A stretch of 64,000 nt of DNA from contig NZ_AUKG01000005.1 of assembly GCF_000424625.1 (NCBI RefSeq), positions 62,001 through 126,000 of the forward strand, written 5' to 3'. Made by a program: the position numbers and the translations under genes. The stretch comes from Conexibacter woesei Iso977N. GTDB taxonomy: Bacteria; Actinomycetota; Thermoleophilia; Solirubrobacterales; Solirubrobacteraceae. Positions 1 through 64,000 of the stretch are shown piece after piece; position 1 is the stretch's first letter, and each line of letters begins with the position of its first letter. The notes beneath the pieces are model-generated. The model saw only the letters and a program-made list of their open reading frames with translations. It was not told where the DNA came from and did not search any database.

Positions 1-439
1 CCGCGAACGACGCGAGCGCGATCACGATCAGCACCTTGCCCAGCTCGGAGGCCTGGAACTGGAACGGGCCGAGCGCGATCGAGCGCTGCGCGCCCTTGGC
101 GACCGACCCGAGGATCTTGACCGCGAAGATCGAGGCCATCAGGAAACCGTAGATCCACCAGCGCGCGCGCCGCAGCAGCGCGTAGTCGAAGCGGATCAGC
201 GCCAGCGAGAGGATGCCGCCGACGACGAAGAAGATCGCCTGGCGCTTGAAGTAGTAGGTCGGGTCGCCGGTGATGTCGTCGACCGTCGAGTACTTGATCG
301 CCGTCAGCGAGCAGCCCGCCAGGCCGAGGATGGCCAGCACGAGGACGAGGTCGAACGGCAGGGCGGCGCCCTGGACCCTGACGCGATCGCGCGGGGGCGC
401 GTCGTCGATGTCGCGCAGCGGTGTGGAGGCGGCGCTCAC
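1..439 (-). CDS. rodA: RodA/FtsW-family peptidoglycan glycosyltransferase, partial
   Basis: SEDS-family membrane glycosyltransferase that polymerises lipid II during cell elongation together with PBP2. Only about 146 N-terminal residues are inside the window; the 3' part lies beyond base 1. The translation has a short cytoplasmic leader, a first membrane helix (FDLVLVLAILGLAGCSL), a second (IFFVVGGILSLALIRFDYAL) and the family segment RSIALGPFQFQASELGK. The chosen GTG start overlaps the upstream PBP2 stop as GTGA, so the two are translationally coupled. Being last in mreB-mreC-mreD-mrdA-rodA supports RodA rather than FtsW. Confidence 0.9.
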   Translation of the reverse strand, partial: MSAASTPLRDIDDAPPRDRVRVQGAALPFDLVLVLAILGLAGCSLTAIKYSTVDDITGDPTYYFKRQAIFFVVGGILSLALIRFDYALLRRARWWIYGFLMASIFAVKILGSVAKGAQRSIALGPFQFQASELGKVLIVIALASFA

Positions 440-2538
440 CTGTCGCTGCTCTCCCCGCGGACCAGCTTCGGCGACACGCCGAACCACTTGGACATGATCA
501 GCCGGACGATCGGCGCGGCGGTCGCGGCGCCGAAGCCGCCCTTCTCGACGGTGCAGACAACGAGGATCGGCTTGTGCTTGGGGTTGCCGGCGTAGGAGTA
601 GCCGACGTACCAGGACTGGTCGAGCTCGACCGCCGCCGGGCCGTAGAAGCGCTCGGCGGTGCCGGTCTTGCCGAAGATCGGGTACCTGCTGCGCGGCCAG
701 CCCTGGTCCCAGACCGCCTTGGACGTGCCGCCGTCCTTGTTGGCGGCCTCCGACAGGCCCTGCATGATGGCGGCGCGGTAGGCCGGGTCGATCCTGACCG
801 AGCGCTTGGTCGGGTGGTCGATCTTCTGGACGTAGCCGCGGCTGTTCTCGGCCTCGAGGCCGAGGTGCGGCGTCGGGACCAGCCCGCCGTTGATGATCGT
901 CGAGTAGGCGACGGCCATCTGCAGCGGCGTGGCCTGCAGGCCGCCCTGACCGACGGCGAAGTTCGACTCGTCGCCCGGGTTCCAGGAGCTGTCGAGGAAC
1001 GCGATCCCGCAGAACGCCTTGTGCGTCCTCTTGCGGCACTTGCGCTCCTCGTTCTGGAGCTCCTTGACCTTCTCCGGGCTCGGGATCGCCCCGGCCTGCT
1101 CGTTGGGCAGGTCGACGCCGGTCTTGCGCGCGACGCCGAGCTTGTGCGCCCACTGCTGCAGCGGCTGGCTCGGCAGCTTGTCGTACAGCCGCTTGCCGAG
1201 GTCGTAGAAGTAGGTGTCGGACGAGACGCGCAGCGCGTCGATCAGGTTGATCGAGCCGTAGGACTGCCTGCCGGCGTTGCACGCCTTGTCCTGCTCGCGC
1301 GCACCGGTCCTGTAGCAGCCGGTGTCGTCGAAGATGCGCCCGACCGTCGTCGCGCCCGAGCTCAGGCCCGCCAGCGACGTGATCGGCTTGAAGATGGAAC
1401 CGGTCGGATACGCGGACTCGTCAGCGCGGTTGACCAGCGGGTGGTCGGTGCCTGCGTCGAGGAACTTCTGGGCGTAGGCCCTGTCGGTCGAGTAGCGCCC
1501 CGGCGCGGCGTCGCGCGGGTTGTAGCTGGGGTTGGACCCCATCGCGTAGATCGACCCGTCCTCCGGGTTGAGCGCGACGAACGCGCCCGGCCTGCCGCCG
1601 CCGACCTCGTTGAGGTACCTCTCCCCCGCCTGCTGGAGCTCGAGCTTGAGCGACAGGTGCAGCGTCTCGCCCTGCTTGGGCTCGGTCGAGACCGTGGCGT
1701 TGCGGCGCTCGCCGGCGGCGTTGACGTCGATCCGGTACTTGCCGTCGGTGCCGCGCAGGTACTTGTCGTACTGGGCCTCGAGCCCGGTCTGCCCGATGTC
1801 GGTCCCGGCCACGGTGCCCCTGAAGGCCCTCGACCTCAGCTGGTCCCTGTTGATCTGCCCGATCGTGCCCAGGATCTGGGCGGCCAGCGTCCTCTGCGGG
1901 TACTGGCGCAGGTAGACCGACTCGACCACGACGCCGGGGAAGCGGTTCTGGCGCTCCTGGATGAACGTGCGCTGCGGCACCGGGATGTCGGTGCGGATCC
2001 GGACGTTGGCGTAGGGCACCTGCACGACGCCGTCGACCACACGGTTGTTGATGGTCTTGGGCGACATCTCCAGGACCTGGGCCAGGCGCCGGAAGCGGAC
2101 CATCAGCGGCCCGGCGGCCAGCGGGCGCGCCGGCGCCGTGCCGGCCTGCTTGGTCCCCTTGGTCTTGCCGAGCCTGGCGATCAGCGCCCTCTTGTTCGTC
2201 GCCCACTGCCCGGCCTTCTGGCCGTAGGCGGCGATGTCGTCGCGGTAGCTGACCGGCAGGCTCTGCGGGTTGATCGAGACGACCGTCGCCTTGCGGTTCT
2301 GCACCAGCGTCAGCCCGGACGCGTCGACGATGTTGCCGCGCGGCGCGGCGATCACCGCGGTCCGGACGCGGTTGTCGCGCGCCTGGGCGAGGTACTTGTC
2401 GCCGTCCAGGACCTGCAGGTACCAGAGCCGGAAGAACACGATCCCGAACAGGATCAGCGCGATGACGCCCGCGCCGGCGACGCGCACGGCGAGCTGCGGG
2501 GTGATCGGCGGGCGGCCGGTTCCGGGTTCGAACGGCAT
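436..2538 (-). CDS. mrdA: Penicillin-binding protein 2 (elongation transpeptidase)
   Basis: Class B penicillin-binding protein, about 700 residues, that cross-links peptidoglycan in the elongasome with RodA. An N-terminal membrane helix (VAGAGVIALILFGIVFFRLW) is followed by the PBP dimerisation region (APRGNIVD) and a transpeptidase domain. The active-site motifs are visible: SxxK as SIFK after YPTG, the second motif as SSD in RVSSDTYFYDLG, and KTG in FGKTGTAERF. The ATG start shares one base with the mreD stop (TGATG). The reading frame stays open upstream, but that part overlaps mreD and is not used. Confidence 0.94.
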   Translation of the reverse strand: MPFEPGTGRPPITPQLAVRVAGAGVIALILFGIVFFRLWYLQVLDGDKYLAQARDNRVRTAVIAAPRGNIVDASGLTLVQNRKATVVSINPQSLPVSYRDDIAAYGQKAGQWATNKRALIARLGKTKGTKQAGTAPARPLAAGPLMVRFRRLAQVLEMSPKTINNRVVDGVVQVPYANVRIRTDIPVPQRTFIQERQNRFPGVVVESVYLRQYPQRTLAAQILGTIGQINRDQLRSRAFRGTVAGTDIGQTGLEAQYDKYLRGTDGKYRIDVNAAGERRNATVSTEPKQGETLHLSLKLELQQAGERYLNEVGGGRPGAFVALNPEDGSIYAMGSNPSYNPRDAAPGRYSTDRAYAQKFLDAGTDHPLVNRADESAYPTGSIFKPITSLAGLSSGATTVGRIFDDTGCYRTGAREQDKACNAGRQSYGSINLIDALRVSSDTYFYDLGKRLYDKLPSQPLQQWAHKLGVARKTGVDLPNEQAGAIPSPEKVKELQNEERKCRKRTHKAFCGIAFLDSSWNPGDESNFAVGQGGLQATPLQMAVAYSTIINGGLVPTPHLGLEAENSRGYVQKIDHPTKRSVRIDPAYRAAIMQGLSEAANKDGGTSKAVWDQGWPRSRYPIFGKTGTAERFYGPAAVELDQSWYVGYSYAGNPKHKPILVVCTVEKGGFGAATAAPIVRLIMSKWFGVSPKLVRGESSDR

Positions 2539-3107
2539 CAGGCGCGGCTCAACGGGGACAGGCCACCGGTCGTGTACGCGCGCCGGCGCCGGCGGCGCGG
2601 GTCGTCGGGCAGCGCGGGCGCGAGCCAGCGGCGCACGAGGGCGAACACGGGGAGGGCGATGATGGCGTTCAGGACGATGGTGGCCAGGATGACGCGCAGG
2701 AGCAGGAAGCTCACGGGCGCGTCGATGCCCAGCATGAAGTTGAGGAGGCCGTAGCCGAAGGTGGTGATCGCGGTCGCCACGGCGCCGACGATCATCGGGA
2801 CGACGACGGCCTGCGGGTCGCGCAGCTCGCGCAGTCGCCCTGCACCGTAGCCCGCGACGATGCACGTGAAGCTCGTCAGGCCCATCGTCTGGACCAGCGC
2901 GGCGTCGAACAGGAAGCCGACGCAGAAGCCGAAGATGGCGCCCGGGAGCGACCCGCAGAGCAGGCCGACGGCGGCGACGACCAGCGGCGTCAGGTCCGCC
3001 GAGGCGCCGAAGATCACGACCTGCGAGACCGCCGAGACCTGCAGCACGACGACCAGGACGCAGAGGACCGCGAGGCGCAGCGCGAGCTGTGGGGTCAGGC
3101 CGAGCAT
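2538..3107 (-). CDS. mreD: Rod shape-determining protein MreD
   Basis: Small multipass membrane protein (189 residues) of the elongasome. It is almost entirely hydrophobic, with about five helices, including LAVLCVLVVVLQVSAVSQVV and VILATIVLNAIIALPVFALV, and ends in an Arg-rich cytoplasmic tail (DDPRRRRRR). MreD is poorly conserved, so the call rests on length, topology and position between mreC and mrdA. Start and stop codons overlap by one base with both neighbours (TGATG), which argues for tight translational coupling. Confidence 0.9.
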   Translation of the reverse strand: MLGLTPQLALRLAVLCVLVVVLQVSAVSQVVIFGASADLTPLVVAAVGLLCGSLPGAIFGFCVGFLFDAALVQTMGLTSFTCIVAGYGAGRLRELRDPQAVVVPMIVGAVATAITTFGYGLLNFMLGIDAPVSFLLLRVILATIVLNAIIALPVFALVRRWLAPALPDDPRRRRRRAYTTGGLSPLSRA

Positions 3108-4000
3108 CAGCGGTTGGCGTCCACCTTGCGGGTCAGCACCTGGACGTGCTCGATCTGGCGCGGGTCGACGAACGGCTTCAGATGCGGGACCTGGTCCAGC
3201 GCCCCGGCGTCCTCGATGTGCGAGATGCGCCCGATCGGGAGGTCCGGCGGGTACAGCGACGCCAGCGCGCTGCGGCGCGCGACGGTCCCCGCGGTGACCA
3301 CGAAGTCGCCCCGCCTGACGACCGCGCCGGCCGGGACGTTGTCCATGATCAGGTCGCGCGGGTTGCCCGGGCTCGGCTTGACGATCCCGGAGACGACGCC
3401 GTCGGCGGTGGTCGCCGCGACGGCGGTCGAGGAGTCGGTGATCAGGCGCACGACCGCGGACGAGCCGACGACCTGGTCGACCTTGCCGATCAGCCCCGCG
3501 TTCTCGGAGCCGTCGCCGTCGGCGGCGATCACCGGCTGGCCGGGCTCGATCCCGGCGCCGGAGCCCTTGTTGATCGTGATCTTCGCGAACCAGAGCGTCG
3601 GCGAGCGCGTCACGACGCGGGCGGAGACCGGGCCGTACGGGGTCAGGTCGTCGCTCGAGACCTGCTCGAGCTTCAGGTCCTTGCGGAGCCTCGTGTTCTC
3701 GGTGACCGCGGCCTGCGAGCGCTGCGCGGCGGCGCGGTAGCGATCGCGCTCGGCCTTCGCCGACTTGAGGTCGCCCTTGGCCGACACGGTGTCGCCGACC
3801 CAGCCGAAGCCGTCGCGCACGGGCCTGAGCGCCGTGCTGGCGAGGTCCTGCACCGGCGAGACGACCTCCAGGATCCCGCGCTGCACGCCGTGCAGCGCGC
3901 CCCCGGGGGGCTCGCGGAAGTACGCGGTGAGGAGGATCAGGGAGCTGACGACGAGGAGCGTGAGGACTCCTCGGCGCCGTCGCACCGTCTTGTCGTACAT
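3107..4000 (-). CDS. mreC: Rod shape-determining protein MreC
   Basis: Bitopic elongasome scaffold of 297 residues. A basic N-terminus (KTVRRRRG) precedes one membrane helix (VLTLLVVSSLILLTAYF), then a coiled-coil stretch rich in Lys, Arg, Glu and Ala (about residues 70-115), then the beta-rich extracytoplasmic MreC domain (ARVVTRSPTLWFAKITINKG, GLIGKVDQVVGSSAVVRLI). It lies 39 bp after mreB and overlaps mreD by one base. It links cytoplasmic MreB filaments with PBP2/RodA. Confidence 0.94.
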   Translation of the reverse strand: MYDKTVRRRRGVLTLLVVSSLILLTAYFREPPGGALHGVQRGILEVVSPVQDLASTALRPVRDGFGWVGDTVSAKGDLKSAKAERDRYRAAAQRSQAAVTENTRLRKDLKLEQVSSDDLTPYGPVSARVVTRSPTLWFAKITINKGSGAGIEPGQPVIAADGDGSENAGLIGKVDQVVGSSAVVRLITDSSTAVAATTADGVVSGIVKPSPGNPRDLIMDNVPAGAVVRRGDFVVTAGTVARRSALASLYPPDLPIGRISHIEDAGALDQVPHLKPFVDPRQIEHVQVLTRKVDANR

Positions 4001-4039
4001 GTCGTACGCGACTCCAAGTTCGGTTCTCCTGGCGCGGCG

Positions 4040-5269
<1,230 letters not shown>

Positions 5270-7255
5270 CTACTTGACGGTCAGTGCGATCGACGCGCGG
5301 GCTCGTCGGCCGTCTGCGGCGACCGCGTAGAGGTCCAGGCGGTAGGTGCCCCTGCGGGCGGCCCGGGACCCCAACATGCCGTCCCATTTGAGGCTGCCAC
5401 GGCCTTCCCGACCCCTGGCCCGGACGATCTCGAGCGTGCGCGCGTGCTGCTTGACGCGCAGGACGAGCGACGCCGCGCGGCCGAGGGCGAAGCCGACGGT
5501 CACGGGCCTGCCCGACTTGGACGTCAGGACCCTGTGGCTCAGGGTGAGGATGAGGGTTGCCGGCGCCGTCCTCCTGGAAGGCTGCAAAGTGGGTGTTTTC
5601 GTGACTTGCGCGGGGGCCGCCGGCGGCGTCGCGGTGGTCGTCGTGGTGACCGTCGTGGCGGTCGTGGCGGTGGTCGAGGTCGAGCCCTGGTCGACGGTGG
5701 TCGAGGTCTCCCCCGCGCCGGTGCCCGAGAGCGCGACGGTGGCGGTCGCGGTGCCGCCGCCCGCGGTCGCGTAGCGGATCCGGAGCGACGCGTTCCGGTC
5801 GCCGGTCGCGCTGGGCGCGAAGCGCACGCGGACCGCGCAGGCGTCGGCGCCGCCGGAGGCGACGGTCGTCCCGGTGCACGCGTCGCCGGTGATCAGGAAG
5901 TCGTCGGCGGCGTCGCCGGTGGTCGTGACGTTGGTCACACGCAGCGCCGCGGAGGCGCCGGGGTCGGTGATCGTGACGGTCCGGGCGGCGCCGGTCCGCC
6001 CGACGGTCTCGGTCCCGAACGCGCCGGACAGCGCGCCGGACGGCGCGGCGGTGCCGACGTTCTCGAGCAGGCTGAGTCGGTCGGCGGCGCTGTCGGCGGT
6101 CGCGACGTCGAGCAGGCCGTCGCCGTCGAGGTCGGCGACGACGGGCGCGCGGGTGCCCGCGGCGGTCGCGCTCCAGGACGGGTCGGCGAACGCGCCGGTG
6201 CCGTCGCCGTCCAGGACGCCGGCCGTGCCGTTGGCGCCGTCGGTGACGACGACGTCGAGCGCGCCGTCGCCGTTGAGGTCGCCGGTCGCGATGCCGGTCC
6301 CGCCGAGCAGGCCGGTGACCGGGATCGTCGTGGCGGTGAGGCCGCCGTTGCCGTCGTTGCGCAGCAGCGTGAGCTGCGGCGCGGAGCCGTCGAGGACGAG
6401 GCCGTCGAGGTCGCCGTCGCCGTCCACGTCGGCGAGCGTGACCGCGACGGGGTCGGCGCCGACGGTGACGGGCGTGCCCGTGGCGGCCAGGGCGAGCGCG
6501 TGGCCGGTGGCGACCCAGGCGCTGCCGGTCCCGGCGTTGCGGGAGATCACGAGCGCGTCGGGCGTGCCGTCGCCGTCGAGGTCGCCCGTGGCGACGCCGG
6601 TCGCCAGCTGCGTGCCGGTCGCGCCGGTGGACGACGACGGGACGAGGCCCGCGGCGCCGCCGTTCTCGACGATCCCGAGCTGGTCGGCGGTGGTCGCCGT
6701 GGTGGACGCGGTGAGCGCGTCGAGGTCGCCGTCGCCGTCGAGGTCGGCCAGCGCGATGCCCGCGAGCTCGGTGCCGGAGACCGCCGTCGGCGTCCCGGCG
6801 GTCAGGACGCCGGTGCCGTCGCCGGCGAGCGCGACGAGTTGGTCGTCGTCGACGGTGCCCGAGCCGATCGTGGCGACGACGTCGGGGCGGCCGTCGCCGT
6901 TGACGTCGCCGAGCGCGAGCGCGCCGACGCCGCCGGTGGTGCCGAGGGCGTACGGGCTGCTCAGCGGCGCGGCGAACGCGCCGGCGCCGGTCCCGCGCAG
7001 GACCGAGACCGCGCCGGTCCCGCCGTTGGCCGAGCCCGCGACGAGGTCCGGCCGGCCGTCGCCGTCGAGGTCGCCGGTGACGAGCGCGCGCGGATCGGTG
7101 ATCCCGGCGCCGAGCGCCAGCGTGCGGTGTCCGTCGAAGGCGGGCACGGCACCACCGCCGGCCGCGTGGGCGGCGGAGGCGGGGAGCGTGAAGGCAGCCG
7201 CGGTGAGCGCGGCGGCGAGCAGGGGGCGACGGCGGGACGGTTGCATCCACCCCAC
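5270..7255 (-). CDS. Secreted FG-GAP/VCBS repeat protein with choice-of-anchor-like and FlgD-like C-terminal domains
   Basis: Predicted exported protein of about 661 residues. A signal peptide (RRRPLLAAALTAAAFTLPASAAHA) is followed by roughly eight FG-GAP/VCBS repeats, each with a calcium-binding-type DxDGDGxxD motif (GDLDGDGRPDLV, ADVDGDGDLDGLV), to about residue 390. Then comes a beta-sandwich resembling the choice-of-anchor D / ASPM-SPD2-Hydin type (ITDPGASAALRVTNV, CAVRVRFAPSATGDR). A Thr-rich linker leads to a FlgD-like Ig domain (SLKWDGMLGSRAARRGTYRL). GTG at 7255 and ATG at 7246 are both possible starts. It may be an extracellular surface or adhesion protein; the ligand is unknown. Confidence 0.82.
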   Translation of the reverse strand: MGWMQPSRRRPLLAAALTAAAFTLPASAAHAAGGGAVPAFDGHRTLALGAGITDPRALVTGDLDGDGRPDLVAGSANGGTGAVSVLRGTGAGAFAAPLSSPYALGTTGGVGALALGDVNGDGRPDVVATIGSGTVDDDQLVALAGDGTGVLTAGTPTAVSGTELAGIALADLDGDGDLDALTASTTATTADQLGIVENGGAAGLVPSSSTGATGTQLATGVATGDLDGDGTPDALVISRNAGTGSAWVATGHALALAATGTPVTVGADPVAVTLADVDGDGDLDGLVLDGSAPQLTLLRNDGNGGLTATTIPVTGLLGGTGIATGDLNGDGALDVVVTDGANGTAGVLDGDGTGAFADPSWSATAAGTRAPVVADLDGDGLLDVATADSAADRLSLLENVGTAAPSGALSGAFGTETVGRTGAARTVTITDPGASAALRVTNVTTTGDAADDFLITGDACTGTTVASGGADACAVRVRFAPSATGDRNASLRIRYATAGGGTATATVALSGTGAGETSTTVDQGSTSTTATTATTVTTTTTATPPAAPAQVTKTPTLQPSRRTAPATLILTLSHRVLTSKSGRPVTVGFALGRAASLVLRVKQHARTLEIVRARGREGRGSLKWDGMLGSRAARRGTYRLDLYAVAADGRRARASIALTVK

Positions 7256-7316
7256 GTGATCGGCACCGGGCGCCGCGGCCTGAGCCGCGGCGCCCGCACC
7301 GTGCCTGTGGGCTCGA

Positions 7317-10300
7317 TCAGCCCGCGCCGAGGTACCCGATCGCGTCCCTGACGAGCTGGGCCCGCCTGTCCGCGCCGGTCACGCCCTCGAGGCCGAAGCC
7401 CCAGTAGAGCGTGTCCTTGGTCGCCACGCCCGGCCCGTCGACGTACCCGACCGAGGTGGTCGAGATCCAGTCGTTGGCGTTGCCCGTGCTGCCCTCCGGC
7501 GCGCCCGGCACCGCCCAGCCGCCGAGGCCGTCCTCGAAGGACGTCTCCGCGGCCGTCGCACCGTCCAGCGTCACCTTCGTGTCATCCACGAAGACGCCGA
7601 GGCCCTGGGTCCCCGGATCGCTGATGTAGGTGATGGAGATCTCGACCTGCCTGCCCGCGTAGGCGGTCAGGTCGAAGTCCATCGGGACGAACCCACCGGA
7701 GTTGCCGGTGGCCCCGTTGAACACGCCGGACGTGCCGCCGTTGCTGCACGTCGCGTCGCCGGCGCCCGGGCTGCTCTCCGGGTGCAGGGTCACGTAGTGC
7801 TTCATGAACGGATGCTCGTCGGTGATCGGGATCTGCGGGCAGCTGTTGTCGCCCGACAGGTCGTCGCTCGTGTGGCCGTTGAGGTCCGGCAGCGTCGTCC
7901 AGTCGTCCTGGCCGACCGTGTGGGCCTCGACCGCGAGGTAGTCCCAGCCGGGCTCGGTGTCGTAGGACGCCGTGAACGACAGGTCGCCCCTGGTCTTGCC
8001 GGTCAGGTCGACCGTGCGCGACAGCCGCTTGTAGCTGTCGTCGGCCGCCTGCGAGAACGCGTAGTGCGTCCCGGTCGGCGGGTCGAACGACGGCGGGCGG
8101 TTGAACTTGATCGCCTGCCGCGAGTCGAACTGCGGGTAGGTGCTGACCGGCAGGATGCTCGACGTGGTCAGGAACGAGTAGACGTTGTCCTGGTTCCTGG
8201 CCGAGTCGTCGCCGTTGACCGTGAACTGCGCGGTCCCGAACGGGCCGCCGGCCTCCTCGAACGGGAGCGCCGCGGCCTGGTCGTTGTCGGCCGCCGCGCC
8301 GACGGGCAGGTAGGCCCCGAGCCAGTACTGCTGGAAGTCGTTGGACTCCACCACGCAGTTGAAGTTCTGGCCCGGCGGGTCGTCGTTGCCCGACGGATCC
8401 GTCTGGTTGGACTTGCAGAACGGGTTGGGCGGCGCGCCCAGCGGGTTGAACAGGAACTGGTCCCAGCCGCCCTGGAGGGCGAACTTGCCGGCGATCAGCG
8501 CCTTGCCGCCGTCGTTGAGGTAGTCGCGCACGCCGAGCACCTCGTCGTCGACGAGCTTGCTCGTGCCGGTCCCGCCGGGTTGCCCCGGCTCACGCACGTA
8601 GAGGTCCTCACCGGTCTCCCAGATGACGGCCTTGTAGTGCGACAACACGCCGAGCGCCGACGCCGCGGTGCGGCCGTTGGCGTCCACGTCGTAGACGTCG
8701 TGCGCGATGCCGGCGCCGGTGAGCGCCGCCTCGTAGTCGTCCTGGTACAGCGGGCCGGCGTACGGCCCGGAGCTGACGTCGGAGCTGTTGCCGGTGTAGT
8801 CCTCGGCCGCCATCAGCAGCACCTTGTTGCCGGTCGCCGACTTCAACGTGTAGGTGAACGGGTCCGACTGCTTGTTGCCCCTGCCGAACCACACCTTCAC
8901 GCTGTCACCCGGATGGGCGCCGGAGACCTGGCCGCGCAGGCGGTGGTAGTAGGCGCCCGGCTTGCCGTAGCGCTCACCGCCGGCGTACTCGCTGAGCCCG
9001 CCGCGCTGGATGCGCCCGCCGTTGACCTGCCAGAACACCTTGACGTCGCCGAGCGAGCGCTTGGCGTTGACCTCGACGGTCTGCGGGTCGCCGGTCGAGA
9101 CCGAGAACGTCGTCGGGACGAAGTCCGGCGCCGTGTTGCCCAGGTGCGACTGGGGCTGGTCGGGCTTGGCCGCCGACTTGACGAGGTCGAGCGCGAAGTC
9201 GAGGTTCTTCTGGAACTCGGCCTGCACCGCGTTCTCGTCGTCCTGGAACACGAAGCCGCCGGGCGGCAGCGAGTCCGGGCCGTCGACCGTCCCGCCGATG
9301 CCGGCGCCGGTGCCGCCGTCGAGCTCGACCGTGAAGGCCTGCGTGCCCCAGTTGTTGTAGGCGTCGCCGGTGACGTCGCCGTTGGTGGTGTACAGCTCGG
9401 CCGAGACGTCGGGGTCGAAGCCCGGGACGGCCGGATGGTCGTCGTCGCCGGCCAGCGCCTTCATCAGCGGCGCGTCGGTCGCCTCGGTCTCGACCTGCCA
9501 GCCCTCCGGGTACAGGATCAGCTGCGCGAAGGAGTGGTAGTCGATGAGGAACCGCGGCCTGAGCTTCTGCTGCAGCCCGCGTGCCGCCTGGACCTCGGGC
9601 TCGGACGCGGGTCCGCTGCCGTGGTAGGTCTCGGTCGAGGGGTCGTCAGAGGCGCCCTCGAGGTCGTAGTTCCACTTCTCGGGCCAGTTGCGGTTCGTGT
9701 CGACGCCGTCGTGGTTGGGGTCGATCACGCCGTCGCCGTTGACGTCGCGCAGGTTCTTGCGCCACAGCCGCGTGCCCTTGGCGGTGAAGGTGTAGTCGTA
9801 GCCGTCCGGGTTCATCATCGGCATGAACCAGACCTCGTTGGTGTTCAACAGCCGCTTGACGTCGCGGTCGCGGCGATGGTCGACGAACCACTGGAAGAGC
9901 CGGCGGTTGACCTCGGCCGAGATCCACTCGCGTGCGTGCTGGGTGGACTCGAACAGCGTCACGGGCCGCGCGCCGTCGCGCAGGTCGCGCGCGTCCGCGG
10001 TCATCTTGTAGGCCTTGATCGGCTGCCCGAGGATCGAGTGGCCGATCGTCTCCTCCTTGATCAGGTCCGGGTAGCGCGAGGCGAGGTCGTGGTACCAGTT
10101 CTTCAACGGCACCAACGGCGTCGAGCAGCGCGTCGGGCACGCCGCGGGCTTCAGGCTCCACGGGCGGAAGACGTCGTAGCCGTGGGTCGGGTTGGTCAGC
10201 GGCGTCGGCGGCGCCGCCATCGCGCGGGCCTGGGAGAGCGCCTGGACCTGGGCGCCCTTGTCGCGCAGCGCCTGCGCCTGGGCCGGCGTCGCCACGATGC

Positions 10301-10511
10301 CGAGCTTGCCGTTGCCCAGGCCCTTGACCTCGTTGAGGTCGTAGCCGGCGCGCGCGAGCTCGTCGGTGGTCACGCGGCCGCTGACCGCGTACTGGTTGAG
10401 CGGCTCGACCGTGCGGTCGGCGGCCTGCGCCCCGCCCACGGCAGCCGTCATCGTCGCGGCGATCGCCGCGATGCCCGCGCATGCTGCGCGGGCGGATCCT
10501 CGGATCTGCAT
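7317..10511 (-). CDS. Secreted M14 family zinc carboxypeptidase with C-terminal accessory domains
   Basis: Large exported metallocarboxypeptidase, 1064 residues. Signal peptide at 1-31, a prodomain-like stretch to about 110, then the M14 catalytic domain (about 135-445). Zinc ligands appear as H192 and E195 in QHAREW and H326 in DYHSF; the catalytic Glu is E396 in TVELDGG; the substrate-binding NRNW segment is present. The remaining 600 residues contain a ThuA/GATase-like segment (NKVLLMAAEDYTG, YKAVIWETGEDLYV) and immune-inhibitor-A-like beta domains near the C-terminus (DYLAVEAHTV, GLGVFVDDTKV). It probably degrades extracellular peptides. It ends 62 bp upstream (in its own direction) of the FG-GAP gene. 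Confidence 0.88.
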   Translation of the reverse strand: MQIRGSARAACAGIAAIAATMTAAVGGAQAADRTVEPLNQYAVSGRVTTDELARAGYDLNEVKGLGNGKLGIVATPAQAQALRDKGAQVQALSQARAMAAPPTPLTNPTHGYDVFRPWSLKPAACPTRCSTPLVPLKNWYHDLASRYPDLIKEETIGHSILGQPIKAYKMTADARDLRDGARPVTLFESTQHAREWISAEVNRRLFQWFVDHRRDRDVKRLLNTNEVWFMPMMNPDGYDYTFTAKGTRLWRKNLRDVNGDGVIDPNHDGVDTNRNWPEKWNYDLEGASDDPSTETYHGSGPASEPEVQAARGLQQKLRPRFLIDYHSFAQLILYPEGWQVETEATDAPLMKALAGDDDHPAVPGFDPDVSAELYTTNGDVTGDAYNNWGTQAFTVELDGGTGAGIGGTVDGPDSLPPGGFVFQDDENAVQAEFQKNLDFALDLVKSAAKPDQPQSHLGNTAPDFVPTTFSVSTGDPQTVEVNAKRSLGDVKVFWQVNGGRIQRGGLSEYAGGERYGKPGAYYHRLRGQVSGAHPGDSVKVWFGRGNKQSDPFTYTLKSATGNKVLLMAAEDYTGNSSDVSSGPYAGPLYQDDYEAALTGAGIAHDVYDVDANGRTAASALGVLSHYKAVIWETGEDLYVREPGQPGGTGTSKLVDDEVLGVRDYLNDGGKALIAGKFALQGGWDQFLFNPLGAPPNPFCKSNQTDPSGNDDPPGQNFNCVVESNDFQQYWLGAYLPVGAAADNDQAAALPFEEAGGPFGTAQFTVNGDDSARNQDNVYSFLTTSSILPVSTYPQFDSRQAIKFNRPPSFDPPTGTHYAFSQAADDSYKRLSRTVDLTGKTRGDLSFTASYDTEPGWDYLAVEAHTVGQDDWTTLPDLNGHTSDDLSGDNSCPQIPITDEHPFMKHYVTLHPESSPGAGDATCSNGGTSGVFNGATGNSGGFVPMDFDLTAYAGRQVEISITYISDPGTQGLGVFVDDTKVTLDGATAAETSFEDGLGGWAVPGAPEGSTGNANDWISTTSVGYVDGPGVATKDTLYWGFGLEGVTGADRRAQLVRDAIGYLGAG

Positions 10512-10756
10512 GGAACCTCCCCGGGGCCTGCTCTGTGCCCCGCGTTCGCATGATGTGGTCGCGCGCGCTTTCGCTTGGACCAGCCGCGCGCACGGTGATC
10601 AGGCGACTGTATGGTCATGTGACCGGACCACGCAAGGTCTGATGAGCAACACACCGTGCTTCCGGTGTCAAAGCGTGACGAAAATGCCACGGGGTGTGGC
10701 AGGTCGAGCCCTAGGTGTGGGATCGGGACGCGGCGGTGCCCGTTCTCGTAGGCATC

Positions 10757-11473
10757 ATGCGCCTTCGAATCGTCCTCACGCTCCTGGCCCTCGCGGCCGT
10801 CCTGCTGCCCGTCGCCGCCGCCGGCGCGGCCGACACGCACGCGCCCAAGGGCGCGCGGCTGGACTGGCTGCCGCGCGACGAGTGGGTGATGTCGGGCTGG
10901 CTGCCGTTCGACGAGGCGCGGCTCGACGTCGTCGTGCACACGAACCACGACGAGCTGGTGAGGTGGCTCGACGACCGCCGCACGCTCCTGCAGCTCGCGC
11001 GGGCCCACGGCGTCCCGGGCACGAGCGCGCAGATCGCCCACGCGCTGGTCGCGCCGCGGCTCGCACGGGTCCGGCCGGCGCAGCGCGCCGCGCTGCAGGC
11101 GCGGGCCGAGACGATGCTGACCCAGGCGCACCTGTCGCGCCACGTGCTCTTCCACGTCTTCCACACGCCCGCGATCCCGGACGCGGCGCGCGCGGTCTTC
11201 GGCGTCTCCCCCGCGCAGTTCCGGACGCTGCGCGACAGGGCGATGACGCCGACGACGATCGGCGCGCTCGGCGGCAAGTCGGCCGCGCACGTCAGGGGCG
11301 CGCTCTGGGCGCTGCTCGTGCAGCGCGCGCATCGCGGCGTCGCGCTCGGCGCGATGTCCTCGGCGGAGGCCGCGCACCTGCTCGACGAGCAGAAGGCGCA
11401 GCTGGGGCTCTACGTCGGCCGTGCGTTCCGGACACCCGACCAGCAGGTCGCGTTCCTCTGCACGCCGCACTAG
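10757..11473 (+). CDS. Secreted alpha-helical protein of unknown function
   Basis: About 238 residues from the ATG at 10757, giving a clear signal peptide (RLRIVLTLLALAAVLLPVAAAGAADTH). An in-frame upstream start at 10715 would bury this peptide behind 14 residues, so it is disfavoured. The mature part is rich in Ala, Arg and Leu and probably helical, with two similar segments around QLARAHGVPGTSAQIAHALV and FGVSPAQFRTLRDRAMTP. I recognise no enzymatic motif. It is divergent from the carboxypeptidase gene with 245 bp between them, and the tRNA-Arg gene lies 20 bp downstream on the opposite strand. Confidence 0.65.
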   Translation: MRLRIVLTLLALAAVLLPVAAAGAADTHAPKGARLDWLPRDEWVMSGWLPFDEARLDVVVHTNHDELVRWLDDRRTLLQLARAHGVPGTSAQIAHALVAPRLARVRPAQRAALQARAETMLTQAHLSRHVLFHVFHTPAIPDAARAVFGVSPAQFRTLRDRAMTPTTIGALGGKSAAHVRGALWALLVQRAHRGVALGAMSSAEAAHLLDEQKAQLGLYVGRAFRTPDQQVAFLCTPH

Positions 11474-11492
11474 CCCTGCAAAAGCGCTCAAG

Positions 11493-11567
<75 letters not shown>

Positions 11568-11588
11568 GAGCGGCGTGGAGCATATCGC

Positions 11589-12170
11589 TCAGCGGTCGTC
11601 GCGCGCGAAGACGGACCGCAGGTCCTGCCGCAGCGTCAGGAGCGCGGCGACGGGCAGACCGACCACGTTGAGGTAGTCGCCCGCGATGCGGTTGACGAGC
11701 ACGGCGCCGCGCTGCTGGATCGCGTAGGCGCCGGCGCGGCCCTGCCACTCGCCGGTCGCGACGTACCAGTCGATCTCGGCGTCGCTGAGGTCGCGGAACG
11801 TGACCTCGGTGATCTCGGTCGCGGTCCGGACCGCGCCGTCCTGCACGAGCGCCAGGCCGCTGACGACCTCGTGGGTCCGGCCCGACAGGTGGCGCAGCGT
11901 GCGCCGGGCGTGATCGGCGTCGGCGGGCTTGCCCCAGATCTGCACGCCGTCGGTGGCGACGAGCGTGTCGCAACCGACGACGAGCGCGTCGTCGCCCGCG
12001 CCCTCGGCCACCGCCAGCGCCTTGCGCAGCGCGTTCTCGGAGGCGACCGCGCGCGGCGCGCCCTCGTCCTCCTCGGCGACGTCGGAGACCCGGACCTCGA
12101 AGGCGAGGCCCAGGTCGTCCAGGATCGCGCGGCGCTGCGGCGAGCCGCTGGCCAGGACCAAACGGCTCAC
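11589..12170 (-). CDS. maf: Maf-type nucleoside triphosphate pyrophosphatase
   Basis: House-cleaning pyrophosphatase of 193 residues that hydrolyses non-canonical or excess dNTP/UTP/TTP to monophosphates. The family start LVLASGSPQRRAIL, the VVGCDTLVATDG catalytic segment, GKPADADHARRTLRHLSGRTHEV and the C-terminal GDYLNVVGLPV are all present. The gene uses a GTG start, 13 bp after ndk. It is 193 residues, normal for the family. Confidence 0.93.
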   Translation of the reverse strand: MSRLVLASGSPQRRAILDDLGLAFEVRVSDVAEEDEGAPRAVASENALRKALAVAEGAGDDALVVGCDTLVATDGVQIWGKPADADHARRTLRHLSGRTHEVVSGLALVQDGAVRTATEITEVTFRDLSDAEIDWYVATGEWQGRAGAYAIQQRGAVLVNRIAGDYLNVVGLPVAALLTLRQDLRSVFARDDR

Positions 12171-12183
12171 AGCGCGGAGGGTC

Positions 12184-12588
12184 CTACAGCTCCGGGAACC
12201 AGATCCCGATCTCGCGCGCGGCCGACTCGTCGGAGTCGCTGCCGTGCACGAGGTTCTGCCCGACCTCGATCGCGAAGTCGCCGCGGATCGAGCCGGTGTT
12301 GGCCTCCAGCGGGTTGGTGGCGCCGATCAGCTGGCGCGACGCCTTGACGACGTCGTCGCCCTCCAGCACGATCGCGACCAGCGGGGCGCTCGTGATGAAG
12401 TCGACGAGCTCGCCGAAGAACGGGCGCTCCTTGTGCTCGGCGTAGTGCGTCTCGGCCGTCTCACGCGAGGTGGTGACGAGCTTCAGCGCGGCGATCGTGA
12501 GGCCCTTGCGCTCGAAGCGCGCGAGGATCTCGCCGGTGAGGCCGCGCGCGAACGCGTCGGGCTTGACGAGGATGAGGGTCCGGGACAC
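12184..12588 (-). CDS. ndk: Nucleoside diphosphate kinase
   Basis: Transfers the gamma phosphate between nucleoside di- and triphosphates through a phosphohistidine. At 134 residues it is the usual bacterial size. Visible motifs are [18 protein letters not shown] at the N-terminus, the [16 protein letters not shown] region, and the catalytic His in [16 protein letters not shown], with the C-terminal WFPEL. It starts with GTG, and a strong AAGGAG Shine-Dalgarno lies seven bases upstream, which fixes the start. Confidence 0.96.
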
Positions 12589-12637
12589 GGACGGGCTCCT
12601 TGAGGGGTTCGATTTCGGGAACTACGAGGACCGGACT

Positions 12638-13171
12638 CTACGAGCCGGACTCGGTCGCTGCGGCCTGCTCGAGGTCGCCGGTGCTGCGGCGCCGGCGGCG
12701 ACGCGGCTGCGGCGTGACGCCCGGGATCTCCGACTCGCAGTACGGGCAGATCTTCCAGGCCGGGTCGAGCGGCTTCGCGCACGTGCCGCACGGGTCCTTG
12801 AGCTTGCGCAGGCAGTGCGGGCAGCGCAGGAACTCGTCCTTGACCTCGTGGTCGCAGTGCGGGCACAGCAGGTAGCCGGCACCGTGCAGGCGCGCCTCGG
12901 CGGCCTGCATCTCGAGCTCGCGCTCGCGGACGTCGTCCAGGTACTCCGGCGGGCGCACGATCATGTACACGATCGTCCCGACGAACGGGAACAGCGCCGC
13001 CGCCGTCGCGCAGCCGACGAGCATCGGGTCCTCGATGCGGCGTCGCGCGTCCGCGTACGTGTAGTAGATCAACGCGACGTAGATCACGACGAGGAAGAGG
13101 ATCAGCAGCTTGACGGCCGTGTCGAGGCCGGAGCTCTGAATCCCGAAGACGTCTGCAACGGGCATGTGCAC
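12638..13171 (-). CDS. Membrane protein with double zinc ribbon
   Basis: 177 residues. Two hydrophobic helices at the N-terminus (AVKLLILFLVVIYVALIYYTY and VGCATAAALFPFVGTIVYMIV) are followed by a charged helix and two C4-type zinc ribbons: CPHC...CPHC (about residues 103-122) and CGTC...CPYC (about 128-146), ending in a basic tail PRRRRRRS. DZANK/zinc-ribbon membrane proteins of this layout are common in actinobacteria, without a settled function. Start is GTG at 13171 or ATG six bases later. It lies 49 bp upstream of ndk and may share its transcript. Confidence 0.8.
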   Translation of the reverse strand: MHMPVADVFGIQSSGLDTAVKLLILFLVVIYVALIYYTYADARRRIEDPMLVGCATAAALFPFVGTIVYMIVRPPEYLDDVRERELEMQAAEARLHGAGYLLCPHCDHEVKDEFLRCPHCLRKLKDPCGTCAKPLDPAWKICPYCESEIPGVTPQPRRRRRRSTGDLEQAAATESGS

Positions 13172-13258
13172 AGGAATCCTAGGGGGTGATGGGCCGCAGC
13201 GGCTCTGCTCCCCAACTGATGTTCGTACCCGATCGCGCGGGTCCTGCCCCGCTTGGCG

Positions 13259-13387
13259 CTACAGGAACAGGCGGCCGAAGAGGTAGCCGACGCCGAAGAA
13301 GATGAGGATGATGAGCGCGACGATCAGCGCCGCGGCCGCGATCATGACCGCGACGCGCGGTCCTTCGCTCTCCTGCTCTTCGCTCAC
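13259..13387 (-). CDS. Small single-span membrane protein coupled to folC
   Basis: A 42-residue protein. A short acidic head (VSEEQESEGPR) precedes one long membrane helix (VAVMIAAAALIVALIILIFF) ending GVGYLFGRLFL. The GTG start overlaps the folC stop as GTGA, the same coupling seen across other operons here, which argues that it is translated. I do not recognise the family. It could be a small regulator or stabiliser of membrane proteins; that is speculation. Confidence 0.68.
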   Translation of the reverse strand: MSEEQESEGPRVAVMIAAAALIVALIILIFFGVGYLFGRLFL

Positions 13388-14640
13388 AGGGTGCTCCGGG
13401 CGGCGCCCGCGGGGCGCAGCAGATCGGCGATGAGGTAGATCGAGCCGGTGGCCAGCGCGACGCCGTCGGGACCGGCCATCCGGCGCGCCTGCTGCAGCGC
13501 CGCGCGGGCCTCCCCCACGATCTCCACGGGCCCCGTGAAGCCGTGCTGGCGGCACAGGGATGCGAGCGTGGCGGGCGGCAGCGCGCGCGGCGACTGGGCG
13601 CGGGTGATGACGACGCCGTCGCACAGCGGCAGGATCGCGTTGAGCATCCCGGAGGTGTCCTTGTCGTCGAGGACCGCGAGGCAGGCGACGAGCCGGCGGC
13701 CGTCGACGAACTCCGGGAGCGCCTCGGCCAGCGCGGCCAGGCCGCCGGGGTTGTGGGCGCCGTCGATGACGGTGTCCGGTGCCGTGTCGATGACCTCGAA
13801 GCGGCCGGGGACGAGCGTGGACGCGGCCGCGGCGACGACCGCGGTGTCATCGAGCGGACGTCCGGTTGCGGTCAGGTAGGCGCGCGCGGCCTCGATCGCC
13901 AGCGTGAAGTTGCGCCGCTGGAAGGCGCCGCGGGCGAGGATCTCCATGCCCGCGCCGGGGTCGGCGGGCGCGACGACGAGGCGCGCGTGGCGGTCCTGCG
14001 CGGTCTGCTGCGCCAGCGCGAGGGCGTCCGGATGGAGGTCGGCGCCGATGATCAGCGTGGTGTCCGGCTCGAGCACGTCGAGCTTCTCGGTGGCGATCGC
14101 GGTGACCGTCGGGCCGAGCCAGCGCGTGTGCTCCAGGCCGACGTTGGTCAGGACCGACACGTCGGACTTCAGGACGTTGGTGGCGTCGAAGCGGCCGCCG
14201 AGGCCGGCCTCGACCACGACGACGTCGACCTCCGCGCGCGCGAACAGGTCGAACGCGGCGGCCGTGAGCAGCTCGAACTGCGTGACGTGGTCGTCGGGCT
14301 CGGCGGTCCGGTCGACCTTCGCGGCCGCGGCGGCCGCCCGCTGGACGGCGGCGGCGAACTCGGGGCCGGAGACGTCCGCGTCGTCGACCCGGACGCGCTC
14401 GGCGAACGTCACGAGGTGCGGCGACAGGTACGCGCCGACCCTGAGGCCGTGGCGGCGCAGGATCGCCGCGGTCATCCGGACCGTCGACGACTTGCCGTTG
14501 GTGCCGACGACGTGGACCGCGCCGAAGCGCTCCTGCGGCGAGCCGAGCGCGGTCAGCAGGCGGCGCATCCGGTCCAGGCCGAAGCGCATGCCGAACAGCT
14601 CGAGCGACAGCAGCAGGCGCTCGGCGTCCTGCAGGCTCAT
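13384..14640 (-). CDS. folC: Bifunctional dihydrofolate synthase / folylpolyglutamate synthase
   Basis: Mur-ligase-fold enzyme (418 residues) that adds Glu to dihydropteroate and to tetrahydrofolates. The P-loop is VVGTNGKSS, followed by LSPHLVTFAERVRVDD, the VVEAGLGGRFDATNV Mg-binding region, LGPTVTAIATEKL, and the C-terminal ligase motif VIDGAHNPGGLAAL. ATG at 14640 gives the usual N-terminus; a TTG at 14661, abutting the valS stop, would add seven residues. Immediately downstream of valS, a very common bacterial arrangement. Confidence 0.95.
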   Translation of the reverse strand: MSLQDAERLLLSLELFGMRFGLDRMRRLLTALGSPQERFGAVHVVGTNGKSSTVRMTAAILRRHGLRVGAYLSPHLVTFAERVRVDDADVSGPEFAAAVQRAAAAAAKVDRTAEPDDHVTQFELLTAAAFDLFARAEVDVVVVEAGLGGRFDATNVLKSDVSVLTNVGLEHTRWLGPTVTAIATEKLDVLEPDTTLIIGADLHPDALALAQQTAQDRHARLVVAPADPGAGMEILARGAFQRRNFTLAIEAARAYLTATGRPLDDTAVVAAAASTLVPGRFEVIDTAPDTVIDGAHNPGGLAALAEALPEFVDGRRLVACLAVLDDKDTSGMLNAILPLCDGVVITRAQSPRALPPATLASLCRQHGFTGPVEIVGEARAALQQARRMAGPDGVALATGSIYLIADLLRPAGAARSTL

Positions 14641-14661
14641 GGGGCGCCCGCGGTCCGCCAA

Positions 14662-17193
14662 CTAGCCCAGCCCCTCCAGCTCGGCGCGCAGCTGGTCCAG
14701 CTTGGCGCGCTCGGCGGCGACGACGGAGTCGGGCGCCTTGGCGACGAACCCGGCGTTGTTGAGCTTGCCCTCGGCGCGCTTGATCTCGGCCTGGAGCGTC
14801 TTGCGGACGGCGTCGACGCGCGCCGCGGCCTCGGCCGGGTCGACGCCCTCCAGCAGCTCCACGAGCCCGCCGGAGACGCTGAGCGCGGCGACCGGCTCGC
14901 GGTCGTCGCCCTCGGTCGGGGTCAGGCGCGCGAGGCGCGCGACCAGCGGCGCCTCGCCGTCGAGGCCCTCGAAGCGCGCGGCCAGGACCTGGCCGGGCTT
15001 GATGCCGTTCTCGTCGCGGAAGCGGCGCGTCTGCTGCACGGCGTCGATGACGCGGGCGATCGCGGCCTCGGCCGCGCCGTCGCGCACGGCGCCGCCGTCC
15101 TCCGGCCCGAGCACGTGCTCGGCCAGCAGGCCGGTGCCGCCGACGTGCTCCCACAGCTCCTCGGTGACGAACGGGATGATCGGGTGCGCCAGGACCAGCG
15201 TCTCGCGCAACACGTACAACAGGTGCGAGCTGAGCTCCGCTGTGTACTCGCGGCCCTTGATCAGCTCCAGGTACCAGTCGCAGAGCTCGGCGTAGACGAA
15301 GTCGTAGAGGCCGAGCGCGGCCTTGGAGAAGTCGAAGGCCCTGATCCGCTCCTCGAACTCCTCGCGGGCGGCGGCCAGGCGCGACAGGATCCAGCGGTCC
15401 TCGACCGAGGCCGGCCGCGGCGCGGGCTCCGCGCCGTCGACCGCGTTGGTGACCACGAAGCGCGTGGCGTTGAACAGCTTGTTGGCGAGCGCCGCGCCCT
15501 GGGAGACCTTCTCCTCGCTGAAGCGCACGTCCTGGGTGGAGGACATGGCCAGCAGGCCGAAGCGGACGCCGTCGGCCCCGTGGGCGTCGATCAGGTCGAC
15601 CGGGTCGATGCCGGTGCCGAGGGACTTCGACATCCGGCGGCCGTCCGGCGCCTGGATGACCGAGTGCACGTAGACGTGCTCGAACGGGATGTCGTCGGCG
15701 AACTCCAGGCCCATCATGACCATGCGGGCGACCCACAGGAACAGGATGTCGCGCGCCGTCGAGAGGACGTCGGTCGGGTAGAAGGCGCGTAGCTCGGGCG
15801 TCTGCTCGGGCCAGCCGAGCGTCGCGAACGGCCACAGCGCGCTGGAGAACCACGTGTCCAGGACGTCCGGGTCGCGGACCCAGCCGTCGCCCTCGGGCGG
15901 CTCGGTGCCGCAGTACACCTCGTCCTCGCCGCGGTACCAGACGGGGATCTGGTGGCCCCACCAGAGCTGGCGGGACACGCACCACGGGCGGATGTTCTCC
16001 AGCCAGTCGATGTAGCGGCGCGACTGCGACTCGGGGTGGATCCTGACCTTGCCGTCCTTGACCACCTGGATCGCGGGCGCGGCCAGCTCGTCCATCTTCA
16101 TGAACCACTGCAGTGAGATCAGCGGCTCGATCCGCTGTCCCGAGCGGTGGGAGAACGGAACCGTGTGGGTGTAGGGCTCCTTGGCGCGGATCGCGCCGGC
16201 CTCGTCGAGGGCCTTGACGACGGCCTGCTGGGCCTCGGCGACCGTCAGGCCCTCGTACTCGGGGACGAGCGCGGTCATGCGGCCGTCCTCGCCGATGGCC
16301 GAGAGCTCCGGGAGCCCGTGCCTGCGGCCGATCTCGAAGTCGTTGGGGTCGTGGCCGGGCGTGATCTTCAGGCAGCCGGTGCCGAAGTCGGTCTTGACGT
16401 ACTCGTCGGCGATGATCGGCAGCTCGCGCCCGACGAGGGGCAGCGTGACGGTCTTGCCGATCAGCGCCGTGTAGCGCTCGTCGTCCGGGTGGACGGCGAC
16501 CGCGACGTCGGCCAGCATCGTCTCGGGGCGCACGGTGGCGACGACGACCTCGCCGCTGCCGTCGGTCAGCGGGTAGGCGATGTGGAAGAGCGTGTCGTCG
16601 GCCTCGCGCTCCTCGACCTCCAGGTCGCTGATCGCCGAGCCGGAGCCCGGGTCCCAGTTGACCATGTAGTTGTCGCGGTAGATCCAGCCCTTGTTGTAGA
16701 GGTCGACGAAGACCTTCAGGACGGCCTGGACGTAGCGCTCGTCGAACGTGAAGCGCTCCTCCTCGTAGTCGAGGGAGGCGCCGAGGCGCTTGAACTGCTC
16801 GATGATCGTGCCGCCGAACTCCTCGCGCCACTCCCACGTCTTCTCGATGAACGCCTCGCGGCCGATCGCCTCGCGCGACGTGCCCTGCGAGATCAGGCGC
16901 TTCTCGACCTGCGTCTGGGTCGCGATGCCCGCGTGGTCGGTGCCGAGGATCCACTTGGCGCGCTTGCCGTGCTGGCGCGCGTGGCGGATCAGCGTGTCCT
17001 GTATCGAGCCGTTCAGGGCGTGGCCCATGTGCAGCGCGCCGGTCACGTTCGGCGGCGGGATGGCGATCGAGAAGTTCTCGTCCGCCGTCCCCTCCGGGTC
17101 GGGATGGAACAGCCCCGACTGCAGCCAGCGCTCGACGATGCGCGGCTCCACCTCCGAGGGCTCGAAGCGCTTGCGGTCCTTCAGGCTCGACAT
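14662..17193 (-). CDS. valS: Valyl-tRNA synthetase
   Basis: Class I aminoacyl-tRNA synthetase of 843 residues charging tRNA-Val. The HIGH motif is in PPPNVTGALHMGHAL, the KMSKS motif appears as RRMSKSLGTG, the editing domain lies between them (TVRPETMLADVAVAVHP), the anticodon-binding domain follows (WILSRLAAAREEFEERI), and the C-terminal coiled coil ends LDQLRAELEGLG. Only 16 bp separate its ATG from the divergent methyltransferase start. No Shine-Dalgarno is seen upstream, so leaderless translation is plausible. Confidence 0.97.
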   Translation of the reverse strand: MSSLKDRKRFEPSEVEPRIVERWLQSGLFHPDPEGTADENFSIAIPPPNVTGALHMGHALNGSIQDTLIRHARQHGKRAKWILGTDHAGIATQTQVEKRLISQGTSREAIGREAFIEKTWEWREEFGGTIIEQFKRLGASLDYEEERFTFDERYVQAVLKVFVDLYNKGWIYRDNYMVNWDPGSGSAISDLEVEEREADDTLFHIAYPLTDGSGEVVVATVRPETMLADVAVAVHPDDERYTALIGKTVTLPLVGRELPIIADEYVKTDFGTGCLKITPGHDPNDFEIGRRHGLPELSAIGEDGRMTALVPEYEGLTVAEAQQAVVKALDEAGAIRAKEPYTHTVPFSHRSGQRIEPLISLQWFMKMDELAAPAIQVVKDGKVRIHPESQSRRYIDWLENIRPWCVSRQLWWGHQIPVWYRGEDEVYCGTEPPEGDGWVRDPDVLDTWFSSALWPFATLGWPEQTPELRAFYPTDVLSTARDILFLWVARMVMMGLEFADDIPFEHVYVHSVIQAPDGRRMSKSLGTGIDPVDLIDAHGADGVRFGLLAMSSTQDVRFSEEKVSQGAALANKLFNATRFVVTNAVDGAEPAPRPASVEDRWILSRLAAAREEFEERIRAFDFSKAALGLYDFVYAELCDWYLELIKGREYTAELSSHLLYVLRETLVLAHPIIPFVTEELWEHVGGTGLLAEHVLGPEDGGAVRDGAAEAAIARVIDAVQQTRRFRDENGIKPGQVLAARFEGLDGEAPLVARLARLTPTEGDDREPVAALSVSGGLVELLEGVDPAEAAARVDAVRKTLQAEIKRAEGKLNNAGFVAKAPDSVVAAERAKLDQLRAELEGLG

Positions 17194-17209
17194 GAGAGGA
17201 TCGCAGTGT

Positions 17210-17986
17210 ATGGACGATGAAGTTCGGCAGCCGCGTGAGTGGGACGCCGGCAGCTACCACGGCCTGGCGCAGCCCCACGAGCAGTGGGCGACGCAGATCC
17301 TCGACCGCCTGCCGCTGCAGGGCGACGAGGTGGTGCTCGACCTCGGCTGCGGGACGGGGCGGCTGACCTCGCAGCTGCTCGCGCGCCTGGGTCCGGAGGG
17401 GCGCGCGGTCGGGATCGACGGCTCCGCGCAGATGGTCGCCGAGGCGACGGCGCGCCTCGGCGTCGACGCCCGGACCACGTTCCTCCAGCAGGACCTCCTG
17501 GCGCTGTCCTGGGCGCCGCCCGCGGACGCCGCCGTCTCGAGCGCGACGTTCCACTGGATCGAGGACCACGACCTGCTCTTCCGCCGCGTGCGCGCGGCGT
17601 TGAGGCCCGGTGCGCCGTTCGTCGCCCAGTGCGGCGGCGCCGGCAACGTGGCCAACGTCGTCCGCGCGGTCACCGAGGTCAGCGCCCGGCCCGAGTACAC
17701 CCAGTACTTCGCCGGCTGGCCCGGACCCTGGAACTACGCGACGCCCGAGGAGACCACCCCGCGCCTGGTCGCCGCCGGCTTCGCGCCCGAGCGCGTCTGG
17801 CTCGAGCCCTCGCCCCAGTACCCGGAGCCGCTGCGCGACTTCCTGCGCACGGTGTCGCTCGGCTCGCACCTGGAGCGCCTCCCGGACGAGCGCCACGACG
17901 CGTTCGTCGACGCGGTCGCGGTCGCGATGGAGCCGGACCCGGTCCACGACTACGTCCGACTGAACATCATCGCCCGCGCGGTTTGA
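17210..17986 (+). CDS. Class I SAM-dependent methyltransferase (trans-aconitate methyltransferase-like)
   Basis: 258 residues. SAM-binding motif I is VVLDLGCGTGRLTSQLL, the acidic loop AVGIDGSAQMV and the post-motif segment QQDLLALSW follow, then AAVSSATFHWIEDHDLLF, which resembles the trans-aconitate 2-methyltransferase (Tam) group. ATG at 17210 is chosen because GAGAGGA lies about ten bases upstream and residues before it are antisense to valS. The true substrate cannot be read from sequence. Confidence 0.8.
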   Translation: MDDEVRQPREWDAGSYHGLAQPHEQWATQILDRLPLQGDEVVLDLGCGTGRLTSQLLARLGPEGRAVGIDGSAQMVAEATARLGVDARTTFLQQDLLALSWAPPADAAVSSATFHWIEDHDLLFRRVRAALRPGAPFVAQCGGAGNVANVVRAVTEVSARPEYTQYFAGWPGPWNYATPEETTPRLVAAGFAPERVWLEPSPQYPEPLRDFLRTVSLGSHLERLPDERHDAFVDAVAVAMEPDPVHDYVRLNIIARAV

Positions 17987-18012
17987 GCTGAGTTGGGCAA
18001 GATCCGTCGCGG

Positions 18013-18819
18013 ATGAACGAGGTCGCGGATCTCAAGGAGCGGATGAAGGACTTCTGGGCGCTCGGGAACTACCCGGAGGTCGCGAAGCGGTTCGTGCCGG
18101 CGGCGGAGAAGCTGGTCGCCGCGTGCGACATCGGGGTCGGCGACCGGGTGCTGGATGTCGCGGCGGGCGACGGGAACGTCGCGGTCGCCGCGGCGCAGAC
18201 CGGCGCGCGGGTGACGGCGTCGGACTTCACCCCCAGGCTGCTCGCCGCGGGCCGCGAGCGGACCGAGGCGCTCGGGCTGGAGGTCCGGTGGGAGGAGGCC
18301 GACGCCGAGGCGCTGCCGTACCCGGACGGGATGTTCGACGCGGTCACGTCCGCGTTCGGGTTGATGTTCGCGCCGCGGCCGGAGGTCGCGACCGCCGAGG
18401 CGTTCCGGGTCACGGCGCCGGGCGGCGTCGTCGGTCTCACCGCCTGGACGCCGGACGGCTTCACCGGCCAGATCACGGCGCTGATGGGCGAGTACCTGCC
18501 CGTGCCGATGGGCACCGACCGCCCGATCGACTGGGGCATCGAGACGACCGTCCGCAAGCGGCTGGAGCCCCACGCCAGCGCGCTGGAGGTCACCCGCGAC
18601 CGGATCGTCTGGGAGTTCGACAGCGTCCCCGCGACGCTCGCCTGGCAGGAGAGGAACTTCGGCGCGCTGATCGCAGCCCGTCACTCCCTGCCGAGCAAGG
18701 AGTACACGTCGCTCCTGACCCGCATCGCCGAGCTGATCCGCCAATGGAACCACGCAACCGACGGCTCGGTCCGCCTACCGGCGGCCTACCTCCTCGCCAT
18801 CGGCCGCCACGACCGCTAG
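18013..18819 (+). CDS. Class I SAM-dependent methyltransferase (UbiE/Methyltransf_11 type)
   Basis: 268 residues. N-terminal helix KERMKDFWALGNYPEVAKRF, then SAM motif I as VLDVAAGDGNVAVAAAQ, TASDFTPRLLAAGRE, the EEADAEALPYPDGMFDAV motif, and the C-terminal VTAPGGVVGLTAWTPDG. The pattern matches UbiE/COQ5-like small-molecule methyltransferases; the acceptor is unknown. It begins 26 bp after the preceding methyltransferase and is not its paralogue in detail. Its stop overlaps the convergent small gene by four bases (CTAG). Confidence 0.82.
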   Translation: MNEVADLKERMKDFWALGNYPEVAKRFVPAAEKLVAACDIGVGDRVLDVAAGDGNVAVAAAQTGARVTASDFTPRLLAAGRERTEALGLEVRWEEADAEALPYPDGMFDAVTSAFGLMFAPRPEVATAEAFRVTAPGGVVGLTAWTPDGFTGQITALMGEYLPVPMGTDRPIDWGIETTVRKRLEPHASALEVTRDRIVWEFDSVPATLAWQERNFGALIAARHSLPSKEYTSLLTRIAELIRQWNHATDGSVRLPAAYLLAIGRHDR

Positions 18820-19091
18820 CGCTTGGCCTTCGCCTTCGACTTCGGCAGCCCGCCGCGCAGGGGCATCAGCTTGCGGCCGGCGGTGATGAGGTCCAGCCGG
18901 CGGACGATCCGGGCCAGCTCGTTGCGCTCGGACTTCGTCAGGCTCCTCGGGTTGCCGTGCGACTTCCTGACGATCCGGCTGAGCTCCCGCCGGTCGACGT
19001 CGTCGAGCAGCGACCAGTGCGTACGCAGCACCATCGCCGCCTCGATCAGCAGCATCCACGGGACGACCTTCTTGGGCACGAGCTTGGGCAT
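18816..19091 (-). CDS. Small basic conserved-type protein of unknown function
   Basis: 91 residues, strongly basic, ending in LPKSKAKAKR. The N-terminus VVPWMLLIEAAMVLRTHWSLL is amphipathic; the centre DVDRRELSRIVRKSHGNPRS followed by LTKSERNELARIVRRLDL contains two similar helical segments. I recall similar short proteins in actinobacteria but cannot name a function. It abuts nudC (stop of this gene convergent with the methyltransferase; start 1 bp before the nudC stop), so it may be cotranscribed with clpX-nudC. Confidence 0.6.
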   Translation of the reverse strand: MPKLVPKKVVPWMLLIEAAMVLRTHWSLLDDVDRRELSRIVRKSHGNPRSLTKSERNELARIVRRLDLITAGRKLMPLRGGLPKSKAKAKR

Positions 19092-19967
19092 CTAGCCCTG
19101 GCCTACCCAGACATCGATCAGATGACGGGCGATCGCTGTCGGCGGCGGCAGCATGAGGCCGTCGGACGGGGCGCCGTCGATCCAGGTGGAGTCGCCGGAG
19201 GCGGCCGCGGCGATCTCGTCGCGGGTGAACCAGGCAACGTCCTCGAGCTCCTCGTCGCCGCGGGAGATCGAGCCCGACGCGTAGCGCGCGTGGAAGCCGA
19301 GCATCAGCGACACCGGGAACGGCCAGGGCTGCGACGCGACGTACTGCACGTCGCGCACGACGATCCCGGACTCCTCGACCACCTCGCGTGCGACGGCGGT
19401 CTCCAGGTCCTCCCCGGGCTCGACGAACCCCGCCAGAGCGGAGTAGCGCCCGGCCGGCCAGGACGCCTGGCGGCCGAGCAGCGCACGGTCGCCGTCGGTG
19501 ACGAGCATGATCACGACCGGGTCGGTGCGCGGGTGGTGCTGGTGGCCGTTCGCGCACGCCCGGACGTGCCCGGCCTCGCGCGGCTCGGTCGGAAGGCCGC
19601 AGATGCCGCAGAAGCGCGTCGCCCTCGCCCAGTTGGCCAGCGCGCTCGCGTAGGCGATCGTCCCGAGCTGGTCGGCGGGCAGCGACGCGGCGAGGTCGCG
19701 CAGGCCGGTGAGCGGGACGCCGTCTCGCTCGATCGCCCACACCGGCGCGCCGGTCGCGCCGTCGATGCCGAGGAACAGCGCCTCGCGGTCGCGCGGCGCG
19801 CCGCCGGAGGCCAGCGGCACCGGCGTCGCCGAAGCTCCACCGACCCCTACAACAACCGCAAGCGCACGCTCGTCGGCCCACGCGCCGTCCAGCCACGCGT
19901 CGTCGGTCCGGCGCACGCCGGCACGGTCCAGCGCGCCTCCGGCGAAGGCGATGGGGTCAGCGTTCAC
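19092..19967 (-). CDS. nudC: NAD(+) diphosphatase / NADH pyrophosphatase NudC
   Basis: Nudix hydrolase (291 residues) that cleaves NAD(H) to NMN(H) and AMP and can remove NAD caps from RNA. The Nudix box is complete: GFVEPGED, then REVVEESGI. The NudC signature SQPWPFPVSLMLGF follows. A zinc ribbon precedes it with CGIC and a second half that reads CANGH rather than the usual C-x2-C, so the fourth ligand may be His. GTG at 19967 is preferred because it keeps the gene clear of clpX; upstream residues are low-complexity. Confidence 0.92.
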   Translation of the reverse strand: MNADPIAFAGGALDRAGVRRTDDAWLDGAWADERALAVVVGVGGASATPVPLASGGAPRDREALFLGIDGATGAPVWAIERDGVPLTGLRDLAASLPADQLGTIAYASALANWARATRFCGICGLPTEPREAGHVRACANGHQHHPRTDPVVIMLVTDGDRALLGRQASWPAGRYSALAGFVEPGEDLETAVAREVVEESGIVVRDVQYVASQPWPFPVSLMLGFHARYASGSISRGDEELEDVAWFTRDEIAAAASGDSTWIDGAPSDGLMLPPPTAIARHLIDVWVGQG

Positions 19968-19984
19968 GTCGCGGCGCGCGGCGC

Positions 19985-21253
<1,269 letters not shown>

Positions 21254-21300
21254 CTACATCCGCCTCTTCATCAGTCTCTGACAGGAAGGGTGCGCCGAGT

Positions 21301-21885
21301 CTAGTGCTCGGAGATCACCCGGTCGATGATCCCGTACGTCACTGCCTCGTCCGAGCTCATGAAGTAATCGCGCTCGGTGTCGCCGCGCACCTTCTCGTAC
21401 GTCTGCTTCGTGTGCTTGGCGATGATGTGGTCCAGGCGCTGGCGGATGTCGATGATCTCCTTGGCGTGGATCTCGATGTCCGTGGCCTGGCCCTGGAAGC
21501 CGGAGCTGACCTGGTGGATCAGGATCTTCGCGTTCGGGAGCGCCATCCGCTTGCCGTCAGCGCCGCCGGCCAGCAGCAGCGCGCCCATGCTCATCGCGAT
21601 GCCGACGCAGATCGTCTGCACGTCGGGCTTGATGAACTGCATCGTGTCGTAGATCGCCAGACCCGCGTACACGCTCCCGCCCGGGGAGTTGATGTACAGC
21701 GAGATGTCCTTGTCGGGATCCTCGGACTCCAGGTGCAGGAGCTGGGCCACGATCAGGTTGGCGATCTGGTCGTCGACCGGCGTGCCCAGGAACACGATGC
21801 GCTCGTTGAGCAGGCGGGAGTAGATGTCGAACGCACGCTCGCCGCGCGACGTCTGCTCGACGACCATCGGAACCAGTGGACTCAT
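21301..21885 (-). CDS. clpP: ATP-dependent Clp protease proteolytic subunit ClpP
   Basis: Serine protease subunit (194 residues) forming the tetradecameric degradation chamber. Catalytic Ser is in [11 protein letters not shown], His in [14 protein letters not shown], and Asp in [16 protein letters not shown]. The start [12 protein letters not shown] gives the usual processed N-terminus; the reading frame continues upstream without family character. Only one clpP is present in this window, whereas many actinobacteria carry clpP1-clpP2 in tandem; a second copy could be elsewhere. Confidence 0.97.
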
Positions 21886-21921
21886 GTGACCTCGTGCTCG
21901 TTCTCTCTCAAGGGGGAAGAT

Positions 21922-21958
21922 CCTTCCGCGACGGTCTCCCTTGGAGCACCGCGGAAGG
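21922..21958. promoter_or_regulatory. Inverted repeat in the clpP upstream region
   Basis: Perfect 9-bp arms CCTTCCGCG and CGCGGAAGG separated by 19 bases, 37-73 bases upstream of the clpP ATG. It could be an operator for a stress regulator or a 5'-leader hairpin. It does not match the ClgR or HspR sites I know well enough to name one. Confidence 0.4.
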
Positions 21959-22068
21959 TCCGTGGAGGCTAGCACTCGGCCAGGCACGTCCCCTGGCCTT
22001 CAGGTCGGTCTTGGCCGAGTGTCCTTGAGGGTTGAGGACGCTCGTTCGAGGCGCGTCGGCGCGGGCTG

Positions 22069-23529
22069 CTAGCAGGTGGACAGCGCGGCCCAGGCACCAC
22101 GAGTGTCCAGGGGGCGGGCGCTGTTGACGGCGCGGGGGTCGGGCGCCGGCGCGTCGGTGGGCGCGAGGTGGTCGGTGAAGGCGAGCGAGCCGCGGCGCGG
22201 CGTGAGGATCACGCCGCGCGCGGGCGCGCTGCCGCCAACGCGGATCGGGCGATCCTGCGCGAGCAGGAACGCGACCTGCGGGACCGGGCGCTGCTGCGCG
22301 AGCAGGACCGGCGCGGCGGCGGCGCAGCCGCGCAGGCGCGCCCGGACCGCGGGTGAGCGGACGAGCGCGGTGAGGTCGCGCTGCTCGCGCAGTGCCGTGC
22401 CCGCGAAGCGCGCCTGGTCCCGGAGCCCGGACGCCGCGTGCGGCGCGTTGAGCGCGAGCGCCGCGACGGCGGCGACCGCGCCCGCGATGAGCGCGGCGCG
22501 CAACGCGGTGCCGCGGGACGCGGCGGCGAACGCCGTCGGCGCCCAGGCGGCGAGCAGCGCGAGCGCCGCGGACGGGAGCAAGGTGTAGCGGTAGAGCAGC
22601 GGCAGCCCCGCGATCCCGAGCGCCAGGAACGCCGCGGCGCCCGCGCCGAGCGTGGCGAGCGGGAGCAGCGCGCGCCGGGGCGCGATCCACAGCGCGGCGA
22701 TCGCCGCGGCGCCGCCGAGCAGCGCGACCGCGTCGCCGAGGACGACCGTCAGGTAGTCCGGCCCGAGCCGCAGCGCGGCGCCGAAGGAGTGCGCGCGGCC
22801 GAGCGCGTCGGCGAGGTCGCGCGTCCCGTGCAGGGAGTGCAGCGGGTCGCCGGTGCAGACGAGGTCGAACAGCAGCCACGCGGCGGGTGCGGCGAGGGCG
22901 AGCGCGAAGCGCCGGCGCGACGGCGCGATCGCCGCGACCACGACCGCCAGCGCCCACGCCTCGGGGCGCAGCAGCCCGGCGGCGGTGAGCAGGATCAACG
23001 CCCGGCGGTAGCGCGCGCCGTCCGGATGCACGAGCGCGGCACCCGCGCCGAGCACGAGCGCCAGGAACGGCACGTCGGTCCCGGACTCCAGGACCGAGCC
23101 GGCCAGCAGCGGCCGCGTCAGAAGGATCGCCGCCGCCAGCGCGCCTGCGACCGGCCCGAACAGCCGCCCGCCGAGCACCGCCACGACGACCCCGCACGCG
23201 GCCAGCGCGAGCAGGCTCAGCCACGCCAACGCGGTCGCGTTCCCGACCACCGCCGCGACCCCGATCGCCAGCGGATGCGGCGTCGGGGCGAACGCCCCGC
23301 TCAGATCTGGCAGCGACCCGTGCGCGAGCGACCGTCCCCACAGCAACGACCACCACGCGTCGTAGCCCGTCTGCGGCAGCCCGAGGACGACCCGCAGAAC
23401 GCCCGCCAGGACCACCGTCGCGGCCGCCGGCGCCGCGCGCCGAGCGACGGCCGCCGGCGACCCGACCGCGCCGCGCGCAGTGGCGACGCTCGGCGCAGCG
23501 ACGGCGCGCGGCGCGGCGGCGGTGGTCAT
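22069..23529 (-). CDS. Multipass membrane glycosyltransferase-like protein (GT-C/PMT type)
   Basis: 486 residues with about ten hydrophobic helices (LSLLALAACGVVVAVLGGRL, VAGALAAAILLTRPLLAGSV, LGAGAAAFLALGIAGLPLLY). An early acidic loop after LGLPQTGYDAWWSLLWGRSL and a long extracytoplasmic C-terminus fit the GT-C mannosyl/arabinosyltransferase-like architecture, which uses polyprenyl-phosphate sugar donors. Family assignment is by topology. The ATG overlaps the stop of the upstream glycosidase-like gene (ATGA), so the pair is coupled. Confidence 0.7.
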   Translation of the reverse strand: MTTAAAPRAVAAPSVATARGAVGSPAAVARRAAPAAATVVLAGVLRVVLGLPQTGYDAWWSLLWGRSLAHGSLPDLSGAFAPTPHPLAIGVAAVVGNATALAWLSLLALAACGVVVAVLGGRLFGPVAGALAAAILLTRPLLAGSVLESGTDVPFLALVLGAGAALVHPDGARYRRALILLTAAGLLRPEAWALAVVVAAIAPSRRRFALALAAPAAWLLFDLVCTGDPLHSLHGTRDLADALGRAHSFGAALRLGPDYLTVVLGDAVALLGGAAAIAALWIAPRRALLPLATLGAGAAAFLALGIAGLPLLYRYTLLPSAALALLAAWAPTAFAAASRGTALRAALIAGAVAAVAALALNAPHAASGLRDQARFAGTALREQRDLTALVRSPAVRARLRGCAAAAPVLLAQQRPVPQVAFLLAQDRPIRVGGSAPARGVILTPRRGSLAFTDHLAPTDAPAPDPRAVNSARPLDTRGAWAALSTC

Positions 23530-24875
23530 CGGACGCTCACCTTCGCGTGCCAGGGCTTCACGCCGGACTGGGTGAAGGCCAGGCGCAGCGTCGCGCGGGC
23601 GCGTGGGCGGCGGTGGGTGCAGTGCAGGAGGACCGTCGCGCGGCCGCCGGGGCGGACGCTGTAGGTCGCGCGGCGCAGGCCGGACGCGCGGATCGTTCCG
23701 GTGCAGCGTGGCGCGCCCGCGGGGCAGGACAGCAGCAGGCGCAGGCCGAGGCGTCCGGTGCGGCGCACGCGGGGTGAGCGCAGGACGGTCCGGCGCGGAC
23801 CGGAGAGCCTCGTGGGCGATGATCCCCCGCCCCTGGCCCCGCCCGCGCCGCCGCTCGTGGCCGAGCCGCCGGGCGTGCTGTGCCGGTCCCAGACCGGCGT
23901 CGTCGCGCCCTGCGTGCCCGGCGGGCGCGGCAGCGGCGGGATCGTGTGCGCGCGCTGGTACTGCAGCAGCACGTCGTAGCCGGCGCGCGTGCTCCCGTCG
24001 AGCCCGACCAGGCCCGTGTCCATGCGACCGCCACCGGTGAAGCTGTAGATGTAGGTCCGCGGGACGATCGCGGCGTACGCGTCGGCGACCTCGAGCGCCC
24101 AGCCGATCGCCCGCGCGGCGCGGGCCTCGTCGTAGCCCATCGTCTCGACGCCGTCGCGTGTGCGGAAGCGGACGATCCCGCCGGTCTCGGTGATCCACAG
24201 CTTCGCCCCGCCGCCGATCATCGACAGCATGCCGTCGAGGTCGGCCGTCGACCCGCGGTCGGCGTCGGAGTAATCGTGCAACCCGTACAACAACGGCGGA
24301 TGGCGCGCAGCGTTCTGGAACGCTCGCAGCCACTGCGCCATCCCGGGATCGCCGCCGAGCACGTCGGCGGCGACGACCTCGCAGGTCGGGCACTGGTCGA
24401 CGATCGTGTCGTAGTACGCCGCCGCCCGCGCGGGGTCGCCGCGCGTCGGCTGCGTCTCGTGCGACGCCTCGTTCCAGGCCGTGAAGCTCGTGACCTGCGG
24501 CCAGCGGTTGCGGAACGCGACGAACGCGGTCCGGAAGTCCTGGACGCCCGGCAGCGTGCACGGCGCGCTCGGGCACTGGTCGCCGGAGAGGTGCTCGAAC
24601 GCGACGTGGACGCTCACGCCCGCCGCCTGCGCCGCGGCCAGGTACGCGTCGGTCGCCTCCGGCTTGTCGACCGCGACGTCCCACGGCACGACCAGCCGGA
24701 CGTGCGTCACGCCGAGGTCGGTGAAGCGCCAGTCGCTGAAGATCCCCGGCCGCGTGTCGCTGATCCCGACGTCGGCGCGCGCGGGCGCCGCGCAGACGCC
24801 CCACGCGCACGCCAGCAGGACCGCGGCCAGCGCCGCAAGCGCCGCGCCCGTCCGCCGGCTAATGGCGCGCGGCAT
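23526..24875 (-). CDS. Secreted TIM-barrel glycoside hydrolase-like protein
   Basis: 449 residues with a signal peptide (ALAALAAVLLACAWGVCAAPARA). The barrel shows clan-A glycosidase features: strand VTHVRLVVPWDVAV, the acid/base candidate Glu in FTAWNEASHE, and the nucleophile candidate Glu in KLWITETGG, with GLHDYSD between. This resembles GH39/cellulase-superfamily proteins. A Pro/Thr/Ser linker and a C-terminal beta domain (GLRLLLSCPAGAPRCTG) follow. It overlaps the preceding gene by 17 bp and the glycosyltransferase gene by 4 bp. The substrate is unknown. Confidence 0.72.
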   Translation of the reverse strand: MPRAISRRTGAALAALAAVLLACAWGVCAAPARADVGISDTRPGIFSDWRFTDLGVTHVRLVVPWDVAVDKPEATDAYLAAAQAAGVSVHVAFEHLSGDQCPSAPCTLPGVQDFRTAFVAFRNRWPQVTSFTAWNEASHETQPTRGDPARAAAYYDTIVDQCPTCEVVAADVLGGDPGMAQWLRAFQNAARHPPLLYGLHDYSDADRGSTADLDGMLSMIGGGAKLWITETGGIVRFRTRDGVETMGYDEARAARAIGWALEVADAYAAIVPRTYIYSFTGGGRMDTGLVGLDGSTRAGYDVLLQYQRAHTIPPLPRPPGTQGATTPVWDRHSTPGGSATSGGAGGARGGGSSPTRLSGPRRTVLRSPRVRRTGRLGLRLLLSCPAGAPRCTGTIRASGLRRATYSVRPGGRATVLLHCTHRRPRARATLRLAFTQSGVKPWHAKVSVR

Positions 24876-25857
24876 GCTTCGACGCCGCCTTGTGCTTCTT
24901 GGTGGCCTTGCCGATCTTCAGCGCCTTGGCGCGGCACGCCGTGCGCTTCCTGCCCTTCTTCGCGTCGCAGACCGACAGCGCGCGGGCGCGGCGCTCGCAG
25001 AGCGTGCGCTTCGAGCCCTTCTTGTAGGTCTTGTCGCAGGTCCTCAGCGCGGTCGCCAGCTTGGCGGCGCGCTCGCACGCGACCTTCGCGCTGCCCTTCT
25101 TCGCCGCGCAGCCGACGGGCTTTCTGACCGGCGCCGGCGCGACGGTCCTGCTCCCCGCGCCCTGCGTCGTCGGGACCGTCGATGTCACGGCCGTCGTCCC
25201 GCCGCCACCGTTGTTGGTGGTGTCGGTCGTCGTGGTCGTCGTCGTCGAGGTGCCACCGCCGGCCTGCGCGACCGGCGTCAGCCACACGCTCAGCGGCGTG
25301 GACTGCGCGGTCGCGGCGCGCGTGATGCTCGTGCCCGGCTCGTAGCCCGGCGCCGTCGCCTCGGCCCGCACACGCCCGCCCGGACGGGTGAGGAAGAAGG
25401 CGAAGAAGCCGTCGGCCCCGGTCGTCCTCGGGTTCGGGCTGCCGGCCTCGGCCGCCGACAACGTGACCCACGTGGCGCCGTCGAAGAGCGAGCGCTGCAG
25501 CGTCACCGACGCGCCGGCCAGCTCGGAGACCCGCTGCGCATCGCCCCTCGAGGCGCCATGCGCAAGCGCGTCGGCGTACTTGGCCGCATCGAAGACCTGC
25601 CCGGCCGCCAGGTAGCTGCCGTGATGGCCGCCGTAGCCGTAGCCATAGCCATAGCCGCCGTACCCGTAGCCCCCGCCGTAGCCGTAGCCGTACCCATAGC
25701 CATACCCGCCGCCGCCGTAACCCCCGTAGCCGCCGCTGTGCGACGAGCGGTGCCCCGTGGCCGCCAGGGCCATGCTCGCGAGCAGGCCCAGGAGCAGTGC
25801 CGTGGCGACGGCGAGGATCAGGTGACGATGACGACGAGCGAAGCTGGACCGGAACAT
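24859..25857 (-). CDS. Secreted Gly-Tyr repeat protein with Lys/Cys-rich C-terminus
   Basis: About 332 residues from ATG 25857 (a GTG four codons upstream is possible). Signal or membrane segment LILAVATALLLGLLASMALA is followed by a Gly-Tyr repeat tract (residues about 45-80, GYGYGYGYGGGYGYGGYGYG-like). Then comes a domain resembling a carboxypeptidase-regulatory fold (DGFFAFFLTRPGGRVRAEAT), a Thr/Gly linker, and a tail of Cys-Lys-Arg repeats (CAAKKGSAKVACERA, CDKTYKKGSKRTLCERRA, CDAKKGRKRTACRAKAL). Spacing is regular: three CxxKKGxxxxxC-like units. Possibly a structural wall-associated protein. It overlaps the glycosidase-like gene. Confidence 0.68.
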   Translation of the reverse strand: MFRSSFARRHRHLILAVATALLLGLLASMALAATGHRSSHSGGYGGYGGGGYGYGYGYGYGGGYGYGGYGYGYGYGGHHGSYLAAGQVFDAAKYADALAHGASRGDAQRVSELAGASVTLQRSLFDGATWVTLSAAEAGSPNPRTTGADGFFAFFLTRPGGRVRAEATAPGYEPGTSITRAATAQSTPLSVWLTPVAQAGGGTSTTTTTTTDTTNNGGGGTTAVTSTVPTTQGAGSRTVAPAPVRKPVGCAAKKGSAKVACERAAKLATALRTCDKTYKKGSKRTLCERRARALSVCDAKKGRKRTACRAKALKIGKATKKHKAASKHAARH

Positions 25858-25957
25858 GTGCGGCGGCACGGTAGCACCGAACGCACAGGAACCTCATAGC
25901 AGTGAGGCGACCCCACACGATCGACCAGGTCGACCATGCGGGTCCCCTCAGGAAGCG

Positions 25958-27331
25958 CTACTCCGACGCGTCGTCGGAACCCGCAGCGGCGGCCGCCGGG
26001 GCGGCGCCGCCGGCGCGCTCGGCCAGCAGCTCGACGGCCTGGCGCTGGGCCAGATCCTCGATCAGCTCCTCGAGGCGCCCCTGCTGCTCCAGGCGCTTGC
26101 GCAGCTTCTCGGGCTTCGTGCCCTGCTGGATCGCCGACTCCTGCAGCGCGTCGAGGATGTCGCCATCCGACGGCTTGATGTCCTCGGCCTCGATCACGGC
26201 GGCCAGGACGGCCTCGCGGCGCAGCGCCTGCTCGGCGTCCGGGCGGGCCTCGTCGAGGATCTCCTCCTCGGACTTCTGCGCGATCCGCAGGTAGGCGTCC
26301 TTCGTGATCCCGCGGTGCGAGAGCGAGTGGAGCATCTGCTCGAACAGCTCCCTCGCGCGCGACTCGACCAGCGAGTCCGGGATCTCGACCTCGGCGCCCT
26401 CGACGACCTTGTCCAGCGCGGCCTCGCGGAACTCCGCCTCGACCTTGCGCTCGTCGGCCTCGCGCATGCGCGTGGCGATGTCCTCGCGCAGCTCGGCGAG
26501 CGTGTCGAACCCGCCGGCCTCGGTCGCGAAGTCGTCGTCGAGCTCGGGCAGCTCCTTGGCCTTGACCTCGTTGACCGTCACCTCGAACTGGGCGGGCTTG
26601 CCGGCCAGGTGCGGCGCGGAGCCGTACTCCTCGGGGAACGTGACCTCGACGACCTTCTCGTCGCCGGCCTTCAGGCCGACGAGCTGCTCCTCGAAGCCGC
26701 CGATGAACTGGTTGGAGCCGAGCTCCAGGAGGTGGTCGCGGCCCTCGCCGCCGGCGAAGTAGTCGCGCTCGCCGTCGTCGCCCTCGATCGAGCCCTTGAA
26801 GTCGATGACGACGAAGTCGCCGTTCTCGGACGCCTTCTCGGCGGTCTCCAACCGGGCGGAGCGCTCGCGCAGCTGCTCGACCTGCTCGTCGATGGCCTGC
26901 TCGTCGGCCTCCGGCTCGCGGCGCTCGACCTCGAGCTTGGAGATGTCGCCGATCGTCGCGGTCGGGCGCACGCCGATCTCGATCGTGAAGTTGAGCGGCT
27001 CGCCCTCGCCGGGCAGCGCGGAGAAGTCGAGGTCGACGTCGGGCTCGCCGACGGTCTTGATCCCGGCCCCGTCGATCGCCTCGACGTACCAGCGCGGGAG
27101 CGCGTTGCGGACGGCCTCGTCGAGGATCGCCTCGCGGCCCAGGCGCTGCACGACGACCGGCGCCGGAACCTTGCCCTTGCGGAAGCCCGGCATGCGCAGG
27201 TCGCGGCCCATCCGGCCGGCGGCCTCGGTGACGCGGCGCGCAACTTCCTGCGGCGTGACCTCCGCGGCGACTCGAACCCGGGACTCGGGGAGCTCTTCGA
27301 CGGTGGTCTTGACGTTCGTTGCAGCGGCCAT
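25958..27331 (-). CDS. tig: Trigger factor (ribosome-associated chaperone)
   Basis: 457 residues. N-terminal ribosome-binding domain with the signature motif as MPGFRKGKVPAPVV, a central FKBP-type PPIase domain (ENGDFVVIDFKGSIEG, FIGGFEEQLVGLKAGDEKVV), and a long helical C-terminal chaperone domain, ending in an Ala/Gly/Ser tail. It binds nascent chains at the ribosome exit. tig, clpP and clpX often adjoin; here three envelope genes lie between tig and clpP. Confidence 0.95.
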   Translation of the reverse strand: MAAATNVKTTVEELPESRVRVAAEVTPQEVARRVTEAAGRMGRDLRMPGFRKGKVPAPVVVQRLGREAILDEAVRNALPRWYVEAIDGAGIKTVGEPDVDLDFSALPGEGEPLNFTIEIGVRPTATIGDISKLEVERREPEADEQAIDEQVEQLRERSARLETAEKASENGDFVVIDFKGSIEGDDGERDYFAGGEGRDHLLELGSNQFIGGFEEQLVGLKAGDEKVVEVTFPEEYGSAPHLAGKPAQFEVTVNEVKAKELPELDDDFATEAGGFDTLAELREDIATRMREADERKVEAEFREAALDKVVEGAEVEIPDSLVESRARELFEQMLHSLSHRGITKDAYLRIAQKSEEEILDEARPDAEQALRREAVLAAVIEAEDIKPSDGDILDALQESAIQQGTKPEKLRKRLEQQGRLEELIEDLAQRQAVELLAERAGGAAPAAAAAGSDDASE

Positions 27332-27360
27332 GTTGCCGTAACGGTAGCGTCAGAGCGCAT

Positions 27361-27513
27361 ATGGCCGCTCGCCGCCTCTCCCCTTCCACGCGCGCGCTGG
27401 CGTGGATCTACACCGGCCCGCTCGGCCACCTGTACGGCGGCCTGGCGGACTGGGGCACCCTGCTGGGCCAGGTGCTCCTCGCACGCGCGCGGACGCGCGT
27501 GCGAGGGACCTGA
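27361..27513 (+). CDS. Small conserved-type protein, 50 residues
   Basis: Short basic protein with an aromatic core ALAWIYTGPLGHLYGGLADW and a hydrophobic LLGQVLLARARTRVRGT end. It is divergent from tig with 29 bp between the start codons. The aromatic Gly-Pro-Leu-Gly segment does not look like random GC-rich translation, and I recall similar short actinobacterial proteins, but no function. Weak ribosome binding site. Confidence 0.5.
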   Translation: MAARRLSPSTRALAWIYTGPLGHLYGGLADWGTLLGQVLLARARTRVRGT

Positions 27514-27529
27514 ACCCGGAGCGCTGCGG

Positions 27530-28324
27530 CTAGCAGCTCACCGTGACGTGGAACGCCTTGTTGGCCAGGGCGCCCGCGTCGTCGCGGGTCGAGACGTTGA
27601 TCGTCTTCCTGTCGCCCGCCAGCTCGGCCGCCGCGGCGCCGGCCGACGTGACCGTGGCCTCGGTGACCTGGATCGCGCACGCCGAGACGTCGTTGCTGGC
27701 GACCACCTGGTAGGTGCCGGTGCCCGTCGTCGTCGCCGACGCGAACCCGCGCTTGACCGTGCCGAGCGCGCCGGCGTCGGAGACGGCGGCGATCGACGTC
27801 GCGCCCTGCACGGCGGCCGTGGCCGTCGTCGCGGCATCGTCATGCGCGGCCCTGGCGATGTCGTCGGCGCCCTTGCCGTCGACCTGGTCGGCGTTCAGCC
27901 CGGTCGCGACACCCGTCGCGTTGGTCGTGAACGGCGCGGCCCTGGTGTTGCCGGAGGTGATCCGGCCGACCTCGGTGCCGCCGTTGGACGAGAACTCGAA
28001 CGCGCGGCCGTCGGCCAGGTTCGAGGCGCGGACGCAGGGCTCGTTGCCCTTCTCGGAGCCGCCGAGCTTCGAGCGGCAGCCGTAGATCGCGCCGCCGCCG
28101 TTGTCGGACTTGTTGGACTGGCGGGTGCCGTAGGTGCCGTTGTTGGCGATGATCTGCGTCTCGGACGACAGCGCCGCCGAGGCGTTGGATCCGGGGTTGC
28201 GCTTGCCCAGCAGCAGCGTCCTGCCTTCACCGGTCGCGAACGAGACCGACGACGCGAGCAGGCCGATGACGATCGCCGCGGACAGCACGATCGCCCCCTT
28301 GGAGTGGAACAGCTTGCGGAACAT
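27530..28324 (-). CDS. Exported or membrane-anchored beta-rich protein of unknown function
   Basis: 264 residues. The N-terminal hydrophobic segment (GAIVLSAAIVIGLLASSVSFA) is a signal or anchor. The next part is Asn/Ser/Gly-rich (SSETQIIANNGTYGTRQSNK), then GLNADQVDGKGADDIARAA, a motif often seen in actinobacterial secreted proteins as a repeat (NADxxDG). The C-terminus is beta-rich and ends HVTVSC. A good GGGAGG lies upstream of the ATG. Function unknown. Confidence 0.7.
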   Translation of the reverse strand: MFRKLFHSKGAIVLSAAIVIGLLASSVSFATGEGRTLLLGKRNPGSNASAALSSETQIIANNGTYGTRQSNKSDNGGGAIYGCRSKLGGSEKGNEPCVRASNLADGRAFEFSSNGGTEVGRITSGNTRAAPFTTNATGVATGLNADQVDGKGADDIARAAHDDAATTATAAVQGATSIAAVSDAGALGTVKRGFASATTTGTGTYQVVASNDVSACAIQVTEATVTSAGAAAAELAGDRKTINVSTRDDAGALANKAFHVTVSC

Positions 28325-28462
28325 GGGTGGGAGCCTCCCTGTTGGTTTCCCTTTCCAAGGACAACATGTTCCGGAGGGTCAAGGTTGCGGTCGCATGTCA
28401 GCGCATGCTGCGCTGCACCCGCGCTTGCATCCGGCGCGGGACCGCATCCTGCTGATGATCGA

Positions 28463-29797
28463 TCAGCGTCGCAGAGCGAAGATCGGCCACGGCCCCGGGA
28501 CGCCCCGGAGGGCGTGTGCGCCCAGCGGCTCGAACGTCAGCCCGGAGCCGACGACGGTCCCGTAGCTGGTCCCGGAGACCAGCACCTGCCCCGGACCCGC
28601 CATGTCGCACACGCGCGCGGCGATGTGCACGGCCATCCCGCCGACGTCGCCGCCGATCAGCTCGCACTCCCCCGTGTGCAGCCCGGCGCGCAGCTCGATC
28701 CCCAGCCCGCGCACCGCGGCCAGGACCGTCCGGGCGCAGCGCAGCCCGTCTGACGGCGGCCCCTCGAACGCGGCCATGTAGCCGTCGCCGAGCGTCTTGA
28801 CCTGGCGCCCGCCGTAGCGCTCCACCTCGCGGTGGATCGCGGCGTCGTGGGCGGACAGGAGGTCGCGCCAGCGCGCGTCGCCCATCCGCGCAGCGTGGCC
28901 GGTCGCGTCGACGATGTCGGTGAACAGGATCGTCATCAGCCGCCGCTGCAGCCCCGACGTCGTCGTGCGCGAGCCGGTCAGGAACTCCTCCAGCTCGCCG
29001 AGCAGCGCCTCGCTGTCGCCGACCATCGGCAGCGAGTCCTCGCCGGGCAGCTCGACCAACCGCGCGCCCGGGATCAGCCGCGCCGCCATCCGCGAGTGGC
29101 CGACGTCGATCATCCTGTCGCCGGTCCGGTGCAGGATCAGCGTCGGGACGCGCAGCTGGGGCAGGTGGTGGCGGACGTCGACGCCGTCGAGGTTGGCGCT
29201 GAGGCGCAGGAAGCCCTGCGGCGTCGCGGACTGGCGCTCGTAGCGGCCCATCCACTCGCGCATCCGCTCGTCGCCTTCGAGCGACGGCGCGAGGCGCCCG
29301 AGGTTCGCGCCCGTCCCCCACGTGTCGCGCAGCCTCGCCAGCCGCTCCGCGCGGTCGTGCGGCGCCTCGATCCACGGCGCGTCCTGCTCGCGCGCGGTCG
29401 CGATCACCGAGGCGTACAGGACGAGCGCCAGCGTCCGGTCCGGGCGCGTCGCCGCGTACTCGATCGCCAGCGGCCCGCCGGCCGCGTAGGACTGCAGGAC
29501 CACGCGATCGCAGCCGGCGTCGTCGAGGACCGCGTCGAGGTCGGCGACCTCCTGCTCCAGCGTGATCGTCCCGTGGTGGCGGTCGCTCAGCCCCACGCCG
29601 CGCCGGTCGACCAGGATCACCCTGGCGATCGAGCCGAGCCGCTCCCACCACCGCCGCAGCCCCGGCTCCTCCATCAGCACCTCGATGTGCGAGGTGACGC
29701 CGTTCAAGAACACCATGTCGACCGGGCCGTCGCCGAGCAGCCGGTACGCGATGCTCGCGTCGCCGGATTGGGCCCATCGGACGCGGCCTTCTTCCAT
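28463..29797 (-). CDS. Degenerate alpha/beta-hydrolase fused to class III nucleotidyl cyclase
   Basis: 444 residues. Residues 1-275 have the alpha/beta-hydrolase fold seen in a family of cyclase fusions (DRRGVGLSDR, LQSYAAGGPLAIEYAA, LILHRTGDRMIDVGHS). The nucleophile elbow should read GxSxGG but is SYAAGG, with Ala105 at the Ser position; the His position in LPGEDSLPMVGD is Ser255. The acid D227 remains. Residues 285-444 are a class III cyclase: metal Asp294 (FTDIV) and Asp338 (GDGYM), Lys334 preceding TLGD as in adenylate cyclases, and HIAAR (His for the usual Asn, Arg kept). It likely makes cAMP, with a non-catalytic ligand-sensing hydrolase domain; the Crp-like gene upstream is a candidate receiver. 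Confidence 0.86.
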   Translation of the reverse strand: MEEGRVRWAQSGDASIAYRLLGDGPVDMVFLNGVTSHIEVLMEEPGLRRWWERLGSIARVILVDRRGVGLSDRHHGTITLEQEVADLDAVLDDAGCDRVVLQSYAAGGPLAIEYAATRPDRTLALVLYASVIATAREQDAPWIEAPHDRAERLARLRDTWGTGANLGRLAPSLEGDERMREWMGRYERQSATPQGFLRLSANLDGVDVRHHLPQLRVPTLILHRTGDRMIDVGHSRMAARLIPGARLVELPGEDSLPMVGDSEALLGELEEFLTGSRTTTSGLQRRLMTILFTDIVDATGHAARMGDARWRDLLSAHDAAIHREVERYGGRQVKTLGDGYMAAFEGPPSDGLRCARTVLAAVRGLGIELRAGLHTGECELIGGDVGGMAVHIAARVCDMAGPGQVLVSGTSYGTVVGSGLTFEPLGAHALRGVPGPWPIFALRR

Positions 29798-29827
29798 GGT
29801 CTGCCGGAGCCTATCCGGCGGGCGGCG

Positions 29828-30559
29828 CTAGGCCGGCGAGAGCAGGCGCTCGGTGACCGGGTCCACGAGGTGGGCCGGGTCGCCGCGCAGGAGCCAGCCG
29901 TCCTCGGTGCGCTCCAGCAGGTGGTCGCGCGAGAGGTCGCCCAGCGCGGACGTGACCGACGGGCGGCGGGCGCCGACGAGGCGGGCCAGCGCCGAGTGGG
30001 TCAGGCCCATCGGGACCAGGACGCCGTCGGGCGTGACGCGGCCCCAGCGCTCGGCCAGCGCCCAGAGCGCGAGCAGCAGCCGGTCCTCCAGGCGCACGAG
30101 CTGGTTGACGACGAGCCGGACCGCCAGGCCGCGGTGGCGGCGCGCCGTGCGGGCGAAGAGCGCATCGACGACCGGCGGGAAGCGCACCACGAGGTGCAGG
30201 AAGCGCTCGTCGAGGACCGCGAGGCGCAGCGGCTCCAGGACCGTCCAGCGCGCGACGAGCGGCAGCTCGGACGCGGCGGCGTCGGTGTCCCACGGCCGCA
30301 GGATGTCGCCGAAGCCGAGCACCTCGGTCGAGGCGCGGCGGCCGAGGTCGAGGTCGCGCAGCAGCAGGCCATCGAGGATCAGCAGGCCCAGCGGCGTGCC
30401 GGCGGGATCGATCGCGCCGGCCGCGTCCCAGCGACCGGTCGGGACGCGGAGCGTCTCGGCGACGAGCTGGTGCAGCGCGCGCTGCTGGTCCTCGGGCGCG
30501 AGTCGATCCCCGAGTTCCGGGTCGAGATCGAGCAGGCGGACGAGGTCGTGGGCAGCCAC
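29828..30559 (-). CDS. Crp/Fnr-like transcriptional regulator
   Basis: 243 residues. The N-terminal half (residues about 30-120) fits a cyclic-nucleotide-binding-like beta barrel, though the canonical phosphate-binding cassette (GE..RxA) is not clear: GFGDILRPWDTDAAAS occupies that place. A dimer helix (FFARTARRHRGLAVRLVV-like) leads to a winged helix-turn-helix (MGLTHSALARLVGARRPSVTSALGDL). It lies 30 bp upstream of the hydrolase-cyclase gene on the same strand, so a cyclase-receptor pair is a reasonable but unproven idea. Confidence 0.78.
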   Translation of the reverse strand: MAAHDLVRLLDLDPELGDRLAPEDQQRALHQLVAETLRVPTGRWDAAGAIDPAGTPLGLLILDGLLLRDLDLGRRASTEVLGFGDILRPWDTDAAASELPLVARWTVLEPLRLAVLDERFLHLVVRFPPVVDALFARTARRHRGLAVRLVVNQLVRLEDRLLLALWALAERWGRVTPDGVLVPMGLTHSALARLVGARRPSVTSALGDLSRDHLLERTEDGWLLRGDPAHLVDPVTERLLSPA

Positions 30560-30642
30560 TGCCCGCGCCAGGCTTCCCGCCAGGTGTCCGCGCTAATCCC
30601 TCTGGACGTTGGTTCGAGGGCTGACCGGGTAGCCGAGCCGCG

Positions 30643-30795
30643 ATGTCGCCGCTGCCACCTTCCGGACCGAATCCCGGTCCATCGCCGACCCCGGCGCCCG
30701 CGCCCACGCCCACGCCCACGCCCACGCCGCCGGGTGCGCCGACGCCGCAGCCGGGACCGCCGCCGGGTCCTCCGGGGCCGGGGCCGCAGATCTGA
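30643..30795 (+). CDS. Possible proline-rich microprotein
   Basis: ATG to TGA frame of 50 residues, almost half Pro: PTPAPAPTPTPTPTPPGAPT and GPPPGPPGPGPQI. The DNA includes four CCCACG-type hexamers in tandem. There is no strong Shine-Dalgarno and no recognised domain. It lies between the Crp-like gene and the inverted-repeat element. It may be a real exposed or linker-like peptide or chance translation of low-complexity DNA. Confidence 0.25.
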   Translation: MSPLPPSGPNPGPSPTPAPAPTPTPTPTPPGAPTPQPGPPPGPPGPGPQI

Positions 30796-30823
30796 TCTGG
30801 CCGCGGGGTGTTGGTGGCGCTCC

Positions 30824-31274
30824 GGCGCGGCGGTGGGTGGCGTTCAGCGCGGCCGTGTCGCTGGTGGTGCGGGGCGTAGCTTGGAGGGCATCGATGGGAG
30901 AAGGCGTTGGCGGTCGCGCCGCCGCTGGCGGTGTGGCTCGGCGTGGGGGCGGTGCGGGCGGGTCTCCTGGGCCTCGCGTAGGGCTCCGGGCGCCGTTCGG
31001 GCCCGAACCCAAGCGTCAACGGTGCACAGTGGTTCGCATAGAGCCCAAATGCACCGTTGACCCCCTCAACGGCAGTCCGGCGTCCCATACGAACACCAAA
31101 CTGCCGCCGACCAACCCGTTCGGCCCCGAACCCCGCCCCCAGTCCCGGCGAGCAGCCCAGCCACACCACCAACGCTGGCGCCGCCTCCAGCGCAGCTCGC
31201 CATCGATGCCCTCCCAACCAACGCTCCAAGCCGCCAGCAACACGGCCGCGCTGAACACCACCCACCGCCGCGCC
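30824..31274. repeat. 450-bp imperfect inverted repeat in a non-coding gap
   Basis: The 763-bp gap between the Crp-like and CsoR-like genes holds a large pseudo-palindrome. Outer arms 30824-30867 and 31231-31274 match at 41 of 44 positions in inverted orientation. Further inverted matches include GAGGGCATCGATGG (near 30884 and 31213) and GGTGTGGCT (near 30930 and 31166). Near the centre a perfect 11-bp stem (TCAACGGTGCA / TGCACCGTTGA) spans 31016-31026 and 31050-31060. A near-palindromic 18-mer beginning CCGTTCGG occurs at 30993 and 31116 with one mismatch. No transposase remnant is visible. It may be a MITE-like element or an ancient inverted duplication. Confidence 0.7.
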
Positions 31275-31322
31275 GCACCACCACCCACGCCCCGCGCAGA
31301 ACAGCGAAGCGAAGCCTCCGCC

Positions 31323-31619
31323 CTACCCCCGCCGCATCAACCGCCCCACGGCCGCCATCAACTCCTCCGTCTTCTCGGCCTTCGCCCCCTCGTCGGGCGC
31401 GCCCATCACGCAGTGGTTGGCGTGCTGGTCGAGCAGCCCGAGCGCGACCTTGTCGAGCGCGGCCTGCACCGCGCTGATCTGGGTGAGGACGTCGATGCAG
31501 TAGCGCTCGTCCTCCACCATCCCCTCGATGCCGCGGACCTGGCCCTCGACGCGCCGCAGGCGCTTGAGCAGCTGGTCCTTGGTGGCGGAGTAGCCACGGG
31601 TTGCCGGAGCGTCAGCCAT
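31323..31619 (-). CDS. CsoR/RcnR-family metal-sensing repressor
   Basis: 98-residue all-helical DUF156 protein. The family core TKDQLLKRLRRVEGQVRGIEGMVEDERYC... is present, with the ligand set Cys in RYCIDVLTQ and His/Cys in HANHCV, which matches the Cys-His-Cys Cu(I) site of CsoR. Such repressors release DNA on binding Cu(I), persulfide or formaldehyde-type ligands. No copper ATPase or chaperone is adjacent, so the controlled gene is not evident; autoregulation is possible. Confidence 0.88.
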   Translation of the reverse strand: MADAPATRGYSATKDQLLKRLRRVEGQVRGIEGMVEDERYCIDVLTQISAVQAALDKVALGLLDQHANHCVMGAPDEGAKAEKTEELMAAVGRLMRRG

Positions 31620-31674
31620 AGGTCACCCAGGATACCGCCCCGGGGTACTCGGACCATTAGGGTCCCGCGCTCCG

Positions 31675-32703
31675 ATGCAGCCGATCTTCGACGGCCACCA
31701 CGACGCGCTCACGCGCGCCGACCACGCGAACCTGGTGACCGGCCGCGACGGCGGTCACCTCGACCTGCCGCGCGCGGCGGCCGGCGGGCTGGTCGCCTCG
31801 ATGTGGGCGATCTTCTGCTCGGGCCCGGGCGGCGTCGACCTCGACTTCGAGGCGGCTCCCGGCGGCGGCTACGACATCCCGCTCGATCCCGAGGTCCCGC
31901 ACGACTTCGCCGCCGCCGAGGCGACCGCCGCGGCCGGGCGCCTGCTCGCGCTGGAGCGCGCCGGCCACCTGCGCGTCGCGCGCAGCGTCGCCGACCTCGA
32001 CGCCGCCGCCGACGGGAGCGGCCCGCACGCCGCGGTCATGCACCTCGAGGGTGCCGAGCCGCTGGACATTTCGCTCGAAGCGCTCGACGCCTGGCACGCC
32101 ATGGGCCTGCGCTCGGTCGGCCCCGTCTGGAGCCGCCCCAACCGCTTCGGGAACGGCGTCCCGTTCAGGTTCCCGCACTCGCCCGACACCGGCGAGGGCC
32201 TGACCGACGCAGGCCGCGCGCTGGTCAGGAAGCTCAACGCCTACAACATGGTCGTCGACCTGTCGCACTTGAACACGCGCGGCTTCTGGGACGTCGCCGG
32301 GATCACCGACGCGCCGCTGATCGCCACCCACTGCGGCGCCCACGCGGTCGCACCCGCCTCGCGCAACCTCACCGACGACCAGCTCGACGAGATCGGCAGG
32401 ACCAACGGGTTGGTCGGCATCCCCTACATCGTGGACTTCCTGCGCCCCGACGGGAAGCTCGACGCCGACACGCCGCTGACCCAGGTCGTCGCCCACGTCC
32501 GCCACGTCGCCGACCGCATCGGCGCCGGCCACGTCGCACTCGGCTCCGACTTCGACGGCGGCGTGATCCCGCAGGAGCTCGGCGACGTCGCCGGACTCCC
32601 GAAGCTCCTCGACGCGCTGCGCGCCGGCGGCTTCACCGAGGCCGAGGTCGCCGGCATCGCCTGGAACAACTGGCGCCGCGTGCTCGCGGCGACCTGGGCC
32701 TAG
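31675..32703 (+). CDS. Peptidase M19 / membrane dipeptidase family protein
   Basis: 342-residue metal-dependent amidohydrolase-fold dipeptidase. Binuclear site residues are visible: FDGHHDALTR at the N-terminus (usual DGHND), the bridging Glu in VMHLEGAEPLD, His in ATHCGAHAVAPASRNLTDDQ, and the Asp in HVALGSDFDGGV. Renal-dipeptidase relatives cleave dipeptides, sometimes D-amino-acid ones. No signal peptide, so probably cytoplasmic. The stop overlaps the convergent hxlR-type gene by four bases. Confidence 0.88.
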   Translation: MQPIFDGHHDALTRADHANLVTGRDGGHLDLPRAAAGGLVASMWAIFCSGPGGVDLDFEAAPGGGYDIPLDPEVPHDFAAAEATAAAGRLLALERAGHLRVARSVADLDAAADGSGPHAAVMHLEGAEPLDISLEALDAWHAMGLRSVGPVWSRPNRFGNGVPFRFPHSPDTGEGLTDAGRALVRKLNAYNMVVDLSHLNTRGFWDVAGITDAPLIATHCGAHAVAPASRNLTDDQLDEIGRTNGLVGIPYIVDFLRPDGKLDADTPLTQVVAHVRHVADRIGAGHVALGSDFDGGVIPQELGDVAGLPKLLDALRAGGFTEAEVAGIAWNNWRRVLAATWA

Positions 32704-33122
32704 CGCAGCTCCTCGCCGCACACGCGGCACGTGAACCTCGACACCGGATCGACCTGGTGGTCGTGGTGCGGGAAGCGGTGCGTGCAGCCGTCGTCGATCT
32801 CGGCGTACGACCACTCCTGGATCGCCATCAGCACCGGCGACAGCGCGCGCCCGCGCTTGGTCAGGTGGTACTCGTCGCGCGGCGGGCGCTCGCTGTACGG
32901 GCGTCGCTCCAGGATCCCCGCCTCCACCAGCGACCGCAGGCGCGCGCTGAGGATGTCGCGCGGCGCGCCGGTCGCGCGCTGGATCTGCGAGAAGCGGTGG
33001 TTGCCCCAGAACATCTCGCGCACGACCAGCAGCGCCCAGCGCTCGCCGATCAGCTCCAGCGCGTCGGCGATGGCGCACGGCCGCGGCTCGGCGACGGCGG
33101 TCGGTTCGGTTTCCGGACTCAC
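32700..33122 (-). CDS. HxlR-family winged-helix transcriptional regulator
   Basis: 140 residues. The family head PCAIADALELIGERWALLVV with its conserved Cys is followed by the wHTH (FSQIQRATGAPRDILSARLRSLVEAGILERRPY) and the wing (DEYHLTKRGRAL). The C-terminus adds a possible metal-binding tail (CTHRFPHHDHQVD, CRVCGEEL), which is unusual for plain HxlR proteins. It is divergent from the thiolase with 60 bp between starts, so control of that gene is likely. Confidence 0.88.
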   Translation of the reverse strand: MSPETEPTAVAEPRPCAIADALELIGERWALLVVREMFWGNHRFSQIQRATGAPRDILSARLRSLVEAGILERRPYSERPPRDEYHLTKRGRALSPVLMAIQEWSYAEIDDGCTHRFPHHDHQVDPVSRFTCRVCGEELR

Positions 33123-33154
33123 TCTTGCTAGGCTACCGCCGGTCGCACCTCAGT

Positions 33155-33169
33155 TGGATTTTCAAACCA
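33155..33169. promoter_or_regulatory. Candidate HxlR operator
   Basis: TGGATTTTCAAACCA, an AT-rich imperfect palindrome (5 of 7 arm positions) in the 60-bp divergent region between the HxlR-type gene and the thiolase, 14 bp upstream of the thiolase ATG. The AT-richness stands out in this genome. Confidence 0.35.
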
Positions 33170-33182
33170 TGGAGGAACACCG

Positions 33183-34355
<1,173 letters not shown>

Positions 34356-34416
34356 CGCCACGGCAACATCTCGTTGACAGCGGCGGCGCGCCAGGCCAAT
34401 ACCTTGCGCGCCGCCT

Positions 34417-35205
34417 ATGAACCTCCGCCGTACCTCCACCGCCGTCCTGGCCCTCGCCGCCGTCGCCGCCGCGCCGGCCGCCGCCCAGGCCAAGACCACC
34501 AAGAACGTCAAGCCGCTGCGCGTCCTCGTCTCCAACGACGACGGCGTCAGGGCGCCGGGCATCGACGCGCTCGTCACCGCGCTGCGCAAGCTGCCGAAGG
34601 TCACCGTGACCGTCGTCGCGCCCGCCGCGAACCAGTCCGGCACCGGCGGCAAGACCACGCCCGGCGCGCTGACCGCGACCAAGACCACCACCAAGTCCGG
34701 CTACCCGGCGATCGCCGTCAAGGGCTTCCCGGCCGACTCGGTGAACTACGCGTTCAGCAAGGTCATCAAGAAGTCCAAGGTCGACCTCGTCATCGCCGGG
34801 ATCAACGCGGGCGCGAACCTCGGCCCGTTCGTCGACCTCTCCGGCACCGTCGGCGCCGCCCGCGCGGGCGCGGCCCACGGCGTCGCGGCGCTCGCGACCT
34901 CCGCGGGCACGCCGACCATCACGAACTTCGCCGACGCCGCCAAGCAGACGACCGCGTGGGTCACGGCCAACCGGACCAGGTTGAAGGCCTCGACGGTCCA
35001 GAACCTCAACATCCCGCAGTGCTCGGCCGGCCACGCCCGCGGCACGACGCCCGCGACGAGCACCGCCCAGACGCCCGCGAACGCCAACGTCTTCGCGACC
35101 GTCGACTGCACGCAGAGCACCGCCGCGTCCAGGGACGAGATCACGTCCTTCCTCGCCGGCTTCGCGACGCTGACGAAGATCCCGGCGAAGCCCGCCGCCG
35201 CGTAG
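34417..35205 (+). CDS. Secreted SurE-like 5'/3'-nucleotidase
   Basis: 262 residues with a signal peptide (STAVLALAAVAAAPAAAQA). The mature part has the SurE survival-protein fold with its metal and substrate residues: VSNDDGVRAPGI (metal Asp pair), PAANQSGTGGKTT (Ser), AGINAGANLGP (Asn), and LSGTVGAARAG. Standard SurE is cytoplasmic, so export is unusual. It could release phosphate from extracellular nucleotides or polyphosphate. It starts 61 bp after the thiolase. Confidence 0.82.
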   Translation: MNLRRTSTAVLALAAVAAAPAAAQAKTTKNVKPLRVLVSNDDGVRAPGIDALVTALRKLPKVTVTVVAPAANQSGTGGKTTPGALTATKTTTKSGYPAIAVKGFPADSVNYAFSKVIKKSKVDLVIAGINAGANLGPFVDLSGTVGAARAGAAHGVAALATSAGTPTITNFADAAKQTTAWVTANRTRLKASTVQNLNIPQCSAGHARGTTPATSTAQTPANANVFATVDCTQSTAASRDEITSFLAGFATLTKIPAKPAAA

Positions 35206-35217
35206 CCAGTCCTACAA

Positions 35218-37470
35218 CTACGCAGCGCTGCCGACCGCGCCGCCCAGGCGCGCGTCCAGCTCGGCCACCGCGGCCCGGATGTCCTCGGGCCGCGTCGGCC
35301 GGGCGTACAGGAAGCCCTGGCCGAAGTCGCAGCCCAGCGCCTCGACGACCTGCGACTGCGCCTCGGTCTCGACGCCCTCGGCGACGACGCCGAAGCGCAG
35401 CGTCCGCGCCATGTCGCAGACCGCACGCACGATCGCCGCGGCCTCGCGCGAGGACGCAAGCGACGTGATGAACTGGCGGTCGAGCTTCAGCGCGTTGAGC
35501 GGCAGGTCGCGCAGGCAGGCCAGCGACGACTGCCCGACGCCGAAGTCGTCCAGGGCGATCCGGACCCCGTGGTCGTTGAGCGCGTCGAGCGTCGCGTTGG
35601 CGACGTCCGGGTCCTCCATCACGGCCGACTCGGTGACCTCGACGATCAGCCGGTCGGGCGCGAGCGCCAGCTCGTCGAGCAGCGCGAAGATCTCGTCGGC
35701 CAGCCCCGGGCGCGACAGCTGCACGCGCGACACGTTGACCGACATCCCCATCTTGGTCGCGAACCCGGAATCGTGCCAGCGGCGCAGCTGGGTCAGCGCC
35801 TCGCGCATGACCCACTGGCCCAGCGGCTCGATCAGCCCGTGCTGCTCGGCGAGCGGGATGAAGCGCCCGGGCCCGATCTCGCCGCGCTCGGGATGGGTCC
35901 AGCGCACGAGCGCCTCGAAGCCGGACGCCTGGCGGCGGCCGAGGTGGACCAGCGGCTGGTACTCGAGCCGCAGCTGGCCGTTCTCGATCGCCTCGCGCAG
36001 GTCGTTGGTCAGCGCGATCCGCTCGACGGTCTCGGCGCGCATCGCGTCGTCGAACAGCTCGGAGCGCCCGCCGCCCGCGCGCTTGGCGCGGTACATGGCG
36101 ACGCCGGCGTCGCGCAGCAGGTCCTCGCTCTCGTCCGACGCGGTCGGCGCGGCGAGCGCGATCCCGATCGACGCGCTCAGCCGCAGCGTGGCGCCGGAGA
36201 GCTCCACCGGCTCGCCGACGACGGCGAGCAGCCGCTCGGCGACCCTGACCGACTCGGCCGGGTCCTCCAGCCCCTCCAGCAGGATCGCGTACTCGTCGCC
36301 GCCGAGGCGCGCGAGCGTGTCGGACGGCCGCAGCGCCTCGCTCAACCGCGGCGCCAAGGCCCGCAGGAGCGCGTCGCCGGCGACGTGGCCGAGCGAGTCG
36401 TTGACGCCCTTGAAGTCGTCGAGGTCGAAGTGCAGGACCGCGACCCAGCGCGCCTCGCGGCGGCGCCGCGCCAGCGCGAGCCGCAGCCGGTCGAGCAGCA
36501 GCGCCCGGTTGGGCAGCTGCGTCAGGGGATCATGGAGGGCTTGGTGGCGCAGCCCGCGCTCGGCGGCGAGGCGGCGCAGCGCGCCGGTCAGCACGTTGGC
36601 GACCGACTGCAGGAACGCGAGGTCGTCGTCGTCGAACTTGCGCGGCGCGGTCGCGTACATGCCGAGCACGCCGAACGGCGCCTCGTCCTCGCCCGCGACC
36701 GGGACGACCATGCCGGAGGCCAGCCCGCGCGCCCGCAGCGCCCTGACGTCGAAGCGCGTCTCGTTCGCGACGTCGCGGACGACGACCGGCGCGCTGCGCT
36801 CCAGCGTGCAGCGCGAGTGCTGGATGTCGAGCCGCGCGGCGGCGGACTCGCCGGGGTCGTCGGCGTGGGCGCCCGCGAGGTGGCGCGGTGCGGCGCTGCC
36901 GGGCTCGACGGCCGACAGGCCGGCGAGCGAGACGTCCAAGGTGTTGGTGATCGCCCGGACCGTCGCGCTGGCGAGCGCGTCGAAGTCCTGCTCGATCAGC
37001 GCGAGCTGCGACAGGCGCGCGAGCGCGGTCTGCTGCCCGGCGCGGCGAGCCGCGCGCTCCTCGGCGACCCTGCGGCCGCTGACGTCCTGGAGCTGGCCGA
37101 TCGTGTACATCGGGTTGCCGTCGTGGTCGCGGACCAGCGCCATCGTCGTCTCGCCCCAGATCACGTGGCCGGCGGCGTGGCGGTACGGGCGGTCGAACTG
37201 GTAGCGCTCGATCTGGCCGGTGCGCAGGTGCTCCCAGCTCTGCGAGATCGCCTCGCCGTCGGGGTGGTGGACGAGCGCCATGCCGCCTTCGATCAGCTGC
37301 TCGGACGAGTAGCCGAGCAGCTCGGTCAGCGCGCGGTTGACCCGCAGGAAGGAGCCGTCGAGCCCGACGATGGCCATGCTGATGCCGGCCTCCTCGAACG
37401 CGATGCGGAAGCGGGCTTCGGCCTCCTGCAGCGTCGCAGGGTCGTGCGGCTCTGTGCGGACGTGATCCAC
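35218..37470 (-). CDS. PAS-GAF-GGDEF-EAL cyclic-di-GMP signalling protein
   Basis: 750 residues. A PAS/PAC sensor (about 15-140, FEEAGISMAIVGLDGSFLRV), a GAF domain (about 155-300), GGDEF (about 310-470) with ARLGGDEYAILLEG and an RPSD inhibitory I-site five residues before it, and EAL (about 485-735) with GFEALVRW, VNVSRVQLS, EVTESAVMEDP, ALDDFGVG, LKLDRQFI and AEGVETEAQ. Both catalytic motifs look intact, so it may synthesise and degrade c-di-GMP depending on the sensed signal. No membrane helix is seen. Start is GTG. Confidence 0.93.
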   Translation of the reverse strand: MDHVRTEPHDPATLQEAEARFRIAFEEAGISMAIVGLDGSFLRVNRALTELLGYSSEQLIEGGMALVHHPDGEAISQSWEHLRTGQIERYQFDRPYRHAAGHVIWGETTMALVRDHDGNPMYTIGQLQDVSGRRVAEERAARRAGQQTALARLSQLALIEQDFDALASATVRAITNTLDVSLAGLSAVEPGSAAPRHLAGAHADDPGESAAARLDIQHSRCTLERSAPVVVRDVANETRFDVRALRARGLASGMVVPVAGEDEAPFGVLGMYATAPRKFDDDDLAFLQSVANVLTGALRRLAAERGLRHQALHDPLTQLPNRALLLDRLRLALARRRREARWVAVLHFDLDDFKGVNDSLGHVAGDALLRALAPRLSEALRPSDTLARLGGDEYAILLEGLEDPAESVRVAERLLAVVGEPVELSGATLRLSASIGIALAAPTASDESEDLLRDAGVAMYRAKRAGGGRSELFDDAMRAETVERIALTNDLREAIENGQLRLEYQPLVHLGRRQASGFEALVRWTHPERGEIGPGRFIPLAEQHGLIEPLGQWVMREALTQLRRWHDSGFATKMGMSVNVSRVQLSRPGLADEIFALLDELALAPDRLIVEVTESAVMEDPDVANATLDALNDHGVRIALDDFGVGQSSLACLRDLPLNALKLDRQFITSLASSREAAAIVRAVCDMARTLRFGVVAEGVETEAQSQVVEALGCDFGQGFLYARPTRPEDIRAAVAELDARLGGAVGSAA

Positions 37471-37557
37471 CAGACGTGGTATTCGGTCGCTCCAGGGTCG
37501 TCCTGAAGCGACCGGTCCGCCCCGAACGTCCAGTGCGGCGCTGCGAAGCCGAAGCTC

Positions 37558-39006
37558 CTATCCGAGCTTGATCATCGCGTGCTTGATCCGCGTGTAGTCC
37601 TCGAGCCCGTAGATCGAGAGGTCCTTGCCGTAGCCGGACTCCCCGAAGCCGCCGTGCGGCATCTCGGACAGGAACGGCAGGTGGTCGTTGACCCAGACGC
37701 AGCCGAAGTCGAGCTGGCGGATCGCGTCCATCGCGATGCCGACGTCGCGCGTCCACACGCTCGCGGCCAGGCCGTAGGGCACGTCGTTGGCGAGGCGGAA
37801 CGCCTCCTCGGCGTCGGCGCGCTGGACCGTGACGACCGGGCCGAAGACCTCGTTCTGGACGATCTCGCTGGTCTGCTCGACGCCCGCGATGACCGTCGGC
37901 TGGACGAAGAACCCGGCCTCGCGCCCGGCGCTGCCGCCGGTGACGACCTCGGCGCCCGAACCGCTCGCCCGCTCCAGGAAGCCGAGGATCCGCTCCTGCT
38001 GGCGCGCGCTGATGACCGGCCCCATCTCGACCTGCATGCCCTCGGCGGGGTCGCCGACGACCAGCGACGCCGCGGCGGCGCTCAGCTCGCTGACGACCGC
38101 GTCGTACACCTTGGGCCCGGCGATCACGCGCGTGGCCGCGGTGCAGTCCTGGCCGGAGTTCAGGAACGACGCGACGCGCAGCCCCTCGGCGACCGCCTTG
38201 GGGTCGGCGTCGTCGAAGACGACGACCGGCGCCTTGCCGCCCAGCTCCAGGTGCACGCGCTTGAGCGTGTCGGCCGCGGTGCGGGCGATCCACTTGCCGG
38301 TCCCGACGCTGCCGGTCAAGGACACCATGCTGATCTCGGGGTGCTGGACGATGTGCGCGCCGACGCCCGGGCCGTCGCCGGTCACCACGTTCAGGACACC
38401 CTTGGGCAGCACGTCGACCAGCAGCTCGGCGAAGCGCAGCGTCGAGACCGGCGTCAGCTCCGACGGCTTCAACACCACCACGTTGCCCGCGGCCAGCGCC
38501 GGCGCGATCTTCCAGATCGCCATCATCAACGGGTAGTTCCACGGCGCGATCTGCCCCACGATGCCCAGCGGCTCGCGGCGCACGAACGACGTGTGGTCGG
38601 GCGAGTACTCGCCCGCGCTCGGGCCGGTCAGCGTCCGCGCCGCGCCCGCGAAGAAGCGCAGCTCGTCGGCGCAGATCGGCAGCTCCTCGGCGGCCAGCGA
38701 CTGCGGCTTGCCGACGTTGAGCGACTCCAGCGCCGCCAGCTCGTCGCTGTGGGCGTCGATGACCGCGGCCATCGCCAGCAGCCGCTCCTGGCGCTCGCCC
38801 GGCGTGGTGTCGCGCCACGGGATCCGCGCCGCGCGCGCGGCGGCGACCGCGCGCTCGACGTCGGGCTGCCCGCCCTCGGGCACGCGCGCGATGACCTGCC
38901 CCGTCGCCGGGTTCAGGATCTCGCGCGTCGCGCCGTCGACGCCGCCGACGAGCTCGCCGCCGACCAGGTTCTTGTAGTCCTTGATCGTCGCTTCGGTCGC
39001 GCTCAC
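37558..39006 (-). CDS. 4-aminobutyraldehyde-type aldehyde dehydrogenase
   Basis: 482-residue NAD(P)-dependent ALDH oxidising an amino-aldehyde to GABA (or 3-aminopropanal to beta-alanine). Catalytic Cys is in NSGQDCTAATR and the general-base Glu in HLELGGKAPVVV. The C-terminal stretch WVNDHLPFLSEMPHGGFGES and YGLEDYTRIKHAM closely matches the PatD/gamma-aminobutyraldehyde dehydrogenase group. The GTG start overlaps the aminotransferase stop as GTGA. Third gene of the coupled amine operon. Confidence 0.88.
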   Translation of the reverse strand: MSATEATIKDYKNLVGGELVGGVDGATREILNPATGQVIARVPEGGQPDVERAVAAARAARIPWRDTTPGERQERLLAMAAVIDAHSDELAALESLNVGKPQSLAAEELPICADELRFFAGAARTLTGPSAGEYSPDHTSFVRREPLGIVGQIAPWNYPLMMAIWKIAPALAAGNVVVLKPSELTPVSTLRFAELLVDVLPKGVLNVVTGDGPGVGAHIVQHPEISMVSLTGSVGTGKWIARTAADTLKRVHLELGGKAPVVVFDDADPKAVAEGLRVASFLNSGQDCTAATRVIAGPKVYDAVVSELSAAAASLVVGDPAEGMQVEMGPVISARQQERILGFLERASGSGAEVVTGGSAGREAGFFVQPTVIAGVEQTSEIVQNEVFGPVVTVQRADAEEAFRLANDVPYGLAASVWTRDVGIAMDAIRQLDFGCVWVNDHLPFLSEMPHGGFGESGYGKDLSIYGLEDYTRIKHAMIKLG

Positions 39007-40397
39007 GCGGTGGCTCCGGCGGTCGTGCTCAGGCCCATGTGGGCGCTGGCGTCGGTCAGCACGTCGCCCAGGCGGGCGACGATCTCATCCAGCAGCGCCT
39101 TGTCGGCGATCAGCGGCGGGGCGATCTGCAGCACGGAGTCGCCGCGGTCGTCGGCGCGGGCGATCAGGCCCGCCTCGCGCAGCCGCCCGGGCAGGAAGCC
39201 GCGCAGCAGCTTGTCGCGCTCGCTCTGGTCGAAGCGGGTGTTGTCATCGTCCTTGACGAGCTCCATTGCCCAGAAGAAGCCGTCGCCGCGCACGTCGCCG
39301 ACGATCGGGACGCCGAGCAGGTCCTTCATCTTCTCGCCGAGGTACGGCGTGAGCGCGCGGACGTTCTCCAGGACCCCGTCGCGCTCGAAGATCTCCATGT
39401 TCTTGAGCGCCATCGCCGCGGCGACCGGGTGGCCGCCGAACGTGATGCCGTGCCGGAACACCGCGCCGGACTCGGCGATCGGGGCGATCACGCGGTCGGT
39501 GGCGATGACCGCGCCCATCGCCGCGTAGGCCGACGTCAGGCCCTTCGCGAGCGAGACCAGGTCCACCGTGATCCCCTCGCGGCCGGAGGCGATCCACTCG
39601 CCCATCCGCCCGCAGCCCGCGATGACCTCGTCGGCCATCAGGAGGATCCCGTACCTGTCCGCCAACGCCCGCAGGCCCTTCCAGTAGCCGGCCGGCGCCT
39701 TCAGGCAGCCGCCCGCGTTCTGGATCGGCTCGGCGATGATCAGCGCCACCTCGTCGGGGTTGGCGGCCACGATCGCGGCCTCCATCTCGGCCAGCAGCTG
39801 CGCGGTGAACGCGGCCTCGTCGGTCACGCGGCCGCCGTCGGGGCCGCCGCGGAACATGTTGGTGTTGCTGACGTGCGTGACGTCGATCGCCGGCTTGCCG
39901 AACGGGACCTTGAAGCGCTCGACGCCCGTGAACGACAGCGCTCCCAGCGTCACGCCGTGGTAGGCGATGTCGCGCGCGATCGCCTTCGTGCGCTGCGGCT
40001 GGCCGATCGCGTGGAAGTGCTCGCGCACGAGCTTCCAGGCGGCCTCGACCGACTCGCTGCCACCGGACGTGAAGAACACGCGGTTGAGGTCGCCCGGGGC
40101 GACGGCGGCCAGCTTGGCCGCCAGCTCGATCGACGCGGGATGCGCCGTGCCCCAGTTGGTGTTGAACGCCAGCGTCGTCAGCTGCGCCGCCGCGGCGGCG
40201 GCGAACTCCTCGCCGTAGGAGTAGCCGATCTGGGCGCAGAACAGCGACGACAGCGCGTCGATGTGCTGGTTGCCCTTGGTGTCGAACACGTACGGCCCCT
40301 CGCCCCGGTCCAGGACGAGGAGGTCGTCGATGCCCTGCTTGCTGAAGTGCAGCAGCAGGTGATCGTGTGCCGCCTGCTGCAGCTCGTCGTGCGTCAT
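39003..40397 (-). CDS. Class III omega-aminotransferase
   Basis: 464-residue PLP enzyme moving an amino group from an omega-amino acid or diamine to pyruvate or 2-oxoglutarate. Motifs: FFTSGGSESVEAAWKL (PLP phosphate), AYHGVTLGALS, IIAEPIQNAGG, LLMADEVIAGCGR (PLP ring Asp) and the Schiff-base Lys in LVSLAKGLTSAYAAMG. Similarity is to beta-alanine/putrescine:pyruvate transaminases. ATG at 40397 overlaps the MmsA stop (ATGA); a further ATG at 40406 is possible. Confidence 0.87.
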   Translation of the reverse strand: MTHDELQQAAHDHLLLHFSKQGIDDLLVLDRGEGPYVFDTKGNQHIDALSSLFCAQIGYSYGEEFAAAAAAQLTTLAFNTNWGTAHPASIELAAKLAAVAPGDLNRVFFTSGGSESVEAAWKLVREHFHAIGQPQRTKAIARDIAYHGVTLGALSFTGVERFKVPFGKPAIDVTHVSNTNMFRGGPDGGRVTDEAAFTAQLLAEMEAAIVAANPDEVALIIAEPIQNAGGCLKAPAGYWKGLRALADRYGILLMADEVIAGCGRMGEWIASGREGITVDLVSLAKGLTSAYAAMGAVIATDRVIAPIAESGAVFRHGITFGGHPVAAAMALKNMEIFERDGVLENVRALTPYLGEKMKDLLGVPIVGDVRGDGFFWAMELVKDDDNTRFDQSERDKLLRGFLPGRLREAGLIARADDRGDSVLQIAPPLIADKALLDEIVARLGDVLTDASAHMGLSTTAGATA

Positions 40398-41872
40398 GCC
40401 GCCCATCGTGAGGTGACCACCTTCTTGCGCGTGTAGAACTCGACCGCGTCGTTGCCGTTGGCATGGAGGTCGCCGTCGATCGAGTCCTTCCACCCGCTGA
40501 ACGGGAACCACGCGATCGGGGCGGCGACGCCCACGTTGACGCCGACCATCCCAGCTTCGACGCCGTAGCGATAGGCCCGCGCCGCGCCACCGGACTCGGT
40601 GAAGATCACCGAGGCGTTGCCGTAGCGCGAGCTGTTGACCTTGGCGATCGCCTCGTCGAGGTCGGCGGCGCGGACGAACGTCAGCACCGGGCCGAACAGC
40701 TCGTCGACCGCGACCTTGTGGTCCTCGGCGACGCCGTCGAGGATCGTCGGGCCGAGCGTGCAGCCGCCGGGGCCGGCGTCGCCGCGGCCGTCGAGCACGA
40801 CCTGCGCGCCGTCGGCCTCGGCCTGGTCGATGTCGCGGACGAGGCGCTCGCGCTGGGCGGGCGAGACGACCGGGCAGACGTCCGTCTGCGGGTCGATCCC
40901 GGCGCCGGTCTTGAGCTTGGACGCCGCCTGCACGATCAGCTCGCGCGAGCGGTCCTGCTCGGCCTGGGTGCCGACGAGCACGGCGATCGAGCCGGCCAGG
41001 CAGCGCTGCCCAGCCGCGCCGAACGAGGAGCCCATGACGCCGCCGGTCATCAGGTCCGGGTCGGCGTCGGGCATGACGACCATCGAGTTCTTCGCGCCGC
41101 CCAGGGCCTGGACGCGCTTGCCGTGCTCGGCCGCGCGGGTCGAGACGTAGCGGGCGGTCTTGGCGCTGCCGACGAACGAGATCGCATCGACGCCCGGGTG
41201 CTCGAGGAGCCCGTTGACGACGTCGTGCGCGCCGTGGACGAGGTTGATCAGGCCCTCCGGGAAGGCGCCGGTCGAGATCGCCAGCTCGACGATCCGCTCG
41301 CCCGGCAGCGGGTCCTGCTCGGACGGCTTCAAGATGAAGGCGTTGCCCGCGGCCAGCGCCCAGGGCATGAACCACAGCGGGATCATCGCCGGGAAGTTGA
41401 AGGGGGTGATCGCCGCGACGACGCCGACCGGCTGGCGGACCATCTCGACGTCGAGGCCGGTGGCGACGCCCTCGAGGTTCTCGCCCTTGAGCAGGTGCGG
41501 CATCGCGACCGCGGCCTCGCAGGACTCGATCCCGCGTGCGACCTCGGCGGTCGCGTCGGGCAGCGTCTTGCCCATGTCGCGGGTGACGAGCTCGGCGATC
41601 TCGTCACGGTGCTCGTCGAGGATGTCGCGCAGCCTGGCGACCGCGCGGGCCCGGACGATCGGGGAGACCCTGCGCCACTCGGTCGCTGCGGCGCGGGCCG
41701 CGGTGACGGCGGCGTCGACGTCGGCGGAGGTGGAGAGCGGGACCAGCGCGAGCAGGTCGCCCGTCGCGGGGTCGCGGTCCTCGAGGGTCTGCGTCGTGGT
41801 GGACGGGGTCCAGGTGCCGCCGATGTGGTTGGCGAGCGTCCGGACGTCGGTGGGGACGGCGGTCGGGGTCAT
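40394..41872 (-). CDS. mmsA: CoA-acylating methylmalonate/malonate-semialdehyde dehydrogenase
   Basis: 492-residue ALDH-fold enzyme converting malonate semialdehyde (from beta-alanine) or methylmalonate semialdehyde to acetyl- or propionyl-CoA. Catalytic Cys is in GAAGQRCLAGS; the ALDH Glu position in ALGGAKNSMVVMPDADP is replaced by Asn, as is typical for MmsA; FPFSGWKDSIDGDLHANG is the family C-terminus. First gene of a three-gene coupled operon. A PucR-type palindrome lies 71-85 bp upstream of its ATG. Confidence 0.92.
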   Translation of the reverse strand: MTPTAVPTDVRTLANHIGGTWTPSTTTQTLEDRDPATGDLLALVPLSTSADVDAAVTAARAAATEWRRVSPIVRARAVARLRDILDEHRDEIAELVTRDMGKTLPDATAEVARGIESCEAAVAMPHLLKGENLEGVATGLDVEMVRQPVGVVAAITPFNFPAMIPLWFMPWALAAGNAFILKPSEQDPLPGERIVELAISTGAFPEGLINLVHGAHDVVNGLLEHPGVDAISFVGSAKTARYVSTRAAEHGKRVQALGGAKNSMVVMPDADPDLMTGGVMGSSFGAAGQRCLAGSIAVLVGTQAEQDRSRELIVQAASKLKTGAGIDPQTDVCPVVSPAQRERLVRDIDQAEADGAQVVLDGRGDAGPGGCTLGPTILDGVAEDHKVAVDELFGPVLTFVRAADLDEAIAKVNSSRYGNASVIFTESGGAARAYRYGVEAGMVGVNVGVAAPIAWFPFSGWKDSIDGDLHANGNDAVEFYTRKKVVTSRWAA

Positions 41873-41942
41873 CTCGGTGCAGGCTCCCGCGTCCGGGGGC
41901 GCGGCCACAACGGGCGGGTCGTCCGAACCTCGCCCGGATCGC

Positions 41943-41957
41943 TGGACAGGTTGTCTA
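41943..41957. promoter_or_regulatory. Putative PucR operator upstream of the mmsA operon
   Basis: TGGACA-GGT-TGTCTA, an inverted repeat with one imperfect base. It shares 14 of 15 bases, same orientation and spacer, with the site before pucR. It overlaps the stop codon of pucR (41955-41957) and lies 71-85 bp upstream of the mmsA ATG, a suitable place for control. Confidence 0.62.
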
Positions 41958-43517
41958 GTTGGGGTGGCCGGCGCCGTGGCGCCGGGCTTCGAGCGCGACG
42001 TGCAGGGCCAGCAGCGTGCGGGCGTCGGAGAGGTCGGCGTCGAGGACCTGCTCCAGGCGCGTGATGCGGTCATACAGCGCCTGGCGGTTGAGGTGCAGCG
42101 CGCGCGAGGTCTCGGCCTTGCGGCCGCCGTGCAGGCACAGCGCCTCCAGCGTCGGGAGCAGCTGGTGCTTGCGCTTGGCGTCGTGGGCCAGGACCGCCCC
42201 GAGCATCCGGTCGACGTAGGCGGTCAGGTCCGGCTGGTCGCGCCAGCGCCAGAGCAGCCGGTCGAGCGCCATCCGCGTCGCGTCGTGCCACGGCCGCGTG
42301 GTGTCGGTCGCCGCGGCCGCGGACTCCGCGGCATCGCGCAGCGCCCGGCCGACGCCGTCCCAGCCGGTCGCGCCGGCCACCGCGACGACCGCTCCCGGAT
42401 CGACCCCATGCACATGCCTGGCGACGCGCTCGGCCGCCGCCTCCCGCCCTTCGCCGTCACGCAGGACCAACACCATCAACAACGCACCGTCGCCGGGGTC
42501 GACGCCGACCAGCGACGGCGCGTAGCCGCTCAGCTCGCGCTCGAAGTCGCGCACGGCGGCGAGCCACGCCGCCCCTCCCCCGGCCATCGCCGCGGAGCCG
42601 CGCGCGACGATCGGCAGCAGCGCGTCGGCCGCGCGGCCGGCGAAGCCCATCGCGGCGGCGCGGGCGGCCGCGGGCTCGGGGGCGATGCGGCCGGCGGCGA
42701 GGTCGGCGAGCAGGTCGCCGCGACCGCGGGCCAGCAGCTCGTCCTCCTGGCGGGTGCGCAGCAGAGCGAGCGCGACGATCCCGGCGGCGCGCTCGACGGC
42801 CAGGCGCGCGAACGCCCCGTCCAGCGGCGCGTCGACCGGCAGCGCGACGAGCTGCCCGGCCCCCGGGACCGGCGCGGCGACGGCCAGCGCGCTGCCGCCC
42901 TTGGCGGCCTGCGCCCAGGCGCCGACCGGGTCCTCGCCGGTCGCCGACGCGTGGTAGAGCAGGCGCCCGTCGGCGGCCTCCAGGAACACGGGGTTCGCCA
43001 GCGCCTCCGCGAGCAGCGCGAGCACGCCCGGGATCCCGCCGCCCTGGAGCATCAGCTGCGTGAAGCGCTCCTGCAGACCCTCGGCGCGGCGCAGCAGGTC
43101 GTACTGGCGGTTGACGATCTCGGTGTGGATCGCCTCGGTGACCGCGACGAACGGGACCGCCGCGTGCAGCTCGATCAGCGGCAGCCCGTGGCGCTCGGCC
43201 GCCGCGACGAGCGCCGCCGGCAGCCTGTTGTTGTACGTGTTGCCGAGCTCGATCGCCAGCGCGGCGACCTCGCGCGCGGCCAGCTCGGCGACGAACGTGC
43301 GCTGGTCGGACGCCGTCGGCCCGATCGCCATCCCGGTCGTCAGCAGCAGCTCGCCGCCGCGCAGCAGCGACGCGATGTTGCGCACCTCGCCGGCATGCAC
43401 CCACCGGATCGGCCGGTCCAGGGCCTCCGCCCCGGCCACGACCTCCGGCAGCCCACGCCGCAGCGCGGGCAGCTCCAGCGCGGCGGCGACGGTGATGCGG
43501 GCGGCGGAGGCGTCCAT
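41955..43517 (-). CDS. PucR-family transcriptional regulator
   Basis: 520 residues. N-terminal PucR domain (AALELPALRRGLPEVVAGAE, VRNIASLLRGGELLLTTGM), a central GGDEF-like/linker region, and a C-terminal PucR-type HTH_30 (LLPTLEALCLHGGRKAETS, LHLNRQALYDRITRLEQVLD). PucR regulators usually activate catabolic operons for purines, amino acids or GABA. ATG at 43517 chosen; TTG four codons upstream would overlap the operator-like site. Located directly upstream of the mmsA operon on the same strand. Confidence 0.9.
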   Translation of the reverse strand: MDASAARITVAAALELPALRRGLPEVVAGAEALDRPIRWVHAGEVRNIASLLRGGELLLTTGMAIGPTASDQRTFVAELAAREVAALAIELGNTYNNRLPAALVAAAERHGLPLIELHAAVPFVAVTEAIHTEIVNRQYDLLRRAEGLQERFTQLMLQGGGIPGVLALLAEALANPVFLEAADGRLLYHASATGEDPVGAWAQAAKGGSALAVAAPVPGAGQLVALPVDAPLDGAFARLAVERAAGIVALALLRTRQEDELLARGRGDLLADLAAGRIAPEPAAARAAAMGFAGRAADALLPIVARGSAAMAGGGAAWLAAVRDFERELSGYAPSLVGVDPGDGALLMVLVLRDGEGREAAAERVARHVHGVDPGAVVAVAGATGWDGVGRALRDAAESAAAATDTTRPWHDATRMALDRLLWRWRDQPDLTAYVDRMLGAVLAHDAKRKHQLLPTLEALCLHGGRKAETSRALHLNRQALYDRITRLEQVLDADLSDARTLLALHVALEARRHGAGHPN

Positions 43518-43532
43518 CGAGGGACGCAAGGG

Positions 43533-43547
43533 TAGACAGGTTGTCTA
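43533..43547. promoter_or_regulatory. Putative PucR operator upstream of pucR
   Basis: TAGACA-GGT-TGTCTA, a perfect inverted repeat with 3-bp spacer, 16-30 bp upstream of the pucR ATG, in the 39-bp gap after prs. The near-identical site before mmsA suggests autoregulation plus operon control. Confidence 0.65.
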
Positions 43548-43556
43548 GGTGTACGC

Positions 43557-44603
43557 CTAGATGTTCTCGCCGCCGAACGCCTCGGCGACCGAGTCGTCCG
43601 TGAAGATCCGGTGGATCGTGTCGGCCAGCAGCGGCGCGCAGGAGACGACGCGCAGCGCGTCCGGCGCGACGTCCGGCACCGCGACGGTGTCGGTCACCAG
43701 CAGCTCCTCCAACCCAAGGTCATTGACTCGCTCCACCGTGCCGGGGCTGAGGATCGGGTGCATCGCGACCGCGTGGATGTTGGTGGCCTCGGCGTCGCGC
43801 AGGGCCCGCACGGCCTTGGTCAACGTCGAGCCGGTGTCCAAGATGTCGTCCATGATCACGACGGTCCGGCCGGCGACGTCGCCGATCACGCGGTGCCTCG
43901 GGTTCTCGGCCTCCGGGTCGAGGATCGCCAGCTCGGCCCCGAGATGGGTCGAGAACTTCTTGGCGAGCTTCACGCGCCCGGCGTCGGGCGCGATCACGAC
44001 CGCGTTCCTCGGCAGCCGCTCCCGGAGGTCGTCGGCGAGCATGTGCAGCGAGGTCATGTGGTCGACCGGCACGTGGAAGAAGCCCTGGGCCTGGCCGGTG
44101 TGCAGGTCGACGGTCAGGACGCGGTTGACGCCGACCGACTCCAGCATCCTCGCCACCGCCCGCGCGCTGATCGGCTCGCGCAGGCGCGACTTCATGTCCT
44201 GGCGCGAGTAGCCGAACCACGGGATCACCGCGACCGCGCGGTGCGCGGACGCGCCGACCGCCGCGTCGATCATCAGCACGAGCTCCATCAGCGCGTCGTT
44301 GAGGCTCAGCGCGCCGTCGCGCGTGGCGGCCAGCGACTGGACGACGAACACGTCGGCGCCGCGCACGGACTCCTCGTAGCGGCAGTACATCTCGCCGCTG
44401 GCGTAGGTCTGCTGGTCGACCGGGCCGAGGTCGACGCCGAGCTTGCCGGCGATCGCTCCGGCCAGCGCCGTCGAGCTGCGGCCCGCGAAGAGCATGAGCC
44501 GTTTGTCGTAGTCCAAGGGGAGATGCGTGGGCACGTGACCCGCGATTCTGGCGGAGGGCGCACCGCCCGTGCGGTCCGGGTGTCCAGGAACGTCCAGGCG
44601 CAT
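43557..44603 (-). CDS. prs: Ribose-phosphate pyrophosphokinase
   Basis: Makes PRPP from ribose 5-phosphate and ATP. Core motifs: MLFAGRSSTALAGAIAGKLG, WFGYSRQDMKSR (catalytic flexible region), DLHTGQAQGFF, and the PRPP loop VIMDDILDTGSTL. From ATG 44603 it is 348 residues, with a non-family N-terminal extension of about 23; a GTG at 44534 would give the usual 325. The ATG is chosen because AAAGAAGG lies five bases upstream, whereas the GTG has no Shine-Dalgarno. Confidence 0.9.
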   Translation of the reverse strand: MRLDVPGHPDRTGGAPSARIAGHVPTHLPLDYDKRLMLFAGRSSTALAGAIAGKLGVDLGPVDQQTYASGEMYCRYEESVRGADVFVVQSLAATRDGALSLNDALMELVLMIDAAVGASAHRAVAVIPWFGYSRQDMKSRLREPISARAVARMLESVGVNRVLTVDLHTGQAQGFFHVPVDHMTSLHMLADDLRERLPRNAVVIAPDAGRVKLAKKFSTHLGAELAILDPEAENPRHRVIGDVAGRTVVIMDDILDTGSTLTKAVRALRDAEATNIHAVAMHPILSPGTVERVNDLGLEELLVTDTVAVPDVAPDALRVVSCAPLLADTIHRIFTDDSVAEAFGGENI

Positions 44604-44671
44604 TGCACCTTCTTTGCGCAGGTTTCGTGCAGGAACGTGGTGCGAAGGCTGCGGCGTTGTTTGAACGCGCC

Positions 44672-44696
44672 GTGACGCGGAACGCTTCCGTGTCAC
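44672..44696. promoter_or_regulatory. 25-bp imperfect palindrome abutting the HD-GYP start codon
   Basis: Arms GTGACGCGGAA and TTCCGTGTCAC, one mismatch in 11, flank a CGC centre; the last base touches the ATG at 44697. It lies in the 93-bp divergent region between prs and the HD-GYP gene. Could be an operator or, in RNA, a start-sequestering hairpin. Confidence 0.5.
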
Positions 44697-45659
44697 ATGG
44701 CTCGCCTGCTCCCACGCACGACGCATGCCGATCATCCCCTGCTCGCCCAGGTCGCCCACCAGGCGTGCCGGACCACCCATGCCGCCGCGGCGGCGATCAC
44801 CCGCGCGCCGCGCGACGGCGGTGCCGGCGACCACGCGCTGATCGCCTGCGCCGGCGACGCCGAGCTGCTCGACGCGGTCCAGCCGCCGGCGCTCGACGAC
44901 TTCGCGCCCGGCGAGCCGGTCGTCACCCACGCCGGCGACGTGCTGGTCGGCCTGCTCCCGATCAGCGCCGAGGCCTACGGGACGCTGCTGATCGTCAAGC
45001 CCGCGCTGCGCCGCGGCCGTGCGCTGCGCGAAGAGGTCGACGGGCTCGTCGTCCTCGCCGCCGAGGCGCTGCGCGCCGCCGAGGCCGAGCGGGACCTCGC
45101 GAAGACGCTCGACGCGTCCGTGCAGTCGCTCGCCGCGCTGCTCGACCTGCGCGACGGCTACACCGGCCAGCACTCCTCGACCGTCGTGCGGCTCTGCGAG
45201 GAGGTCGGGCGCCGCGTCGGCGTCGCCGGTGCGGAGTTGGAGCACCTCCGGATCGCCGCCCACCTGCACGACCTCGGCAAGATCGGCGTGCCGGACCAGA
45301 TCCTCCACAAGCCCGGACCATTGGACGCCGCCGAGTGGTCGATCATGCGCGAGCATCCGGTCTGGGGCGCCCGCGCGCTGGAGCAGATCCCCGGCTTCCG
45401 CGCCGCCTCGCTGGCCGTGCGACACCACCATGAACGCTGGGACGGCAAGGGCTACCCGGACGGCCTCGCGGGCGAGAGGATCCCGCTCGGCGCGCGCGTC
45501 ATCGCGGTCTGCGACGCCTACGAGGCGATGACCTCGACCCGCCCCTACCGCCCCGCGCTCGCCGAGCCCCTGGCCCGCGAGCGGATCGTCGCCGGGACCG
45601 GCACGCAGTTCGACCCGGCCGCCACCTGGGGCCTGCTCGGCGCGCTCGCCGCCCACTGA
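44697..45659 (+). CDS. HD-GYP domain cyclic-di-GMP phosphodiesterase-like protein
   Basis: 320 residues. N-terminal half (about 10-120) resembles a GAF-like sensor (HPLLAQVAHQACRTTHAAAA, GTLLIVKPALRRG). A short coiled helix leads to the HD-GYP domain: SSTVVRLCEEVGRRVG, HLHDLGKIGVPDQILHKPG, EHPVWGARALEQIPG, and HHHERWDGKGYPDGLAGERI, followed by VCDAYEAMTSTRPYR. All metal His/Asp residues and the GYP motif are present. It likely hydrolyses c-di-GMP or responds to it. Confidence 0.9.
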   Translation: MARLLPRTTHADHPLLAQVAHQACRTTHAAAAAITRAPRDGGAGDHALIACAGDAELLDAVQPPALDDFAPGEPVVTHAGDVLVGLLPISAEAYGTLLIVKPALRRGRALREEVDGLVVLAAEALRAAEAERDLAKTLDASVQSLAALLDLRDGYTGQHSSTVVRLCEEVGRRVGVAGAELEHLRIAAHLHDLGKIGVPDQILHKPGPLDAAEWSIMREHPVWGARALEQIPGFRAASLAVRHHHERWDGKGYPDGLAGERIPLGARVIAVCDAYEAMTSTRPYRPALAEPLARERIVAGTGTQFDPAATWGLLGALAAH

Positions 45660-45697
45660 CGCAGGCCGAGCGGCTCCGCGCCACCGCGACCCTCCCG

Positions 45698-45710
45698 TAG
45701 GGTGACCTAA
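45698..45710. promoter_or_regulatory. Second, weaker iron-box-like site
   Basis: TAGGGTGACCTAA, an imperfect palindrome with TAGG/CCTA ends, 36-48 bp upstream of the siderophore-interacting gene. It matches about 10 of 19 positions of the IdeR/DtxR consensus, so alone it is weak, but it lies next to the better box. Confidence 0.35.
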
Positions 45711-45728
45711 CTCGTCGCGGCGAGTTTG

Positions 45729-45747
45729 TTAGGTTGGCCTAACACAT
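45729..45747 (+). promoter_or_regulatory. IdeR/DtxR-type iron box
   Basis: TTAGGTTGGCCTAACACAT matches 14 of 19 positions of the DtxR/IdeR consensus (TTAGGTTAGGCTAACCTAA) and ends on the ATG of the siderophore-interacting gene. Repression by iron-loaded IdeR would follow. No Shine-Dalgarno lies between the box and the ATG. Confidence 0.7.
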
Positions 45748-46558
45748 GGCGTCGTCGAGCCCCACCACCGCCGCTGCCCAAGCCCGCCCGTTCCCGCTCC
45801 ACACCGGGGTCGCGGAGGTCGTCTCGGTCCAGCGGATCACGCCGCGGATGGCCCGGATCGTCCTCGGCGGTGACGCGGTCGCGGGCTTCCCCGACGACCA
45901 GCCGGGCGAGATCCTCACGCTGATCTGGGCCGCCGACGGCCACGACGCGCCGGTCCTCCCGCTCCCCGACGGCGGCTGGCGCTTCCCGCCCGACGCGCCC
46001 GAGCAGCACGCCCGCAACTACACGATCCGCCACTACGACCGCGAGACCCCGGCGGTCACGATCGACGTCGTGCTGCACGGCGACCACGGCACCGCCTCGC
46101 GCTGGGCACTGAACGCCGCGCCCGGCGACACGATCGGCTTCGCCGGCCCGCGCACCCACTTCGTCCCGGAGGCCGACGCGGACTACACGCTCCTGGCCGG
46201 CGACGAGACCGCGCTGCCCGCGATCGCCGCGACCCTGGAGCGCCTCCCGGCCGGCCACCCCGCGATCGCGTTCGTCGAGGTCGAGGACGCCGCCGAGGAG
46301 CAGGACCTGCCCGGCGTCGTCTGGGTCCACCGCGACGGCATGCCCGCCGGGTGCTCGACCGCGCTGCTCGACGCGATCAAGGCCTACACCTTGCCTTCCG
46401 GCACGCCGAAGGTCTGGTGCGCCGGGGAGTCGCTGGTCGTCCGCGGCCTGCGCGAGCACCTGCGCGGCGAGCGCGGCTTCGCGATCGGCCCACTGCAGGC
46501 GATCGGCTACTGGAAGCACCGAGACACGCCGGACGACGTCGACTCCGACGAGTCCTAG
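45746..46558 (+). CDS. Siderophore-interacting protein (ferric-siderophore reductase, ViuB type)
   Basis: 270 residues. FAD-binding 9 domain at the N-terminus (ITPRMARIVLGGDAVAGF, RNYTIRHYDRETPAVTIDVVLHG) with the GPASRWA-type motif as TASRWALNAAPGDTIGFAGP, then a SIP/NAD-binding domain (LLAGDETALPAIAATLERLP, VWCAGESLVVRGLREHL). It reduces Fe(III)-siderophores in the cytoplasm to release iron. It precedes the two permeases and the ATPase in the same transcript and is preceded by an iron box. Confidence 0.92.
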   Translation: MASSSPTTAAAQARPFPLHTGVAEVVSVQRITPRMARIVLGGDAVAGFPDDQPGEILTLIWAADGHDAPVLPLPDGGWRFPPDAPEQHARNYTIRHYDRETPAVTIDVVLHGDHGTASRWALNAAPGDTIGFAGPRTHFVPEADADYTLLAGDETALPAIAATLERLPAGHPAIAFVEVEDAAEEQDLPGVVWVHRDGMPAGCSTALLDAIKAYTLPSGTPKVWCAGESLVVRGLREHLRGERGFAIGPLQAIGYWKHRDTPDDVDSDES

Positions 46559-46561
46559 TCC

Positions 46562-47566
46562 TTGACCGCTGTCTCGACTCGCCGGGCGCTCGGGCTCGTC
46601 CTCGCGCTCGCGGCGCTCGCCTTCACGCTGCTGCTGTCGATCAGCGTCGGCGCCAAGCCGATCGCGCTGCACCGCGTCTGGGAGCTGCTGCTCCACCCCG
46701 ACGGCTCCGACGACGCGATCGTCATCCGCGACCTGCGCATCCCCCGGACCATGTTGGGGCTCTTGGTCGGCTCCGCGCTCGGCGTCGCGGGCGCGCTGAT
46801 GCAGGCGCTGACCCGCAACCCGCTCGCCGACCCCGGCCTGCTCGGCGTCAACGCGGGCGCGGCGACCGCGATCGTCCTCGGCGTCGCGCTGCTCGGGCTG
46901 ACCAGCCCCATGTCCTACATCTGGCTCGGCTTCGCCGGCGCGGCGCTGGCGTCGGTCATCGTCTACGGCGTCGGCGCGCAGGGCCGCTCGGGCGCGACGC
47001 CGGTCCGGCTCGCGCTCGCCGGGACCGCCGTGAGCTTCGCCCTGACCGCGATCGTCAACGGCATCACGGTCGCCGACCAGGACACGCTGGAGCGCTACCG
47101 CTTCTGGCTGATCGGCGCGCTCGGCGGCCACGACAGCCAGACGATCTGGGAGATCGCGCCGTTCATGGGTGCGGGCCTGCTGCTCGCGTTCGCGCTCGCC
47201 CGTCCGCTCAACGCGCTCGCGCTCGGCGAGGACGCGGGCCGCGCGCTCGGCGCCCACGTCGGCCGGACGCGCGCCGCGGGCGCCGTCGCGGTCACGTTGC
47301 TGTGCGGCGCGGCGACCGCCGCGGCCGGGCCGATCGTCTTCGTCGGCCTCACGGTCCCGCACGTCGCGCGCGCGATCTGCGGCCCGGACCAGCGCTGGGT
47401 CCTGCCCTACTCCGCCGTCCTGGCGCCGGTCTTCCTGCTCGCCGCCGACGTCATCGGCCGCGTCGTCGACCGCCCGGGCGAGATCGAGGTCGGGATCGTC
47501 TCGGCCTTCCTCGGCGGTCCCATGTTCATCGCGTTGATCCGCCGCCAGCGGATCGCCCAGCTGTGA
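46562..47566 (+). CDS. FecCD-type iron-siderophore ABC permease
   Basis: 334 residues, about nine or ten helices of the FecCD/BtuC family. Motifs: RIPRTMLGLLVGSALGVAGA, LMQALTRNPLADPGLLGVNA (family signature) and the cytoplasmic coupling segment FVGLTVPHVARAICGPDQRW. TTG start at 46562, three bases after the preceding stop. The stop overlaps the next start as GTGA. It forms a heterodimer with the second permease. Confidence 0.93.
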   Translation: MTAVSTRRALGLVLALAALAFTLLLSISVGAKPIALHRVWELLLHPDGSDDAIVIRDLRIPRTMLGLLVGSALGVAGALMQALTRNPLADPGLLGVNAGAATAIVLGVALLGLTSPMSYIWLGFAGAALASVIVYGVGAQGRSGATPVRLALAGTAVSFALTAIVNGITVADQDTLERYRFWLIGALGGHDSQTIWEIAPFMGAGLLLAFALARPLNALALGEDAGRALGAHVGRTRAAGAVAVTLLCGAATAAAGPIVFVGLTVPHVARAICGPDQRWVLPYSAVLAPVFLLAADVIGRVVDRPGEIEVGIVSAFLGGPMFIALIRRQRIAQL

Positions 47567-48618
47567 TCGCCGCGCGCGCCGTCGCGGCGCCGCTGCGCCG
47601 GACGTTCGGGCTCCGGAGGACCGGCTCCGCGCCCCGGACCCTTGTCGTAGGCCTTGCCATGACCGTGATCTGCGCGGCGCTGCTGGTCATCGCCGTCGGG
47701 ACCGGCGACTACCCGATCGCGCCCGGCGACGTGATCGCCACGCTGCTCGGTCACGGCGACAGCGCGACCGGCTTCGTCGTCAACACCCTGCGGTTGCCGC
47801 GCGCGCTGACCGCGCTGCTCGTCGGCGCCGCGCTCGGCGCGGCGGGCGCGCTGTTCCAGTCGATCTCGCGCAACCCGCTCGGCTCGCCCGACATCATCGG
47901 GTTCACCTACGGGTCGAGCGCCGCTGCGGTCTTCGAGATCGCGGTGATCGGCGGCGGCACCGCGGCGATCGCCGCCGGGTCGGTCGTCGGCGGGCTGCTG
48001 ACCGCGTTCGCCGTCTACCTGCTGGCCTGGCGCCGCGGCGGCGTGTCCGGCTACCGGCTGGTTCTCATCGGCATTGGGATCTCCGCCATGCTCGACGCGC
48101 TGACCAACTACCTGCTCAGCCGCGCGCGGATCGAGGACGTCCAGGAGTCCGCGGTCTGGCTGACCGGGTCGCTCAACGGCCGCGGCTGGGAGCACGTCTG
48201 GCCGCTGGTCGTCGCGCTCGCCGTCCTGCTGCCGCCACTGCTGGTCCTGCAGCGCCCGCTCAAGTTGGTGGAGATGGGCGACGACACCGCGCGGGCGCTC
48301 GGCGTCGGCGTCGAGCGCGTCCGGATCGGCGGCCTGCTCGTCGGGACGCTGCTGACCGCCGTTGCCACCGCGTCCGCCGGCCCGGTCGCGTTCGTGGCGC
48401 TCGCCGCGCCGCAGATCGGCCGCCGCCTGACGCGCGCGACCGGCCCCGGCGTCGTGATCGCCGCGCTGACCGGCTCGGCCCTGCTGCTGGCCTCCGACGT
48501 GCTGGCCCAGCGCCTGTTCCCGTCCTCCCCGCTGCCCGTCGGCGTCATGACCGGCGCGATCGGCGGCCTGTACCTCGTGTGGCTCCTCACCGTGGAGTCG
48601 CGGAAGGGACGCGCATGA
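47563..48618 (+). CDS. FecCD-type iron-siderophore ABC permease, second subunit
   Basis: 351 residues from a GTG that overlaps the first permease stop. It shares the FecCD pattern: LRLPRALTALLVGAALGAAGAL, FQSISRNPLGSPDIIGFTYG and the coupling-helix region FVALAAPQIGRRLTRATG. GTG at 47563 is preferred over longer in-frame starts, since those lie inside the upstream permease. The stop overlaps the ATPase start (ATGA). Confidence 0.93.
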   Translation: MIAARAVAAPLRRTFGLRRTGSAPRTLVVGLAMTVICAALLVIAVGTGDYPIAPGDVIATLLGHGDSATGFVVNTLRLPRALTALLVGAALGAAGALFQSISRNPLGSPDIIGFTYGSSAAAVFEIAVIGGGTAAIAAGSVVGGLLTAFAVYLLAWRRGGVSGYRLVLIGIGISAMLDALTNYLLSRARIEDVQESAVWLTGSLNGRGWEHVWPLVVALAVLLPPLLVLQRPLKLVEMGDDTARALGVGVERVRIGGLLVGTLLTAVATASAGPVAFVALAAPQIGRRLTRATGPGVVIAALTGSALLLASDVLAQRLFPSSPLPVGVMTGAIGGLYLVWLLTVESRKGRA

Positions 48619-49412
48619 CCCGTCTGCGCGGCGAGGGGCTGACCCTCGCCTACGACGACCGCACCGTTGCTGATGGACTTGATGTGACGATCCCGGACGG
48701 GTCGTTCACGGTCGTCGTCGGCCCCAACGCGTGCGGCAAGTCCACCATGTTGCGCGCGCTGGCGCGGATGCTCAAGCCGCGCGAGGGACGCGTCGTGCTC
48801 GACGGCGAGGCGATCCAGTCGCTGCCGTCCAAGGAGGTCGCGCGGCGGCTCGGGCTGCTGCCGCAGTCCTCGATCGCGCCCGACGCGATCACGGTCGCCG
48901 ACCTCGTCGCCCGCGGGCGCTACCCGCACCAGAGGCTGCTGCGCCAGTGGTCGCGCGACGACGAGGCCGCGGTGCAGGCCGCGATGGAGTCCACCCGCGT
49001 CGCCGACCTCGCCGACCGTGCCGTCGACGAGCTGTCGGGCGGGCAGCGCCAGCGCGTGTGGCTGGCGATGGCGCTGGCGCAGGAGACGCCGCTGCTGCTG
49101 CTCGACGAGCCGACCACGTTCCTCGACATCACGCACCAGATCGAGGTCCTCGACCTCTGCGCCGAGCTGCACGAGACCCAGGGCCGCACGCTCGTCGCGG
49201 TCCTCCACGACCTCAACCACGCCTGCCGCTACGCGACCCACCTCATCGCGATGGCCGACGGCGCGATCGTCGCCGAAGGCAACCCCCAGCACATCGTCGA
49301 CGCCACCCTCGTGCAACGCGTCTTCGGCCTCCGCTGCATCGTCGTCGACGACCCCGAGACCGGCACGCCGCTGGTCGTCCCGGCCGCACGCCGCAGTGCT
49401 GTTCCAAGTTGA
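48615..49412 (+). CDS. Iron-siderophore ABC transporter ATP-binding protein
   Basis: 265 residues. Walker A GPNACGKST, Q-loop LLPQSS, ABC signature ELSGGQRQRVWLAMALAQ, Walker B LLLLDEPTTFLD and the H-loop His in LVAVLHDLNHA. FepC/FhuC group. Last gene of the cluster. No extracytoplasmic siderophore-binding lipoprotein is encoded with it, so one must be supplied from elsewhere or the transporter uses a shared one. Its stop overlaps the first Fic operator repeat. Confidence 0.94.
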   Translation: MTRLRGEGLTLAYDDRTVADGLDVTIPDGSFTVVVGPNACGKSTMLRALARMLKPREGRVVLDGEAIQSLPSKEVARRLGLLPQSSIAPDAITVADLVARGRYPHQRLLRQWSRDDEAAVQAAMESTRVADLADRAVDELSGGQRQRVWLAMALAQETPLLLLDEPTTFLDITHQIEVLDLCAELHETQGRTLVAVLHDLNHACRYATHLIAMADGAIVAEGNPQHIVDATLVQRVFGLRCIVVDDPETGTPLVVPAARRSAVPS

Positions 49413-49480
49413 TCCAAATTCATCCCAGAATTGGGATACACTTCCAAATTCCTGGATCAACTTGGATGAATTTGGATGAG
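49404..49480. promoter_or_regulatory. Clustered, 10-bp-phased operator-like repeats over the Fic start
   Basis: AT-rich patch. The right arm (49453-49480) has TGGATCAACT, TGGATGAATT and TGGATGAG in tandem at 10-bp steps, and the third runs over the Fic ATG (49476). The left arm (49404-49425) carries the same units in inverse orientation: CCAAGTTGATCCA is the exact complement of TGGATCAACTTGG, and ATCCAAATTCATCC of GGATGAATTTGGAT. Between them ATCCCA-GAAT-TGGGAT forms a further palindrome. Likely a repressor site array; the Fic protein carries its own HTH-like C-terminus. Confidence 0.65.
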
Positions 49481-50834
49481 CCCTCACGTCACTCCACCAC
49501 CGCCCTGGCAGACGATCTTGGCAGCAGCGGCGGAGCCGGCGCGCCTCTTCAGCGCCAGGGCAGCCGGATACCCCCACTGGGACAAGCTCCGTCACCTCGA
49601 TCCACCCAAGGACCTCACGAACGAAGAGTGGTGGGCCGGCATCAAGCTGGCTCGACTCGGCGCCCGGCCGGTTCCACTCGTCGGCACCGACGGCCGTCAC
49701 TTCTCCTACAACGTTCCCGACGAGGCTCAGCGCCGCCTGCACGTCATCGACAAGCGCGCAGCCGGCGAGATCCGCATGCCTGAAGTCGTCACGACGGACG
49801 CGCAGGCGCAGCAGAAGTACATCGTCAACTCCCTGATGGAGGAGGCGATCCGCTCCAGCCAGCTCGAGGGAGCGAGCACGTCGCGACGTGTAGCCAAGGA
49901 CATGCTGCGAAGCGGACGCGAGCCGGTCGACCGCAGCGAGCTCATGATCCTCAACAACTACCGCGCCATGCGGTACGTGCGCGAGGAGATGGGCGACCGC
50001 CTCACGCCCCCGGACGTGCTCCGGCTGCAGGCGATGCTGACCGAAGGGACGCTGGACGACCCGACCGGCAGCGGCCGGCTGCAGACGCCCGAGGAGGACC
50101 GCGTCTCGGTCGTCGACCGCCTCGACGGCACCGTGCTGCACGATCCCCCACCAGCCGCCGAGCTGCCCACGCGGATGCAGCTCATGTGCGCCTTCGCCAA
50201 TGGCGAGACCGACGATGAGGACACCTTCATCCACCCCGTCGTGCGTGCGATCCTCCTGCACCTCTGGCTCGCCTATGACCACCCCTTCGTGGACGGCAAT
50301 GGCCGCACGGCACGCGTTCTGTTCTTCTGGCTCCTGCGCAAGCACGGCTATTGGCTCGCGGAGTACCTGTCGATCTCGAAGATCCTGCGCGAAGCTCAAG
50401 GGCAGTACCTCCGCGCGTTCCTCTACACCGAGACCGACGAGAACGACGCGACGTACTTCGTGCTGCATCAGCTCGACGTCATCGAGAAGGCGATCGAGGA
50501 CATGCACAAGTACCTCCAGCGCAAGTCGGCCGAGGTCCGGTCGGTCGAGGACCTCCTGCGCGGGGGCGGCGGCTTCAACCACCGCCAGGTCGCGCTGCTG
50601 AGCGGCGCGCTGCGCAATGACGATCGGGTCTACACCTATGGGCTGCACGCCAAGACCCACGGCGTGACCCACGAGACGGCGCGGACCGACCTGCGTGACC
50701 TCGCCGACCGCGAGCTGCTCGACGTGGAGCGCATCGGGCGGCGCTATCGCTTTCGCCCGCCGCGGGACCTCGCCGCGCGACTCAAGGCCTTGGGTGACGC
50801 GGCGGCCAGCGCCACCGCAGGCCTCAAGCAGTAG
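49476..50834 (+). CDS. Fic-domain AMP-transferase, class II, with C-terminal winged-helix-like domain
   Basis: 452 residues. Active-site motif HPFVDGNGRTAR at 269-280 is complete (HPFxDGNGRxxR). An inhibitory-helix motif SSQLEG at 127-132 (SxxxEG) lies N-terminal to it, which places it in class II, autoinhibited Fic proteins. An N-terminal domain (about 1-100) and a C-terminal winged-helix-like region (about 365-445: NHRQVALLSGALRNDDR, GVTHETARTDLRDLADREL) frame it. Fic enzymes transfer AMP or related groups to target proteins. Its target is unknown. No FicA-type antitoxin gene is adjacent. Confidence 0.88.
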   Translation: MSPHVTPPPPWQTILAAAAEPARLFSARAAGYPHWDKLRHLDPPKDLTNEEWWAGIKLARLGARPVPLVGTDGRHFSYNVPDEAQRRLHVIDKRAAGEIRMPEVVTTDAQAQQKYIVNSLMEEAIRSSQLEGASTSRRVAKDMLRSGREPVDRSELMILNNYRAMRYVREEMGDRLTPPDVLRLQAMLTEGTLDDPTGSGRLQTPEEDRVSVVDRLDGTVLHDPPPAAELPTRMQLMCAFANGETDDEDTFIHPVVRAILLHLWLAYDHPFVDGNGRTARVLFFWLLRKHGYWLAEYLSISKILREAQGQYLRAFLYTETDENDATYFVLHQLDVIEKAIEDMHKYLQRKSAEVRSVEDLLRGGGGFNHRQVALLSGALRNDDRVYTYGLHAKTHGVTHETARTDLRDLADRELLDVERIGRRYRFRPPRDLAARLKALGDAAASATAGLKQ

Positions 50835-50875
50835 AGCTTGCTCAGCATGGCGGCCGACCGGTACGGTGCGCCGCC

Positions 50876-51358
50876 ATGCCGCGGCTGGAGCTGACCCGAA
50901 GCGCTGAAGACAAGAAGTTGTACGTCTTGCCCGGCGTCGGTGAGCTGCGGGTCGGGAGGTGGCCGAGCAGGAGCGTCGAGGCGACCGCCGGTGGCCGGAC
51001 GTACAGGTTCGCGCCGCGCGGTTCGACGGGGCGCGTGCCGACCGCCACCGACGCTTTCGGCACGGAGGTCGGCCACCAGAACGGCAGCTGGTCGATCGTC
51101 TGGCGCTCCACCACGTGGGACCTGCGGCCCGCAGCCGAGGGCGCGGTCGCGTACTACGCGCTGGCCCGGCCCGGAGACGAGCAGGAGCTCGCGCGCCTCG
51201 TGCTCGCCCTCTGGGGCAAGCGGCCCGTGCCGGTCGTCTTCGACGACAGCGCGCGGCTCGACCCGGGCCTGCTGCTCTTCGCGATGTTCGTGATGAGGCT
51301 CACCACCGACGGCATGAACCGCTCGCCCGGCGGGGGCGAAGGCCCCGTCGGCGTCTAG
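50876..51358 (+). CDS. Protein of unknown function, first of a tandem paralogue pair
   Basis: 160 residues. The fold appears beta-rich with a C-terminal hydrophobic helix (LDPGLLLFAMFVMRLTTDGM). It aligns along its length with the next gene: LELTRSAEDKKLYVLPGVGELRVGRW here, LELIRTREDRKLYALPGVG there. Layout is somewhat like LURP-one/tubby-like phospholipid-related barrels, but I do not claim that family. Starts 41 bp after the Fic gene. Confidence 0.6.
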   Translation: MPRLELTRSAEDKKLYVLPGVGELRVGRWPSRSVEATAGGRTYRFAPRGSTGRVPTATDAFGTEVGHQNGSWSIVWRSTTWDLRPAAEGAVAYYALARPGDEQELARLVLALWGKRPVPVVFDDSARLDPGLLLFAMFVMRLTTDGMNRSPGGGEGPVGV

Positions 51359-51420
51359 CCCATCCCCTAGGGGAACTTCCCGATTGGCGGGGGCCCCGGA
51401 CGACCGGTACCGTCGCCGCC

Positions 51421-51921
51421 ATGCCCGACCTCGAGCTGATCCGGACCCGTGAGGATCGCAAGCTGTACGCCCTGCCCGGCGTCGGGAACCTGCGTGTCGG
51501 TGGGTGGTTGACGCGCAAGGTCGAGGCATCGACCGGTGGCGAGTCCTACATCTTCGACAAGCGCGGGTTCTTCGGTCCCTACTTCACCGCCACCGACACC
51601 GCGACGGGCACGGTCGTCGGCGAGCTGCACCCGCGGGCCATCCGGCGCGGCGGGACCGTCGCGTGGCGCGACGGCGAGTGGCAGCTCAAGCCGGCGGCGG
51701 CGCTCAGGGAGCGCTACGCGCTCAACGCGCCCGGCACCGAGCGCGAGGTCGCGACCATCGAGGGCCGCGGCTGGGGCAGCCGCCCGGTGAAGATCGCGAC
51801 CGACGACGCTGCCGCGATCGACCCGGGCCTGCTGCTGTTCGTCGTCTACGCGGTGCGGATCCTGGCCGAGGACGCCAACACCGGCGGCGGCGTCGGCGCC
51901 TCGACCGCCGCGATGGGCTAG
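51421..51921 (+). CDS. Protein of unknown function, second of a tandem paralogue pair
   Basis: 166 residues. Parallel segments to the preceding gene include LELIRTREDRKLYALPGVG, TATDTATGTVVGELHPRA and AIDPGLLLFVVYAVRILAED. Here the middle region has GWGSRPVKIATDDAAAIDPG against WGKRPVPVVFDDSARLDPG in its paralogue, so the C-terminal third is the best conserved. It ends overlapping the convergent alpha/beta hydrolase by four bases. A local duplication, function unknown. Confidence 0.65.
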   Translation: MPDLELIRTREDRKLYALPGVGNLRVGGWLTRKVEASTGGESYIFDKRGFFGPYFTATDTATGTVVGELHPRAIRRGGTVAWRDGEWQLKPAAALRERYALNAPGTEREVATIEGRGWGSRPVKIATDDAAAIDPGLLLFVVYAVRILAEDANTGGGVGASTAAMG

Positions 51922-52754
51922 GCCGTCGTCGCCGTCGCCTCGCCGGCGTCGGCGTCCAGCGCAGTCGGGTTCTGCGCCCAGTCGAGCGCGAAGTCGGCGA
52001 CCGCCTCCCAGCCCTCCTGCCCGGCCGTCCAGTGCGAGCGGCCCGGGAACTCCTTGTAGGCGACGAGCGACGTGTCGCTCTTGTAGTGCTTGTAGTTGCT
52101 CTTGGTCAGCTTCGCGGGCGACACGTGGTCCTCCCCGCCCGCGATCAGCAGCAGCGGCGCGCGCGAGTCGTTCTTGAAGTCCACGGTCAGAGGCGCGTGG
52201 CGACTGAAGTTCGACAGCGCGCCCTCGAACAAGACCTTGCCCGCGCCCGGGACCGCATAGCGCTCGTAGACCGCGACCGCCGCGGCCTCGTCGTCGATCG
52301 TGTTGGTGAAGGAGTAGTGGAACTCCTCGCCCGTCGGCATCACCGCGCGGTGGCGGTTGGCGGGGTTCCTGAGGATCGGGAACGAGACCCTCAGCGTCGA
52401 GGCCGGCAGCCCCAGGATCCCCTTGACCGGCGCCGGGTCGATCGCGACGCCCGCGGCGCCCAGCCCGCGGTCGACGAGCACCTGCGTGAACGCGCCGCCG
52501 AACGAGTGCCCCATGATGATCGGCGGCGTGTCGAGCGCCTCGATGATCTTGGTGTAGTTGTCGAGGATCTCCTCGATCCCGAGCTCGTCGATCTGCGACG
52601 TGTCCTCGCGCAGCTCGGCGACCGGGCGGTCGAAGCCGGGCCACGCCGGCGCGAGCACCCTGAGCCCGCGCGCCTCGTAGCGCTCGACCCAGTGCTCCCA
52701 GCTCAGGGGTGTCATCCACAGGCCGTGGATCAAGACGACGGTGTCAGCGCTCAT
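51918..52754 (-). CDS. Alpha/beta-fold hydrolase
   Basis: 278 residues with an intact triad: oxyanion HGLWMTPLSWEHWV near the N-terminus, nucleophile Ser in IIMGHSFGGAF, Asp in LLLIAGGEDHVSPA, and His in GRSHWTAGQEGW. Esterase, lipase or haloperoxidase-like; the substrate cannot be named. No signal peptide. Its 5' end faces the MFS gene with about 200 bp between them. Confidence 0.85.
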   Translation of the reverse strand: MSADTVVLIHGLWMTPLSWEHWVERYEARGLRVLAPAWPGFDRPVAELREDTSQIDELGIEEILDNYTKIIEALDTPPIIMGHSFGGAFTQVLVDRGLGAAGVAIDPAPVKGILGLPASTLRVSFPILRNPANRHRAVMPTGEEFHYSFTNTIDDEAAAVAVYERYAVPGAGKVLFEGALSNFSRHAPLTVDFKNDSRAPLLLIAGGEDHVSPAKLTKSNYKHYKSDTSLVAYKEFPGRSHWTAGQEGWEAVADFALDWAQNPTALDADAGEATATTA

Positions 52755-52884
52755 GCCCCGACCCTACGCCAGCACCGACCCACCGCCTAGGGCCGTTGAC
52801 CACACAGTCACGAACGGCGATCGACGGAGCGGCGCCGCCGATCGCGCGTTTTCGTCCATCGCGCCACGCCGTCCGGCACTAGCG

Positions 52885-52898
52885 TGGTAGCGCTATCT
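52885..52898. promoter_or_regulatory. TAGCGCTA operator upstream of the MFS gene
   Basis: TGGTAGCGCTATCT, a near-perfect inverted repeat. The 13-base core TGGTAGCGCTATC is identical to the site before the FAD oxidoreductase. It lies 63-76 bp before the GTG annotated as the MFS start, or overlaps the true N-terminus if that starts earlier. Confidence 0.6.
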
Positions 52899-52960
52899 CG
52901 GAGTTCTCCTACACCTCGGTCCTCGCGGCGCCCGGCGCGCGCCGCCTGCTGGTCAGCTCG

Positions 52961-54112
52961 GTGGCCGGCCGGCTGCCGCTCGGGATGACGCTCGCGCTGC
53001 TGCTGCTCGTCCACGACACGTCCGGGTCGTTCGGCGCCGCGGGCGCGGTCGTCGGCGCCTTCGGCCTCGCCTCCGCGGCGGGCGCGCCGCTGCTCGGCCG
53101 GCTCGTCGACCGCCACGGCCAGCCGCGCGTGCTGACGACGTGCGCCGCCGCGGAGTCCGCGCTCCTCCTGGCCCTGCTCGCCGCCTCCCACGCCCATGCG
53201 CCCGAGCTGGCGCTCGTCGCGCTCGGCGCCGCGACCGGCGCGACGGTCCCGCCGATCGCCGCCTGCGTGCGCGTCCTGTGGCCGCAGGTCGTCGCCGACC
53301 CCGCGGTCCGCGAGACCGCGTTCTCGCTCGACGCGACCGTCCAGGAGCTGGTCTGGGCCTCCGGCCCCCTGCTCGTCGGCGGCGCCGTCGCGGTCGCGTC
53401 GCCGAGCGCCGCCGTCGCCGGGATGGCCGTCGTCACGCTGCTCGGGACCGCCTGGTTCGCCGCCGCGCCAGCGGCCCGCGCGTGGGCGCCGGACCGCCAC
53501 CACGACGGCCCGCGCCTGCACCCGCTCGCCGCGCCCGGCCTGCGCGTCCTGCTCGGCTCCGGGGTCGCCGCGGGCTTGGCGATGGGCACGTTCGAGGTCG
53601 GGATGCCCGGCCTCGCGCACGACCTCCACGCGCCCGGCGCGACCGGCGCGCTGCTGGCGCTCGGCGCGGTCGGCAGCCTCTGCGGCGGCCTCCTGTTCGG
53701 CCTGCGCGCGTGGCGCACGCCGGTCGAGGTCCGCCTCGCCGCGACGCTCACCGCCGCGGCCGTCCTGATGCTCCCGCTGCTGGCGGTGCAGACCACCGGC
53801 GAGGCGCTCGCTGCCGCCTGGATCTCCGGCCTCGCCTGGGCGCCGACGCTCTCCTGCACCTACGCGCTCGTCGGCCGCCTCGCCCCGCCCGGCGCGCTGA
53901 CCGAGGCGTTCACCTGGAACGGCGCGGCCGTCGGCGGCGGCCTGGCGGCCGGCGTCGCGCTCGGCGGCACGCTGGTCGACGCGGGCGGCAGCGCCGCGGC
54001 GTTCTCGTTCGGGATCGCCTGCGCGCTGGCCGGAGCGCTGGTCGTCACGACCCGGCGGCGCGCGCTGGCTGGAGCGGCGGGGCGCACGAGCCCCGCACGA
54101 GCAGCCGGGTAG
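52961..54112 (+). CDS. MFS transporter
   Basis: 384 residues from the GTG at 52961, with about twelve helices (MTLALLLLVHDTSGSFGAA, VLLGSGVAAGLAMGTFEVGMP-like). Typical sugar/drug-type MFS with a loop RLVDRHGQPRVLTT between helices 2 and 3. The frame upstream of the GTG continues for about 26 codons and encodes EFSYTSVLAAPGARRLLVSS, which looks like the normal MFS N-terminus, yet has no ATG/GTG/TTG before a stop at 52880. The 3' end overlaps the convergent LacI gene by 68 bp. Confidence 0.82.
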   Translation: MAGRLPLGMTLALLLLVHDTSGSFGAAGAVVGAFGLASAAGAPLLGRLVDRHGQPRVLTTCAAAESALLLALLAASHAHAPELALVALGAATGATVPPIAACVRVLWPQVVADPAVRETAFSLDATVQELVWASGPLLVGGAVAVASPSAAVAGMAVVTLLGTAWFAAAPAARAWAPDRHHDGPRLHPLAAPGLRVLLGSGVAAGLAMGTFEVGMPGLAHDLHAPGATGALLALGAVGSLCGGLLFGLRAWRTPVEVRLAATLTAAAVLMLPLLAVQTTGEALAAAWISGLAWAPTLSCTYALVGRLAPPGALTEAFTWNGAAVGGGLAAGVALGGTLVDAGGSAAAFSFGIACALAGALVVTTRRRALAGAAGRTSPARAAG

Positions 54113-55082
54113 GCACGCGCACGACGTCGCTCGCGGGCGGCGCGCCGGCGCCGGAGCGCAGCCGCCGCAGCAGCCGCCCGATCGCCTCGCGGCCCAGCCG
54201 CTCGGTGTCCTGCAGGACCGCGCTCAGCTCCGGCGCGGCCCAGTCAAGCGAGTCGAAGCCGAGCACCGACAGGTCGCGCGGGACCTCCAGGCCCAGCGCC
54301 GCCGCGGCCCGCAGGACGCCGACGCTCACGCTCGCCTCCGAGGTCAGCGCGGCGGTCGGCGCGGCCTCGCGCAGCAGCTCGGCGGCGGCCGCAGTCACCG
54401 CCTCGACGTGGTAGTCGCCGGCGCGCAGCAGCTCGGCGTCGAAGGCCAGCCCGGCCTCGTCGAGGCCCGCGCGGTAGCCGCGGTAGCGCTCCAAGGCGGA
54501 GGACTTGTTCAGCGGCGAGGACAGGTAGGCGATCCGCGTGTGACCGAGTCCGACAAGATGCCGCGTGGCGTTCAGCGCGCCCGCGTAGTTGTCGGAGACG
54601 ATCCGCGCAGCCGGGACGTCCTCGACGATGCGGTCGACGGTCACGACCGGGATCCGCGGCGCCAGCTCGCGCAGCGCCGCGTTGTCGCCCGCGGCCGGGG
54701 TCACGACCAGCCCGTCGACCATCCGCGAGGCGAACGCCCGGATCAGCTCGTCCTCGGTCTCGGCCCGCTCGTCGGAGTTCCCCACCAGCGTGAGGTACCC
54801 GTGGGCGCGCGCCGCGTCCTGGACCGCCCGCGCGAGCGCGGTGAAGAACGGCACCTGGATGTCGGAGACGACGACGCCGATCACCAGCGTCCGCCCCGTC
54901 GTCAGCGAGCGCGCGTTCAGGTTGGGGGCGAACCCGAGCCGCGCGACGACCCCCAGCACATGCTCGCGGGTGCCCGCGCTGACCGACTGCGGCGCGTTCA
55001 GCGCGCGCGAGACGGTGGCCTTGCTGACCCCCGCCTCGCGCGCGACGTCGGCGATCGTCGCGCGCCGCTCAGGCGAGGCCAT
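54045..55082 (-). CDS. LacI-family transcriptional regulator (1)
   Basis: 345 residues. HTH TIADVAREAGVSKATVSRALN, hinge NLNARSLTTGRTLVIGVVV, and a periplasmic-binding-type sensor domain (IRAFASRMVDGLVVTPAA, HTRIAYLSSP, LSVLGFDSLDWAAPELSAV). It is the last gene of the ABC transporter transcript, overlapping the second permease by 14 bp, and its own 3' end overlaps the MFS gene. Candidate binder of either the TAGCGCTA sites or the AACCGGTT palindrome. Confidence 0.92.
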   Translation of the reverse strand: MASPERRATIADVAREAGVSKATVSRALNAPQSVSAGTREHVLGVVARLGFAPNLNARSLTTGRTLVIGVVVSDIQVPFFTALARAVQDAARAHGYLTLVGNSDERAETEDELIRAFASRMVDGLVVTPAAGDNAALRELAPRIPVVTVDRIVEDVPAARIVSDNYAGALNATRHLVGLGHTRIAYLSSPLNKSSALERYRGYRAGLDEAGLAFDAELLRAGDYHVEAVTAAAAELLREAAPTAALTSEASVSVGVLRAAAALGLEVPRDLSVLGFDSLDWAAPELSAVLQDTERLGREAIGRLLRRLRSGAGAPPASDVVRVPTRLLVRGSCAPPLQPARAAGS

Positions 55083-55890
55083 CGGCCGTGTCGCCCCGGC
55101 GGTTCATGATCCACATGGCCGTCGCCACGCCCGCCGCGACCACGGCGAACATGATCGTCGAGATCGCGTTGACCGCCGGCGTGACGCCGAAGCGCACGTC
55201 GTTGAACACCGCCATCGGCCACGTCTCGCTCGTCCCGCTGGCGGTGAACACCGACAGCACGTAGTCGTCGAAGGACATGGTGAACGCCAGTAGCGCGCCC
55301 GCGACGATCGCGGGCGCCAGGCGCGGCAGCGTCACCTGGCGGAACGTCGACAGCGGCCCGGCGCCGAGGTCGAAGCTCGCCTCCTCCAGCGCGCTGCCCA
55401 TGCCGGTGAAGCGCGCGCGGACGATCAGGACGACGACCGCGCTGGACCACACGACGTGCGCCAGCAGGATCGTCTTCCAGCCCAGCGCCGGGAACAGCCC
55501 CACGTTGTCGTGCGCCTGCACGAAGAACACGCGCGAGGCGACGGCGATCACGATCTCCGGGACGACGAGCGTCAGGAAGACGAGCGCGCTGAACGGGACC
55601 TTCCACTTCGAGCGCGACCGGCCGAGCGCCAGCGCGGCGGCGGTCCCGAGCAGCGTCGCGAACAGCGCGTTGAGCGCGGCGATCTTCAGCGACAGCTCGA
55701 GCGCCGCCACGTAGCGGTCGGACCTGAACGCCGCGCTGAACCAGTGCAGCGAGAAGCCCTTCCAGGTCGAGACGTCGCGGCTCGAGTTGAAGGCGTACAC
55801 GATGACAACGGCGATCGGCAGGTACAGGAACAGCAGGACGAGGACGCCCCAGCCGCTCAGCAGCCGCCTGCGGGTCTGCGCGCTATGCAC
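55069..55890 (-). CDS. Polyamine-type ABC transporter permease (PotC-like)
   Basis: 273 residues with six helices (VLVLLFLYLPIAVVIVYAF, LVFLTLVVPEIVIAVASRVF). The EAA loop is EEASFDLGAGPLSTFRQVTL followed by PRLAPAI, placing it in the PotC/PotI class of binding-protein-dependent permeases. GTG start, eight-base overlap with the preceding permease. Spermidine/putrescine or a related cation is the probable cargo; an aliphatic-amine or amino-sugar cargo is not excluded. Confidence 0.87.
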   Translation of the reverse strand: MHSAQTRRRLLSGWGVLVLLFLYLPIAVVIVYAFNSSRDVSTWKGFSLHWFSAAFRSDRYVAALELSLKIAALNALFATLLGTAAALALGRSRSKWKVPFSALVFLTLVVPEIVIAVASRVFFVQAHDNVGLFPALGWKTILLAHVVWSSAVVVLIVRARFTGMGSALEEASFDLGAGPLSTFRQVTLPRLAPAIVAGALLAFTMSFDDYVLSVFTASGTSETWPMAVFNDVRFGVTPAVNAISTIMFAVVAAGVATAMWIMNRRGDTADGLA

Positions 55891-56740
55891 CGAACTGCTC
55901 CTCGCGCATCGCGGAGATCAGGTACAGGATCACGAACAGCGACAACAACACCATCAGCCCGAGCGAGACCGCCGAGCCGAACGGCCAGTTGTCGGCCCCG
56001 ATGAACTGGCCCTGGATGACGTTGCCGACGAACAGGAAGCGCCCGCCGCCCAGCATCTCCGGGATCACGTACTCGCCCGCCATCGGGATGAACACCAACA
56101 ACGTCCCGGACAGCAGGCCCGGCCGCGTCAGCGGCAACGTGATGTCCTTGAACGCCTGCCACGGCGTGGCGCCGAGGTCCAGCGCGCCGTCGACCAACGA
56201 CCAGTCCATGCGCTCCAGCGCCGCGTAGGCGGGCAGGACGAACAGCGGCAGGTAGCCGTAGACGAGGCCGATCAGGACGGCCTTCCACGTGTAGAGGATG
56301 TTGAGGTGCAGCGCGCCCGCGAACGAGCCGTCGCCGTCCAGGATCAGCTTCCAGGCGAACGTCCGGATCAGGAACGACGTCCAGAACGGGATGATCACCA
56401 ACAACAGGACCAACCCCTTGCGCTTGGGGCTGACGTGGCGCGCCATCCAGTACGCGAGCGGGAAGCCGACGGCGACGGTCGCCAGCGTGCCGCCGGCGGC
56501 CATCAGGAACGTCTGCCTGAACACGTTCACGTACAGGCTGTCGAAGACCTGGCTGATCGCGTCGGTGTAGAACCCGTAGATGATCTGGCTGCCGGCGAAC
56601 GAGTCGCCCTGCTTGGCCAGCGCGAACGCCACCAGGATCGCCAGCGGGGCGACGAACAGCAGCAGGTAGTAGCCGAGCAGCGGTGCGGCGAGCCAGCTCG
56701 GGTAGCGCGGCGCGAACGACCGCGCGCGGCCCCGCCTCAT
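55883..56740 (-). CDS. Polyamine-type ABC transporter permease (PotB-like)
   Basis: 285 residues. First helix LLGYYLLLFVAPLAILVAF, a long extracytoplasmic loop, then the core helices. The family signature is PFWTSFLIRTFAWKLIL and the EAA loop VDGALDLGATPWQAFKDITL followed by PLTRPG. The PotB/PotH pattern. ATG overlaps the binding-protein stop (ATGA). The frame runs on upstream through the binding-protein gene and is not used. Confidence 0.88.
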   Translation of the reverse strand: MRRGRARSFAPRYPSWLAAPLLGYYLLLFVAPLAILVAFALAKQGDSFAGSQIIYGFYTDAISQVFDSLYVNVFRQTFLMAAGGTLATVAVGFPLAYWMARHVSPKRKGLVLLLVIIPFWTSFLIRTFAWKLILDGDGSFAGALHLNILYTWKAVLIGLVYGYLPLFVLPAYAALERMDWSLVDGALDLGATPWQAFKDITLPLTRPGLLSGTLLVFIPMAGEYVIPEMLGGGRFLFVGNVIQGQFIGADNWPFGSAVSLGLMVLLSLFVILYLISAMREEQFGA

Positions 56741-57972
56741 CGCGTCGCCCGAAACTTCTCGTAGGCCTGCTGGCGCAGGTTGAGGACCTTGGGCGTCGGC
56801 GAGATGATGAACTTGTACTTGTCGATCTTGTCGGCCTCGAGGTTCACGATCGGGTTGCTCGCGAACTCCTTGGCGCCGGACAGCGCCCACGTCTTGGCGT
56901 TGGCCGTGCCGTACTTGGAGTACTTCATCTCCTGCAGGCCGACCTGGGGGTCGAGCAGGTAGTTGATCCACGCGTGCGCGGCGACCGGGTGCGGCGCCTT
57001 GGCCGGGATCGCCCAGTTGTCGGCGAAGCGCTCGCACGGCCCCTCGGGGGCGACGACCGTGACGTCCCTGCGCTCCTGCGCGATCTGGAGCATGTCGCCC
57101 GACCAGCCCTGGCCGTAGACGATCTTGCCGCTGATCGTGTCCGGCCGGTAGGTGGAGGCGTCGAGGGTCTTGATCGCCGCGGCCAGCGGGGTCAGGAACT
57201 TGACGGCCTTGTCGTAGTCGGCCTGGTTCTCCGAGTCGGGGTCGATCCCCATCGCGATCATCGTGTCGCCGATGATCGTCGTGGTGCCCTCGAGCATGTT
57301 CGTGCGGCCCTTCCTGGCGGCGGCGGGCAACCCCTCCAGGAACTCCATGAACGTCGTGGGCCTGGCGTCGATCAGGTCGTTCCGGTAGTAGAACCCGACG
57401 TAGCCCCAGTTCTTGACGACCGTGTACCGGTTGCCCTTGTCGTAGGCCAGGTCCCGCCACTGCGGCTGGAGGTTGGCCATGTTCGGGATCAGCGAGTGGT
57501 CCAGCTCGTAGAGGTAGCCGCCCTCGCCGAGCGGGGCGATCGAGTTCTGGCCCGGGACGATGATGTCGTAGTCGCCGCCGCCCGCCTTGATCTTGGCCTC
57601 CATCTCGTCGGAGGACGAGTAGTAGGTCTCCTTGACCGTGGTGGCCGGGTGCGCCTTGTGGAAGCCCGAGCGCGTCCTGGGATCGAGGTACTCGGAGAAG
57701 TTGTAGATGAGGAGGTTGGACTCCAGCGGCTTGCCGGCCAGCTTCGAGGCCGAGCCGGCGGCGGTCGAGGTGGCGCCGCCGCTGCTGTTGCCGGTCGTGC
57801 CGCCGCAGCCGGCGATCAGGAGCGCGAGGCCGCCGAGGCCGAGCGCGTGGCGGCGGCTGACCCTGAGGCCCTGGTCGGCGCCGGCCTGCTGGGCGAGCGC
57901 GGCGATGCGGTCGAGCTTGGGCTTGAGGGCTGCGGGCGCGAGCAGGCGCAGCTCGTCGTTGGGCTTGTCCAT
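56737..57972 (-). CDS. Polyamine-type ABC transporter substrate-binding lipoprotein (PotD/F-like, Tat)
   Basis: 411 residues. A 37-residue leader precedes a Tat-type signal with SRRHALGLGGLALLIAGC, where the RR and the lipobox LIAGC indicate Tat export and lipid anchoring. The mature part begins LESNLLIYNFSEYLDPRTRS, the usual PotD start, with EGGYLYELDHSLIPNMANL and DNWAIPAKAPHPVAAHAWIN (acidic and aromatic binding residues). A strong AGGAGG lies nine to ten bases before the ATG. First gene after the ATPase in the operon. Confidence 0.9.
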   Translation of the reverse strand: MDKPNDELRLLAPAALKPKLDRIAALAQQAGADQGLRVSRRHALGLGGLALLIAGCGGTTGNSSGGATSTAAGSASKLAGKPLESNLLIYNFSEYLDPRTRSGFHKAHPATTVKETYYSSSDEMEAKIKAGGGDYDIIVPGQNSIAPLGEGGYLYELDHSLIPNMANLQPQWRDLAYDKGNRYTVVKNWGYVGFYYRNDLIDARPTTFMEFLEGLPAAARKGRTNMLEGTTTIIGDTMIAMGIDPDSENQADYDKAVKFLTPLAAAIKTLDASTYRPDTISGKIVYGQGWSGDMLQIAQERRDVTVVAPEGPCERFADNWAIPAKAPHPVAAHAWINYLLDPQVGLQEMKYSKYGTANAKTWALSGAKEFASNPIVNLEADKIDKYKFIISPTPKVLNLRQQAYEKFRATR

Positions 57973-58028
57973 CAGGTTCTCCTCCTCGGGGATCGGTGGG
58001 GGTGCTGCGGGGTGCTGCCGGCGTGGGG

Positions 58029-59123
58029 CTAGGCGGCGAGGACGATCGGGGCGGTGTCGGCCCAGCTGAGCGCGACGCGGTCGCCGGCGCCGAGGGCGTC
58101 GACGGCGTCATCGGCGCCGGTGCGCGGGACGACGGCGGTCAGCTCGGTGCCGTCGCCCAGCGCGGCGACGACCTGGATCGAGCTGCCCATCTGCAGGCGG
58201 GTGACGACGGTCGCGGCAAGGGCATTGGGTTGGCCGGCCGCGGCCGTGCCGTTGACGGCGCTGACGAGGATCTTCTCGGGCCGGATGCCGACGGTGACGG
58301 CGCCGCTGGGCGGCGTGTTGCCGTTGACCCGGGCCGACACGGTGCCGTCGGCGACGGCGATCGTCGCGACGCCGGCGGTGGTCTCGCGCAGCGCGCCGCT
58401 GAGCACGTTCATCTCGCCGATGAAGCCGGCGACGAAGGCGGAGGCCGGGCGGTCGTAGATCGCCTCGGGCGTGTCGAGCTGCTCGATCCGGCCCTCGGAC
58501 ATGACCGCGATGCGGTCGCTCATCGACATCGCCTCGCCCTGGTCGTGCGTGACGTAGACGAACGTGATGCCGACCTCGGACTGGATCCGCTTCAGCTCGA
58601 CCTGCATGTCCTTGCGGAGCTTGAGGTCCAGCGCGCCGAGCGGCTCGTCGAGGAGCAGGACCTTCGGCTGCATGACCAGCGCGCGGGCCAGGGCGACGCG
58701 CTGCTGCTGGCCGCCGGACAGCTCGCGCGGGCGGCGCTGGGCGCGGCCGGTCATCTGGACCAGCTCCAGGGCCTCGTTGGCCTTCGCGCGGCGCTCCTGC
58801 TTGCCGAGGCCGCGCTGCTTGAGGCCGTAAGCCACGTTGTCGAGCACCGACATGTGCGGGAACAACGCGTAGTGCTGGAACACGGTGTTGACGTCGCGCT
58901 TGTAGGGCGGCGTGCCGACGGCGTCGGTCCCGCCGATCAGGATCGAGCCGGCCGTCGGCTGCTCGAAGCCGGCGATCATCCGCAGCGACGTCGTCTTGCC
59001 GCAGCCGGAGCTGCCGAGGAGCGACAGGAACTCCCCCTTGCGGATCTCCAGGTCCAGGTCGTCGACCGCGACGACCTCCCCGAAGCGCTTGGTCACGCCA
59101 CGGAACTGCACGTCCAACTCCAC
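58029..59123 (-). CDS. Polyamine-type ABC transporter ATP-binding protein (PotA-like)
   Basis: 364 residues. Walker A GSSGCGKTT, ABC signature RELSGGQQQRVALARALVMQ, Walker B VLLLDEPLGALD, H-loop YVTHDQGEAMSMSD, and a C-terminal TOBE domain (NVLSGALRETTAGVATIAVA). Start GTG at 59123 is favoured: AGGAGGT lies nine bases upstream, while GTG at 59132 directly abuts it. The longer frame would run into the palindrome. Opens the operon ATPase-SBP-permease-permease-LacI. Confidence 0.92.
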   Translation of the reverse strand: MELDVQFRGVTKRFGEVVAVDDLDLEIRKGEFLSLLGSSGCGKTTSLRMIAGFEQPTAGSILIGGTDAVGTPPYKRDVNTVFQHYALFPHMSVLDNVAYGLKQRGLGKQERRAKANEALELVQMTGRAQRRPRELSGGQQQRVALARALVMQPKVLLLDEPLGALDLKLRKDMQVELKRIQSEVGITFVYVTHDQGEAMSMSDRIAVMSEGRIEQLDTPEAIYDRPASAFVAGFIGEMNVLSGALRETTAGVATIAVADGTVSARVNGNTPPSGAVTVGIRPEKILVSAVNGTAAAGQPNALAATVVTRLQMGSSIQVVAALGDGTELTAVVPRTGADDAVDALGAGDRVALSWADTAPIVLAA

Positions 59124-59183
59124 TGCGGGCACACCTCCTCGCGACCCGGCGCGTGGGGCGCCGGGCCTGCTTTCACAAGCCTC

Positions 59184-59210
59184 CGAAACCGGTTGCTGCA
59201 ACCGGTTTCG
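59184..59210. promoter_or_regulatory. 27-bp perfect palindrome (LacI-type operator)
   Basis: Arms CGAAACCGGTTGC and GCAACCGGTTTCG around a single T, exact over 13 bp. Each arm contains AACCGGTT, itself palindromic and CG-centred like classic LacI/GalR operators, with centres 13 bp apart. It lies 61-87 bp upstream of the ATPase start. Confidence 0.72.
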
Positions 59211-59227
59211 CGGCACCGTAACACATC

Positions 59228-59243
59228 CTGATAGCGCTGTCAG
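59228..59243. promoter_or_regulatory. TAGCGCTA-type operator, ABC promoter copy 1
   Basis: CTGATAGCGCTGTCAG, palindromic with one mismatch, 105-120 bp upstream of the ATPase start. It shares the core with the sites before MFS and oxidoreductase genes. Confidence 0.6.
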
Positions 59244-59250
59244 CAGTTCT

Positions 59251-59266
59251 CAGATAGCGCTACCAG
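59251..59266. promoter_or_regulatory. TAGCGCTA-type operator, ABC promoter copy 2
   Basis: CAGATAGCGCTACCAG, 23 bp centre to centre from copy 1 (about two DNA turns), which would suit cooperative binding on one face. Confidence 0.6.
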
Positions 59267-59270
59267 TTCG

Positions 59271-59317
59271 GTCCAAGTCGTCTGGCCCCCACAGAGCAGG
59301 GGTAAGACGACTTGGAC
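59271..59317 (-). terminator. Strong hairpin after LacI regulator 2
   Basis: Perfect 13-bp stem GTCCAAGTCGTCT / AGACGACTTGGAC with GCCCC/GGGG pairing inside the loop, 20 bp beyond the LacI-2 stop on the minus strand. No T-run follows, but position suggests it insulates the LacI-2 transcript from the ABC promoter. Confidence 0.6.
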
Positions 59318-59336
59318 CTCGCGGGGCGCGCTGCGG

Positions 59337-60344
59337 CTATGCGCCGGAGGACGCCCGGACGACCAGGTCGGTCGCCAGGCGGATCTTCCGGACCGGCGCG
59401 TCCGGCTCGGCGAGGCGGCGCAGCAGCAGCCTGCCGGCTTCGCGGCCCAGCTCCATCACGGGCTGGACCACGGCGGTCACCGGCGGGTCGACGAGCGTGA
59501 GCCAGTCGACGTCGTCGAAGGCCGCGACCGCGAGGTCCTGCGGGACGCGCAGCCTCAGCTCGCGCGCGGCGAGCCAGAGGCCGTGGGTCATGAAGTTGTC
59601 GGTGGTGAACACCGCGGTCGGGCGCGTGCGCCTGCCGGCGCTGAGCATCGACAGCGCGGCGGTGTGCGCGCCCGCGGCCGTGAACTCCGGGTTCAGCGCG
59701 ACCCAGCGCTCGTCGGCCTCGATGCCCGCGGCCTTCAGCGCGGCGCGGTAGCCCCTGATGCGCTGCGCGGTCGACGACGAGCCGGCGCCGGACGTCACGA
59801 TCCCCACGCGGCGATGACCCTGCGCGATCAGGTGCTCGACCGCGCGCGTCGCGCCGGCGGCGTTCTCGACGGTCACGCTGTCCACCGTCATCCCCTGCAC
59901 GGTCCGGTCCAGCAGCACCAGCGGCTTGCCCGGGTCCCTCGTGCGGGTCGCCCCGCTGCTGGCCGCGGGCGCGACGAGCAGCCCGTCGACCTGCGTGCGC
60001 AGCGCCTCGATCGCCCGCGCCTCGCGCGCCGGGTCCTCGTCGGAGTTCGCGAGCAGCAGGGTGTAGCCCGCGGGCTCCAGCGCGTCCGCGACGCCGCGGG
60101 AGACCGTCGCGAAGAACGGGTTCTCGACGTCGCCGACGACCAGCCCGACCGCCCTGGTCGACCCGGACGCCAGCGCGCGGGCGACGTCGTTGCGCCGGTA
60201 GCCCAGCTCCGCCGCGGCGGCGTCCACCGCCGCCCTGGCCTTCGCGCTGACGTGGCCGTAGCCGCCGAGCGCGCGCGCAGCGGTGGCGAAGGAGACGCCG
60301 GCCCTCTCGGCGACGTCGGCAACGGTCGGGTTCGACGCGGACAT
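59337..60344 (-). CDS. LacI-family transcriptional regulator (2)
   Basis: 335 residues. HTH TVADVAERAGVSFATAARAL; the usual TVSRAL motif reads TAARAL, so DNA contacts may differ from regulator 1. Hinge YRRNDVARALASGST, then a sensor domain (VGLVVGDVENPFFATVSRGV, GHRRVGIVTSGAG, LAVAAFDDVDWLTLV). It is divergent from the FAD oxidoreductase with a TAGCGCTA operator between them, and convergent to nothing; the ABC operon lies downstream behind a hairpin. Confidence 0.93.
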   Translation of the reverse strand: MSASNPTVADVAERAGVSFATAARALGGYGHVSAKARAAVDAAAAELGYRRNDVARALASGSTRAVGLVVGDVENPFFATVSRGVADALEPAGYTLLLANSDEDPAREARAIEALRTQVDGLLVAPAASSGATRTRDPGKPLVLLDRTVQGMTVDSVTVENAAGATRAVEHLIAQGHRRVGIVTSGAGSSSTAQRIRGYRAALKAAGIEADERWVALNPEFTAAGAHTAALSMLSAGRRTRPTAVFTTDNFMTHGLWLAARELRLRVPQDLAVAAFDDVDWLTLVDPPVTAVVQPVMELGREAGRLLLRRLAEPDAPVRKIRLATDLVVRASSGA

Positions 60345-60384
60345 GCTGCGGGCGACCCTATCGGGCAGGATCGTCCGACCAAAA

Positions 60385-60400
60385 CTGGTAGCGCTATCAC
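60385..60400. promoter_or_regulatory. TAGCGCTA-type operator between LacI-2 and the oxidoreductase
   Basis: CTGGTAGCGCTATCAC, near-perfect palindrome, 22-37 bp upstream of the oxidoreductase ATG and 41-56 bp from the LacI-2 ATG, so it could control both divergent genes. Confidence 0.65.
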
Positions 60401-60421
60401 TTTGTTGCTACGGTCCCGCTC

Positions 60422-61804
60422 ATGACCCGCTCCTACAGCGCCCTGAGCCTCTGGCTCGAGCAGGCCGGCGACCTCACGCCGCGCGCACCGCTGCCCGGCC
60501 CGATCGACGTGGACGTCGCGATCGTCGGCGCCGGCTTCACCGGCCTGTGGAGCGCCTACTACCTCAAGCAGGCCGACCCCGCGCTGCGGATCGCCGTGCT
60601 GGAGAAGGACATCGCGTCCTACGGCGCGTCAGGGCGCAACGGCGGCTGGTGCTACGGCCACCTCAACGGCTCGCTCGACGCCTATGCGAAGGGCTCCTCA
60701 CGGGAGCTGGCCGTCGCGATGAAGCGCGAGAACTACCGGACGGTCGACGTGATCGGCGACGTGCTCGCCGCCGAGGGCGTCGACGCCGGGTTCGCCAAGG
60801 GCGGCGCGCTGATCGTCGCGCGGACCTACGAGCAGGAGCAGGCGCTGCGCGCCGGCCTGGCGCACGAGCGCGCGGACGGCTTCGGCGAGGACGTCGCGGT
60901 CTGGCGCGATGCCGCCGAGCTGGCCGAGCGCGTGGCGGTCGCGGGCGCGTTGGGCGCCAAGCACGAGCTGCAGTGCGCGCGTGTGCAGCCCGCGCGGCTC
61001 GCGCGCGGGCTGGCCGACGTGGTCGAGCGCATGGGCGTCGCGATCTACGAGCAGACCGAGGTCACGCGGATCGAGCAGGGCCGCGTCCGGACGCAGCACG
61101 GCGACGTCCGGTGCGACGTCGTGGTCCGCGGCACCGAGGCCTACACGGTGCACATCCGCGGCGAGGGCCGCCGGATCCAGCCGATCACGTCGCAGGTCGT
61201 GGCGACCGAGCCGCTGCCTGCTTCGGTCTGGGAGCAGATCGGCTTCGGCGAGCGCGAGGTGCTGGCCGACATGGTGCACTTGGGCATGTACTGCCAGCGC
61301 ACGACCGACGACCGCCTCGCGATGGGCGGCCGCGGCGGGTTCCAGCCGCGCCACGGCGGGCTCGTCGAGGAGGAGATCCTCGATCCCCGCGTCTTCGAGG
61401 CGCTGCGCGCCGCGGTCCGGGAGCTGTTCCCGGCCGTCGGCGACGCGACCTTCACCCACGCGTGGGGCGGCGTCTGGGGCGCGGCGCGCGACTGGGCGCC
61501 GGCGGTCGGCTACGAGCCCGAGCGCGGCGTCGCGTGGGCCGGCGGGTACGGCGACGGCGTCTGCGCGTCGAACTTCGCGGCGCGGACGATGACCGACCTG
61601 GTGCTCAAGCGCGACACCGAGTTGGTGCACTACCCGTGGATCAACCACCGCGCGCCGAGCTGGCCGCCGGACCCGCTGCCGCGGGTGGGCGCGCGGGCCA
61701 TGTCGATGGCCTACGGCCGCGCCGACGTCGTCGCGCGCCGGACCGGGCGCTCGCCGCGCTGGGTCAAGGCGGTCGACCGGCTGTCGCGCCTCGGCGACAA
61801 GTAG
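60422..61804 (+). CDS. FAD-dependent amine oxidoreductase (PuuB/OrdL-like)
   Basis: 460 residues of the D-amino-acid oxidase (DAO) superfamily. FAD dinucleotide motif VAIVGAGFTGLWSAYYL, then GASGRNGGWCYGHLNG and GTEAYTVHIRG, and the C-terminal VAWAGGYGDGVCASNFAART. Resembles gamma-glutamylputrescine oxidases, which deaminate amines to aldehydes with H2O2. Context (polyamine-type transporter, shared operator) supports an amine substrate. First gene of a run with cupin and aldo/keto reductase. Confidence 0.82.
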   Translation: MTRSYSALSLWLEQAGDLTPRAPLPGPIDVDVAIVGAGFTGLWSAYYLKQADPALRIAVLEKDIASYGASGRNGGWCYGHLNGSLDAYAKGSSRELAVAMKRENYRTVDVIGDVLAAEGVDAGFAKGGALIVARTYEQEQALRAGLAHERADGFGEDVAVWRDAAELAERVAVAGALGAKHELQCARVQPARLARGLADVVERMGVAIYEQTEVTRIEQGRVRTQHGDVRCDVVVRGTEAYTVHIRGEGRRIQPITSQVVATEPLPASVWEQIGFGEREVLADMVHLGMYCQRTTDDRLAMGGRGGFQPRHGGLVEEEILDPRVFEALRAAVRELFPAVGDATFTHAWGGVWGAARDWAPAVGYEPERGVAWAGGYGDGVCASNFAARTMTDLVLKRDTELVHYPWINHRAPSWPPDPLPRVGARAMSMAYGRADVVARRTGRSPRWVKAVDRLSRLGDK

Positions 61805-61838
61805 CAAGAAGTACCTCAACTCGATACCCAAGGACACC

Positions 61839-62207
61839 ATGTCGCTCCCGAACACCCCGGCGCTCGTCGCCAACCCCGACCTGCTCACGCTCGCGCTGGA
61901 GACCCCGCACGCGCTGGACGACGTCCGCGAGGGCTCGCCCGTCGCCGCGTACTCCGAGCTGTACGCCGACGACGTCGTGGAGCTCGGCGTCTGGAGCGTC
62001 ACGCCCGGCGAGTTCGCCGGCGACAAGCTCGGTGCGTCCGAGGTCATGTACGTGCTGGCGGGCGACGCGACGATCACCAGCGACGACGGCACGACGCTGG
62101 AGCTGCGGCCCGGCGTGTCGTTCGTGACGCCCGACGGCTGGAAGGGCCGCTGGCGCGTGCGCGAGAGCGTCCGGAAGTTGTACGTGATCTGGAAGCACGC
62201 GTCGTGA
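61839..62207 (+). CDS. Small cupin-domain protein (DUF861-like)
   Basis: 122 residues, single cupin barrel. Segment ELGVWSVTPGEFAGDKLGASEVMYVLAGDATI then LRPGVSFVTPDGWKGRWRV matches the Cupin_3/DUF861 group. Such proteins are often found beside PuuB-like oxidases in amine catabolic loci. The metal His pair is reduced, so it may bind ligand rather than metal. AAGGA lies upstream of the ATG. The stop overlaps the next start as GTGA. Confidence 0.8.
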   Translation: MSLPNTPALVANPDLLTLALETPHALDDVREGSPVAAYSELYADDVVELGVWSVTPGEFAGDKLGASEVMYVLAGDATITSDDGTTLELRPGVSFVTPDGWKGRWRVRESVRKLYVIWKHAS

Positions 62208-63220
62208 GCGCGGAGCGCTATGAGTCGATGCCCTACCGTCGCGCCGGGCGGTCCGGCCTGCGGCTGCCGGCGATCTCACTCGGGCTCTGGCACAACTTCG
62301 GCGACGACCGGGCCTTCGAGACCCAGCGCGCGATCGTCCGCCGCGCCTTCGACCGCGGCGTGACCCACTTCGACCTGGCCAACAACTACGGCCCTCCCCC
62401 GGGCTCGGCGGAGTCCAACTTCGGCCGTCTGCTGGCGACCGACCTGCGCGGTCACCGCGACGAGCTGGTCGTGAGCACCAAGGCCGGCTGGGACATGTGG
62501 CCCGGCCCCTACGGCGACGGCGGCTCCCGCAAGTACTTGTTGTCGTCGTTGGATCAGTCGCTGTCCCGGATGGGCCTCGACCACGTCGACATCTTCTACT
62601 CCCACCGCTTCGACCCCGAGACCCCGCTCGAGGAGACCTGCTCAGCCCTCGACGCCGCGGTCCGCTCCGGCAAGGCCCTCTACGTCGGCATCTCCTCCTA
62701 CTCACCGAAGCGCACCCGCGAAGCCGCCGCGATCCTCCAGGCCCTCGGCACACCGCTGCTGATCCACCAACCCAACTACTCCATGTTGAACCGCCGCATC
62801 GAGCGTGACAGCCTCCTGGACGTGTTGGAAGAGGAAGGCTCGGGCTGCATCGCCTTCTCTCCCCTGGCGCAAGGCCTGCTGACCGACAAGTACCTCTCCG
62901 GCGTACCCGAGGGATCTCGCGCAGCGGCGCGTACCTCGCTGGCCGAGTCCTGGCTGTCCGAGACGAACCTCCAGCGGATCCGCGCCCTCAACACGATCGC
63001 CACCGACCGCGGTCAATCCCTGGCGCAGATGGCCATCGCCTGGACCCTCCGCGACCCCCGCGTGACCTCCTCGCTAATCGGCGCCTCGTCCGTCTCCCAA
63101 CTCGACAACTCGCTGGACGCACTGGCGAACCCATCCTTCACCGCCAACGAGCTCTCCGCCATCAACACCCACGCCCAAGACGCCGGCATCGACCTCTGGG
63201 AAGCCGCCTCAACGGCCTGA
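62204..63220 (+). CDS. Aldo/keto reductase (YghZ/GprA-like)
   Basis: 338 residues, (alpha/beta)8 barrel. Catalytic tetrad visible: Asp in THFDLANNYG, Tyr in the same segment, Lys in VVSTKAGWDMW, His in FYSHRFDP. NADPH site in the C-terminal ASSVSQLDNSLDAL. The YghZ group reduces glyceraldehyde 3-phosphate and methylglyoxal-like aldehydes. Here it may reduce aldehydes made by the oxidase. GTG start overlaps the cupin stop. Confidence 0.88.
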   Translation: MSAERYESMPYRRAGRSGLRLPAISLGLWHNFGDDRAFETQRAIVRRAFDRGVTHFDLANNYGPPPGSAESNFGRLLATDLRGHRDELVVSTKAGWDMWPGPYGDGGSRKYLLSSLDQSLSRMGLDHVDIFYSHRFDPETPLEETCSALDAAVRSGKALYVGISSYSPKRTREAAAILQALGTPLLIHQPNYSMLNRRIERDSLLDVLEEEGSGCIAFSPLAQGLLTDKYLSGVPEGSRAAARTSLAESWLSETNLQRIRALNTIATDRGQSLAQMAIAWTLRDPRVTSSLIGASSVSQLDNSLDALANPSFTANELSAINTHAQDAGIDLWEAASTA

Positions 63221-63414
63221 TCCCGCGAACCGGCGTCCCTCCGGAAGCTCACCGACCAGAGGGGCAACGCCGGCGGAGACCGGCGACCGCCGAAAGCTCG
63301 GACTCGACGACACATCGGTACACCAAGCGCCAACAGCACGCGGACTGTGGCCGCGGACGCAACGATCACACCACCGCCACACCCCGATACCGCGTGTACC
63401 GAGAATCGACTGGG

Positions 63415-63441
63415 CGCGGTCCCGCCGGGGGCGGGACCGCG
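63415..63441 (-). terminator. Terminator-like hairpin after groEL
   Basis: Perfect 12-bp stem CGCGGTCCCGCC / GGCGGGACCGCG with a GGG loop, ten bases beyond the groEL stop on the minus strand. GC-rich, no clear U-tract. The 195 bp between it and the aldo/keto reductase gene show nothing else I can support. Confidence 0.55.
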
Positions 63442-63449
63442 GAGTCGGA

Positions 63450-64000
63450 TCAGACCGGCGAAGACGGGCGGGACATGCCTTCGGCTAGGTCGCCGATCTC
63501 GTGCGACATGATGGCTCCGGGTTGGCCGATGAGCTCCTCGGCGACCAGGGCCTCGGTGGTCAGCAGAAGCGCCGCAACCGACGCCGCGTGCTGGAGGCTG
63601 AGGCGGGTCACGCGGACCGGGTCGATCACGCCGTCGGCGATCAGGTCGCCGTAGTCGCCGGTCAGGGCGTTCAGCCCGTGCCCGGCGGGCATGTCGCGGA
63701 CGTGGGCGACGACCTCGTCGCCGTCGTAGCCGGCGTTGGAGGCGATCCAGAACAGCGGGTCGCCCAGCACGCTCCGGACGACGTCGACGCCCGCGGCGCG
63801 ATCGCCGTCGAGCACGAGCCCGTCCAACGCACCTGCGGCCCGCAGCAGCGCGGTCCCGCCGCCCGGCACGATCCCCTCGGCCAGCGCGGCGCGGCTCGCG
63901 GCCAGCGAGCCCTCGGTCCGGCGCAACCGCTCCTTGCCCTCGACGTCCGTCGCGCCACCGACCCGGATCACCGCCAGCCGCGACGACAGCCGCGCGCGCC
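63450..64000 (-). CDS. groEL: GroEL-type chaperonin, C-terminal part (5' beyond the window)
   Basis: About 183 residues of the 60-kDa chaperonin. The C-terminal equatorial domain shows [68 protein letters not shown] and LLLTTEALV. The tail is [14 protein letters not shown], without the Gly-Gly-Met repeats of canonical GroEL, and it diverges after LVAEELIGQ. It may be a secondary paralogue. Gene continues past base 64000. Confidence 0.9.

Follow-up and report, generated by a model that had tools for sequence, protein, structure and literature searches.

A class III cyclase fused to an alpha/beta-hydrolase domain that lacks the Ser-His dyad, a putative ligand-sensing cyclase of Conexibacter woesei

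The window analysed here, a stretch of 64,000 nucleotides from the genome of Conexibacter woesei Iso977N, encodes a protein in which an alpha/beta-hydrolase domain without catalytic serine and histidine is joined to a class III cyclase domain (Table 1). This two-domain architecture is of an already known kind. Our preferred explanation, which we consider somewhat better than an even bet from sequence and structural modelling, is that the hydrolase fold serves as a non-catalytic ligand sensor gating an active cyclase. The original prediction had placed the fusion exactly, its limits coinciding with those of an ATG-started open reading frame of 444 codons on the minus strand, and both halves are recognized by Pfam above cut-off (Abhydrolase_1, 9.7e-16; Guanylate_cyc, 1.9e-10). 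No Rfam family was found between positions 27000 and 32000 of the window.

Table 1. Features of the hydrolase-cyclase fusion and its neighbours (positions within the window)
Feature	Position	Strand	Basis
Hydrolase-cyclase fusion, 444 aa	28463..29797	-	ATG-initiated ORF and translation
Alpha/beta-hydrolase domain, residues 1-275, without Ser nucleophile and His	28973..29797	-	AlphaFold2 model and structure matches
Inter-domain linker G275-L287	28937..28975	-	Near-constant length
Class III cyclase domain, residues 284-444	28466..28948	-	Match to Rv1900c (1ybu), catalytic residues
Ala105 (GCG), nucleophile elbow position	29483..29485	-	phmmer alignments, AlphaFold2 model
Asp227 (GAC), acid position, retained	29117..29119	-	Alignment
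D231, H234, S235, clade-specific conserved residues	29093..29107	-	Clade alignment
Ser255 (TCG), catalytic-His position	29033..29035	-	phmmer alignment to 7yii
D294, cyclase metal-binding Asp	28916..28918	-	Present in 176/176 relatives
K334, adenine-recognition Lys	28796..28798	-	Pairs with D384
D338, cyclase metal-binding Asp	28784..28786	-	Present in 176/176 relatives
Crp/Fnr-fold regulator, upstream, same strand as cyclase	29828..30559	-	HTH_Crp_2 (PF13545), 5.1e-8
264-aa protein of unassigned family, hydrophobic N-terminus, downstream	27530..28324	-	Conserved neighbour

An AlphaFold2 model of the fusion, built with 69 relatives, has a mean pLDDT of 94.5, and its N-terminal domain (residues 5-275) is matched by VIA-align to esterase 5h3h with a Z-score of 31 and to a bromoperoxidase with 29; the signalling hydrolases D14, DAD2 and RsbQ follow slightly below the esterases and haloperoxidases (Z 27-28). 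The core fold including the nucleophile elbow between strand 5 and helix C is thus present, and Asp227 occupies the acid position, as had been proposed together with the preservation of the fold-defining segments. The elbow is formed by a strand (residues 99-105), a two-residue turn and a helix (residues 108-117), with A105 at its tip. Alignments by phmmer to solved haloperoxidases and esterases agree with the original prediction that Ala105 stands at the nucleophile site, and Ser255, which had been suggested to replace the histidine, falls on the catalytic His of 7yii. The fold therefore has neither a Ser nucleophile at the elbow nor a His after the last strand. There is no GxSxG motif within residues 1-280 of the fusion, nor did we find a displaced one in those family members that we scored as lacking the Ser. 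Ser103, whose location in a working nucleophile elbow would have spoken for a functional hydrolase, was rejected as substitute nucleophile; it lies in the strand two residues ahead of the elbow and is poorly conserved, being replaced by Ala or Gly in 9 of the 15 members of the query's clade. This clade, which comprises sequences from the genus and the nearer family, has no Ser at position 105 in any member and a Ser at position 255 in 13, so that the absence of the dyad is due neither to chance nor to a sequencing error. Among the His residues checked, only two do not vary within the clade, namely H223, which is part of a strand, and H234, near the beginning of the helix that follows the acid loop. 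There is thus no visible relocation of either the Ser or the His function. Judged from its sequence, the hydrolase half is almost certainly not a Ser-His hydrolase.

The cyclase half, in contrast, retains most of its catalytic equipment. Its model (residues 283-444) superimposes on Rv1900c (1ybu) with an rmsd of 1.1 A over 161 residues at 52% identity, and codons as well as alignments bear out the earlier statement that D294, K334 and D338 are intact. The two metal-binding aspartates and the transition-state Arg395 are present in all 176 relatives aligned, and the Lys/Asp pair formed by K334 and D384 recurs in 111 of them. The position of the transition-state Asn is occupied by His391, as it is by His in 152 of the 176 relatives and in Rv1900c, where the His has been read as evidence that adenylyl cyclase activity does not depend on the Asn (PMC4886424); His391 could nevertheless mean that cyclase activity is low. 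On these grounds the cyclase half is quite probably active. As a separate observation, the base-recognition pair is charge-swapped (Asp334/Lys384) in 32 fusions (e.g. L124, L127, L131), as against the 111 with Lys/Asp, and this covarying exchange could reflect a changed nucleotide specificity.

The loss of the dyad is not a peculiarity of the C. woesei protein but recurs across the family. We sampled the host's lineage at the levels of genus, family, order, class and phylum, together with plasmids from rhizobia and other proteobacteria, for such fusions and aligned 176 full-length proteins; the seeds were biased towards the query, and the counts are thus not population frequencies. Both Ser and His are present in 92 of these fusions, neither in 67, only the Ser in 10 and only the His in 7, which leaves a Ser at position 105 in 102 and a His at position 255 in 99 members. 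The acid Asp at position 227 is found in 139 fusions, including 84 of the 92 Ser-His members and 41 of the 67 members without the dyad. Five further residues (K65, R83, E106, G103, G129), each conserved in at least 83% of the Ser-His members, are far rarer in the dyad-less proteins. On FastTree and IQ-TREE phylogenies calculated without the dyad columns, a loss-only model implies 30-32 losses of the Ser and 14-19 losses of the His; dependent loss is favoured over independent loss by a delta lnL of about 45 on both trees, and on one of them under three rootings, with the Ser being lost about 20-fold faster once the His is gone. We quote the loss-only model because an unconstrained two-way model of gain and loss implied regain of the Ser. 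Independent-pair tests restricted to well-supported branches have Ser and His lost together, in cases too few in number for significance (median p 0.25). The query belongs to a His-less clade of 36-42 sequences, several of which retain the Ser, and in this clade the His was thus probably lost first and the Ser later. Given this recurrent, family-wide loss, the hydrolase half is most likely a sensor of a small molecule and not an enzyme that cleaves one. A second hydrolase-cyclase fusion is encoded in the same genome (G000:C6:48830-50143; L061, L010), which is 44% identical, has kept the Ser (GHSEG) but no His, and falls into the query's His-less clade on the IQ-TREE tree; a search of genome contigs with the single fusion protein recovered one distant hydrolase match only.

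Despite the missing dyad, the dead domain appears to be maintained rather than decaying. No orthologue in the cross-genus alignment shows a break in its reading frame, and 53 of 280 positions are invariant in the 15-member clade. Within the genus its pN/pS stays below 1, in keeping with evolution under constraint. The linker to the cyclase has an identical length in 153 of the 176 fusions, with R285 and L287 almost invariant. Family-wide, the identity of the hydrolase domain relative to that of the cyclase is only slightly to moderately lower in dyad-less pairs than in intact pairs. The picture of a dead hydrolase on a preserved scaffold, with fold, fixed-length linker and cyclase all kept, thus held up. 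In addition, Y104, A129, D231, H234, S235 and S255 are conserved in the clade and differ from the residues of intact members; D231 and H234 occur in all 15 sequences and S235 in 14, and these three are rare among Ser-His proteins.

How the domain is used is less clear-cut, and the most serious alternative, to which we give perhaps one chance in four, is that it acts as a structural or dimerisation domain that simply keeps two cyclase domains together, or that it contacts a partner protein, in either case without a small ligand. Within the genus, pN/pS ranges from 0.37 to 0.74 for the hydrolase domain and from 0.21 to 0.56 for the cyclase domain, and such faster divergence would be expected of a passive scaffold. 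Many dyad-less members have in addition lost the acid Asp, K65, R83 or E106, and with the acid Asp frequently gone the pocket is not conserved in its entirety among them; moreover, the fold can work by protein-protein contact, with RsbQ and D14 being among the structural neighbours. An input role nevertheless fits better, both because Y104, D231, H234 and S255, which lie in or close to the former active site, are conserved in the clade and because the hydrolase module is coupled to differing outputs in related proteins. It seems improbable that the domain carries out some other non-hydrolytic or relocated catalysis, for example via H234 and D231: although the invariance of these two residues in the clade and their rarity among Ser-His members would be in line with a new active site, they sit where the helix after the acid loop begins (residues 233-241 in the model), away from the elbow, position 105 offers no Ser, Cys or Asp, and Ser103 is poorly conserved. 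Slightly less probable still is relaxed decay of a functionless half, for which the several independent losses and the raised pN/pS relative to the cyclase might be cited, but which is at odds with the uninterrupted reading frames, the confidently predicted fold, the near-constant linker and the clade-invariant positions.

The differing outputs are found in two groups of relatives. A hydrolase of the same type is fused to a LuxR-type helix-turn-helix domain in two proteins (L065, L067; confirmed by Pfam), and a third (L068) has a similar ending as judged by eye. In SARP regulators (Trans_reg_C and BTAD; L064, L066, L246-L248), which come from two genera including that of the host, a hydrolase with intact SEGG motif and His is followed by a cyclase-like region, the two modules being ordered as in the query. 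This region has lost both metal aspartates in L064 and at least the second one together with the surrounding motifs in L066 and L246-L248, so that these proteins are a mirror image of the C. woesei fusion, with the dyad intact, the cyclase aspartates lost and a DNA-binding SARP head. A hydrolase module that is attached to varied outputs, and in whose fusions either enzyme half is able to die, behaves as a signalling domain would, and its union with DNA-binding outputs is as expected for an input (sensor) domain.

If the hydrolase-fold half is indeed a sensor, the protein would be a soluble class III adenylate cyclase under the control of a non-catalytic alpha/beta-hydrolase-fold input domain. 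The old active-site cavity might take up a small molecule without cleaving it, upon which the lid and the last helix of the domain (residues 262-274) would move; the short linker could transmit this shift to the cyclase homodimer, altering its closure and thereby switching cAMP synthesis on or off. The cAMP would then act through receptors elsewhere in the cell, candidates being two PF00027 proteins with a canonical cyclic nucleotide cassette encoded elsewhere in the genome (L074, L075).

The closest known system is Rv1900c (LipJ; NF058673), which resembles the query in order and length of its two domains and in the His at the Asn position. However, the query scores 388 bits against the NF058673 cut-off of 800 and is thus not LipJ itself, and its Lys334 corresponds to an Asn in the Rv1900c cyclase. 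Three proteins from the host's phylum (L214, L217, L222) exceed this cut-off for 'bifunctional lipase/adenylate cyclase LipJ', and the cyclase domain of a fourth LipJ-type protein (L215) is 79% identical to 1ybt. All four lack the catalytic His, and their elbow residue, a Ser in two and a Gly in two, is not set in a GxSxG context. For these four proteins at least, the 'lipase' in the name LipJ is thus open to doubt, Rv1900c itself having been compared via its cyclase half. Taking into account that LipJ-type hydrolase halves are annotated as lipases although in much of the family they cannot work as Ser-His lipases, the name 'bifunctional lipase' should be used with caution in databases. Plasmid-borne proteobacterial hydrolase-cyclases, such as those of Bradyrhizobium (WP_304501501) and Sinorhizobium (WP_037390704), have the architecture of the query, to which the best of them are 43-45% identical; in contrast to the query, all seven that we aligned (L227-L233) possess Ser-Glu-Gly and the His.

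Hydrolase folds that act in signalling are also known as stand-alone proteins. D14/KAI2 and RsbQ are hydrolase-fold signalling proteins and close structural neighbours of the N-terminal domain, but they are not fused to an output, and the catalytic triad is present in DAD2/D14 (PMC3531792). The gibberellin receptor GID1 has an alpha/beta-hydrolase fold that has lost its active-site His and binds its ligand uncleaved (PMC3531792); unlike the query it has kept the Ser, and it is a plant protein that signals via binding of DELLA and has no fused cyclase. It is conceivable, though we hold this broader proposal only tentatively, that a large bacterial family has repeatedly turned an esterase fold into a non-catalytic receptor for cAMP production, often by loss first of the His and then of the Ser and linked residues, while sister proteins lost the cyclase instead. 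If true, this would give bacteria their own counterpart of the gibberellin receptor, tried out independently dozens of times, and would offer a bacterial system in which the change from enzyme to receptor can be studied; it would also raise the question of which ligand is bound, for which the intact and dead relatives represent natural controls. In those parts of the literature that our search covered, we found no description of a dead hydrolase half, of its ordered, recurrent loss or of the mirror-image SARP proteins; an earlier remark on the dead half is possible.

The gene upstream of the fusion, correctly placed at a distance of 30 bp by the original prediction, had been suggested to encode a Crp-like protein that may read the cyclase product. 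Its predicted fold is indeed similar to NtcA and MtbCRP (Z about 17), but the protein shows no match to PF00027, and in its family a conserved GD(I/L)LRPWD motif replaces the canonical phosphate-binding cassette for cyclic nucleotides (GE...R-A), in a region where the model is of low confidence (pLDDT 56 for residues 91-100). The genome encodes four members of this family, the close relatives of which are multi-copy and mostly located away from cyclases, and adjacency to the cyclase was seen only within the genus. These findings lend no support to a role in reading the product, and the family possibly senses a different effector. The 264-aa protein encoded downstream had no match in Pfam or NCBIfam. 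Its gene is found beside the orthologous cyclase in nine genomes from three genera and is present in a single copy in this genome, which makes it a better candidate partner of the fusion than the Crp-like regulator.
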